From: Gammaproteobacteria bacterium
Lineage (GTDB): Bacteria; Pseudomonadota; Gammaproteobacteria; Steroidobacterales; Steroidobacteraceae
Length of the DNA: 42,571 nucleotides
Assembly (NCBI GenBank): GCA_003132025.1
Contig: PKWJ01000018.1
Location: 419 to 42,989 of the forward strand
Direction of reading: 5' to 3'
The position numbers and the translations under genes were made by a program. Below the pieces are notes generated by a model. The model searched no databases and was not told the origin of the DNA. It saw only the letters and a program-made list of their open reading frames with translations. Shown piece by piece: positions 1 to 42,571 of this stretch (position 1 is its first letter; each line of letters starts with the position of its first letter).

Positions 1-281
1 TGCTGCGGCATTGAGCCACGCACAGGCCTCTCGACGTACCTTCAATCGAAGAGTACGCGTGAACGAGAGCGTCATAAGACTAATTATCCCTCGTTACCGG
101 TTTTGCTGAGCGGCTGTTTCTGGCCTTTTCGTTGAGAAATTCACTGGTGGGTCGCGACTTCCATGTCGCTTCATTGCACCCGATGCGAATTTTTACAAGC
201 CAGCAATGCAAAGCAGGCCGGACAACGCGGCTCGCAGGCTGTATGGTGCGCGAGGCACGCCACCCTTCCATGGAGCTGAAC
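1..281. other. Left-edge non-coding stretch
   Basis: I see no convincing gene here. The reading frames that cross it are short or are upstream extensions of the DUF481 gene without a ribosome binding site. It is moderately AT-rich compared with the rest of the window and presumably carries the promoter of that gene, but I could not identify a clear -35/-10 pair. Confidence 0.5.
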
Positions 282-1064
282 ATGATTCGACCCCGGGTGC
301 CGGCCGCCGCCCTCGCCTTCCTCGCTGTTGCTTCCACGGTGTACGCCGATGACGCACCGCCGCCGCCGCCGCCGGCGCAGGGCTGGTCGGGCAAGGGCGA
401 GGCCGGCTATGTGATGTCGCGCGGTAATACCGATACCGACGTCGCCAACGCCAAGATCGATCTGGCAGACGTGGTCGGAGACTGGAAGCACTCGATGCAT
501 CTCGAGGCGCTGTACGGACGCAGCGGCGAAATCACCTCGGCGGAGCGCTGGGCGGCGCTGTTCCAATCCGATTTCCAGATCACGCCACGAGCCTTTTGGT
601 TCGGTGCGCTGCATTTGATGGAGGACGAATTCAGCGGATTTCAATACCAGGCCAGCGCCACCACCGGCGCCGGTTACAAATTCCTCGACACAGCGGCCAA
701 CAAACTCACGGCGCAAATCGGCGTCGGCTACCGTGAGCTACGCCCGGAAACGTTGACGATGAATGCGAGCGGCGCCGTCATCGCGCGCACGCCCGGCGAT
801 TCCACCGGCACCACCATCGGCACGGCCGGCTTCGATTTCAGTCACAGCTTTAACGCCATCACCAAGCTCAGCGACAAGTTCCTGGCGGAGTCGGGCTCGG
901 GTAATACGTCGTTGGAGAACGACCTGGCGCTGGTGGTCAACATGGCGAAGACACTCGCTATCAGCGTCGGCTTTACGTTCCTGGAGAATACCGAGCCGCC
1001 GGCTGGGTTGAAGAAAGTCAACACGCTGACCACATTGAACCTGGTCTACGCCTTCACTCCATGA
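282..1064 (+). CDS. DUF481 outer-membrane beta-barrel protein
   Basis: Predicted 260-residue exported protein of the DUF481 (YdiY-like, 'salt-induced outer membrane protein') family. I chose the ATG at 282 because GGAG lies 7 bases upstream and a signal peptide starts there (MIRPRVPAAALAFLAVAS, cleavage near VYA-DD). A longer frame opens at 132, but its first 50 residues look non-coding. After a run of six prolines comes a repetitive aromatic/glycine beta-strand pattern (GYVMSRGNTDT, WKHSMHLEALYGRS, GAGYKFLD, VGYREL) ending in VYAFTP, as expected for a membrane barrel with a terminal aromatic strand. The family has no firmly established function. It appears monocistronic; the next gene starts 71 bases later on the same strand. 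Confidence 0.85.
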   Translation: MIRPRVPAAALAFLAVASTVYADDAPPPPPPAQGWSGKGEAGYVMSRGNTDTDVANAKIDLADVVGDWKHSMHLEALYGRSGEITSAERWAALFQSDFQITPRAFWFGALHLMEDEFSGFQYQASATTGAGYKFLDTAANKLTAQIGVGYRELRPETLTMNASGAVIARTPGDSTGTTIGTAGFDFSHSFNAITKLSDKFLAESGSGNTSLENDLALVVNMAKTLAISVGFTFLENTEPPAGLKKVNTLTTLNLVYAFTP

Positions 1065-1135
1065 CGCCCATACCGGGCTGCGCCGGCGTGTAATGGTATT
1101 TGGGTACCGGCTGCGGCGGTTTACTATGGCCACAA

Positions 1136-2941
1136 ATGCCCGCCCCCGCATCCGACAGTGACGACAGCCGATTCGGCCCCTGGAATCCCGGAATATCATC
1201 GCGCGTACCGGATGCCCTGCTGCACCTGTGCACGATCTTCCGGCCGGAATACGTCTTCACCAGTCTCGCTACGGCTGCGGAGCTGTCGGACCTTACTGGC
1301 CTGGAGGCCGCTGAGGTCGTCGCGGTCAGACCCTCGCGCCTGGCGCTTCACGAGCTTCTGATTCGCGTCACTGCGGATTTCTCCGTTCCCGACGGCGACA
1401 GGATCGAGGACCTGGGGATCAACTTTCGGCAGATGACCCGCGCACTGTTCGAGCGCCACATCGAACCGAGGATGGCGGAGATCACGACCACCTACGACGC
1501 GGTACGGATATCGAGCGCTGCCGTCGTTGACCGTGAGTTAGCCCGCCTCATGCCCCTCACCGGCGATGCCATCAGCGCCACGGCGCGGGCGCCGAAGTCC
1601 GGCCTGTTTTCGCGCTTCGGCCGCGTTCGCCCCCCTGCAACACCCTCAGAAGCGATCTGCGTCCGGACGGAAACGCTGGTGGCGGAGTGGGAAGCGCGGT
1701 CGCGCTCAGCGGTCGACGCCGTGGAGGCCACCGTGACGCGCATTCTGGCGCGGGTGGTCTCGGCGCTGCTCATCAAGCACGGCAGGATCTGGCTCGGCCG
1801 CGAGATGGTCGGCCGGCTGACCACCGACATGGCGACCAACGAGCTGGCGAGCGATGCGATCGGCCGGCTGATGGATCCCTGGCTCGAAACCGCTGCGCAC
1901 ATCGAGCGCTACCGGTTGCTGCCACAGCAGGAACAGCCGGTGGTGATGAACATCAAGGGGCCGTCGGCCGCCGGCAAGAGCACGATCCGGCCATTGCAGA
2001 AGGCCCTGGCGGGACGCATCGGCGTCGCCTGGAGCGAATTCGCCCTGATCAGCCCGGACATCTGGCGCAAGCTGCTGCTGGACTATGGCACGCTGGGCGC
2101 CGCCTACAAATACGGCGGTGCGTTCACCGCCGAGGAACTGCGCATCATCGACCAGAAGCTCGATCGCTACATGGCACGCAAGGCGCACCTCGGACGCATC
2201 TCACATCTGCTGATCGATCGCTTCCGGTTCGACAGTTTCGCGCCCGATTCCAACGAGGCCGGCAGCAACCTGCTGACGCGATTCGGCCAGATCGTCTATC
2301 TGTTCTGCGTCATCACGCCGCCGGCGGCCCTGGTCGAGCGCGCCTGGAACCGCGGACTTGCGGTAGGTCGCTACAAAGCGGTCGACGACACGCTCGCACA
2401 CTCGATCGAGGCATATAGCGGAATTCCGGAGTTATTCTTTACCTGGGTGCGGCGCCGCGACAAGCAGCTGCATTTCGAGTTTCTCGATAACGGCGTCCCG
2501 CAGGGCGAGAACCCACGCACGGTGGCGTTTGGATGGAATGACGTCATGAACGTCCTCGACGTCAAATGCCTGCTGGACGTGGAGCGGTTTCGAAAGGTCA
2601 GCATCGGCGCCGGCTCGCCCGCAGAGCTGTTCGGCAATCAGGAGCTCCTGGTCCCGGAGCGCAACACCGGCTTTCTGAAGGACTGTGTCGGCAGGTTCCG
2701 GGAGATCTGCTTTGCCGACCAGTGCAGCGGGCGTGTCTATCTGAAGATCCACTCGGGCCAGGTGGCCTGGGTGGACCCCGAAGGCTTCGCGCAAGCAGCG
2801 GCGGATCCCGACACGCGTGCCGGTCTTGACGCTGTGGCCCCGGCCGCGCTTGCCGGATGCGATTTCGCGCCGCTGCAGCCGCAGTTTCTTGCGCGCGTCG
2901 AACAGATCAAGACCGTCGGCCGCTGGGGCAGTGGCGACTGA
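1136..2941 (+). CDS. Large P-loop protein with a zeta-toxin-like kinase core
   Basis: 601 residues from the ATG at 1136; a TTG at 1100 would add 12, and neither start has a strong ribosome binding site. The first 260 residues are helical and unrecognised. A clear Walker A motif, GPSAAGKST, follows at about residues 275-283, then LISPDIWRKLLLDYG and a basic segment RISHLLIDRFRFDSF, an arrangement recalling zeta-toxin/UDP-GlcNAc kinase folds (P-loop, then an acidic substrate loop, then an Arg-rich lid). The last 200 residues match nothing I know. No signal peptide or membrane segment is visible. No antitoxin-like small gene flanks it: the upstream gene is the DUF481 barrel and the downstream gene converges from the other strand 21 bases away. 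ATP-dependent phosphotransfer is an inference from the motif only. Confidence 0.7.
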   Translation: MPAPASDSDDSRFGPWNPGISSRVPDALLHLCTIFRPEYVFTSLATAAELSDLTGLEAAEVVAVRPSRLALHELLIRVTADFSVPDGDRIEDLGINFRQMTRALFERHIEPRMAEITTTYDAVRISSAAVVDRELARLMPLTGDAISATARAPKSGLFSRFGRVRPPATPSEAICVRTETLVAEWEARSRSAVDAVEATVTRILARVVSALLIKHGRIWLGREMVGRLTTDMATNELASDAIGRLMDPWLETAAHIERYRLLPQQEQPVVMNIKGPSAAGKSTIRPLQKALAGRIGVAWSEFALISPDIWRKLLLDYGTLGAAYKYGGAFTAEELRIIDQKLDRYMARKAHLGRISHLLIDRFRFDSFAPDSNEAGSNLLTRFGQIVYLFCVITPPAALVERAWNRGLAVGRYKAVDDTLAHSIEAYSGIPELFFTWVRRRDKQLHFEFLDNGVPQGENPRTVAFGWNDVMNVLDVKCLLDVERFRKVSIGAGSPAELFGNQELLVPERNTGFLKDCVGRFREICFADQCSGRVYLKIHSGQVAWVDPEGFAQAAADPDTRAGLDAVAPAALAGCDFAPLQPQFLARVEQIKTVGRWGSGD

Positions 2942-2962
2942 TCACTCGTCGCATGCACACCG

Positions 2963-3958
2963 TCATGGTTGGTCGGCGCCGAGTGCTGCGGGCGGGCTGA
3001 CCGGCCGGACCCCATAGGCATGCAAGGTCTTGACCTGCCCTCGACCGGCGCCCTTTGCCAGATACAGCGATCGATCGGCACTAAGAATCAGACTTGCGCT
3101 ATCGCCGCCAATCGCCGGCACACCAGCTGCCACTCCCAGGCTGATCGTGACAATCCCGCCCGGCACTTGGGTTTTGTCGTGCGCGATCCTCAAGCCACGG
3201 ACCGCCCCCTCGATGCTATGTGCCTTGGCCTCGGCGCCCGCAAGCGGCGTCTCCGGGAGCACGCACACGAACTCCTCCCCGCCATACCTTGCCACCAGGT
3301 CATGCGAGCGCGTGAATTCAGCCTTCAGGCATGCCGCGACCTGCTGCAGGCATGCATCTCCCGCCTGGTGGCCATAGTGATCATTGAATAGTTTGAAATG
3401 GTCCAGGTCGATCAGGATCAGAGCCAGCGGCGTCCCCGACCTGCCGCAGCGGTGCCATTCGGCGTCCAGCTTCTCATCGAAGTGGCGACGATTGGCCAGT
3501 CCTGTCAGGACATCGATGCGCGCCATCGAACGCAGCAGGTCGTTCTGCCGCTTCAGCGTCATCAGCGTATTGATCCGCGCCCGCATGACATTGGCGCTGG
3601 CGGATTTCGCGATGAAATCCACTGCTCCGGCCGCCAGGCCGTCCTCCTCTTCCGCGGTGTCGCTTTGCGAGGTGACGAACACCACGGGAATTTCCCTGGT
3701 CCGTGGGTCCCGCTTGAGCCGGCGGCAAACCTCGTAGCCATCCAGCCCCGGCATCACCACGTCGAGCAGGATCATGTCGGGCAGCTGGTCCTCGCAGAAC
3801 TTCAGAGCATCCTCACCGCTGGTGGCGACAAACACCTCGCAATCGGCCTGAAACACCTGATTCAACAGCCGGATATTCAACGGCTGGTCGTCGACGATCA
3901 GCAACCGCGGACGCGGATGGGGTACGTTGAGCGACGCCTCAGTCGCGTCGGACGTCAT
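2963..3958 (-). CDS. Response regulator diguanylate cyclase (REC-GGEEF)
   Basis: 331 residues. An N-terminal receiver domain (about 17-135) begins LLIVDDQPLNIRLL and has its phospho-acceptor Asp66 in LLDVVMPG. A GGDEF domain follows (about 155-315), with the active-site signature GGEEF at 226-230. An RxxD inhibitory site (RSHD, 217-220) sits exactly five residues before it, so product inhibition by c-di-GMP is expected. This is the WspR-like architecture that makes c-di-GMP from two GTP when phosphorylated. Its ATG overlaps the stop of the upstream hybrid kinase by four bases (ATGA), so the two proteins are probably made together and act in one phosphorelay. No output partner is encoded nearby. 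Confidence 0.93.
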   Translation of the reverse strand: MTSDATEASLNVPHPRPRLLIVDDQPLNIRLLNQVFQADCEVFVATSGEDALKFCEDQLPDMILLDVVMPGLDGYEVCRRLKRDPRTREIPVVFVTSQSDTAEEEDGLAAGAVDFIAKSASANVMRARINTLMTLKRQNDLLRSMARIDVLTGLANRRHFDEKLDAEWHRCGRSGTPLALILIDLDHFKLFNDHYGHQAGDACLQQVAACLKAEFTRSHDLVARYGGEEFVCVLPETPLAGAEAKAHSIEGAVRGLRIAHDKTQVPGGIVTISLGVAAGVPAIGGDSASLILSADRSLYLAKGAGRGQVKTLHAYGVRPVSPPAALGADQP

Positions 3959-6900
3959 ACCAGCGATTCGCGCAGCGTGCGACTGCGCTCCAGCGACAAC
4001 GGGAAATCCAGATCGTTCATGGCCTGTTCCAACGGCATCAGCTTTTTGTCAAAGGACGGTCCGAGCGTCACCCGCAGGTCCTCGAAGATATTCAGCGCCC
4101 GCATATTCCTGTCGCGCATGAGTAATTCGAGCTCGTCGAGCACTTTCTCGATCGCCGGTTTGTCGAGGCTCGCACGCTGTTCGAGCCTCGGATAGGAACC
4201 CGTCTTCAGTGTTTCGGCATACGCGAGTAACGCATTGCAGCTCTGCCGGATGAAGGCGTCGAACTCGTCGACCGAATACGGGGGCGAGTCAGCACCGTCC
4301 ATATTGTGCAACTGCTGTTTGATCTGCAGCGCGTAGTCCGCCAGTTGCCTTGCTCCCACAGTGCCGGCGGTGCCCTGCAAGGTGTGTAACAGGCGTGCGG
4401 CGGCGTCGACCTCTCCGCCCAGCACGTGGCGCTGCAGCTCACCGGGCAGACTGGCCGCAGTGTCCACGAACATCCGGGTCATATTCACGAACAGCGCTTT
4501 ATTGCCCCCGATCTGGCGCAAAGCCTTGTCGAACTCCTGATTGACACTAGCCACCGACGACGTCGGTGGGCTGCACAGAGCCTCGCTGATGGTGCGCAGC
4601 GATGTCGTGGCTCCGTCGCCACTGATGCGCGGGCAGTGCCGCAGGAGAGTGAGCACCAGGGTATCCAGATCAATCGGTTTACCGACATGATCATTCATGC
4701 CGGCAGCCAGGCAGGCAGACTTGTCCTCGAGCATGACGTTGGCGGTCATGGCAATGATCGGCAATGAACGCATCGAGTCATGCTGCCGGATTTCGGCGGT
4801 CGCCGTGTAGCCGTCGATATCTGGCATCTGAATGTCCATCAGCACTGCATCGAATGGCGGCGCCGCGGAAAGAGCCGCCGCCACGCCGGCCTTGCCGGTG
4901 CTGGCAACCGTGACCCGGGCGCCTTCGTTGGACAGCAACTCGAATGCCACCTGCTGGTTCAGCGGGTTGTCTTCCACCACCAGCAGGCGCAGCCCCGTGA
5001 GGCGCGTGATCGCCGGCCGCCGCAGCGATATCGCGTTTATTCGCGCCGTACCGGCCTTGGCGTCCGCCACTGCATCGAACATCATCGATGCGGTCACCGG
5101 CTTGACCAGGAATCCGTCCAGCACCTTCGGTTCATCCCGCAGACGCCCGACCAGCGCTTCGCGCCCATGCGCTGAGATCATGATGATGATTGGCGCCGTC
5201 TGGGCGATTTGCGCGGCACGAATCCGTTGTGCGGTCTTCCAGCCGTCCATTTCCGGCATATTCCAGTCCATGAACACGACGTCATAAGGAGTCTTGAGGT
5301 CAACGCAACGCTGCAACCGTGCCAGGGCTTCGCGCCCGCTGTCGAGGATGTCGCACTGCCAGCCCAGGCCCTCAATTATCGATCGCATTACCTCGCGTGC
5401 CGCCACGTTGTCGTCCACCACCAGTACCCGCAACGGTTGATCTCGTGTCATGCCCTGAATGGACAACGTCGCGTATCGATCCTTCATGACCGCTTGCGTG
5501 GCGGAACGCTGGAACGACAGCGTGAAGAAGAACCGGCTGCCGGCGCCAAGCTCGCTCTCCAGCTTCAGCTCGCCCCCCATCAGGTGCACCAGTTGCCGGC
5601 TGATCGCCAGTCCGAGTCCGGTGCCGCCAAAGCGCCTGGCGGTAGAATTCTCGGCCTGCGAAAAACCCTCAAAAATCCGCTGCATGTTTTCCTGCGCGAT
5701 GCCGATACCGGTGTCGCGAACGGAGAACTCGATATCGACCGTGGATTCGCTCATTCCGATCAGTTTCAGCGACAGGACTACCTCACCCCGTTCCGTGAAT
5801 TTCACCGCGTTTCCGGCAAGATTGGTCAGCACCTGCTGCAATCGCAGCGAATCGCCAACGATATCGGGCGGCAGACGGTTGTCGACGTCAACCACGGCCT
5901 CGATATCCTTCTTACCTATGGTGTTCGACAGAATTACGGACAGGTAGCGCAGCAGATCGTCGAGTGAAAACGAGCGCAGGTCCAGCGTCATCTTGCCGGC
6001 GTCGATCTTGGAAAAATCCAGTACGTCGTTGAGGATGCTCAAGAGCGAAGTGGCAGCGGATCGCGTCTTCTCCACGTAGTCATGCTGGCGTTTGGCAAGC
6101 TCGGTCTGTGACAACAGCTGCAGCATTCCGAGGACGGCATTCATCGGAGTGCGAATCTCGTGGCTCATATTGGCCAGGAACTGGCTCTTGGCTTTGCTTC
6201 CGGCTTCAGCCCGATCGCGTGCCAATACCAGTTGCGCCGTCAGAAGCTTCAGTGTCTCGTCGGCCTGTTTGCGTTGGGTGATGTCCTGAAAGGATCCCTC
6301 GAGCTTCACGATCATCCCATCTACCAGCGCCGCAACGCCGATCGTGCGCACCCAGATATGGCGCCCCTGGGTTGTGATGAACGGCAGCTCGAGGTCCCAT
6401 GAGTTGCCGGTCGCGCAGGCGGCTTCGATCGCGGCCTGCATCACGGGGCGAGCCTGGGGCGCGTAGAAGCCCAGCGCCCGCTCAAGGTCCGGAGTGTCGG
6501 TCGGCTCCAGATCGTGAATTCGATACACCTCGCGCGAAAACGTGAGCCGTTGGGTCGCGATATCCAATTCCCAGCCACCCATTTTTGCCATCTCGCCCAC
6601 GCGTGCCAGCAGCTCGAACTGCCTTGCCAGTTCCACCTGCAGGCGCGCCTTTTCAGCCTCGGTAATCGCCTTCGCCGCCTCCGCCGCGCTGGTTCTTATA
6701 CCGCCCAGCATACCGGCCAGGTAAATGGCGAATCCCAATGTCGCCACCGCCAGGGCCACCAGGACCATCGCGCGCGCGGAATTCTGCGTTGCCGTGGCGA
6801 TACTCGTATTGTGTCGAACAATCGCATTCCATTCCTGGACACTGATGCTTTTCACCAGCACGCGAATGCGGTCGTGTATGTCTTTTCCGCGGCCATCGCC

Positions 6901-7332
6901 GACCGTATCCTGCGCAGCGTCAAATCCGGTTTCGCGGCGTAGCAGGATGACACGTGCCAGCTCTTCCTTGCGCGCGTCGAGCAACGGGCGCAACCGGGCG
7001 ACTTGCGCGCTTTGAACAGGATCGTTGGCGGTGAGTGCCGTCAGACTGGCGTATAGATCCTCAATCGTAGAGGTGAACAAAAAGTAGGGCTGGAGATACG
7101 TCTCGTTACCGGTAATCACGAAGCCGCGTTCTGCCGTTTCGCCGTCAGTGGTGCGACTCATCAGCGCGTCTACGCCAGCGGTAATGGCGTAGGAGCGGGT
7201 CACAGCAGCATAGTCGTCTGCCAGCTTCGTATTGACGCGCCAGGAGTAGGTAGCCACGACGATGGCGAAGGCCAGTGGAAAAACCAGCAGGATGGTCTGG
7301 CGCCACTGATCTTTTGAAACGGATACGTGCAT
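3955..7332 (-). CDS. Hybrid sensor histidine kinase: CHASE3-PAS-HisKA-HATPase-REC-REC-HPt
   Basis: 1125-residue membrane-bound kinase. A TM segment (about 13-32) is followed by a CHASE3 sensor region (TTDGETAERGFVITGNETY), a second TM (about 188-210) and a PAS domain (about 240-355). HisKA follows with His391 in MSHEIRTPMN, then HATPase_c with DTGIGI and GGTGLGLAI. Receiver 1 has Asp689 (VFMDWNMP) and receiver 2 has Asp833 (VLMDIQMP). A C-terminal HPt domain has His983 in LLHTLQGTAG. The usual HPt motif is HxxKG; here Lys is replaced by Gln. All His/Asp relay residues are present, so a complete His-Asp-His-Asp relay to the coupled GGEEF regulator is likely. The ligand is unknown. The start is the first ATG before the N-terminal TM. 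Confidence 0.93.
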   Translation of the reverse strand: MHVSVSKDQWRQTILLVFPLAFAIVVATYSWRVNTKLADDYAAVTRSYAITAGVDALMSRTTDGETAERGFVITGNETYLQPYFLFTSTIEDLYASLTALTANDPVQSAQVARLRPLLDARKEELARVILLRRETGFDAAQDTVGDGRGKDIHDRIRVLVKSISVQEWNAIVRHNTSIATATQNSARAMVLVALAVATLGFAIYLAGMLGGIRTSAAEAAKAITEAEKARLQVELARQFELLARVGEMAKMGGWELDIATQRLTFSREVYRIHDLEPTDTPDLERALGFYAPQARPVMQAAIEAACATGNSWDLELPFITTQGRHIWVRTIGVAALVDGMIVKLEGSFQDITQRKQADETLKLLTAQLVLARDRAEAGSKAKSQFLANMSHEIRTPMNAVLGMLQLLSQTELAKRQHDYVEKTRSAATSLLSILNDVLDFSKIDAGKMTLDLRSFSLDDLLRYLSVILSNTIGKKDIEAVVDVDNRLPPDIVGDSLRLQQVLTNLAGNAVKFTERGEVVLSLKLIGMSESTVDIEFSVRDTGIGIAQENMQRIFEGFSQAENSTARRFGGTGLGLAISRQLVHLMGGELKLESELGAGSRFFFTLSFQRSATQAVMKDRYATLSIQGMTRDQPLRVLVVDDNVAAREVMRSIIEGLGWQCDILDSGREALARLQRCVDLKTPYDVVFMDWNMPEMDGWKTAQRIRAAQIAQTAPIIIMISAHGREALVGRLRDEPKVLDGFLVKPVTASMMFDAVADAKAGTARINAISLRRPAITRLTGLRLLVVEDNPLNQQVAFELLSNEGARVTVASTGKAGVAAALSAAPPFDAVLMDIQMPDIDGYTATAEIRQHDSMRSLPIIAMTANVMLEDKSACLAAGMNDHVGKPIDLDTLVLTLLRHCPRISGDGATTSLRTISEALCSPPTSSVASVNQEFDKALRQIGGNKALFVNMTRMFVDTAASLPGELQRHVLGGEVDAAARLLHTLQGTAGTVGARQLADYALQIKQQLHNMDGADSPPYSVDEFDAFIRQSCNALLAYAETLKTGSYPRLEQRASLDKPAIEKVLDELELLMRDRNMRALNIFEDLRVTLGPSFDKKLMPLEQAMNDLDFPLSLERSRTLRESLV

Positions 7333-7624
7333 TTAAATCAAAGCCGCTGCCATTGTGATATGGGTCGGCACCAAGGCTACTAGCGCGGCCTGTCGCGCTC
7401 TGTTCCCTGACCAACATAGAAGCGGGTTTTCCCGGCCGGACACGCATACTGTGACTTGCGTCGTTGCTCTTCCAGGCGCATGTCCGGCCATCGGCTGTAT
7501 GGTGAATTTGAACTAGCATGCAGCTGGGTCCTCTGTACGGCAACGTACCGACCGGGTATGGCCGGCATGTTTCCATACGCGGCTCAAAGCCAGCTTGAAC
7601 TTGTATTAATTACAGAGAATCACC
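7333..7624. other. Divergent intergenic region with inverted repeat
   Basis: This is the 292-base spacer between the divergent hybrid kinase (minus) and SYLF (plus) genes, so it should hold both promoters. The clearest structure is a perfect 9-base inverted repeat, GGCCGGACA at 7434-7442 and TGTCCGGCC at 7481-7489, separated by 38 bases. An AT-rich patch (TTGTATTAATTACA, near 7602) lies just before the SYLF gene. I could not assign -35/-10 boxes with confidence. Confidence 0.4.
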
Positions 7625-8173
7625 ATGAAATCGAAAGTATTGACGGCCATCACCGGCCTCACGGTCCTCGCTCTTGTCGCGAGCGCCCCCTCCTTCGCCC
7701 GTACCAAGGCGGAAATTGACATGAGCGCCGACCGCGCCATGGGGCGCTTCTACACGCTCGACCCACAGGATCGGGACCTGGCCGCGAAGGCCGCCGGTGT
7801 GCTGGTGTTTGGGCGAGTGACCAAAGGCGGCGCCGGCGTCGCGGGCGAATTTGGCGAAGGTGTATTGCGCATCAACGGCAAGACAGTCGACTACTACAGC
7901 GTCGGGTCAGCCTCGGTTGGCCTCACGCTCGGCGTCGGCAAGCACAGCGAAGTCATCCTGTTCATGACGCACGACGCGCTCGATAAGTTTACCGCCAGCA
8001 GCAACTGGTCCGCCGGCGCGGACGGCTCCATTGCCCTGGTGTCGAAAGGCGCTGGCGGCCAATACGATGTCGCCACCCTGGGTAAGCCCATCCTCGGCTT
8101 CATCTTTCACGAAAAAGGCCTGCTCGGCGACCTGTCATTCGAAGGCTCGAAGATCACCAAGATCAAGAATTGA
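7625..8173 (+). CDS. SYLF (Ysc84) lipid-binding domain lipid-associated protein
   Basis: 182 residues. A signal peptide (MKSKVLTAITGLTVLALVASAPSFA) is followed by one SYLF/Ysc84 domain covering nearly all of the mature protein. Recognisable features are KAAGVLVFGRVTKGGAGVAGEFGEGVL, the glycine-rich SVGLTLGVGKHSEVILFMT and the conserved WSAGADGSIALV. The family binds phosphoinositides in eukaryotes; bacterial members are exported proteins of unknown role. The ATG has a weak AGAG about 7 bases upstream. It stands alone, divergent from the hybrid kinase and convergent with the SDR gene. Confidence 0.9.
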   Translation: MKSKVLTAITGLTVLALVASAPSFARTKAEIDMSADRAMGRFYTLDPQDRDLAAKAAGVLVFGRVTKGGAGVAGEFGEGVLRINGKTVDYYSVGSASVGLTLGVGKHSEVILFMTHDALDKFTASSNWSAGADGSIALVSKGAGGQYDVATLGKPILGFIFHEKGLLGDLSFEGSKITKIKN

Positions 8174-8182
8174 TTCTGCGTT

Positions 8183-8220
8183 GCGGCAGGTGGCGCGCAC
8201 ACTCGCGCACCACCTGTCGT
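8183..8220. terminator. Probable bidirectional stem-loop between convergent genes
   Basis: CAGGTGG (8187-8193) pairs with CCACCTG (8210-8216). An inner CGCG/CGCG pair lies inside, and outer G-C/G-U pairs extend the stem. It sits in the 52-base gap between the SYLF gene and the SDR gene, which converge. Neither side has a clear U-tract, so intrinsic termination is only likely, not certain. Confidence 0.45.
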
Positions 8221-8225
8221 TGCCC

Positions 8226-8969
8226 TCAGCGGCCGCCGGCGACGTCGAGGATTGCGCCGGTTGCATAGGACGCGGCATCGCTCAGTAGCCAGACGATAGC
8301 CTCAGCCACCTCCTCAGGACGTCCTGCCCGTCCCATAGGGGTCGCAGCTCCAAGGCGCTCCGCGCGATCGGGATGCCCCCCGCTCGCATGAATCTCGGTC
8401 TCGATCAGCCCCGGACGCACCGCATTGACCCGCACCCCCTGCTGTCCCAGTTCCTTGGCAAGGCCAATCGTCAGCGTGTCTAAAGCTGCTTTCGATCCGG
8501 CGTAGTCGACATATTCGTGCGGCGAACCCAGCCGGGTCGCCGCCGAGGACACCAGCACGATAGCGCCGCCGCCCCCGCCGCGATCCCGCGACAGTCGCCG
8601 CGCGGCTTCACGAGCGCACAGATAAGCGCCGTAGGTGTTGACGTCGAACATGCGCTTCAGGCGCTGCGCCGTCATGTCGGCCAGCGCCTGCGAAGGCGCC
8701 ACGATGCCGGCATTGATTACGACGCCATGCAGCGGGCCAAGCCCGCTTTCGGCCGTATCGAACATCTGCATCACGTCCGCTTCCACCGCGACGTCGGCCC
8801 GCGCCGTTACCGCCCGGCCCCCGGCCGCCCGCACCGCCTGCGCGGTTTGCTCGGCGGCCCGCTCATCGCGTACATAGTTGACTGCCACCGACCAGCCTCT
8901 GGCTGCGCACAGCAGCGCCGTTGCACGACCAATGCCGCGACTGGCTCCGGTAATGACGATGTTCTTCAT
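8226..8969 (-). CDS. Short-chain dehydrogenase/reductase (SDR)
   Basis: 247 residues, classical SDR length. The NAD(P)-binding motif TGASRGIG is at residues 7-14, NAG appears in VVINAGIV, a catalytic serine is in VLVSSAATRL, and the YxxxK pair is Tyr156/Lys160 (YAGSK). VRPGLIETEIHA and the C-terminal SYATGAILDVAGGR are typical of glucose/FabG-like SDRs. The substrate cannot be told. Its start codon overlaps the end of the ChrA-like gene by four bases, so the two are cotranscribed and coupled, an unusual pairing. Confidence 0.9.
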   Translation of the reverse strand: MKNIVITGASRGIGRATALLCAARGWSVAVNYVRDERAAEQTAQAVRAAGGRAVTARADVAVEADVMQMFDTAESGLGPLHGVVINAGIVAPSQALADMTAQRLKRMFDVNTYGAYLCAREAARRLSRDRGGGGGAIVLVSSAATRLGSPHEYVDYAGSKAALDTLTIGLAKELGQQGVRVNAVRPGLIETEIHASGGHPDRAERLGAATPMGRAGRPEEVAEAIVWLLSDAASYATGAILDVAGGR

Positions 8970-10162
8970 GGGCTGATTATCGCCAGGTGTGCCAGGGACA
9001 GGCCAAGCAGTGCGCTGATGAAAACTACCAGCAACGGCGGTGCTCGCCAGACCGTGAGCAGCACAAAGCCGACCAGGGCGACTGCCAGATCTGCCGCGGT
9101 ACCGACCGAACTGGTCCAGATCGGGTCGTACAGTGCAGCGCCCAGCAAGCCGACCACCGCGGCATTGACGCCACGCATGACAGCCTGCGCATCCGCGCGC
9201 TGGCGCAAGCTATTCCAGAATGGCAGCGCGCCGATGACGATCAGCATCCCGGGGAGAAATATAGCCACCAGGCCGAGCCCAGCCCCCGCCAGGCCGTGTG
9301 GCGAAGGATGCACTACGGCGCCCAGGTAGGCTGCGAAGCTGAACAGTGGCCCGGGGATCCCCTGTGCCGCACCATAGCCGGCCAGAAAGGTGTCGTCGCT
9401 CACCCAACCCGGGGCGACAAACGCCTCGCGCAGCAGCGGCAACACCACGTGACCGCCGCCGAATACCAGTGCGCCTGAACGGTAGAACGCGTCGAGCAGC
9501 GCCAACGTCTGCGAATGATAGAGATCGCGCACCAGCGGCAGGCCACCCAGCAGTGCCAGGAAGGCGATGAGCGCCACCAGTCCCGCGCGCGGCGAAACAG
9601 GCACGACCAGATGTGCCGTCGTCGCCGGTGCTGGCGCCCGGCACAGCCACAGGCCAGCCAGTCCACCGCCGGCGATGGTGGCGACCTGGGCCAGCGGTGA
9701 GCTGATGCACAAAAGAATCAGCGCCGCGGCGAGCGCGATCGTCGCCCGCTCGCGGTCGGGACACAGCGTGCGCGCCATGCCCCACACGGCCTGTGCGACG
9801 ATGGCCACGGCGACCAGCCTAAGACCATGCAGCAGACCGGCACCGGCTGGACCGGCAAGTGCCGCCGCGCCATAGGCGAACAGGACCATGATGATGGCCG
9901 ACGGTAACGTGAAGCCGAACCATGCCGCGAGGCCTCCAGAATAGCCAGCCCGCGCCAGGCCGATGCAGAACCCGACCTGACTGCTGGCGGGCCCGGGAAG
10001 AAATTGGCACAGGGCGACAAGATCGGCATAGGCGGGCTCGTCCAGCCAGCCGCGGCGCACGACGAACTCATTCCGGAAATAGCCAACATGGGCAATTGGG
10101 CCACCGAAGCAGCTCATGCCCATTTTGAAGAAAGCCAACAGCACCTCGGATGGCGAACCCAT
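8966..10162 (-). CDS. chrA: Chromate transporter, CHR family (ChrA-like)
   Basis: 398 residues, the long two-domain form of the CHR family. Each half begins with its signature: FFKMGMSCFGGPIAHVGYFR and CQFLPGPASSQVGFCIGLA in the N-terminal half, FGGGHVVLPLLREAFV and GYGAAQGIPGPLFSFAAYLG in the C-terminal half. About ten hydrophobic segments are visible, as expected for an inner-membrane carrier that exports chromate driven by the membrane potential. Family members may have other anionic substrates, so chromate resistance is an inference. The ATG is followed without gap by the CHR motif. It overlaps the downstream SDR gene by four bases. Confidence 0.9.
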   Translation of the reverse strand: MGSPSEVLLAFFKMGMSCFGGPIAHVGYFRNEFVVRRGWLDEPAYADLVALCQFLPGPASSQVGFCIGLARAGYSGGLAAWFGFTLPSAIIMVLFAYGAAALAGPAGAGLLHGLRLVAVAIVAQAVWGMARTLCPDRERATIALAAALILLCISSPLAQVATIAGGGLAGLWLCRAPAPATTAHLVVPVSPRAGLVALIAFLALLGGLPLVRDLYHSQTLALLDAFYRSGALVFGGGHVVLPLLREAFVAPGWVSDDTFLAGYGAAQGIPGPLFSFAAYLGAVVHPSPHGLAGAGLGLVAIFLPGMLIVIGALPFWNSLRQRADAQAVMRGVNAAVVGLLGAALYDPIWTSSVGTAADLAVALVGFVLLTVWRAPPLLVVFISALLGLSLAHLAIISP

Positions 10163-10296
10163 CGCTCAGGACAATAACCCGCCGGCAGGTGCATGAGAAG
10201 AACTTCGCCTGGCGCAACTATTTCTCGTTTGTCGCGCCGCTGGCGCCCGGCTAGGGTTTCAGCCTCGAGTCCCCCACTCGATTTGGAGCTGACACT

Positions 10297-10758
10297 ATGG
10301 ATACGCGCCTGTTCAAGACCACACTGCTGCTCATAATCGGCCTCGTGACGCTGGGCGCAGCCGGCATCTCGTCCGCCGCCAAGCGCGCGGTCACATTGAC
10401 TCAGGATCCCCTGGTCATGCGGCTGAGCAAGGATGAATTTCGCATCGCCTTCGGCATCAATGCCGAACGGGGCGGGCCCAACGGCTGCAACGGCGTGATC
10501 CGCTACCGGGTCGACTGGAAGACCGAAGACGGCATGACACGCTCGGAGGTCAGGCTGGTGAACTACACCGTGCTGCCGCACGCGAGCCGCGCCCTGACCG
10601 TGGACCGGCAGTATTTCGACACCGCCGAAGCCCAGCACACGACTGACGTAGTCAAGGTGAGCGTCGATCGCATCACCTGCCTGGATAGCGGCAACTCACA
10701 CCCGCCGCAAGTAGCTTCGGCCACGGCGGCACCCGCGGCCGCCGAACGATTGCAGTAG
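10297..10758 (+). CDS. Exported protein of unknown function
   Basis: 153 residues; I do not recognise the family. A hydrophobic N-terminus (LFKTTLLLIIGLVTLGAAGISSAA) is a signal peptide or anchor. The remaining part looks beta-rich, with the pattern DPLVMRLSKDEFRIAFGI and two cysteines (NGCNG and RITCLD) that could form a disulfide. The tail is alanine/proline-rich. The ATG at 10297 has a good GGAG 7 bases upstream. It is divergent from chrA and convergent with the DUF1275 gene 17 bases downstream. Periplasmic location is inferred. Confidence 0.75.
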   Translation: MDTRLFKTTLLLIIGLVTLGAAGISSAAKRAVTLTQDPLVMRLSKDEFRIAFGINAERGGPNGCNGVIRYRVDWKTEDGMTRSEVRLVNYTVLPHASRALTVDRQYFDTAEAQHTTDVVKVSVDRITCLDSGNSHPPQVASATAAPAAAERLQ

Positions 10759-10775
10759 GCTTCGAAATTCACCAG

Positions 10776-11471
10776 TCAGCGCGGCTGCGCTCGAGCGGTG
10801 AGCGTCGGCGCTGCGATCTCCGGTCGCAGCGCGATCGCCAGCAGTGCCAGCAGCGGCGGTACTGCGAAGCACCACATGTGCAGATAGACGTACGCTAACG
10901 CGGCCGCCGCGCACCCGACGGCAAAGCCGAGGATGTTTGCCGCCATGTGCGCCAGCCGCGTGCGGATCGGATCGGACTCGGGCAGTCCGCGCAGCAGGTC
11001 CACCACATCGATCATCGCCTGGGTGGTGTTGCCGGTCATGATCGTGGTGGGAGGCGCGGCAGCCAGATGCAAGCGCTGGGTCGCGTTTTGCACCGCCATT
11101 GCCGATACCAGCGTCATGCCGGTGACCAGGGCGGGCCAGACATCCCCGTTCGGAAATGGCCCGAGCCGAATCGCGAGCACCGCGGCGGCCAGCAGCAGCA
11201 CGAGCTTCACGCTCAGCAGCACCCGCAGCTGCGATGCCGCGTGCGCCGCCAGCACATAGCCAAGCACACGCACCAGCGCCACCACCACGCAGAACAGTGG
11301 CAGCGCAATCAGCTTGGCCAGCACGCCGGAGCTGCCCAGTACCAGCGCCGCTCCGACCGTCACGAAATTACCGGTCACATGCGAGCTGAACAACCCCTGC
11401 AGCGCCAGGAAGCCGGCGCTGTCCACGTAGCCGCCGTTGACGCTCAGCAGGACCGGAAGCGACAATTTCAT
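10776..11471 (-). CDS. DUF1275 (YoaK-like) membrane protein
   Basis: 231 residues from the ATG at 11471; an in-frame TTG eight codons upstream has no better ribosome binding site. The family signature is clear: LSVNGGYVDSAGFLAL at the start, FSSHVTGNFVT, and a second copy of the theme in MAVQNATQRL...TTIMTGNTTQAMIDV. Six or so transmembrane helices are predicted by eye. The family is found widely in bacteria and its role is not established. It is divergent from the DUF302 gene. Confidence 0.88.
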   Translation of the reverse strand: MKLSLPVLLSVNGGYVDSAGFLALQGLFSSHVTGNFVTVGAALVLGSSGVLAKLIALPLFCVVVALVRVLGYVLAAHAASQLRVLLSVKLVLLLAAAVLAIRLGPFPNGDVWPALVTGMTLVSAMAVQNATQRLHLAAAPPTTIMTGNTTQAMIDVVDLLRGLPESDPIRTRLAHMAANILGFAVGCAAAALAYVYLHMWCFAVPPLLALLAIALRPEIAAPTLTARAQPR

Positions 11472-11579
11472 TCGACGTTCGCGCGCGTTGTGCAACGCGC
11501 ACGATAGACGGCAGGAAAATCGATGTCCACGTAAGATTGGCAGCCGCGGATTTCTCCTGCATACACTGGAGTGGCATCA

Positions 11580-11984
11580 ATGACCGGAATCGACGATACA
11601 GATCGCGGCATCGTGCGCATCGCTTCGCACCACACGGTCGCCGAGACGATGGACCGCATCGAATCGCTGCTGAAGCAACGCGGTATTCTGGTGTTCGCTC
11701 GCATCGATTTCAGCGGCGATGCCGCGCGCGCCGGTCTGACCATGCGCCCCGAGCAGTTACTGATCTTCGGCAATCCAAAAGCGGGCACGCCGTTGATGCT
11801 GGCCGCACCGGTCGCCGGCCTCGATCTGCCGCTCAAGGCCCTGGTCTGGCAGGAGACGGACGATCGCGTGTGGATCGCCTACAACGACCCGCACTACGTC
11901 GTTCGACGCCATGCGCTGGCGGCTGCGCTGAGCGCCAATCTGGCGGCCGCGGTGCCGATACTCGAGCAGGCGGCGCAGCCCTAG
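11580..11984 (+). CDS. DUF302 domain protein
   Basis: 134 residues, almost entirely one DUF302 domain: HHTVAETMDRIESLLKQRGILVFARIDFSGDA, then LRPEQLLIFGNPKAGTPLM-like text and DDRVWIAYNDPHYV. These are the hallmark positions (HS..T..R....L...G..VFA.ID, FGNPK.GTPLM, W..Y.DP). I chose the ATG at 11580 because GGAG lies 7 bases upstream; a GTG at 11571 overlaps that site. No signal peptide. Function unknown. Confidence 0.9.
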   Translation: MTGIDDTDRGIVRIASHHTVAETMDRIESLLKQRGILVFARIDFSGDAARAGLTMRPEQLLIFGNPKAGTPLMLAAPVAGLDLPLKALVWQETDDRVWIAYNDPHYVVRRHALAAALSANLAAAVPILEQAAQP

Positions 11985-11990
11985 GCTGCA

Positions 11991-12019
11991 TTGGACGTGC
12001 AGATGCGATTAATTATCAT
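11991..12019 (+). promoter_or_regulatory. Probable sigma-70 promoter in an AT-rich island
   Basis: TTGGAC (11991-11996), 17 bases, then TATCAT (12014-12019) is a good sigma-70 fit for the gene starting at 12116. The -10 lies inside the palindrome ATTAAT-TATC-ATTAAT (12008-12023), an AT-rich patch that stands out in this GC-rich window and partly resembles a Fur-type operator on the opposite strand. Confidence 0.5.
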
Positions 12020-12115
12020 TAATATCAATAGCCTCGGCTCTCGAGCGAGGGTGTCGCTGTACAATTGCGCCATTGCGACCGCCATCGGCGATGCTTGCAG
12101 AAGGAGCGCTCAGCA

Positions 12116-12649
12116 ATGAACCGCTTGTTCGATGCCTTACTGCTAGTCGCGGCCACCACCCTCGCCGCAGCAACCACACTGCCCGAACCACCGGCACCGC
12201 CGTCGGTCGAGATCGCGCCTGGTTACCAGGCGGCGCTGAAGTCGACCTACGGCGCGCGGGAAGGCACGGTGTTGCGCTCCTATATTCTCGATTCGACCTC
12301 CGAGGCGCTCAAGGCAGCCCATGGCGAATGCAATCTGGGCCTCTTTATCGTGCTGGAACGTGCCGCTCCAACCCACCCGACGATGAAACAGCAGGACGAC
12401 AACCCGGCGCTCGATCCGTTTCGATCGGTGTACGTCAACGGCGGTGCCTCGCTGATCGGCTACTTACGCGGCGCGGACGGCCGCACGCTCGCGACGGTCA
12501 AGGACAAGTATTTCGCCGACCAGCTGCGGTTCGTCTCCGCCGGCAAGGATCCCTGGAGCGACGCCCGGCTCGCGATCGGGCAGTTCACCGCAAAGCTGGT
12601 GAAGGCCTGCAGGCAGCAAACGACCGCTGCCGATGGGTCAGCACACTGA
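12116..12649 (+). CDS. Exported protein of unknown function
   Basis: 177 residues from the ATG at 12116, which has a strong AAGGAG about 10 bases upstream and begins a signal peptide (MNRLFDALLLVAATTLAAATT). A longer frame opening at 12065 is rejected for these reasons. The mature part has no family I know; it contains one cysteine (HGECNLGLF) and another near the C-terminus (VKACRQQ). The gene has its own promoter and converges on fpr 22 bases away. Confidence 0.75.
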   Translation: MNRLFDALLLVAATTLAAATTLPEPPAPPSVEIAPGYQAALKSTYGAREGTVLRSYILDSTSEALKAAHGECNLGLFIVLERAAPTHPTMKQQDDNPALDPFRSVYVNGGASLIGYLRGADGRTLATVKDKYFADQLRFVSAGKDPWSDARLAIGQFTAKLVKACRQQTTAADGSAH

Positions 12650-12671
12650 CGCCGCACAGCGGCCGAAGCCT

Positions 12672-13448
12672 TCAGCGTTCGACGAAGGCGCGCTCGATAA
12701 CGTAGTCGCCGGGCTCGCCGATATGCGGTGAAATCTGAAAACCGCGTGCATCCAGCAGCGCGCAGGTGTCGGCCAGCATCGCGGGACTGCCGCAGACCAT
12801 CATCCGGTCGCTGGCGGCATCGATCGGCGGCAAATGCAGGTCCCGACCGAGGCGGCCCGATTCGATCAGATTCGTGAGCCGGCCCCGGTTCCGGTACGGT
12901 TCGCGGGTGACAGTCGGATAGTAGTGCAGCTGCCGGCGCACCGCTGCTCCCAGGTACTCGTCCGCGTGCAATTCGGCAATACGATGCCTGACCACGGCGG
13001 TCTCGCGCACCCAGCGCACTCCCTGGACCAGCACTATGGTCTCGAAGCGTTCATAGACTTCCGGATCCTTGATGACGCTCATGAAGGGCGCGGCACCGGT
13101 GCCGGTGCTGAGCAGATAGAGACGCTTTCCGGGCTTGAGGTCGTGCAGCAGCAGCGTGCCGGTCGGCTTGCGCGATACCAGGACTTCATCGCCGGCGCGT
13201 ATGTGCTGCAGGCGCGAGGTCAGCGGGCCATCGGGAACCTTGATGCTCAGGAACTCCAGATGCTCCTCGTGATTGGCACTGGCGATACTGTAGGCACGCA
13301 GCAGCGGGCGGCTGTCGATCGTAAGGCCCACCATGACGAACTGGCCGTTGTCGAACCTTAAGGCCCGGTCGCGCGTGGTGGCGAACGTAAACTGGGTGTC
13401 GGTCCAGTGTTGAATTTTGAGCACACGCTCAGTACCTATCGCGGCCAA
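12672..13448 (-). CDS. fpr: Ferredoxin--NADP reductase, proteobacterial subclass I
   Basis: 258 residues, the usual length of bacterial Fpr. The FAD-binding motif is RAYSIASA, the NADP-binding motif is STGTGAAPFMSVI, and MMVCGSPAML is the nicotinamide-side CG motif. The C-terminus YVIERAFVER matches the subclass I enzymes of Azotobacter and Pseudomonas, where the tail stacks on the flavin. It catalyses reversible electron transfer between NADPH and ferredoxin or flavodoxin in the cytoplasm. The start is a TTG with AGGTGG about 8 bases upstream; no ATG is available at the conserved N-terminus. Confidence 0.93.
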   Translation of the reverse strand: MAAIGTERVLKIQHWTDTQFTFATTRDRALRFDNGQFVMVGLTIDSRPLLRAYSIASANHEEHLEFLSIKVPDGPLTSRLQHIRAGDEVLVSRKPTGTLLLHDLKPGKRLYLLSTGTGAAPFMSVIKDPEVYERFETIVLVQGVRWVRETAVVRHRIAELHADEYLGAAVRRQLHYYPTVTREPYRNRGRLTNLIESGRLGRDLHLPPIDAASDRMMVCGSPAMLADTCALLDARGFQISPHIGEPGDYVIERAFVER

Positions 13449-13551
13449 TGTGCAGCCACCTGGTCAGCTCACGGATGAGGGGGCGCATGTTACCTGCTGC
13501 GCCCGCCGGGCGAACCCCGCCTTCGGCTATGGCTTGATAATCGGTTGTTAT

Positions 13552-13583
13552 AAAACCGTGCGCGAGCGCCGGACGGCGCCGCG
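13552..13583 (-). terminator. Rho-independent terminator after the DsbA-like gene
   Basis: Directly after the stop codon at 13586, the minus strand forms a stem CGCG-GCGCC, loop GTCC, GGCGC-(T bulge)-CGCG (13561-13583), followed after five bases by TTTTAT. This should end the operon that begins with the DUF883 gene. Confidence 0.5.
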
Positions 13584-13585
13584 GG

Positions 13586-14128
13586 TCATTTCTTCAGCAG
13601 CGCTTGCACCGCATCGAACAGCGAATGGATGCCGAAAGAGACGTCGTGTATCCGGCCATTGACGTAAAACGTCGGCGTGCCGCGCACGCCGCTGTCGCGC
13701 CCGCTGCGCTGATGCTCGCGAATGCGCTGCAGATAGACCTGGTCGTCCATCTCCGCGGTGTAACGCGCCATGTCGATCGGCAGGCGCTCGGCGTAGCTGC
13801 GCAGCTGGTTGGTCTTCAGATGCAGTTGATTTTCGAACAGCAGATCGTGCATCGGCCAGAACTGGCCCTGAGCACCGGCGCATTCGGCCGCCTGCGCCGC
13901 CATCAGCGCGTGCGGGTGCACTTCTTCGAGCGGGTAATGGCGAAACGCGAATCTGACCTGCTCGGCACAACGCTCGAGCAGCAGCTTCACTGCCGGCGCT
14001 GCCTGCTTGCAGTTCGGGCACTCAAAATCGGCGTATTCCACCAGGGTGACCCGCGCGTGCTCCGGCCCCAGCACATGATCCACCGCGCTCACTGGCGCGG
14101 TCAGCTTGAAGAATTGGTTCGCGGTCAA
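13586..14128 (-). CDS. DsbA-family thiol:disulfide oxidoreductase, cytoplasmic type
   Basis: 180 residues from a TTG at 14128. The thioredoxin-fold core follows: LVEYADFECPNC, with the redox motif CPNC at 37-40, and the cis-proline loop GVRGTPTFYVNG. The family (DsbA/FrnE-like, sometimes fused to NhaA antiporters) oxidises or reduces thiols. There is no signal peptide, so a cytoplasmic role is likely. The start is problematic: no in-frame ATG exists near the conserved N-terminus. An ATG with a good GAGG site (14148) lies out of frame and opens a seven-codon ORF whose TGA overlaps the TTG. Reinitiation at the TTG or a frameshift would explain this. It is the last gene of the YqjD-like operon. 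Confidence 0.85.
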   Translation of the reverse strand: MTANQFFKLTAPVSAVDHVLGPEHARVTLVEYADFECPNCKQAAPAVKLLLERCAEQVRFAFRHYPLEEVHPHALMAAQAAECAGAQGQFWPMHDLLFENQLHLKTNQLRSYAERLPIDMARYTAEMDDQVYLQRIREHQRSGRDSGVRGTPTFYVNGRIHDVSFGIHSLFDAVQALLKK

Positions 14129-14148
14129 CGACGCACCGGCTGGGTCAT
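14125..14148 (-). CDS. Seven-codon leader ORF before the DsbA-like gene
   Basis: ATG at 14148 (overlapping the stop of the 55-codon gene as ATGA and preceded by GAGG) opens MTQPVRR then TGA at 14127-14125. The TGA overlaps the TTG start of the DsbA-like frame (TTGA). It may act in translational coupling, or be the true N-terminus separated by a frameshift. Only the sequence features are certain. Confidence 0.35.
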   Translation of the reverse strand: MTQPVRR

Positions 14149-14312
14149 TTGACCTCGTGGCTCCACGGCAGCGGATCGCTCGCCGGAAAAGTGTCGTCAA
14201 GCTCCTGGTCCAGTTCCTGGTCGAGGCGCTTTTCGTCCGGCGTCAGCTCGGGCGGCGCGGCCGGCTCTGCCGGCGCCGGGACGGTCGATGGAGACCTGGT
14301 GCGCGGATCCAC
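14145..14312 (-). CDS. Small 55-residue protein with TFPASDP motif
   Basis: This small gene starts at GTG 14312, with GGAG 8 bases upstream overlapping the stop of the YqjK-like gene, and ends with TGA at 14145. The N-terminus is Pro/Ala-rich; the C-terminal part reads LDQELDQELDDTFPASDPLPW. The LDxxLxDTFPASDP block is one I recognise from many short uncharacterised proteobacterial proteins, which supports a real, conserved gene. It is acidic, has no cysteine and no membrane segment, so is likely cytoplasmic. It is packed five bases after the YqjK-like gene and overlaps the leader ORF of the DsbA-like gene, so it belongs to the operon. Function unknown. Confidence 0.85.
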   Translation of the reverse strand: MDPRTRSPSTVPAPAEPAAPPELTPDEKRLDQELDQELDDTFPASDPLPWSHEVK

Positions 14313-14317
14313 GTTCG

Positions 14318-14608
14318 CTACTCCGATGGCAACACGGATCGTTTGAGTCGCTGCAGGCTGTTGAATAGCAGCCAGGCGCGGCCGATGTAACCCATTGTGC
14401 GGCCGGCACCGAGCCCAAGGGCCAGCGCCGCGGCCGCCCCAAGGACCAATGGCGATATTCGTATGCGTCGCACCATCGCCACGCCACGCTCGAACTTTTT
14501 CACGTCCGCGTGGATCCTCGCCAGCGCTGCTTCCATTCGCTGGCGCTGCACCGTGCCACGTATCTGCAACGCCCCACGGCGCCGGGCGAACTCGTCGGCG
14601 CGGCTCAT
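14318..14608 (-). CDS. YqjK-like small membrane protein
   Basis: 96 residues starting at the ATG that overlaps the upstream stop by four bases (ATGA). The N-terminal half is basic and helical (MSRADEFARRRGALQIRGTVQRQRME), followed by a single hydrophobic segment (ISPLVLGAAAALALGLG) and a short basic tail. Position after YqjD- and YqjE-like genes and the Arg-rich start match the YqjK family, but the similarity is modest. Its role is unknown; in Enterobacteria the yqjDEK operon is stationary-phase induced. Confidence 0.75.
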   Translation of the reverse strand: MSRADEFARRRGALQIRGTVQRQRMEAALARIHADVKKFERGVAMVRRIRISPLVLGAAAALALGLGAGRTMGYIGRAWLLFNSLQRLKRSVLPSE

Positions 14609-15009
14609 GGGGGCGCCTTCAGAATGGTGCGATCCTTGGCCAGTTCAGTCAGCGTGGTCGCAAACAGACTGCGTTGCACCCGCAGCTTCGCCAGCACCAC
14701 ACCGGCCGCCGCCGCGGCGAGCAGCAGGAAGGCGCACATCACCAGCACCGCTACCAGCACCCGGTGGCTGTCCCAGAACACGAATATCAGTGCCAGGCCG
14801 CCGAACAATAGGCCCAATACGGCCGCCATCAGTGCGCTCAATACCCACAGCACCAGTACTACCAGGCTCTCCAGCCCTTCCTGCAGCTCGGTGAACACCA
14901 GCTCGAGCCGCGTCTGCACCATCTCCAGTGCAGTGACGAACAACTGACCGACCGAGTCGAGGAAACCACTGATCCGCGACTGCTGCGATTCCCCCGGAAG
15001 CTCGGTCAT
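14605..15009 (-). CDS. YqjE-like phage-holin superfamily membrane protein
   Basis: 134 residues from the ATG at 15009 (MTELPGES); an upstream extension to 15087 runs into the DUF883 gene and is rejected. The pattern is that of the holin-3/YqjE family: an amphipathic start (LDSVGQLFVTALEMVQTRLELVFTELQEGLE), two transmembrane helices around 50-75 and 80-105, and a basic C-terminus. It follows the DUF883 gene by 22 bases. These proteins sit in the inner membrane with the DUF883 partner; molecular function is not known. Confidence 0.87.
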   Translation of the reverse strand: MTELPGESQQSRISGFLDSVGQLFVTALEMVQTRLELVFTELQEGLESLVVLVLWVLSALMAAVLGLLFGGLALIFVFWDSHRVLVAVLVMCAFLLLAAAAAGVVLAKLRVQRSLFATTLTELAKDRTILKAPP

Positions 15010-15031
15010 GCCGTACGGTCCGATGGGCTGC

Positions 15032-15376
15032 TCAGTCTCGCGAGCGCAGCAGCAACGCGCCGAGCACGAATCCGGCCAGCGCGGCAAAGCCTACCGACTG
15101 CCATGGGTTGTCGCGCACGTATTGATCGCCCTTCTGCACGTACTCGCGGCCCTGGTCGAGGATGCCCTCCTGGACATCGGCCAGCCGCTCCTTCGCGCTG
15201 GCCAGGGTTTCGGCGGCCTGCGCTTTGGCGACATCGATCTTGTCGCCGGCATAGGACGCGGACGCCTTCAGCAGCGCCTCGGAATCGCGGATCACGGCCT
15301 GCAGATGCTCGTACAGCTGTTCGGCGTCGACCGGATCGGCCATGGTGGATTTCTTTCTGGCTTTCATTGCGGACAT
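15032..15376 (-). CDS. DUF883 family protein (YqjD/ElaB-like), ribosome-binding membrane anchor
   Basis: 114 residues from the ATG at 15376, which has GGAG 8 bases upstream. Family features: a basic start, a long coiled amphipathic helix (AEQLYEHLQAVIRDSEALLKAS, then KERLADVQEGI), the conserved DNPWQSVGFAALAGFVLGALLLRSRD tail, which is the single C-terminal TM helix followed by RSRD. E. coli YqjD and ElaB anchor ribosomes to the membrane in stationary phase; the same role is plausible here. It is the first gene of the yqjD-yqjE-yqjK-small protein-dsbA-like operon. Confidence 0.93.
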   Translation of the reverse strand: MSAMKARKKSTMADPVDAEQLYEHLQAVIRDSEALLKASASYAGDKIDVAKAQAAETLASAKERLADVQEGILDQGREYVQKGDQYVRDNPWQSVGFAALAGFVLGALLLRSRD

Positions 15377-15463
15377 AGCGGGTTCTCCGAAGGATGTTAG
15401 TCGCGGCATACCGAGCGGCGCAACATGTCTGCTCGCAGCCGCTGACGGGGCCATGATACTAAC

Positions 15464-17377
15464 TCAGCGGCCCCGGCACCCCGTCCTTTCCTGCTGTAGG
15501 ACGACGCGCAGTGCTGCCTGGTCCGGATACAGACGTCCCTGATAGCGCTGATATTCGAGCACTGTGCGCCGCCCATCGGCCGCCGGCCCGGACAGTGCCA
15601 GGCAGTGCTCGACCGCGGCTGCCGGCCCAGCCGGGCCCTGCAACGCCTCCTCCAGGACCCGCCCGACCAGCACCCCGTGCGAGTGCGACTGCACGCCCAA
15701 CAGCCGCAGCAACGTCGGTGCAATGTCCGCATTGCTCGCCGGCATTGGATCGCGATACCTCGCTTTGAAATCCGGGCCGATTGCGGCCATGAAGTTGAAA
15801 GTATTGTCGCGGCCGAAACTGCCATGCATGCCCTGTCCCTGCTGCAGCGCCGTGTCGGCAATCTGCACCGCGTTCTGCAAATCGTTGCCGACCACGAAGG
15901 TCCTGAAGCTCACGACGATCGCCGGCCGCGGCAGCTTGCTGGCACCCAGAAGCGCGATGCTCGAGAGCGGCAGCGCGCCGGGCAGGGCACCGTACTGATC
16001 GTCCGCGAACAGCGCGCCGACATAATCGAGCCCGGACAGAAACGACACCAACCGTCGTGCTCGCGGCGCATCGCCTTGCGGCAGGTAGATCAGATCGGAG
16101 CCGCCTCCGGCCGCGACCACGACGTCCGCGTCGGTGTGATCCAGCGCGCGCCCGCTGCCGCCTATCAGGCCGTCACCCAGCCGCGGGTGTAGACCGGCGT
16201 CCAGGCGCTGATAGATCGGAGTCCCGTCCGCATCCTGGGCCGGACGGTCGGGATCGTACAGCGGCTGCTGCAGATACCGCGCCAGGTCGATCGCCAGGAA
16301 TCCCGGGGGTAAAAATCCCGCCGGCACATCGTCGTAGTTGGCGTTGGCGCTGACACTTGCACTGGCGTGCTGGCGTGCATCGATATCGTGCTTGCTGATG
16401 GTCGCAAAGCCATGATCGGAAGTGACGAACACATCGGTCGTGGCAGCCAGGGCGGCATCGGCACGCAGGTACTCGAGCAGCTGGCGCAGATTGTCGTCGG
16501 CATCGTGCACCGCGGCGCGCGAGGTGGGCCCGTTGATGCCTGGAACCAGCACGTTGAGACTATCCCCCTGGTTATGCTGCGTACCGTCCGGGTCGCGCGA
16601 CCAGTACACCAGCACGAACGGCCGGCCGCGTCGTTGCAGCAGCGGCAGCACCGCGCGCGTGGTCGCTGCGATGAAGAACTGCTGCTGCGCCGAATTGGTG
16701 TCATGGGTTCCCGCGCTGGTGCTGGTGCCCGCGCTCTGCGCCCGTCGCGGGGCTGCGGCTGGCAGGCCGGCGGCGTTCAGCGCAGCCAGCACCTCGGCAT
16801 CCAGCGGCGGCGCCTCGGCTCCGGTGGCATCGTCGATGATGATGGTGTGCGGCACGCTGAAACGGCCGTCTTTCGGCGACAACTGCGTAATGTCCTGGAT
16901 CGCCACCGGCCCGAGCTTGCCGATCGCCGCGGTGCTGTAGCCGTTGTCCCGCGCCAGCGCCAGCAGCGTGTCCTCGCCCAGGTAGTTGCCCTCGAAGTGA
17001 TCGTCCAGGTCGCCGAGCACCGCGTCGTTCTCGATGTTGACAATGCTGGCCGCGGCACGATGCGCGAAGTTACCGCTGTCGAACATCCGGTAACCGGTGT
17101 ACAGCGTGTTGCCGAAATCGCCGCTGTCGCCCAGGTAGTGCCCGGTCGCGATGGCGGACGCGTTGGGCGTGGTGAAGGTGGGAAACAGCGAATGACTGTT
17201 ACCGAAACTCACGCCCTGCTCGCGCAGCGCGTTCAACGTCGGCGCATCCTGCGCGTTGACCGATCCGGGGCGCAGCCCGTCGGCGACGAAGATCACGACA
17301 TTGCGCGCCGCTGCCGGCGGCGCAGCCGGGGCGCACAGCGCCATCGCCATCGCTACGATTTGCCACCAGCCTCGCAT
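15464..17377 (-). CDS. Exported type I phosphodiesterase/alkaline phosphatase-superfamily protein
   Basis: 637 residues from the ATG at 17377, chosen for GGAGG 9 bases upstream and for the signal peptide (MRGWWQIVAMAMALCAPAAPPAAA). The mature enzyme has the fold's metal and nucleophile motifs: VIFVADGLRPGSV (metal Asp), FPTFTTPNASAIATGH (Thr nucleophile), VFVTSDHGFATI (Asp-His), and HGSFGRDNTF (His). This is the phosphodiesterase/nucleotide pyrophosphatase family, acting on phosphoesters in the periplasm. It lies 58 bases downstream of the quorum-sensing orf77 with an intervening stem-loop, so it may be regulated with luxI. The substrate is unknown. Confidence 0.88.
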   Translation of the reverse strand: MRGWWQIVAMAMALCAPAAPPAAARNVVIFVADGLRPGSVNAQDAPTLNALREQGVSFGNSHSLFPTFTTPNASAIATGHYLGDSGDFGNTLYTGYRMFDSGNFAHRAAASIVNIENDAVLGDLDDHFEGNYLGEDTLLALARDNGYSTAAIGKLGPVAIQDITQLSPKDGRFSVPHTIIIDDATGAEAPPLDAEVLAALNAAGLPAAAPRRAQSAGTSTSAGTHDTNSAQQQFFIAATTRAVLPLLQRRGRPFVLVYWSRDPDGTQHNQGDSLNVLVPGINGPTSRAAVHDADDNLRQLLEYLRADAALAATTDVFVTSDHGFATISKHDIDARQHASASVSANANYDDVPAGFLPPGFLAIDLARYLQQPLYDPDRPAQDADGTPIYQRLDAGLHPRLGDGLIGGSGRALDHTDADVVVAAGGGSDLIYLPQGDAPRARRLVSFLSGLDYVGALFADDQYGALPGALPLSSIALLGASKLPRPAIVVSFRTFVVGNDLQNAVQIADTALQQGQGMHGSFGRDNTFNFMAAIGPDFKARYRDPMPASNADIAPTLLRLLGVQSHSHGVLVGRVLEEALQGPAGPAAAVEHCLALSGPAADGRRTVLEYQRYQGRLYPDQAALRVVLQQERTGCRGR

Positions 17378-17416
17378 CGATCGAAGCCTCCGTGCGGCTA
17401 CGGTATCGATCGCGGC

Positions 17417-17436
17417 GCGGCCGATCAAGCGGCCGC
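17417..17436 (-). repeat. Intercistronic stem-loop after orf77
   Basis: GCGGCCG-CTTGAT-CGGCCGC is a perfect 7-base stem with a 6-base loop, starting at the last base of the orf77 stop. No U-tract follows, so it is more likely an mRNA processing, stabilising or attenuating structure between orf77 and the phosphodiesterase than a full terminator. Confidence 0.4.
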
Positions 17437-17669
17437 TAGATGCCCGGCAGCAAGCTCAGCGCCATGTCTCGTGCGATTCTCGCGGCATTGAGCCCGCCGC
17501 GAAACAGCAGTGCCGCCGAGGACTTGTCCGCCTCATTGGCCGCGCTGCTCCAGCGGTTCCAATAGCTCATGTAGAGCAGCTTGACGACGTCCTGATGCGC
17601 AGCGTAGATGGCGATGCTCTCGGCGACACGTGGGCTGGGGGTCTCACTGGCGCGCCCGCTGTCAGGCAT
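17436..17669 (-). CDS. Unknown 77-residue protein overlapping luxI
   Basis: 77 residues; I do not recognise the family. Its ATG lies inside the last codons of luxI (8-base overlap) with AGGAG upstream, so it is almost surely translated with it. The C-terminal region is hydrophobic and amphipathic (DKSSAALLFRGGLNAARIARDMALSLL), and the middle has YAAHQDVVKLLYMSYWNRW. There is no signal peptide and no cysteine. The position directly behind an AHL synthase suggests a part in quorum sensing, but nothing in the sequence tells which. Confidence 0.75.
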   Translation of the reverse strand: MPDSGRASETPSPRVAESIAIYAAHQDVVKLLYMSYWNRWSSAANEADKSSAALLFRGGLNAARIARDMALSLLPGI

Positions 17670-18231
17670 TCTCGCTCCTGTGTACCTCGATCCAGCAGGC
17701 AAAGATCGCGTGCCCATCGATGATCATCGGCGGCCCGGCGCGATGCGCCTGCAGCCCGAGGCGGCGAATCAGACGCTCGATTCCCACCGGCGACACCGTG
17801 ATCAGGCGCTGTGCGCCGCGCTCGGCCGCACAGGCCACCGAGGCGCGCATCAGCAGTGCGGTGGCCGAGTTTGCGAACTGCGCCAGCGGCGTAGCGGCGC
17901 GGGCGTTGAAATCCATCGCCGCAAACCGCGACAGCTCCCACACCCGAGCGTCGCTCGGCGGTGGCAAGCCATTGAGCAACTGCGGGAAAACCTCCGCCAG
18001 CAGGTACGGTTGCGTGGTCGGCAGCAGGCGCGAACAGCCGGCGATGTTGCCCGTCTCGTCCTCCACCATGACGTACACCGTGTCCGGCCGGTCGAACTGG
18101 TCGACTTCCGCGCCGTCCTGTACCTGCAGCCGCCAGCCGAGCTGTTCGACGAACACGCGGTGGCGGTAGTGAGCCACGCGTCCGTAATACCCGTCGGGTA
18201 AGCCCGCGACAGCCCCTGAGATGACTCGCAT
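17662..18231 (-). CDS. Acyl-homoserine-lactone synthase, LuxI family
   Basis: 189 residues from the ATG at 18231 (GAGG 6 bases upstream); an in-frame upstream extension has no site. The LuxI invariants are visible: Arg25, Phe27 and Trp33 in RHRVFVEQLGW, Asp44 and Asp47 in DQFD, Arg68 in GCSRLLPTTQPYLL, and Glu99-Arg102 in WELSRFA. The enzyme makes an acyl-homoserine lactone from S-adenosylmethionine and an acyl-ACP in the cytoplasm; the acyl chain cannot be read from the sequence. It follows rsaM by 39 bases and overlaps orf77. Confidence 0.95.
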   Translation of the reverse strand: MRVISGAVAGLPDGYYGRVAHYRHRVFVEQLGWRLQVQDGAEVDQFDRPDTVYVMVEDETGNIAGCSRLLPTTQPYLLAEVFPQLLNGLPPPSDARVWELSRFAAMDFNARAATPLAQFANSATALLMRASVACAAERGAQRLITVSPVGIERLIRRLGLQAHRAGPPMIIDGHAIFACWIEVHRSENA

Positions 18232-18270
18232 AGCGACCTCGCTGCCTTTTGGCACAGACGAGGGCTACTT

Positions 18271-18750
18271 CTAGAGACTCGGTCGACTCTCGGTAACTGT
18301 AATGTTTGACAGGTGGCAGGCGTAGCGGTTGCTGATGTAATTGTCGACCGCCCGCTCCCATTCAAGATTGTCGACTGCGACGCCCAGCACCGCCAGCGTG
18401 GCCAGCTCGCCCAGGTCCTGGCAGCGCGCGTTCACCAGCATGATGTTGCTGCGCACCTCACCGTGGCGCTCGTAGCGCACCCGGCAGCCGCTGGTGGCGA
18501 TGCGCCAGTCCCAGCCGATCGACAGCGCCGGGGTGGTCTGGCTGGCCCACTCGGTATAGCCGGCGATCGACGCCAGGCAGGCGCCGCTGGCGGTACTGGG
18601 AGGCAGATTCTGGTCCGCGTCGAGCTCGGACAGCAGGTGAGCGAGCGGGACAGCGCGCAGGCCCGCCGCTGTCACACGCACGTAACCGTCCGGAGACACC
18701 ATCAGGGGCGCCCGATCACCGCCGCTACCCCGCCGGGCTCTCGAATTCAT
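18271..18750 (-). CDS. rsaM: RsaM-like quorum-sensing regulator (DUF4902)
   Basis: 159 residues from the ATG at 18750; longer upstream extensions enter the luxR promoter and are rejected. Conserved text typical of RsaM/DUF4902 is present: YVRVTAAGLRAVPLAHLLSELDAD, IAGYTEW, ALSIGWDW, EVRSNIMLV and the C-terminal RYACHL. In Burkholderia and Pseudomonas fuscovaginae, RsaM lies between luxI and luxR genes and moderates AHL production. Here it lies directly upstream of luxI on the same strand and divergent from luxR, the same context. I judge this from remembered family features, without a search. Confidence 0.85.
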   Translation of the reverse strand: MNSRARRGSGGDRAPLMVSPDGYVRVTAAGLRAVPLAHLLSELDADQNLPPSTASGACLASIAGYTEWASQTTPALSIGWDWRIATSGCRVRYERHGEVRSNIMLVNARCQDLGELATLAVLGVAVDNLEWERAVDNYISNRYACHLSNITVTESRPSL

Positions 18751-18772
18751 GTCGACCCGCTCACAGGCCGCA

Positions 18773-18805
18773 ACACTACACGGCCACGCCGGAATCCTGT
18801 AGTGT
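18773..18805. repeat. Inverted repeat in the rsaM-luxR intergenic region
   Basis: ACACTACA (18773-18780) and TGTAGTGT (18798-18805) form a perfect 8-base inverted repeat with 17 bases between. It shares its right arm with the lux-box-like palindrome, so the two structures overlap. It may be a second operator or an mRNA hairpin near the rsaM 5' end. Confidence 0.5.
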
Positions 18806-18817
18806 AATACTTGACAG
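18797..18817. promoter_or_regulatory. Lux-box-like palindrome (LuxR operator candidate)
   Basis: CTGT-N3-GTA-N-TAC-N3-ACAG is an imperfect 21-base palindrome in the divergent promoter region, with the CTGT...ACAG arms of known LuxR-type sites. It lies 50 bases upstream of luxR's GTG start and 47 bases upstream of rsaM's ATG, well placed to act on both. A TTGACA (18811-18816) overlaps its right end. Confidence 0.55.
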
Positions 18818-18866
18818 CTCGATAATAATGCGGCGGCACACGTGACCGCCCGCGCAGGGAGCGCTT

Positions 18867-19580
18867 GTGAAAGCCTGGCAGGATGACCAGCTGCAATCGT
18901 TGTTGAAGGAGGACAACGAGCACCGGATATTCGACAAGCTTGCCGAACTCGCCCGCCGCCTCGGATTCGACTACTGCGCTTACGGCGTGCGGCCACCGCT
19001 GCCGCTGACTCGCCAGCGCATCATCATGTTCAACAACTACCCCACCGAATGGCAGGGCCAGTACGCGCGCGAGAATTACCTCGCGGTGGATCCGACGGTG
19101 CAGCATGGCCTGCGCTCGCCGCTGCCGGTGATCTGGACCGATGATTTTTTCTCCGGCGCGCGCCCGTTCTGGGAGGAAGCGCGCATGCACGGTCTGCGCT
19201 ACGGCTGGGCGCAGCCTTGCCGCGACGCCTACGGCACCCTCGGCATGTTCACGGTCGCACGTTCGAACGACGAACTTACCGACCTGGAGATGCAGGAGAA
19301 GAACTTCCGCCTCTCGTGGCTGACGCAGATTGCGCACATCGCGATGACGCGCGTGCTGGTCAAGAAAATGGTGCCTGAGTCCCATGTGCGCCTGTCGGTG
19401 CGCGAGACCGCGGTGATTCGCTGGACCGCCGAAGGCAAGACCACGGCTGAGATCTCCGAGATCATGGGTCTGTCGGTACGCACGGTGACGTTTCATATCG
19501 GCAACGTGGTCAAGAAACTCAATGCCAGCAACAAGACCGCAGCGGCGGTGCGCGCGGCGGTGCTCGGCATGCTGAGCTGA
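18867..19580 (+). CDS. LuxR-family AHL-responsive transcription regulator
   Basis: 237 residues from a GTG preceded by AGGGAG. The N-terminal autoinducer-binding domain holds the invariant set Trp62, Tyr66, Asp75, Pro76 and Trp90 in NYPTEWQGQY...YLAVDPTV...VIW, equal to TraR W57, Y61, D70, P71 and W85. The C-terminal LuxR helix-turn-helix spans about 176-235 (LSVRETAVIRWTAEGKTTAEISEIMGLSVRTV). It is expected to bind the signal from the adjacent luxI product and act at the palindrome upstream. It ends four bases from the convergent tamB stop. Confidence 0.95.
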   Translation: MKAWQDDQLQSLLKEDNEHRIFDKLAELARRLGFDYCAYGVRPPLPLTRQRIIMFNNYPTEWQGQYARENYLAVDPTVQHGLRSPLPVIWTDDFFSGARPFWEEARMHGLRYGWAQPCRDAYGTLGMFTVARSNDELTDLEMQEKNFRLSWLTQIAHIAMTRVLVKKMVPESHVRLSVRETAVIRWTAEGKTTAEISEIMGLSVRTVTFHIGNVVKKLNASNKTAAAVRAAVLGMLS

Positions 19581-19584
19581 CGCT

Positions 19585-22500
19585 CTAGTATTCGAACTGG
19601 TAGGTAATACCGACGCTGCTGCCCGGATCGTTCTGCGGCGTTGCGCCCTGCACCGTGCCGCCTCCGGCGCCGAGCGTGGTCTGCAGCTTCAGGCTCTTGG
19701 TCAGATCCACCTGCACCTGGGCCTGGGTGGCGCCGCTGGTGCTCTGTTTGGCGCCGATATAGACGCGGCGCGACACATAACGCCCGGCTTCGATCGTTGC
19801 CGCGGTGCTGGTCTCGCCGGCGGTGCCGGTGGCGGCGCCGTTGTTGCTCGAGCCGCCGCCGATCGCCAGTCGATCCAGGCCCAGCTTGCGCTGCACGGCG
19901 TTGATCGGATTGAAGCGGCTGCTGCCGCCCACCCCGCTCATGGTCGCCAGCGCGGCTCCGATCTGCGCCAGCTGCAGCGGTGTCAGCTGCGTCACGCTGA
20001 CGCCGAACAACAGGCGCGACAGAATCTCATCCTGCGGCATTTCCGGCGTGCTGCTCAGCGAGATCACCGGCGCGTCGGCATAGCCGGTGACATTAAGTGT
20101 CGCGGTAACTCCGCCGCTGGTGTTGGTGGCGGCGAAATCAAGCGTCGGGTCGATCTTCTTCTTCACGCCGTAGCCATTGAACCCGACCCGGCCGCTGGTG
20201 AAGGTCAACGTCGCGCCGGCGACATTGACCGTGCCGTTGCGCAGGTCGAAGCCGCCGCTGATGTCGGGGTCGGCACTGCTGCCGCCGATGTGCAGCTGAC
20301 CGCCGAGTTCCGCATCCAGGCCGCGGCCGCGCACGAACACGGCGCGCGGTGCTGCCACCGTCAGATTCATCATGACGATGGTCGTGGGGGTCTTCGACAC
20401 CGGCACCGGCTTCTTGCCCGGACGCACGACGTTCAGCACCGCCACGTCCGGCGGTAGCGCGTTGGGAATATTGATGTCGGCATGATCGATCTTCACGCTG
20501 CCGGTCGCATTGAGCTGACCGCGCAGTCCGCCGCTGATTTTCAGATCCATGTCGACGGTCGCGGTCAGCAGGTCGCTCGCGAACGGCTTCGCGCCATGCG
20601 CCGTGACCTGCAGCGCCACCGGCAGATCGCCGCCGCCGAGCCCGATCGTGCCGCTGGCGACGATGGTGCCTTTGCCCGCATGCGCCGTGAACTGCTTGAG
20701 CTGCAGCTGATCGCCGTCGGCATCCAGGGTGGCGCTGACGTCGCTCAGGTGCGTACCGCGCGGATAATCCTGCAGGTCCCCGCCACTCAGTACCAGCGTG
20801 CCGCGCGCCTGCGGCGCCGCCGGCGTGCCGGCCAGCTCGGCGTCGACCTTCATGGTACCGAGCACGCGCTGCCCGCTGGCCTCGATAATCGGATTGATCA
20901 GATTCAGGTTGAAACTGCCGCTCAACTTGAGCGCGATCGGCGCGTCACGGTTCAGCGGCACCTGGCCGCTGGCCTGCATCTGCAGGCCCTCGCCGGCGTG
21001 CATCTGCACCTCGACCTGCGCGGTCTGTTCGTGCAGCTGCGCACTGGCATCGAGGTCGGTCGAGGGCAGCCCGCGGGCAGCGCCATTGCTGGCCCGCAGC
21101 CCCCGCCCCTGGATCTTCAGCAGCCCCTGTGGATGCGCCAGGCTCCCGGTCAGATCGGCATTGGCATCGACGCGGCCTTCGGCCTGCAGATCCGGCCACA
21201 GCACCCGCAGCTGCGCGGGGGTGAAGTCGCTCAGTACCGCATGCAGCTGCAGCGTCGGCGTCAGCCGGCCGGCGGCCTGAAATGTCGAATCCCCCATTCC
21301 GAGCCGCAACTGGTCGAACGCGACGCCGTCGCCAAATGACATCGTGGTCGGCCCCAGCAGCCGCAGCGTCTGCTCCCGGTAGTCGGCACGCAGCGCGGTC
21401 AGCCGCAATTCGCTGCGCTCGACATTGAACGTGGCCGAGGTGTCGAGCTGCAGCGCTGGCTGACTCCCGGCTTGCAGGCTCACCAGCGCGTGCACCCTCG
21501 GGGTCGCTACCGGTCCGGCAAGATCGGCGGCGAGCTTGGCCAGTGCACCGTTACGCAACGCCTGGGCAGTCAAGTGCAACGCCAGCACCGGCCGCACGCT
21601 CGGATCGAGGATGTCGCCGCGCAATTGCAGCACTTGCAGCAGCTGCGCCGGGACACCGGCATCGTGCGCGTCGATACTTATGTGCGCGCGACTGTGGCCG
21701 GTGGTGCGATCGAACAGCGCGCTGGCATCAAGGCTGCCCTGGACCGGCTGCCCAAGCAGATGGTCGAGATCCTGCAGCCGCGCGATCTGCAACTCCAGTC
21801 GGCCTTCGGGATCTGCCCCCTTGGCGTCGATGCGCACCGCCCCGAGCAGATGGGCGCTCTTCCACTCGCCGCGCTCGATGTTGGCCGATAGCGTGCCGCT
21901 GGCGTCGCGCTCGACGCTGGCGGCGAGCTGCACTGGCGAATCATCCAGCGTACCGGTGAGTTCCAGGCGACCATTGGGCCGCTGCGGCAGGTCGCGCGCG
22001 CGCACGCTCAGCCGCATTGGTCCGGGGCTGGTTCCATGCGACGACAGCGTGCCGCTGATGTCGGCGGCCAGCGTCAGCAGCGGTGCCACGCCGCGCAGCT
22101 GTGCCTCGCCATTGAGCTGTCCGGCCAACGCCGGCGACAGCGCGGCCAGATCCGGCAATCCGAATTTGAAATCGAGCGTCAGCTTGCTGGACGCATCGCC
22201 GCCGTGCACCGACAGCTGCAGTTTCGCCGCGTCGAGCTGTGAACGTTCGATCTGGAAATTGCTCTGGCTGAATACCAGCGTCGCACTGACTTTGGCGCGC
22301 GGAGCGAGCAGGTGCACCAGCGCGGCGTCACCGCCGTCGACCGCCAGCTCCCCGCTGGCATCGACACGAGACGACTGCCCGCTGGTTTTCAGCTGCGCCG
22401 CAAGAGTGCCGCGGCCGGTAAGTTTCACGGCCGCGAGCGCTGCCAGCGGCTCGATATCCTTCAAATCCACGTTCACCGTGCCGACGCCGGTGTTGCTCCA

Positions 22501-23646
22501 GCGACCACGGGCGCCCAGCAGCGGGTGTGACAGCGTGAAATCCACCGGCCGCGCGGCATCGCCCAGCCTCGCCTGCGCATGCAGCTGCAGCGGTGCCGCG
22601 GACAGGATGCCAAGAAAAGGTGTGGGCAATACCAGGCCACCCAGGCTGGCATCCAGCGCCAGCGCGTCACCCTCGCCGCGCAGATCGGCCGTGAGCGCAG
22701 CGAGCTGCAGTGGGCCGGCCAGAAGCCCGGTGAGCTGCAGCTGCGCGCTGGTGGTCGGTGCCGCCAGCGTCCCGCTCCAACTGCCGTGCAGCGCCAGGCT
22801 GCGCCACGACAGATCCGGCCGCGGACTCATCGCCGGCGCATCGAGCGTGACCTGCAGCACCGCGGCACGCGTGTTGAGGTTCACGCTGCCGGCGGCGCTG
22901 CCCTGCAGCGCGCCGCCATGCACGCTGAGCTGCGCCTGCACCGCGTCGCGCGGACCATCGAGCGTCAGGTGCAGCGACAACGCGCCCAGTGCGGGCAGCT
23001 GAATCAGATGCGTCAGCGGTCCATCTGCGTCCTCTTCCAGATCGAGCTGCCCGCGCACACGCGCACTGTCGACGTGCAGCTGCACGCGGTAGGTGGCGGG
23101 CACCTCATCCAGCCGCTGAACGCTCAGCTGCCCGGAAGCCTGCTGCCACGAGGTGATGCTGACGCCGCCCTGCAGCCGCAGCGCGACCGCGTTGCCCACC
23201 AGCGGTGCGCCGAGCTCCAGCCGCTGCACATCGAGCCGATCAACCCGCAGCCGATGCAGCCACAGGCCTCTCGAGGGGCTGGGCGGCTTACGCGGTGGAT
23301 ACGCGGGCGCGCGATCGATCGCGAGCCGCGCCACCAGCAGCGAGTAGACGCGGCCGTGGCGCCGGACGAGCGGCACCGGCCACCAGTTCAGCTGCACCTG
23401 CTCGGCCGTGAGCCATAGCCCCTGCGGATCGCGCAGCTCCAGGCGTGCCAGCCGCAACCGGTCCGGAAAGCGGCCCGCCAGCCCCCGCAGCAGCACCTGG
23501 CCGCCGCTCAGCTGCTCGGTGTAGTGCTCGATCAGGCGCCGGCCGCGATCGGTGTTGGCCAGCACCAGCAGCGCGGCGCACAGCAGTATCGGCAGCGACA
23601 GCAGCGCGGCCGCGGCGCCGATCAGCATGCGGTATTTGCGCGCCAT
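19585..23646 (-). CDS. tamB: Translocation and assembly module subunit TamB
   Basis: 1353 residues, within the usual TamB range. An N-terminal anchor helix (ILLCAALLVLANTDRGRRLIEHY) is followed by a very long beta-helical periplasmic region of repeating hydrophobic strands, and the conserved C-terminal DUF490 domain (DEILSRLLFGVSVTQLTPLQ, RFNPINAVQRKLGLDRLAI, YVSRRVYIGAKQS). TamB spans the periplasm and works with TamA, in phospholipid transport to or protein insertion into the outer membrane. The ATG follows the tamA stop directly (TAGATG), so they are coupled. Its end faces luxR. Confidence 0.95.
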   Translation of the reverse strand: MARKYRMLIGAAAALLSLPILLCAALLVLANTDRGRRLIEHYTEQLSGGQVLLRGLAGRFPDRLRLARLELRDPQGLWLTAEQVQLNWWPVPLVRRHGRVYSLLVARLAIDRAPAYPPRKPPSPSRGLWLHRLRVDRLDVQRLELGAPLVGNAVALRLQGGVSITSWQQASGQLSVQRLDEVPATYRVQLHVDSARVRGQLDLEEDADGPLTHLIQLPALGALSLHLTLDGPRDAVQAQLSVHGGALQGSAAGSVNLNTRAAVLQVTLDAPAMSPRPDLSWRSLALHGSWSGTLAAPTTSAQLQLTGLLAGPLQLAALTADLRGEGDALALDASLGGLVLPTPFLGILSAAPLQLHAQARLGDAARPVDFTLSHPLLGARGRWSNTGVGTVNVDLKDIEPLAALAAVKLTGRGTLAAQLKTSGQSSRVDASGELAVDGGDAALVHLLAPRAKVSATLVFSQSNFQIERSQLDAAKLQLSVHGGDASSKLTLDFKFGLPDLAALSPALAGQLNGEAQLRGVAPLLTLAADISGTLSSHGTSPGPMRLSVRARDLPQRPNGRLELTGTLDDSPVQLAASVERDASGTLSANIERGEWKSAHLLGAVRIDAKGADPEGRLELQIARLQDLDHLLGQPVQGSLDASALFDRTTGHSRAHISIDAHDAGVPAQLLQVLQLRGDILDPSVRPVLALHLTAQALRNGALAKLAADLAGPVATPRVHALVSLQAGSQPALQLDTSATFNVERSELRLTALRADYREQTLRLLGPTTMSFGDGVAFDQLRLGMGDSTFQAAGRLTPTLQLHAVLSDFTPAQLRVLWPDLQAEGRVDANADLTGSLAHPQGLLKIQGRGLRASNGAARGLPSTDLDASAQLHEQTAQVEVQMHAGEGLQMQASGQVPLNRDAPIALKLSGSFNLNLINPIIEASGQRVLGTMKVDAELAGTPAAPQARGTLVLSGGDLQDYPRGTHLSDVSATLDADGDQLQLKQFTAHAGKGTIVASGTIGLGGGDLPVALQVTAHGAKPFASDLLTATVDMDLKISGGLRGQLNATGSVKIDHADINIPNALPPDVAVLNVVRPGKKPVPVSKTPTTIVMMNLTVAAPRAVFVRGRGLDAELGGQLHIGGSSADPDISGGFDLRNGTVNVAGATLTFTSGRVGFNGYGVKKKIDPTLDFAATNTSGGVTATLNVTGYADAPVISLSSTPEMPQDEILSRLLFGVSVTQLTPLQLAQIGAALATMSGVGGSSRFNPINAVQRKLGLDRLAIGGGSSNNGAATGTAGETSTAATIEAGRYVSRRVYIGAKQSTSGATQAQVQVDLTKSLKLQTTLGAGGGTVQGATPQNDPGSSVGITYQFEY

Positions 23647-25572
23647 CTAGAACGTCTGCCCGAGGCCGACATAGACCTCCAGCGCATCCCCGCCCGGCAG
23701 CCTGTGCGCCGGCAGCGCGATATCAAACCGGATCGGTCCGATGGGTGTGTAGTAACGCATGCCGACGCCATAGCCCACACTCGGCCGGCCCTGTAACGGC
23801 GTCGGATCGGTCGATACCTTGCCGGCATCGACGAATGCAGCGGCACCGAAATTGGCGCCAAAGCGCTGTCGAAACTCGATGCCGGTGGCTACCAGGTCGG
23901 TGCCGCCGGTGGGAATCGGCTGCGAGGGCGGAGCCGGAGTGACCGGATTTGGATCGGCGGGGGTCGCCGGCGGTGCAATCGGGTTATGAAAGTTCGGGCC
24001 CACCGATTGATACTTGTAACCACGCACCGTCGCGCTGCCGCCGGCATAGAAGCGCTGGTCGGGCGGCAGGCTATACGCGCTGGCGCCGAAAGCCTCGGCG
24101 AACAGGCCGCGCAGCGCGATGACGCTGCGCCCCGGCGCTGTCCAGTCAAATCGCGCCAGATCCAGATAGGTGGCCGCCGTGGACTGGAATATCACGAAGG
24201 TCGAACTCGGACGGCCTAGCGACTCGGTCGGCGCCAGTGACAGCGTCACGCGCATGCCATGCAGCGGATCGCTCAGCGGGTTGGCCAGTCCGGTGCTGTC
24301 GTATTTCGCGGTGATCGGCAGCGCAATCAGCGTGTAGTAGAAATTGGCGCCGTTATAGTAATCGGCGGCTTGCTGGAAAATCGTCTCCTTTTCAATGTTC
24401 ACGCCGACCGCCACGTTCCATAGCGGCGACAGCTTACGGCTGACGCTCACCCCGGCCAGCTGCGCGGTCTGATCGTAGGCGATCAGATCCTGCTTGAGTG
24501 CCGTCAGGTTGTACTGCAGCGTCTGGTCGGGCCGGCCAAAATCCGGCTTGTTCAGCTGCGCCGTAAGGTCGTAGCCCAGGCCGGTGGTATCGCTGCCGCC
24601 CCAGTTCGTGACGGTGGCAGTGAGATTGAGCAGTTCGGCATTGCCGAACACGTTGCGATCGGTCCAGGTGAAGCCGCCGCTGCCGCCCAGATCGCTCGAG
24701 TATGCCGCGGTCACGCTGACCGCGTGGCGCTTGCGCTCCTGCACCTCGAACGTGACCGGAATGATGCCGTCCTTCACCTCGGATTCCTTGGGCAGATGCA
24801 CCGTAATGCCGGAAAACGTGCCCAGCGCCAGCAGGTTGGTACGCGCACGCTCGATCTTGCTCGGGCTGTACTGCTCGCCCGCGCGCAGCTTCAGACGCTT
24901 TTGCAGGAACGCTTCGTTGAGGCGCTTCATGCCCTCAAAGTGAATGGCGCCGAGCTGGTACACGCCCCCGGGGGTGACCTTGAAACTCACGTCCAGCTCC
25001 TTCTCCTGCGGTTTCTGGTAGGCGACCGGATCATCGACCTTGGCGAACGCATGGCCTTCCTCCTGCATCGCGTTCAGCAGCCGTTCACCGGCAGCGATCA
25101 CGGCTGCCGCCGCAGCGGGCGCGCCGCTCTCCAGTGCAAACGCGGCACGCGCCTTGGCGCTGACGTCGCCGTCGATGCTGACCTGGCCCAAGTGGTAGAG
25201 CGGCCCGGTCTCGACGTTGATCTGTACCGGCGCTTTAGTGCTCGCCGGCAGCGCTTCCAGCGCCGCCGGCAATGCGGGATCATCCAGCGCCCGGCCGCTG
25301 ATGGTGATGCTCAGGCGCGACTCGTAATAGCCGAAGCTCTCGAGCACGGTGCGCAGCCGCTCATATTCCGCACCCGCGCGGCCGATCAGTGCAAATGGCC
25401 CGGCCGGTGCCGAGGTGCGCAGCGATTCCAGCTGCGAGCTGGCCTTCAGCGCCGCATCCAGCGCACCGTGGCCGGTGCCCTCGATGTGCAGCGTGTAGGG
25501 CTGCGGGTCGGCGGCGCGCACCGCCGGCGCCGCCAGCAATGCCGTAATCAGGATCGATGCCGTGAACCGCAT
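23647..25572 (-). CDS. tamA: Outer-membrane assembly protein TamA
   Basis: 641 residues from the ATG at 25572, where a signal peptide begins (MRFTASILITALLAAPAVRAAD); upstream ATGs extend into a non-conserved region. Three POTRA domains (about 22-260) are followed by the Omp85 16-strand barrel. The lid-loop motif VRGY occurs in SATVRGYKYQSVGPN, and a Pro-rich insertion (NPIAPPATPADPNPVTPAPP) follows it. The C-terminus ends YVGLGQTF with the usual aromatic. TamA and TamB form one complex across the envelope, and here they form one operon. Confidence 0.95.
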   Translation of the reverse strand: MRFTASILITALLAAPAVRAADPQPYTLHIEGTGHGALDAALKASSQLESLRTSAPAGPFALIGRAGAEYERLRTVLESFGYYESRLSITISGRALDDPALPAALEALPASTKAPVQINVETGPLYHLGQVSIDGDVSAKARAAFALESGAPAAAAAVIAAGERLLNAMQEEGHAFAKVDDPVAYQKPQEKELDVSFKVTPGGVYQLGAIHFEGMKRLNEAFLQKRLKLRAGEQYSPSKIERARTNLLALGTFSGITVHLPKESEVKDGIIPVTFEVQERKRHAVSVTAAYSSDLGGSGGFTWTDRNVFGNAELLNLTATVTNWGGSDTTGLGYDLTAQLNKPDFGRPDQTLQYNLTALKQDLIAYDQTAQLAGVSVSRKLSPLWNVAVGVNIEKETIFQQAADYYNGANFYYTLIALPITAKYDSTGLANPLSDPLHGMRVTLSLAPTESLGRPSSTFVIFQSTAATYLDLARFDWTAPGRSVIALRGLFAEAFGASAYSLPPDQRFYAGGSATVRGYKYQSVGPNFHNPIAPPATPADPNPVTPAPPSQPIPTGGTDLVATGIEFRQRFGANFGAAAFVDAGKVSTDPTPLQGRPSVGYGVGMRYYTPIGPIRFDIALPAHRLPGGDALEVYVGLGQTF

Positions 25573-25663
25573 GGCGATAGTATGGTCCGTAATCCCCATC
25601 ATGCCGGCTGGCCGGCCGGGGCGCACTACGCGGCCGGCGCCGGAATGCGTAGGACTTTGGCGC

Positions 25664-26857
25664 CTAATCGAGCGCCTGCTGCAGGTCGGCCTTCAGGTCC
25701 TGCACATCTTCGATGCCCACCGACAGCCGGCATAGCGTGTCGGTGATCCCGAGCGCCTCGCGCGCCGCACGCGGCACGCTGGCGTGGGTCATGATGGCCG
25801 GATGTTCGATCAGGCTCTCCACCCCGCCGAGCGACTCGGCCAGGGCGAACACCTGGCAACGCTCCAGGAACCGCTTCGCGTCCGTAAGGCCGCCATTGAG
25901 CTCGATCGAGATCATGCCGCCGAAGGCGCCGCGTCCATTCGGATCGCGCATCTGCGAGCGCGCCAGCGCATGCTGCGGATGCGAGGCCAGCCCCGGATAG
26001 TGCACCGTTCCCACCTTGGCATGGCGCTCGAGAAAGGCGCCCAGCTCCAGTGCGTTCTCGCAGTGACGTTGCATGCGCAGTGCCAGCGTCTTCAGCCCGC
26101 GCAGCGCCAGGAACGAATCGAACGGTCCGGCCACCGCGCCCACCGAATTCTGCAGAAACGCCAGCCGCTCAGCCAGCTCGGGGTTATCACCCACCACCAG
26201 CACGCCGTTAACGACATCTGAGTGGCCACTCAGGTACTTGGTTCCCGAGTGCATCACCACGTCGAAGCCGGCCGACAGCGGCCGCTGCAGATAGGGGGTG
26301 GCGAAGGTGTTGTCGGCTGCGGCCAGGATGTGATGCCGCCCGGCAATGGTGGCGATCGCCCCGAGGTCCGCCAGCTTGAGCATCGGATTGCTGGGCGTCT
26401 CCACCCAGATCAGGCGCGTCGCCGGCCCGATCGCCGCCTGCACCTGTGCAATGTCGCGCATATCGACGAACGAGAATTTCAGTCCGGCGGACGACTCGCG
26501 CACGCGGCTGAACAGCCGCCGGCTGCCGCCGTACAAGTCGTCCGAGGCGATCACGTGATCGCCCGGCGACAGCAGTTCGAGCAACGTTGCAGTCGCCGCC
26601 AGTCCGGAAGCGAAGGCAAATCCGCGCGTGCCGTCCTCCAGATCGGCGATGCAGCGCTCGTAGGCGAAGCGCGTCGGATTCTGGCTGCGCGAGTATTCGA
26701 AGCCCTGGTGCACCCCGGGGCTGCTCTGCACGTAGGTGGAGGTGGCATAGATCGGCGGCATGACCGCGCCGGTGCTCGGATCCGGCGTCTGGCCGGCATG
26801 GATGGTGCGGGTGGCGAATGCCGTGCGCGGCGGTCCGGATGACGGATGCTTGCTCAT
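25664..26857 (-). CDS. PLP-dependent cystathionine gamma-lyase/gamma-synthase
   Basis: 397 residues from the ATG at 26857. This is a Cys/Met-metabolism PLP enzyme: FATRTIHAGQTPDPSTGAVMPPIYATSTY at the start, EYSRSQNPTRFAYE, GLAATATLLELL, WVETPSNPMLKL, the PLP lysine in HSGTKYLSGHSD, and SLGGVESLIEHPA. Sequence alone does not separate gamma-lyase (cystathionine to cysteine) from gamma-synthase (MetB). The gene directly upstream encodes a cystathionine beta-synthase, 25 bases away, which favours gamma-lyase and reverse transsulfuration from homocysteine to cysteine. Confidence 0.92.
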   Translation of the reverse strand: MSKHPSSGPPRTAFATRTIHAGQTPDPSTGAVMPPIYATSTYVQSSPGVHQGFEYSRSQNPTRFAYERCIADLEDGTRGFAFASGLAATATLLELLSPGDHVIASDDLYGGSRRLFSRVRESSAGLKFSFVDMRDIAQVQAAIGPATRLIWVETPSNPMLKLADLGAIATIAGRHHILAAADNTFATPYLQRPLSAGFDVVMHSGTKYLSGHSDVVNGVLVVGDNPELAERLAFLQNSVGAVAGPFDSFLALRGLKTLALRMQRHCENALELGAFLERHAKVGTVHYPGLASHPQHALARSQMRDPNGRGAFGGMISIELNGGLTDAKRFLERCQVFALAESLGGVESLIEHPAIMTHASVPRAAREALGITDTLCRLSVGIEDVQDLKADLQQALD

Positions 26858-26882
26858 AGTCTCCACTTTGGATTCGGGCTGG

Positions 26883-28262
26883 CTAAAGCTGCTTGCGCAG
26901 ATAATTGAGCAGGTCGATGCGTGTGATCAAACCGACGAAGCGGCCCTGCTCGGCGACGATCGCCACGTGGTCGCGCTGGAAGATCGGCAGCAGGTCGTTG
27001 ATCGGCGCATCGTGCTCGATGGTCTCCAGGTCGGTCACCATCGCGGTGCTGACCGGATCCCCAAAACGCGACGGGTCGGTATGCAGATGCATCACCAGGT
27101 CCGATTCGTCCACGATACCGATCACCTGCTCGCCCTGCATCACCGGGATCTGCGACACATCGAACAGTTTCATGCGCCGATAGGCCTGCATCAACGTGTC
27201 GTCGCGCGACAACGTCACTGCACCGCCCTCCTGGTAGCGCCGTACGATCAGATCCAGCAGATTACCGAACCGCGGCCGCTCCAGCAGGCCCTGATCGAAC
27301 ATCCAGAAATCGTTGTACATCTTGGTCAGGTACTTGTTGCCGCTGTCGGGCACCAGCGTGACCACCCGTTTGGGCGCCGTCTGCTCGCGGCAGTAATGCA
27401 GCGCCGCCGCTAGCAGCGTGCCGGTGCTTGCGCCGCCGAGGATGCCTTCCCGCGCCAGCAGGCTGCGCGCGGTATAGAAGCTCTCAGCGTCGGAGATCTC
27501 GTACGCGCGGCGCACCCGGGACAGGTCGCAGATCGACGGCACGACACCGGAACCGATGCCTTCCACCAGCCACGAGCCCGCGGCATGCTGGATTTTCCCG
27601 GTGTTCACCACGTCGATCAGCACCGAGCCCTTTGGATCCGCCAGCACCATCTCCACGTGCGGCGCGACGCGGGCGAAATAACGTGACAGGCCGGTCAGCG
27701 TGCCGCCGCTGCCGACGCCGACCACCACCGCATCGAGCATCTGTCCGGTCTGTGCCCAGATCTCCGGTCCGGTGGTCGCCTCGTGCGCCAGCGGATTGGC
27801 GGGATTGTCGAACTGGTTGACGTAGAAACTGCCGGGCGTCTCGCGCGCCAGTCGCGCCGCGCGGTCCTGGTAGTGCTCCGGATGGCCCTTGGCGACGTCG
27901 CTGCGCGTCAGGTGGATCTGCGCACCCAGTGCGCGCAGGTGCAGGATCTTCTCCTGCGACATCTTGTCCGGGATCACCAGGATCAGCCGATAGCCCTTCT
28001 GCGACGCCACCAGCGCCAGACCCAGCCCGGTATTACCCGCGGTGGCCTCGATAATCGTGTTTGGCGGATCGCCCCCGGGTCGCAGGTGGCCATCGCGCTC
28101 GGCCGCCTCGATCATCGACAGGCCGATACGGTCCTTGATCGAGCCGGTCGGATTCTGATTCTCGAGCTTGACGAACAGGCGGCAGCAGCCAGCATCGAGA
28201 TTGCGCAGTTCCAGCAGCGGCGTGTTGCCGATGGTGCCCAGCACCGACCCCTCTCGCGGCAT
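26883..28262 (-). CDS. Cystathionine beta-synthase with C-terminal CBS-domain pair
   Basis: 459 residues. The catalytic domain (1-320) has the PLP lysine Lys43 in NPTGSIKDR, the substrate loop EATAGNTGLGLAL and the PLP phosphate loop VGSGGTLTG. Two CBS motifs (about 335-455, Bateman module) form the C-terminus: AVTLSRDDTLMQAYRRM and PINDLLPIFQRDHVAIV. It condenses serine and homocysteine to cystathionine. There is no N-terminal haem-binding segment, as usual for non-vertebrate enzymes. The ATG at 28262 has GGAG 6 bases upstream. It is cotranscribed with the gamma-lyase. A cysteine-synthase role is possible but less likely given that neighbour. Confidence 0.93.
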   Translation of the reverse strand: MPREGSVLGTIGNTPLLELRNLDAGCCRLFVKLENQNPTGSIKDRIGLSMIEAAERDGHLRPGGDPPNTIIEATAGNTGLGLALVASQKGYRLILVIPDKMSQEKILHLRALGAQIHLTRSDVAKGHPEHYQDRAARLARETPGSFYVNQFDNPANPLAHEATTGPEIWAQTGQMLDAVVVGVGSGGTLTGLSRYFARVAPHVEMVLADPKGSVLIDVVNTGKIQHAAGSWLVEGIGSGVVPSICDLSRVRRAYEISDAESFYTARSLLAREGILGGASTGTLLAAALHYCREQTAPKRVVTLVPDSGNKYLTKMYNDFWMFDQGLLERPRFGNLLDLIVRRYQEGGAVTLSRDDTLMQAYRRMKLFDVSQIPVMQGEQVIGIVDESDLVMHLHTDPSRFGDPVSTAMVTDLETIEHDAPINDLLPIFQRDHVAIVAEQGRFVGLITRIDLLNYLRKQL

Positions 28263-28342
28263 AGGTTCTCCGGCCTAGAAGTCAGGGGTCGGAAGCGTAG
28301 CACGCGCTGCCGGCGGGGAGCGGCGCCCATCTGGCGGACACG

Positions 28343-28469
28343 ATTCCTCAGTTGTTGCCACCCTGCTACGGAGCGGCGCGCATCGGGTAACCGCCAATCC
28401 TCCATTCTTGCCACCCTGCTACGGAGCAGCACGCATCGGGCAACCGCGAATCCTCAGTTCTTGCCACCC
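28343..28469. repeat. 53-base tandem repeat, about 2.4 units
   Basis: A unit beginning TTGCCACCCTGCTACGGAGC occurs at 28355-28407 and again at 28408-28460 with about six substitutions. A partial copy starts at 28461 (TTGCCACCC), and the sequence before the first unit (28343-28354) looks like the end of another unit. The last copy overlaps the stop codon and last codons of the lipoprotein gene, so the array seems to have arisen by duplicating the 3' end of that gene and adjacent bases. No function is evident. Confidence 0.8.
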
Positions 28470-28957
28470 GGGGGCGGGGACGGCGGCGACTGGCTATTGG
28501 CACCCTGGCCATTGGCCCCCTGGCCCGCCGGCATCCTGGCCGGGGGTAACAACTGCTTGGCCTCCTCGGGGGTCAACTTGCGGAATGCCACGATCGGCAC
28601 GCGCATTGGGGTGGCATCATCACGCACCACCAGGTAATCGCCGCCGTCGCCGCACAGCCTGCCGTCGTGATCGGAGTCCTCGAAGCCCACGCGCTGTTTG
28701 AAATTAAGCTCCGGGACCGGCTCGAACAATTTCAGCAGGTAAGCGTCCTTGCGCAGCGGCGCGTACACGATCAGCGTCGACGCATCGACCACCACCCAGT
28801 CCGACACCGAGCTCATGAAAACGCAGGCGTCGGTGCCCGGCAAGGGCGCGGCGGCCGGATGCGATCCGGTCGCGGTGGTGGAACAGGCCGCGGCCGCCAG
28901 TGCCGCCAGGGCAGCTGCCAAGCGTGCGGTGCGGTCAATCGGTCCTTTGAGCATCAT
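28454..28957 (-). CDS. Putative lipoprotein, possibly DUF6491-like
   Basis: 167 residues. The hydrophobic start (LAAALAALAAAAC-STT) has a weak lipobox ending at Cys25, so lipid attachment is plausible. The mature part has CVFMSSVSDWVVVDASTLIVYAPLRKDAYLLKLFEPVPEL and DHDGRLCGDGGDYLVVRD, a pattern I associate with DUF6491 proteins, but I am not certain. The C-terminus is Pro/Gly-rich with a GQGANGQGANSQ repeat. It starts nine bases after motB and probably belongs to the mot transcript. Function unknown. Confidence 0.75.
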   Translation of the reverse strand: MMLKGPIDRTARLAAALAALAAAACSTTATGSHPAAAPLPGTDACVFMSSVSDWVVVDASTLIVYAPLRKDAYLLKLFEPVPELNFKQRVGFEDSDHDGRLCGDGGDYLVVRDDATPMRVPIVAFRKLTPEEAKQLLPPARMPAGQGANGQGANSQSPPSPPPGGKN

Positions 28958-28966
28958 TCCCGGATT

Positions 28967-30004
28967 CTACTTAGGGCCAGCTGGCGGCGCATCTGCGCCG
29001 GCGGGAGTGGCGCCGGTCGCCACGGGGCTGGGCGCGTCCGAGGCTGGCGGCGTGCCTGGGCCCGGTGCCGCGCTGGCGTGCTCCGGCATGGCGTCGGTCT
29101 TGAGTGCGCTTTCGTCGGCTTCCTTGGTCATCACGATGATACTGATCCGGCGATTGATCGGATTGCGTGAGTTTTCCTTGTCGAACAGCACCGACGACGA
29201 CAGTCCCACCACGCGCGACACTTTGTCGAGCGCCAGCCCCCCGCCCTCGAGCGCACGGCGGGCCGCGTTGGCACGATCGGCCGACAAGTCCCAGTTGGTA
29301 TAGCCGCCCACCGACACGTAGGCAGTGGTGTCGGTGTGGCCGGACAGGCTGATGCGATTGGGCACCGAATTCAGATACGGGGCCAGCTCGTGCAGGATGG
29401 TATAGGTGTAGTCCTTGAGCTTGGCGCTGCCCAGATCGAACATCGGCCGGTTCTGCGAATCGACGATCTGGATGCGCAGCCCCTCGGGCGTGATGTCGAG
29501 CAGCAGCTGATCCTTGAACGGCCTGAGTGCCTGACTGTGATCGATGGCCTCGCGCAGCTGCGCCATCAGCGACTCGAGTTTCTTGCGGTCGGCCTCGCTG
29601 GCGATCTTCTTCGCCTGGTCGATGTCGGGTGCCGCCTTGTCGACCGTGGCCGGGGTGTCGCGCGGCGTGCCCAGCCCGGTGGACAGCGCGCTGGCGGACT
29701 TGCGCGCATCGAGTGCGCCGCGCAGATTGATCACGCTGGTGCTGGCGCCTCCGGGGCCCATCTGGCCCATCGAGGCGCGCGGCGACTTGCCCTGCTGCAT
29801 GCTTGGATTCTTGAAGTAATCAAAGATCGCTGCGCGCTCCTCCTTCGACACCGAGGCGATCAGCCACATCACCATGAAGAACGCCATCATCGCGGTCACG
29901 AAGTCGGCATAGGCGACCTTCCAGGCGCCGCCATGATGGGCATTGGCGGCTTTCTTGGGCCGTTTGACGATCAGGATCGGGCGCTCGCCCTGCGGTGCGT
30001 TCAC
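28967..30004 (-). CDS. motB: Flagellar stator protein MotB
   Basis: 345 residues from a GTG at 30004 that overlaps the motA stop (GTGA); an upstream extension lies inside motA and is rejected. The start RPILIVKRPKK and AHHGGAWKVAYADFVTAMMAFFMVMWLI, with proton-binding Asp34, is the single TM helix of proton-driven MotB. A plug and linker follow, then the OmpA-like peptidoglycan-binding domain (LSGHTDTTAY, WDLSADRANAARRAL, NRRISIIV). The last 40 residues are a Pro/Ala/Gly-rich tail. It anchors the stator to peptidoglycan around the flagellar motor. Confidence 0.96.
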   Translation of the reverse strand: MNAPQGERPILIVKRPKKAANAHHGGAWKVAYADFVTAMMAFFMVMWLIASVSKEERAAIFDYFKNPSMQQGKSPRASMGQMGPGGASTSVINLRGALDARKSASALSTGLGTPRDTPATVDKAAPDIDQAKKIASEADRKKLESLMAQLREAIDHSQALRPFKDQLLLDITPEGLRIQIVDSQNRPMFDLGSAKLKDYTYTILHELAPYLNSVPNRISLSGHTDTTAYVSVGGYTNWDLSADRANAARRALEGGGLALDKVSRVVGLSSSVLFDKENSRNPINRRISIIVMTKEADESALKTDAMPEHASAAPGPGTPPASDAPSPVATGATPAGADAPPAGPK

Positions 30005-30888
30005 GCCGGCGCAGCCTCTTTCTGCGGCTCCTTCTTCTTGCCCTTGAGATGGTTCTCGAGATCGGCAAAGGTCGGCCGCACATCCGACCACAGCAGCTTA
30101 CGCGCGAATTCCACCGCTACCGGCGGCGCATAGCCGCGCACGCTCGCCACCAGCGCCATCTTCACCACCTCGAACGCCTTGCCCTCCTCGTGCACGCGGT
30201 GCTCGATCGCGGCCGCGATCGGACCGATGAAACCGTAGGCCACCAGGATACCCAGGAAGGTGCCGACCAGCGCCGCGCCGACCTTGCGGCCGATGGTGCC
30301 GGTATCGGCGCCATCGATCGAGGCCATGGTGTCCACGATACCCAGCACCGCCGCCACGATGCCAAAGCCCGGCAGCGCATCGGCGACGCGCTGTACCGCA
30401 TGCGCCGGCTGCTGCGCTTCCTGGTGATGCGTCTCGAGCTCGTATTCCAGCAGGCTTTCGAGCTCGTGCGGATCGAGATTACCGCCTACGATCAGGCGCA
30501 GACAGTCGGTGATGAATTCGATCATGTGATGATCGGCAAGAATGCGCGGATAGTCGGTGAACATCTTGCTCTTTTCAGGCTGTTCGATGTCCGCCTCGAT
30601 CGCCAGCATGCCGGACTTACGGATCTTCACCAGGATGTCGTAGAGCAGCTTGAGCAGATCGACGTAATCCTCGCGCTTGTAGCGCGGACCCTTGACCAGC
30701 CCCAGGGCGGCGGCGAACGATCCTTTCACCACCTTGATCGGATTACTGGTGACGAACGCTCCGAACGCGGAGCCGACGATGATGATGACTTCGCCCGGAT
30801 GCCACAGCAGCAGCAGGCTGCCGCCCTCCATCAGAAAGCTGCCGCAGACGCACAGCAGAACGATGACCGAGCCGATGAGGGTAAACAT
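30001..30888 (-). CDS. motA: Flagellar stator protein MotA
   Basis: 295 residues, typical for proteobacterial MotA. TM helices 1-2 are at the start (TLIGSVIVLLCVCGSFLMEGG, EVIIIVGSAFGAFV), a cytoplasmic loop follows, and TM3-4 carry the signatures LPGFGIVAAVLGIVDTM and GTFLGILVAYGFIGPIA. MotA and MotB form the proton channel that turns the flagellum. The ATG lacks a visible Shine-Dalgarno sequence but sits 44 bases after a strong sigma-28 promoter. The stop overlaps the motB GTG. Confidence 0.96.
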   Translation of the reverse strand: MFTLIGSVIVLLCVCGSFLMEGGSLLLLWHPGEVIIIVGSAFGAFVTSNPIKVVKGSFAAALGLVKGPRYKREDYVDLLKLLYDILVKIRKSGMLAIEADIEQPEKSKMFTDYPRILADHHMIEFITDCLRLIVGGNLDPHELESLLEYELETHHQEAQQPAHAVQRVADALPGFGIVAAVLGIVDTMASIDGADTGTIGRKVGAALVGTFLGILVAYGFIGPIAAAIEHRVHEEGKAFEVVKMALVASVRGYAPPVAVEFARKLLWSDVRPTFADLENHLKGKKKEPQKEAAPA

Positions 30889-30931
30889 GCGCGATGCGAC
30901 TACCGGTAGCCCGAAGCGGTCCCAACCAAGG

Positions 30932-30958
30932 CTATCGGCCGCGCGGCGGCTTTCTTGA
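30932..30958 (-). promoter_or_regulatory. Sigma-28 (FliA) promoter of motAB
   Basis: Read on the minus strand, TCAAGAAA, 11 bases, then GCCGATAG. This matches the flagellar sigma-28 consensus TCAAG(TTT)-N11-GCCGATAA, with seven of eight bases in the -10. It lies 44 bases upstream of the motA ATG, leaving a 5' leader of about 36 bases. It implies late-class flagellar control of the stator genes. Confidence 0.85.
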
Positions 30959-31015
30959 AGCCCGAAAAACGGCTATGTGACTGATACGGTGGGTTGTTTT
31001 CGCGGTAACGCGGAT

Positions 31016-31036
31016 GCGAACTGTGACTCAGTTCGC
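31016..31036 (-). terminator. Stem-loop downstream of galU
   Basis: GCGAACTG (31016-31023) and CAGTTCGC (31029-31036) form a perfect 8-base stem with a 5-base loop, about 40 bases after the galU stop. A GC-rich palindrome GCGGCGCGCCGC lies between. No U-tract follows on the minus strand, so termination may need Rho. Confidence 0.45.
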
Positions 31037-31073
31037 AGCGCGAAGCGGCGCGCCGCGTCGGCTGACGGGACTC

Positions 31074-31961
31074 TCAATCGTCCAGGGTTGCCGCGAGCTG
31101 CTTCAGGTAGGCGTGAAAATCCTTGCCTAGTGACGGATGGGCCAGCGACAGCTCGACCGTCGCCTTGAGGTAACCGAGTTTGCTGCCGCAGTCGAAGCGA
31201 CGGCCGCTGAAGCGGTGCGCATAGACCGGCTCACGCTGCAGCAGTCGTGCGATGCCGTCGGTCAGCTGGATCTCGCCGCCCGCACCCTGCCCGACGCGCT
31301 CCAGCTCTTCGAATATTGTCGGCGTCAGCACGTAGCGGCCGACCACCGCCAGCGTCGACGGCGCCACCGCCGGCTTGGGTTTCTCGACGATGCTCTTGAT
31401 GCGGCTGACGATGCCATCGCCGGCCTCGACCTCGACGATGCCGTACTTGTCGGTATCGCGTTTCGGCACCTCCTCGACCCCGAGCACGCTGGCGCCACGG
31501 GCGCTGAAAGTCTCCGTCATCTGCTTCAGGCACGGCACCTCGGCGTCGATCAGATCATCCGCCAGATGCACGAAGAACGGCACGTCTCCCACCGCCGGAC
31601 GCGCGCACAGCACCGCGTGCCCCAGCCCCAGGGGCGCCGGCTGGCGGATATAAATGCACGATGCATAGCTCGGCAGCACGCTGCGCACCTGCTCGGCCAG
31701 CTCGTACTTGCCCTGCGAGTCGAGCAGCTTCTCCAGCGCGTCATCGGTATCGAAATGATCCTCGATCGCGCGCTTGGAGGACCCGGTGATGAACACCAGG
31801 CGACGAGCACCGGCGGCCAGTGCCTCGTCGACCGCGTACTGGATCAGGGGCTTGTCAACAATCGGCAACATTTCCTTCGGACTGGCCTTGGTGGCCGGCA
31901 GGAAGCGCGTGCCGCGCCCTGCCACCGGAAACACCGCGGTCCGAACCTCGGTTACAGCCAT
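31074..31961 (-). CDS. galU: UTP--glucose-1-phosphate uridylyltransferase GalU
   Basis: 295 residues, full length for bacterial GalU. The nucleotidyltransferase motif [28 protein letters not shown] is at the start, then [34 protein letters not shown] (metal-binding Asp) and the substrate loop SIVEKPKPA. It makes UDP-glucose from UTP and glucose-1-phosphate in the cytoplasm for LPS, exopolysaccharide and trehalose. It follows ihfB by 128 bases, so likely has its own promoter, which I could not define. Confidence 0.96.
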
Positions 31962-32089
31962 GCCCTCGATCCTCGTGCGTGATTGATCAATGCACGGATG
32001 TTAGACCAGCACAACGGGGCTGGCGATGCGCCAATTACCATTCCGGCCAGCGGAGCAAGACTACAGGCGCCTTGCCGGCCGGCTGCGCT

Positions 32090-32392
32090 TCAATCGCGGA
32101 TCGGGCGATCGGCACCGCTGTTGACGCGCTCGCGCAGGTCTTTGCCCGGCTTGAAATGCGGCACGTATTTGCCGGCGAGCGCCACCGCCTCGCCGGTCTT
32201 TGGATTGCGTCCCTGGCGCGGCGGCCGGAAGTGCAGCGAGAAACTGCCAAAGCCGCGGATCTCGATCCGATCGCCCTGGGCCAGTGAATCGCTCATGATC
32301 TCGAGCATCTGCTTCAGTGCCAGCTCGACATCTTTCGCGGGCAGATGCTTCTGCTTCGCCGTAATGATCTCGATCAGTTCCGACTTCGTCAT
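32090..32392 (-). CDS. ihfB: Integration host factor subunit beta
   Basis: 100 residues, a DNABII protein. The start [33 protein letters not shown] and the body [31 protein letters not shown], with the DNA-intercalating proline in the RNPKTGE arm, identify IhfB rather than HU or IhfA. It binds DNA as a heterodimer with IhfA and bends it sharply. The gene lies 22 bases after rpsA, the usual gammaproteobacterial arrangement. Confidence 0.96.
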
Positions 32393-32414
32393 GGCGTTTC
32401 CAGGTTGTGCGCGC

Positions 32415-34106
32415 TTAGCCGCGATCCGGCCCGTTGATCTGCTCCTTCAGCAGATCCCCGAGACTGGTTCCCGAGGTCGGTACTTCCGACCGATAGCTCT
32501 GCACCGCCTCCGCTTCTTCGTATACTTCTTTCGCCTTGATCGACAGCGAGATAGTGCGGGTCTTGCGATCCACACCGATGAACTTGGCCTCCACTTCGTC
32601 GCCGATCTTCAATACCGCGCGCGCATCGTCCACCCGGTCGCGGCCGAGTTCCGAGGCGCGCAGCTGGCCCTCGATGCCGTTGCCCAGGTCGATCACCGCG
32701 CCGCGCGGATCCACGTCCTTGACCATGCCCTTGACGACGCTGCCCTTCGGATTCTCGGCAATGAAGGCCGAGAACGGATCCTTGGCAAGCTGCTTGATGC
32801 CGAGCGAGATGCGCTCGCGCTCCGGATCGATCGACAGCACCATGGCCTCGACCTGCTGTGCCTTCTGGTAGTTGCGCACCGCCTCCTCGCCCGGCTGATC
32901 CCAGGAGATGTCGGACAGGTGCACCAGCCCGTCGATGTTGCCCGGCAGGCCGATGAAGATGCCGAAGTCGGTGATCGACTTGATCTGCCCCGAGACGCGA
33001 TCGCCGCGATTGTGATTCTCGGCAAATTCCTTCCACGGGTTGGCTTTGCATTGTTTGAGGCCGAGTGAGATGCGCCGGCGCTCCTCGTCCACGTCGAGCA
33101 CCATCACTTCCACTTCCTGGCCGGTATGCACCACCTTGGCCGGATTGACGTTCTTGTTGGTCCAGTCCATCTCCGACACATGCACCAGGCCTTCGACGCC
33201 GTCCTCGATCTCGACGAACGCGCCGTAGTCGGCGATGTTGGTGACCTTGCCGAACACACGCGTGTTGGGCGGATAGCGCCGCGCTATGTTTTCCCACGGA
33301 TCGGCACCGAGCTGCTTCAATCCGAGCGACACCCGCGAGCGCTCGCGGTCGAATTTCAGGATCCGCACCTCGATTTCATCGCCGACTTTGACCACTTCGG
33401 AAGGATGCTTGACGCGCTTCCAGGCCATATCGGTGATATGCAGCAGCCCGTCGATGCCGCCCAGGTCGACGAACGCGCCATAGTCGGTGAGATTCTTGAC
33501 CGTGCCGCGCACCACCGCGCCTTCCTGCAGGTTGTCCATCAGAGCACTGCGTTCGGCGGAGAATTCCTGCTCCACTACCGCGCGGCGCGACACCACGACG
33601 TTATTGCGCTTCTGGTCGAGCTTGATCACCTTGAATTCGAGCGGCTTGCCTTCCAGGTAGCCGGTGTCGCGTACCGGGCGCACATCCACCAGCGAGCCTG
33701 GCAGGAACGCGCGTACATGATCGATCTCGACGGTAAATCCGCCCTTGACGCGGCCGGAGATGATTCCAGTCACGATCTCGGCGTTGTTGAATGCTTCTTC
33801 CAGGCGGGTCCAGGTGCGCGCGCGCTTGGCCTTCTCGCGCGACAGGCGCGTCTCGCCGGTACCGTCCTCGACTGAATCGAGCGCGACTTCGACCTGATCG
33901 CCGGCTTTGACCTCGACTTCCCCGCGCTCGTTCTTGAACTGTTCGAGCGGGATGACCGCTTCCGACTTCAGACCGACGTTGACGATGACGACGTCGGGGC
34001 CGACATCGATCACCAGGCCGGTCAGGATCATGCCGGGGCGAATGCGTTGATTCGCCAGGCTCTGCTCGAACATCTCGCTAAAACTTTCAGTCGCAGCTTC
34101 GCTCAT
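32415..34106 (-). CDS. rpsA: 30S ribosomal protein S1
   Basis: 563 residues, full length. Six S1 (OB-fold) domains repeat about every 85 residues: [92 protein letters not shown] and [18 protein letters not shown]. Domains 1-2 attach to the 30S subunit; domains 3-6 bind mRNA and unwind leaders. It lies between cmk and ihfB, the conserved order. The start ATG has GAGAGA just upstream. Confidence 0.97.
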
Positions 34107-34262
34107 ACACTCTCTCGCACGTTACCGTGCTTATCGCGCCGCCTTTGCTTCCGGCACAGCGGGTTGGACATGACGGACGCCGCATCCATGCGGCGCCAAC
34201 CTTCAATTCACTTTTTCGAACGAGACCCCTTGCGCTCCCGCAATTTTTCCGCGATCGGCGAC
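34107..34262 (-). other. rpsA leader region with stem-loop
   Basis: 156 bases between cmk and rpsA. A perfect 7-base stem with a 4-base loop (CGCCGCA/TGCGGCG, 34178-34195) is the main structure. No U-tract follows, so I read it as part of the rpsA 5' leader rather than a terminator. E. coli S1 represses its own leader, so a similar role is possible here. No open reading frame of merit. Confidence 0.4.
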
Positions 34263-34946
34263 CTACGGCCAGAGCGCGCGCCCGCGGCCGTGGGCGAATA
34301 TCTCGTCCGCCACTTCGGCGGCACTCATGGCCGTCGAGTCCAGGACGATCGCGTCGGCCGCCGGCACCAGCGGTGCCACGGACCGTGTCGAGTCGCGCCG
34401 ATCGCGTTCCGCGATCTCGAGCGAAAGGGCGGCAAGGCTAACACCAGAATCCTTTTCTTTCAACTGGTTATAGCGCCGCCGGGCCCGTTCCACGGGACTT
34501 GCGGTGAGGAAGATTTTGAGCGGGGCGTGCGGGAACACCACGGTACCCATATCGCGCCCGTCGGCCACGAGGCCTGGGGGTTGTGCGAACCCGCGCTGCC
34601 GGTCCAACAGTGCCGCACGCACCGCGGGCCAGCCCGCGACCCGGGACGCCCCGGCCCCGGCGCCTTCCGAGCGCAGCGCCGCCGATACCTCGCGCCCATC
34701 GAGCAGGATGCGCTCCTCCAGGCCCTGCGGGTCGGCCGCAAATACCACGGTCATCTGGGCGGCGAGCCTGGCATGGCCGGCAACGTCATCCGGCGCCAGG
34801 CCGGCCAGAGTCCCGGCATGCGCCACCAGTCGGTACAACGCGCCGCTATCGAGCAGGTGCCAGCCGCTGCGGTGCGCTAATAAACGGCTCACGGTGCCCT
34901 TGCCCGCCCCGCTGGGGCCGTCGATGGTGACTACCGGCGCTGTCAT
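34263..34946 (-). CDS. cmk: Cytidylate kinase
   Basis: 227 residues, typical. The P-loop IDGPSGAGKGTVSRLLA is at the start, followed by LLDSGALYRLVAHA, DGRDMGTVVFPHAPLKIFLTASP and the CMP-binding ERDRRDSTRSVAPLVPAADAIVLDST. It phosphorylates CMP and dCMP with ATP. It begins two bases after the aroA stop, so is cotranscribed with it. Confidence 0.97.
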   Translation of the reverse strand: MTAPVVTIDGPSGAGKGTVSRLLAHRSGWHLLDSGALYRLVAHAGTLAGLAPDDVAGHARLAAQMTVVFAADPQGLEERILLDGREVSAALRSEGAGAGASRVAGWPAVRAALLDRQRGFAQPPGLVADGRDMGTVVFPHAPLKIFLTASPVERARRRYNQLKEKDSGVSLAALSLEIAERDRRDSTRSVAPLVPAADAIVLDSTAMSAAEVADEIFAHGRGRALWP

Positions 34947-34948
34947 GA

Positions 34949-36262
34949 TCAGTCCTCGAGCGCCAGCCCCGCAGCGCGTGCCAGGTGGGCAAAACCGGGA
35001 AATGAGGTGGCCACGTTGGCGACATCCTCGATCTCGATCGGCGCGCTGGCAATCAGGCTAGCCACGGCAAAGGCCATGGCGATGCGATGATCCCCGTGGC
35101 TGTCGATGCGGCCGCCGCTCATCCGGCCGCCCTGCAGGCGCAGTCCGTCGGGCAGCAGTTCGCACTCGATTCCCAGCGTCGTAAGGCCAATTGCCATGGC
35201 GGCCAGGCGATCGCTCTCCTTGACCCGCAGCTCCGCCGCCCCGGTCACGACGGTCTGCCCGTCAGCCGCGGCCGCGGCGATGAAAAACACCGGAAACTCA
35301 TCGATCGCCAGCGCCACCAGGTCCTCCGGCACGCGGATGCCGCGCAGCGGTGCGGCGCGCACGTGGATATCGGCGATTGGTTCGGCCGTCACCTCAGTGC
35401 GCGCCCGCAGCTCGATGTCGGCGCCCATGAGCGCGAGCAGCTGCAGCAGGCCGGTGCGCGTCGGATTGACGCCGACGCCGCGGATCGTGAGCCCGTCATG
35501 CGCCGCCAGGCAGCCAGCCACGATGAAGAACGCGGCTGACGAGAAGTCGCCGGGGATCTCGATATCGCAGCCGCGCAGCTGCTGGCCGCCGGCGAGGCTC
35601 ACGCGGCCGGCAGCGGCCGTAAGCTGCACGCCAAAGGCGCGCAGCATGCGCTCGGTGTGATCGCGGGTCGGGGCCGGCTCGGTGATGTTCGTGACCCCCT
35701 GGGCGTATAGCGCTGCCAGCAGCAGCGCGGACTTGACCTGCGCGCTGGCCATCGGCAGCGCATAGTCGAGACCGTGCAGGGCCGCTCCGCCGTGGATCCG
35801 CACCGGCGGCTTGCCGGCCTGCGTATCGATGCGCGCACCCATGGCGCGCAGCGGCGCGGCCACGCGTTCCATCGGCCGGCGCATCAGCGAGGCGTCGCCG
35901 ATGAGCGTGCTGTCGAAGCGCTGCCCGGCCAGGAGGCCCATCAGCAGCCGGATCGCGGTGCCGGCATTGCCCATGTCCAGCGCCCCGGCGGCCCCCGTCA
36001 GACCCTCGTGGCCGACCCCATGCACCCGCACCAGCGTTTCCTGCGGCCGCTCGATGCGCACCCCGAGCGCTGCCAGCGCAGCGAGCGTCGCCAGGCAATC
36101 CTCGCTCGCCAGGAAACCGCTGATCAGTGTCCGGCCAGCCGCGATGCCGCCGAGCATCAATGCGCGATGCGAAATCGACTTGTCACCCGGAACCGTGAGC
36201 TCGCCGCGTATGCTCGCAGCCGGTCGAACGATGTAGCGTTGTGCGGCGCTGGTGTGGCTCAT
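34949..36262 (-). CDS. aroA: 3-phosphoshikimate 1-carboxyvinyltransferase (EPSP synthase)
   Basis: 437 residues. Motifs: LTVPGDKSISHRALMLGGIA with the PEP-binding lysine, GNAGTAIRLLMGLLAGQ, a conserved RPMERV, and FFIAAAAADGQTVV. It joins PEP and shikimate-3-phosphate in the aromatic pathway. In the GNAGTAIRLL segment the position of E. coli Pro101 is Leu, as in many class-II-like enzymes. It is a stand-alone enzyme; in Pseudomonas aroA is fused to tyrA at this locus, here no TyrA is present. It lies six bases after hisC. Confidence 0.96.
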   Translation of the reverse strand: MSHTSAAQRYIVRPAASIRGELTVPGDKSISHRALMLGGIAAGRTLISGFLASEDCLATLAALAALGVRIERPQETLVRVHGVGHEGLTGAAGALDMGNAGTAIRLLMGLLAGQRFDSTLIGDASLMRRPMERVAAPLRAMGARIDTQAGKPPVRIHGGAALHGLDYALPMASAQVKSALLLAALYAQGVTNITEPAPTRDHTERMLRAFGVQLTAAAGRVSLAGGQQLRGCDIEIPGDFSSAAFFIVAGCLAAHDGLTIRGVGVNPTRTGLLQLLALMGADIELRARTEVTAEPIADIHVRAAPLRGIRVPEDLVALAIDEFPVFFIAAAAADGQTVVTGAAELRVKESDRLAAMAIGLTTLGIECELLPDGLRLQGGRMSGGRIDSHGDHRIAMAFAVASLIASAPIEIEDVANVATSFPGFAHLARAAGLALED

Positions 36263-36268
36263 AGGGCC

Positions 36269-37420
36269 CTAGGCGGCGCTGGCGGCGAGCACCTGCGGCA
36301 GCGCCGCCAGCAGCCTATCATTGTCCTGGGAGAGGCCGATCGAAATGCGCAGGCAATTCGCCAGGCCATAGCCCGCCAGCGGGCGCACGATCAGCCCGCG
36401 CCGCAGCAGTTGCTCGAACACCGGTGCCGCCGGTCCATCCAGGCGCAACAGCAGAAAATTGGCGGCCGATGGCGCGGTCCATCGCCCCAGGCGCTTGAAC
36501 TCGGCCTCGACCCGGGCGAGCTCGCGCATGGTGCGGTCCACGGCCTGACGCATGTGAGCCTGGTCGGCGAGCGCCGCCAGCGCACCTGCCTGCGCCGGCG
36601 AATTGACGTTGAAGGCCGGCCGCAGGCGATTGAGCACTTCGGCCACTTCCGGATGCGAGATCGCGTAGCCGACGCGCGCCCCGGCCAGCCCGTAGGCCTT
36701 GGAGAAGGTGCGCAGGATCACCAGATTCGGATGCTCGGCCAGCCACGCCACCCCATCCTGTGTCCCGCGCGCGTGGCCGTATTCGAAATAGGCTTCATCG
36801 AGCACCAGCAGCGTGCTCGACGGGCTCTGCTCGAGCAGGCGCTTGACCGTCGCAGGGGGCGCCCAGGTACCGGTCGGATTGTTCGGATTGGCGACGAACA
36901 CCAGGCGCGTGTTCGGGGCAATCGCCGCCGTCATGGCGGCAATATCGTGGCCGAGCGGCATGTCGCTGTCGTAGCCGAGCGCCGGTACTTCGATTGCCTG
37001 CGCGCCGGTCTCGCGCGTCACCAGGGGGTAGAGTGCGAAACCGTATTGAGAGAACACCGCGCTGTGGCTGGGGGTCAGGAAGGCCTCGGCCAGCAGCACC
37101 AGCAGGTCGTTCGAGCCGTTACCGAGCGTCAGGCAGTCCGCATCCACGCCCAGGTGCCGCGCCAACCCCTGCTTGAGATCGTGACAGCTGCCGTCGGGAT
37201 ACAGCCAGACCTGGTCGAGCGCCGCGCGCATGGCCGCCAGCGTGTGCGGGCTCGGGCCGTAGGGGTTCTCGTTCGAAGCCAGCTTCACGATGTCGCGGAT
37301 GCCGAACTCGCGCTCCAGTTCCGAGATCGGCTTGCCGGGCACGTACGGCGACAGTTCGCGCACCGCCGGCACCGCGAGCCGGCCCGGATGGCGGTCGGCG
37401 GTCTGGCGATCGGTGCTCAT
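36269..37420 (-). CDS. hisC: Histidinol-phosphate aminotransferase
   Basis: 383 residues from the ATG at 37420; the upstream extension enters pheA. The PLP enzyme motifs are present: LASNENPYGPSP, NGSNDLLVLLAEAF, FVANPNNPTGTW, LVLDEAYFEYG and the PLP-lysine segment RTFSKAYGLAGARVGYA. It acts in histidine synthesis, and the homologue beside pheA/aroA in Pseudomonas can also aminate aromatic keto-acids. Its start lies four bases after the pheA stop. Confidence 0.94.
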   Translation of the reverse strand: MSTDRQTADRHPGRLAVPAVRELSPYVPGKPISELEREFGIRDIVKLASNENPYGPSPHTLAAMRAALDQVWLYPDGSCHDLKQGLARHLGVDADCLTLGNGSNDLLVLLAEAFLTPSHSAVFSQYGFALYPLVTRETGAQAIEVPALGYDSDMPLGHDIAAMTAAIAPNTRLVFVANPNNPTGTWAPPATVKRLLEQSPSSTLLVLDEAYFEYGHARGTQDGVAWLAEHPNLVILRTFSKAYGLAGARVGYAISHPEVAEVLNRLRPAFNVNSPAQAGALAALADQAHMRQAVDRTMRELARVEAEFKRLGRWTAPSAANFLLLRLDGPAAPVFEQLLRRGLIVRPLAGYGLANCLRISIGLSQDNDRLLAALPQVLAASAA

Positions 37421-37424
37421 GGGC

Positions 37425-38603
37425 CTAGAGCACCGCTCGCGGATACGAACCCAACACACGGAACAATGAGGCGCGCTTTTTCAGCGCCGCCAGCGCCTTT
37501 CGCAACCGCTCATCCTCGGCGTGACCCTCGACATCGATGAAGAACACATAGTCCCATTTGCGCCGCCGTGACGGCCGCGACTCGATACGCGTCATATTGA
37601 TGCCGTGCCTGGCCAGCGGTTCCAGCAGCCGGTACAGCGCTCCGGGCGAGCTGGTGTCGCCGTAGGTCAGCAGCAGCGTGGTGCGATCGGCGCCGCTGGA
37701 ACGCAGCAGCTTGCGCCCCACCACCAGGAAGCGCGTGGTGTTGTCGGCACGATCCTCGATCTCACGCACCAGGATATTGAGCCCGTAGACCTCGGCGGCG
37801 GTCTCCCCGGCGATGGCCGCGCTGCCGTGCTCATCGCGCGCGCGCCGCGCGCCCTCGGCGTTGCTCGGCACCGGCACGCGCTCGGCATCGGGCAGATGCT
37901 CGTCGAGCCAGCCGCGGCATTGCGCCAACGCCTGGCCGTGCGAGCACACGCGCAATACGCGCGCCAGGGCATCCATCTTGCCCATCAGGCAGTGATGAAT
38001 GCGCAGCTCGACCTCGCCGCAGATGTGCAACGGACTGGTGAGGAAACGGTCCAGGGTATTGGTGATCGTGCCCTCACTGGAGTTCTCGATCGCCACCACG
38101 CCGAAATCGGCGTTGCCGGCCTCGACTTCCTGGAACACCTCGTCCACGGTCGGCAGCGCCAGGGCGCGCACCGAGTGACCAAAATGCCGCAATACGGCTT
38201 GCTGCGTGAATGTGCCCTCGGGCCCCAGGAACGCAACCTTCAGTGGCTCCTCCTGCGCCAGGCAGGCCGACATGATCTCGCGGAACAGTCGCACCACCTC
38301 CTCGTTGCGCAGCGGCCCGGGATTGCGCTCGAGCACCCGGCGCAGCACCTCGGCTTCGCGCTCCGGGCGGTAGAAATCCACCGTGTGGCCATCTTCATGC
38401 TTGGAGATGCCGGCGCGCTGCGCCAGCCGCGCCCGCTGGTTCAGCAGCGCGTGCAGCTGTTCGTCGACCGCGTCGATGTCGGCGCGCAGCGTGCCCAGAT
38501 CGGAACCTGGCGAGTTGGGCTCCGGCGCCGTGCGCGCCGCGGGCACGGGCCGCGCGCTGTGTCTGGTGCGCCTTTTTTTCGGGTTGGGTTTGCGTGTCGC
38601 CAT
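37425..38603 (-). CDS. pheA: Bifunctional chorismate mutase/prephenate dehydratase (P-protein)
   Basis: 392 residues from the ATG at 38603; a longer upstream frame lies in serA and is rejected. A 33-residue basic extension (MATRKPNPKKRRTRHSAR) precedes the chorismate mutase domain (about 36-120, LRADIDAVDEQLHALLNQRARLA). The prephenate dehydratase domain follows (VAFLGPEGTFTQQAV, ENSSEGTITNTLD, DNTTRFLVVGR), then the ACT domain with the phenylalanine-sensing ESRP motif. It makes phenylpyruvate from chorismate and is feedback-inhibited by phenylalanine. It lies seven bases after serA. Confidence 0.96.
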   Translation of the reverse strand: MATRKPNPKKRRTRHSARPVPAARTAPEPNSPGSDLGTLRADIDAVDEQLHALLNQRARLAQRAGISKHEDGHTVDFYRPEREAEVLRRVLERNPGPLRNEEVVRLFREIMSACLAQEEPLKVAFLGPEGTFTQQAVLRHFGHSVRALALPTVDEVFQEVEAGNADFGVVAIENSSEGTITNTLDRFLTSPLHICGEVELRIHHCLMGKMDALARVLRVCSHGQALAQCRGWLDEHLPDAERVPVPSNAEGARRARDEHGSAAIAGETAAEVYGLNILVREIEDRADNTTRFLVVGRKLLRSSGADRTTLLLTYGDTSSPGALYRLLEPLARHGINMTRIESRPSRRRKWDYVFFIDVEGHAEDERLRKALAALKKRASLFRVLGSYPRAVL

Positions 38604-38610
38604 GGGTGCT

Positions 38611-39792
38611 TTAGTCCGGGGCGCGCACCAGGCGCGCCGATAACACGCCGTCGATGGCGCGGATGCGCTGCAGCAGCGGCTCGTCGGCCACGCCTTCGGC
38701 ATCGATCAGGGTGTAGGCGTACTCGCCGCGCGAACGATTGAGCAGCTCGGCGATGTTGAGCCCAGCGCTGGCCAGGCAGGTGGAGATCTGGCCCACCATG
38801 TTGGGCACATTGGCGTTGGCGATTGCCAGGCGTATTGAGCCCGCCTCGCGCGGCAGCGCCGCGTCGGGGAAATTGACGCAGTGGCGAATGTGGCCCTGCT
38901 CCAGGAATTCGCGCAGCGTATCGGCCACCATGATGGCGCAATTGTCCTCGGCCTCGATGGTCGATGCGCCCAGGTGCGGCAGCGTCACCGCGCGCGGATG
39001 CTTCTTCAACGCGTTGGTCGGGAAGTCGCAGATGTAGGCATGCAGGTGGCCGCGATCGAGCTCCGCCGCCACCTCGGCCTCGTTGACGATCGGTGCCCGC
39101 GCAAAGTTGAGCACCGCGCCTCCCGGCCGCATCAGGCGCAGGCGTGCGCCGTTGATCAGGCCGCGTGTGTGGTCGAGCATCGGCACGTGCACGCTGACCA
39201 CGTCGGAGCGCGCGAACAGATCATCCAGCGACAGCGCCTGCTGCACCGACGACGACAGCTGCCAGGCTCGCGCCACCGTGATCTGCGGGTCATAGCCGAG
39301 CACCTTCATGCCCAGGGCCTCGGCGCTGTTGCAGACCTCGACCCCGACGGCCCCCAGTCCGACCACACCCAGCGTGCGCCCAGGCAATTCGAAGCCGACG
39401 AAGTTCTTCTTGCCCTTCTCCACCGCCTCGTCGATGGCGCCGTCATCGCCCTGCAGCTCGCGCGCGTAGGCCCAGGCCTGGCAGATATTGCGCGCCGCGA
39501 GGAACAGCCCGGCCAGCACCAGCTCCTTGACAGCGTTGGCATTGGCGCCGGGGGCATTGAACACCGGCACGCCGCGCTTGCTCAGCGCCGCCACCGGAAT
39601 GTTGTTGGTGCCGGCGCCGGCGCGGGCCACCGCCAGCACCGAGGGCGCGATGTTCATGCCGTGCATGTCCGCCGAGCGTAGCAGCACCGCGTGCGGATTG
39701 CCGACCTCGGAGGCCAGTTCATAGCGCTCGCGCGGCAGGCGTTCCAGCCCGCGTACGCTGATGCTGTTCAGGGTCAGAATGCGGTATCCCAC
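38611..39792 (-). CDS. serA: D-3-phosphoglycerate dehydrogenase with ACT domain
   Basis: 393 residues. An NAD-binding domain with GVVGLGAVGVEVCNSAEALGM is in the middle. The catalytic Arg is in LNFARAPIVN and the catalytic His in LPHLGAST; a C-terminal ACT domain (about 320-393) covers VPNMVGQISTCLASAGLNIAELLNRS. The text ICDFPTNALKKH, where E. coli SerA has DVFPTEP, shows Asn in place of the catalytic Glu; this is a recognised variant of the short PGDH type. It makes 3-phosphohydroxypyruvate and is encoded right after serC, its pathway partner. Confidence 0.93.
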   Translation of the reverse strand: MGYRILTLNSISVRGLERLPRERYELASEVGNPHAVLLRSADMHGMNIAPSVLAVARAGAGTNNIPVAALSKRGVPVFNAPGANANAVKELVLAGLFLAARNICQAWAYARELQGDDGAIDEAVEKGKKNFVGFELPGRTLGVVGLGAVGVEVCNSAEALGMKVLGYDPQITVARAWQLSSSVQQALSLDDLFARSDVVSVHVPMLDHTRGLINGARLRLMRPGGAVLNFARAPIVNEAEVAAELDRGHLHAYICDFPTNALKKHPRAVTLPHLGASTIEAEDNCAIMVADTLREFLEQGHIRHCVNFPDAALPREAGSIRLAIANANVPNMVGQISTCLASAGLNIAELLNRSRGEYAYTLIDAEGVADEPLLQRIRAIDGVLSARLVRAPD

Positions 39793-39804
39793 GGCGCCGC
39801 CCGC

Positions 39805-40881
39805 TCAGCCGTGTCGGCGCGCGAACTCGCGCATGAATTCGGTCAGCGCCCGCACGGCTTCGATCGAGGTGGCGTTGTACAGGCTGGCGCGCATGCCGCC
39901 GACCGAACGATGCCCGGCCAGATTGGTCATCCCGGACTCGGCGGCTTCGGTGACGAAGGTCTTATCGAGCGCAGGTTTCGCCAGCACGAATGGTACGTTC
40001 ATCCACGAACGGCAGGCCGGATCGACCGGATTGCGATAGAACCCGGAACTATCGATGGTGGCATACAGCAGCTCGGCCTTGGCACGATTGCGCTGCGCCA
40101 TCGCCCCAAGTCCACCTTGCCGCTTGAGCCACTTGAACACCAGTCCGGACAGGTACCACGCGAAAGTTGGCGGTGTGTTGAGCATCGAGCCGTCATCGGC
40201 TACGGCCTGGTAGTTCCAGACGCTGGGCGTGCCCTCGCGCGCGTGCCCGAGCAACTGCTCGCGCACGATCACCACGGAGAGGCCGGACGGGCCCATGTTC
40301 TTCTGCGCGCCGGCATAGATCAGCCCGAAGCGGCTGACATCGAGCGGCCGCGACAGGATGGTCGAGGACATGTCGGCCACCAGCGGTGCGTCCACCTGCG
40401 GCACGAACGGGAACTCGACCCCGCCGATGGTCTCATTGGGTGTGTAGTGCAGATACGCGGCCCCGGGCGTGAGTTTCCAGTCGGCGCGCAACGGCACGCT
40501 GGTGTAGTTCGACGCCGCGCCGTCGGCCGCGACATTGATCTTGCAGTAGTGGCGCGCCTCGCCCAGCGCCTTCTTCGACCACGCGCCGGTATTGATGTAG
40601 TCGGCGCAGGCGTCGGTGCGCGCCAGGTTCATCGGAATGGCCGAGAATTGCGCCGTGGCGCCGCCCTGCATGAACAGCACCTTGTAGTCGCCCGGTATCG
40701 CCAGCAGCTCGCGCAGATCCGCCTCGGCCTCGGCGGCCACGGCCATGAAAGCCTTGCTGCGATGACTGATTTCCATCACCGACATGCCGCTGCCGCGCCA
40801 GTCGGTCAACTCATCCCGCGCCTGTTCCAGCACCTCGAGCGGCAGCGCCGCCGGACCGGATGCGAAATTAAATACCCGCAC
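39805..40881 (-). CDS. serC: Phosphoserine aminotransferase
   Basis: 358 residues from a GTG, preceded by GAGAGG 7 bases upstream. Starts VFNFASGPAALP and continues MQGGATAQFSAIPMNL, VADMSSTILSRPLDVSRFGLIYAGAQKNMGPSGL (PLP lysine in QKN) and the C-terminal GHRSVGGMRASLYNATS. It converts phosphohydroxypyruvate and glutamate to phosphoserine, and serves PLP synthesis. It follows gyrA by 25 bases. Confidence 0.96.
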   Translation of the reverse strand: MRVFNFASGPAALPLEVLEQARDELTDWRGSGMSVMEISHRSKAFMAVAAEAEADLRELLAIPGDYKVLFMQGGATAQFSAIPMNLARTDACADYINTGAWSKKALGEARHYCKINVAADGAASNYTSVPLRADWKLTPGAAYLHYTPNETIGGVEFPFVPQVDAPLVADMSSTILSRPLDVSRFGLIYAGAQKNMGPSGLSVVIVREQLLGHAREGTPSVWNYQAVADDGSMLNTPPTFAWYLSGLVFKWLKRQGGLGAMAQRNRAKAELLYATIDSSGFYRNPVDPACRSWMNVPFVLAKPALDKTFVTEAAESGMTNLAGHRSVGGMRASLYNATSIEAVRALTEFMREFARRHG

Positions 40882-40906
40882 TCAACGACCTCTCACGGCG
40901 CACGGC

Positions 40907-42571
40907 TCACAGCGGGCTGACCTCGTCGCTGCCGCCGTCGCCGAGAGAACCGCCCTCCTCACCGCTCGCGGCGCTGTCCGGGTTCTGGTCGTTGCCTTCA
41001 CTGTCGATCGCGGCGGCATCGTCGCCCGGTTCGAGGCCGGCTACGCGCTCCACGCCGGTCAGGCGCTCCGCCTCTCCCAGCCGGATCAGGCGCACGCCCT
41101 GGGTATTGCGCCCGACCACCGAGATGTCGGCCACCGGCGTGCGCACCAGGGTGCCGGTCGAGCTGATCAGCATCAGCTCATCCCCGGGCTGCACCTGCAG
41201 TGCCGCCACCGTGGCGCCGTTGCGATACGTGGTCTGCAGCGCGATCACCCCCTGCGCGCCGCGACCGTGGCCGGGAAAATCCTCGAGCGACGTGAGCTTG
41301 CCGTAGCCGTTTTCCGAAGCCGTCAGCACATAGCCCTCGCCCAGCACCAGCAGCGCGATCACACGCTGGCCCTCGCCCAGCCTGACACCGCGCACCCCGG
41401 CCGCATCGCGCCCCATCGGCCGCACCTGCTCCTCGTGGAATCGGATCGCCTTGCCGCCGCTGGTGACCAGCATGATCTCGCGCGTGGCGTCGGTCAGCGC
41501 CACGCCCACCAGATGATCGTCACCGCGCAGATCGAGCGCGATGATGCCGCTGGGTCGCGGACGGGAAAACGCCGCCAGCGGGGTTTTCTTCACCGTGCCG
41601 CTGCTGGTCGCCATGAACACGAAATGCTGCTCGTCGAACTGCTTCACCGGCAGCACTGCGCTGATCTTCTCGCCCTCCTCCAGCGGCAGCAGATTCACGA
41701 TCGGCTTGCCGCGCGAGCCGCGCCCGCCCTGCGGCAGCTCGAACACCCGCAGCCAGTACACCTTGCCGCGATTGGAGAAGCACAGCAGCGTATCGTGGGT
41801 ATGGGCGATGAAGAACTTTTCTATGAAGTCCTCGTCCTTGACCGCGGTGGCCGCGCGGCCGCGACCGCCGCGCCGCTGCGCCTGGTAGTCGGACACCGGC
41901 TGCGCCTTGGCATAGCCAGCGTGCGACAGCGTCACGGCAACGTCCTGCGGCTCGATCAGGTCCTCTGTGCTCAGATCCAGGTGATCGCGGCTGATCTCGG
42001 TGCGTCGCGCATCGCCGAAGTTGTCGCGAATCTCGATGATCTCCGAGCGCACCACTGCGGTCAGGCGCGCCGGCAGCGCCAGGATGTCCGACAGGTCGCC
42101 GATCTCGGCCAGCAGTGTCTGGAATTCCTCGACGATCTTGCCCTGCTCCAGGCCGGTGAGTCGATGCAGCCGCATGTCGAGGATCGCCTGCGCCTGCGCC
42201 TCGCTCAGGCGATAGGCGTCGCCGGTAAGTCCCAGCTCGGCCGCCAGCCCATCCGGGCGCGTCGATGCCGCGCCGCTGCGTTCCAGCATTTCCGACACCG
42301 CCCCCGGCGGCCAGGTGCGCGCCAGCATCGCCGCGCGCGCTTCGGCCGGTGTCGGCGAGGCCTTGATGAGCGCGATGACGTCGTCGATGTTGGCCAGCGC
42401 CACCGCCAGGCCCTCGAGGATATGGGCGCGCTCACGCGCGCGGCGCAGTTCGAAGATGGTACGGCGCGTGACCACTTCGCGCCGATGGCGCACAAAGGCG
42501 TCGAGCATCTCGCGCAGCGACATCAGCTTCGGCTGGCCGTCGAGCAGCGCCACCATGTTGATGCCGAACAC
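40907..42571 (-). CDS. gyrA: DNA gyrase subunit A, partial (C-terminal 554 residues)
   Basis: The frame runs off the right edge; the N-terminal half with the active-site Tyr and quinolone region is missing. The visible part begins in the tower/coiled-coil region (VFGINMVALLDGQPKLMSLREML, RERAHILEGLAVALANIDDVIALIK, QAQAILDMRLHRLTGLE). The six-bladed C-terminal DNA-wrapping domain follows, with the GyrA box QRRGGRG. The last 45 residues are an acidic Glu/Asp/Gly/Ser tail ending SDEVSPL. GyrA cuts and rejoins DNA for supercoiling. The serC GTG lies 25 bases after its stop. Confidence 0.97.
   Translation of the reverse strand: MFGINMVALLDGQPKLMSLREMLDAFVRHRREVVTRRTIFELRRARERAHILEGLAVALANIDDVIALIKASPTPAEARAAMLARTWPPGAVSEMLERSGAASTRPDGLAAELGLTGDAYRLSEAQAQAILDMRLHRLTGLEQGKIVEEFQTLLAEIGDLSDILALPARLTAVVRSEIIEIRDNFGDARRTEISRDHLDLSTEDLIEPQDVAVTLSHAGYAKAQPVSDYQAQRRGGRGRAATAVKDEDFIEKFFIAHTHDTLLCFSNRGKVYWLRVFELPQGGRGSRGKPIVNLLPLEEGEKISAVLPVKQFDEQHFVFMATSSGTVKKTPLAAFSRPRPSGIIALDLRGDDHLVGVALTDATREIMLVTSGGKAIRFHEEQVRPMGRDAAGVRGVRLGEGQRVIALLVLGEGYVLTASENGYGKLTSLEDFPGHGRGAQGVIALQTTYRNGATVAALQVQPGDELMLISSTGTLVRTPVADISVVGRNTQGVRLIRLGEAERLTGVERVAGLEPGDDAAAIDSEGNDQNPDSAASGEEGGSLGDGGSDEVSPL

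Follow-up and report, generated by a model that had tools for sequence, protein, structure and literature searches.

The commonest published arrangement of quorum-sensing genes with RsaM, designated type 1, has the order luxR/rsaM/luxI, and rsaM has been described as an independent transcriptional unit (PMC10710839). Small genes linked to AHL synthase genes have also been described. In Rhizobium leguminosarum, cinS is co-transcribed with cinI and its product, which has 67 residues (PMC3356288), is an anti-repressor of PraR (PMC4149787). In Methylobacterium fujisawaense, mmaP, encoding a protein of 59 residues, lies immediately downstream of mmaI and is co-transcribed with it; MmaP binds PraR, and an ORF similar to mmaP is reported in many genomes that contain mmaI (PMC10790750). 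In Burkholderia cenocepacia, BCAM1871 is co-transcribed with cepI and enhances AHL activity, but its predicted product has 254 residues and is conserved in Burkholderia (PMC3356288), whereas the product of the gene discussed here, orf77, has 77 residues and is an orphan. The RsaM type 1 circuit and small luxI-coupled genes as a kind are known already; orf77 would be a new addition, and an RsaM locus in which luxI is overlapped by a small gene does not appear in the titles and opening abstract lines of the open-access papers that a set of literature searches identified.

The window analyzed here is a stretch of 42,571 nucleotides from a Steroidobacteraceae genome (contig PKWJ01000018.1), with the following features at the locus.

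15464..17377, minus strand: exported type I phosphodiesterase-like protein (PF01663, E 6.6e-30), with its ATG at 17377 and its own GGAGG
17436..17669, minus strand: orf77, a 77-aa frame from ATG 17669 to TAG 17436, predicted to form a two-helix hairpin; orphan
17662..17669, minus strand: overlap of 8 nt between the end of luxI and the start of orf77 (ATGCCTGA), from the sequence
17662..18231, minus strand: luxI, AHL synthase, 189 aa (PF00765, E 1.3e-26), with its TGA at 17662-17664
18271..18750, minus strand: rsaM, located between luxR and luxI and encoding a DUF4902 regulator of 159 aa (PF16245, E 1.7e-30)
18295..18314, minus strand: lux-box-like site ACCTGTCAAACATTACAGTT, which lies within the 3' end of the rsaM coding sequence and precedes the luxI ATG by 64 nt
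18867..19580, plus strand, divergent from rsaM: luxR, SdiA-like AHL-binding regulator (PF03472, E 9.3e-44; PF00196, E 5.9e-18)

The order on the minus strand is thus rsaM, luxI, orf77, and phosphodiesterase, with luxR on the plus strand. The layout is that of RsaM type 1, with luxR divergent and the gene for a DUF4902 protein placed between luxR and luxI and in tandem with the latter (luxR+, rsaM-, luxI-); the window differs in adding a small gene that overlaps the end of luxI and was not found in the relatives examined. The rsaM product scores 105.8 bits against PF16245 (Pfam cut-off 25), and LuxR scores 172.5 bits against NF007561 of NCBIfam, which is under the cut-off of 350. The luxR gene is convergent with a tamB-like gene, and their stop codons are 4 nt apart (window 19578-19587), so that the block abuts tamB tightly. 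It should be noted that the names TamA, TamB, DUF883, NUDIX, PQQ dehydrogenase, and glutamyl-tRNA synthetase, as used here, come from reading of the sequence without a family search.

Like cinS and mmaP, orf77 is small and comes directly behind the synthase gene, on the same strand. The parallel with cinI-cinS is one of description, in that co-transcription would be expected for luxI-orf77; RsaM does not figure in the parts of the cinS reports that describe that system (PMC4149787 and PMC3356288), whereas rsaM is present in the window. The likeness to mmaI-mmaP is one of position, and ORFs similar to mmaP are reported from many genomes (PMC10790750), whereas orf77 was identified in a single genome. 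The ORFs downstream of three plasmid luxI loci, which are not known holders of cinS, align to orf77 with scores of 17-26, values that have no shuffle control.

Start, coding signs, and predicted fold of orf77

The first-pass annotation had described a 77-residue frame that overlaps the end of luxI and has its own AGGAG, and this description is borne out; in addition to the 8-nt overlap, AGGAG, contained in ACAGGAGCGAGAATG, lies 5 nt ahead of the ATG as a Shine-Dalgarno sequence. The frame is open further upstream to an ATG at 17717 within luxI, which gives an alternative of 93 residues, but the 77-residue start is favored because of the AGGAG. Codon usage was assessed with a model trained on 109 of the 141 long ORFs from 320 kb of the same contig, the other 32 having been left out because another frame scored equal or higher. 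The log-odds of orf77, 0.308 bits/codon, are similar to those of luxI (0.326) and rsaM (0.305), with higher values for the phosphodiesterase gene (0.379) and luxR (0.458). Segments of 77 codons from real genes (n = 709) have a mean of 0.381 bits/codon (S.D. 0.242), 26% of them scoring below orf77, and 8 of 705 shadow ORFs of 60-150 residues (1.1%) reach 0.308. The frame is also the top scorer among the six of its own stretch and has GC1/GC2/GC3 values of 0.60/0.53/0.82.

When modeled from the single sequence with AlphaFold2, the orf77 protein is predicted to have helices at residues 13-41 and 46-73, with a pLDDT of 88.2 and a pTM of 0.66 in the best of five models (pLDDT range, 64.0-88.2; the four besides the best, 64.0-80.3). 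For the antisense frame of the same DNA, which is the one control used, the best model has a pLDDT of 58.0 and a pTM of 0.42 (range of pLDDT, 51.0-58.0). Since orf77 is similar to luxI and rsaM in codon usage and its hairpin model is better than that of the antisense frame, it is probable that the gene is real.

The protein has a pI of 8.2 and a maximum 19-residue hydropathy mean of 0.81, and the hydropathy scan identified no stretch resembling a membrane helix. Helix 1 has no hydrophobic moment (0.05 as compared with a shuffled mean of 0.51) and is not amphipathic, and the moment of helix 2 is only slight (0.84, a value reached by 12% of shuffles). A Foldseek search of the PDB with the model gave nothing at E ≤ 0.001 (best E 1.3); the hairpin is too simple a fold, and therefore the fold alone names no relative. 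The model thus describes what may be a short soluble helical hairpin with no recognizable catalytic features, which would fit a protein-binding modulator.

Distribution of orf77 and of the luxR-rsaM-luxI set

The earlier statement that orf77 belongs to no recognized family is in accord with the profile searches; there are no matches at E ≤ 10 in Pfam, in PADLOC, or among PDB sequences, and the best matches in NCBIfam (HrpD6, E 0.13) and PHROGs (E 0.17) are noise. At E ≤ 0.001, orf77 is found in its own genome only, both among 369 genomes of the class and among 398 of the phylum, and the genus samples contain no homologue. A set of 98 relatives gave 6 matches at E ≤ 0.01, including orf77 itself, the other 5 having E values of 0.005-0.01, and 217 genomes of the family gave 96 at E ≤ 1, again including itself, with a best non-self E of 0.005; these four genome sets overlap, and their counts are not additive. 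Matches were present in 2 of 72,556 plasmid records, both from Sphingomonas and with E 0.7, and in none of 50,697 phages at E ≤ 1, and none was confirmed in viral contigs.

The weak matches that were opened were rejected as noise. The stretch matched in L002 reads like the peptidoglycan-binding end of an OmpA/MotB-type protein, those in L003, L005, and L006 all hit the same stretch of the query (23-72), and that in L004 has stops inside. From the 96 family matches at E ≤ 1 (self included), only L063-L065 were opened: the match in L064 is opposed by a long frame that reads as glutamyl-tRNA synthetase, that in L065 has stops inside, and the L063 match was not recovered at E ≤ 1. The Sphingomonas plasmid match that was opened lies mostly opposite annotated genes.

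A peptide-pattern scan, which recovers close relatives only, yielded 27 relatives of luxI with 46-68% identity in the best segment. The luxR gene is present in 25 of the 27 loci (L019 is cut by a contig end, and L021 has only the DNA-binding part), and rsaM was matched in 23. None of the 27, 24 of which have at least 300 nt of downstream sequence, has a relative of orf77 behind luxI. The nearest luxI-bearing relative is a genome of the same genus, G010, in which luxI, luxR, and rsaM are 70, 71, and 55% identical to those of the window; its luxI is followed by a PQQ-type dehydrogenase gene, identified by reading, whose longest frame begins 82 nt on and whose likely ATG is about 220 nt on. These 220 nt were also compared with orf77, and a decayed copy was rejected; 48 of 300 shuffles attained the DNA score of 44, and 154-245 of 300 attained the scores of the three protein frames. 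The first-pass annotation had proposed a new operon type, if conserved, and had named an absence of homologues beside luxI in any relative as telling against it; the count of homologues behind luxI that it suggested gives 0 of 27 for these close relatives, and G010 also has none, so that the idea of a conserved operon type fails for the relatives examined.

In a groundwater gammaproteobacterial metagenome-assembled genome (L011, 4621-4833), a different frame of 70 residues has a 4-nt overlap with luxI and a start resembling an export signal. Among 15 genomes of the genus, including that of the window, one congener (G010:C186, L037) has a near luxR-rsaM-luxI set, with other neighbors, and the differing surroundings suggest that the block is mobile or has been acquired on more than one occasion. 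Other members of the family have more distant sets with luxI about 41-42% identical, in which luxR and luxI are convergent (L038, from G108) or the order is luxI-rsaM-luxR (L081 and L082, from G243 and G242, respectively). Within the order, RsaM is uncommon, with matches in 4 of 396 genomes.

The distribution of orf77 bears on the possibility that it is an incidental or newly arisen frame with no function in quorum sensing, being open and codon-like as a result of G+C-rich composition. This is less likely than not but nearly as likely as the reading favored below, as no homologue of orf77 has been found, G010 and the other relatives do without it, and roughly one shadow ORF in 90 attains its score. 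However, the ranking of orf77 as the best of its six frames, its GC1/GC2/GC3 pattern, the good AGGAG ahead of it, and a predicted fold that is better than the antisense control all argue against an incidental origin.

The putative luxI promoter and the proposed role of orf77

The lux-box-like site is located at -64 to -83 relative to luxI, and G010 has one at the same place. A CTG-N10-CAG pattern occurs at an equivalent distance from luxI in 19 of the 27 relatives, as compared with a mean of 0.19 and a maximum of 3 in 2,000 shuffles; the 8 relatives without the box are L026-L031, L033, and L034, and in L026-L030, from Acidovorax, rsaM is not located between luxR and luxI. A second lux-box-like repeat, in the gap between luxR and rsaM (CTGTAGTGTAATACTTGACAG), was set aside because its spacing is wrong for the pattern used. 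No sigma-70-like promoter was found by a scan of 17250-19700, and therefore the lux box is the one element on which the prediction of a luxI promoter is based. Its position between rsaM and luxI suggests that luxI has its own promoter, and the conservation of the site makes a LuxR-dependent promoter for luxI and orf77 most likely; luxI and orf77 would then probably form an autoinduced unit apart from rsaM.

A scan for terminators in 17250-19700 gave two sites (shuffled mean, 1.3), neither of them at the luxI-orf77 junction or in the gap that follows orf77. The stem-loop that had been placed ahead of the phosphodiesterase gene is present as a short G+C-rich inverted repeat, but it has no T-run and was not scored as a terminator. 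Since no terminator-like site separates orf77 from the phosphodiesterase gene, some read-through is possible.

The reading that we favor, tentatively and at less than even confidence, is that orf77 is a real, narrowly distributed gene that ends an autoinduced luxI-orf77 transcript and encodes a partner-binding modulator like CinS and MmaP. LuxR with bound AHL would switch on a short transcript through the lux box inside the end of rsaM, with orf77 as its last gene. Translation of orf77 is probably coupled to that of luxI through the 8-nt overlap, and the level of the protein would rise with the signal, in step with LuxI. The protein may bind a partner, a transcription factor and perhaps LuxR or RsaM, and in this way adjust the response; a CinS/MmaP-like action is proposed because the known genes in that place encode regulator-binding proteins. 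It should be recognized that orf77 is a single sequence whose coding signs come from composition and a model, and that the wide spread of pLDDT among its five models, the use of one control, the helix moments, and the outcome of the sigma-70 scan count against this reading.

A further proposal, which is unlikely, is that orf77 founds a new family of small helical proteins coupled to luxI, as a lineage-specific modulator that was born in, or is carried with, a mobile luxR-rsaM-luxI block and that would act as a CinS-like antirepressor or as a brake on LuxR or RsaM. The RsaM circuit would in that case have a second control protein, induced by the signal. Quite unlikely, also, is a role as a direct antagonist of LuxR, in the manner of the antiactivator TraM, or of LuxI or RsaM, that would set the threshold of the circuit. 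The predicted all-helical hairpin of 77 residues is compatible with such a role, and a place in the presumed autoinduced unit would provide a delayed brake. TraM has a Pfam family, however, and orf77 has no Pfam match at E ≤ 10; likewise, in the Foldseek search of the PDB, with its best E of 1.3, TraM is absent among the best 50 of 117 matches.

The phosphodiesterase neighbor and the meaning of the locus

The phosphodiesterase gene, whose ATG is about 58 nt from the stop of orf77, had been included in the operon by the first-pass annotation. In another genome of the genus, G011, the phosphodiesterase is 74% identical and the order tamA-tamB-phosphodiesterase-DUF883-like gene is as in the window, but its tamB-phosphodiesterase region has no match to luxR, luxI, rsaM, or orf77, and the genome has no luxI or RsaM match. 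The automatically defined window genes used in this comparison did not include rsaM and represented orf77 and luxI by their longest frames (93 and 197 residues), so the absence of rsaM from G011 is based on a separate RsaM search and not on the comparison of gene order. The gap in G011 from the tamB stop (7671 of L092) to the first matching phosphodiesterase codon (7892) is about 220 nt; a DNA score of 41 for orf77 on its reverse strand, reached by 15 of 300 shuffles, was discounted as one of four DNA comparisons made. In three other congeners, G005, G009, and G010, a NUDIX-like frame comes after tamB. Because G011 has no quorum-sensing genes between tamB and the phosphodiesterase gene, luxR-rsaM-luxI-orf77 is a separable block by this comparison of gene order, which either this lineage has gained or G011 has lost, and the phosphodiesterase gene is, on the same grounds, a neighbor by position and not a demonstrated member of the quorum-sensing unit.

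A conserved functional operon of rsaM, luxI, orf77, and the phosphodiesterase gene, in which the products of the last two would process the signal, is very improbable, since the common strand, the short gaps, and the possible read-through are outweighed by the arrangement in G011, by the presence of the phosphodiesterase gene without a luxI match in G005, G006, G009, and G013 and of luxI without the phosphodiesterase gene in G010, by the phosphodiesterase gene's own GGAGG, and by the lux-box-like site, which sets rsaM apart.

At present, the coding signs of orf77 are good, but the frame is an orphan and its role is putative. Should its product be made and have an activity, it would join CinS and MmaP as another small protein tied to the gene for an AHL synthase, and it would be the only such protein of that size found here beside an rsaM gene. 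In that case, small modulators coupled to luxI may well have arisen repeatedly and been overlooked for want of families.
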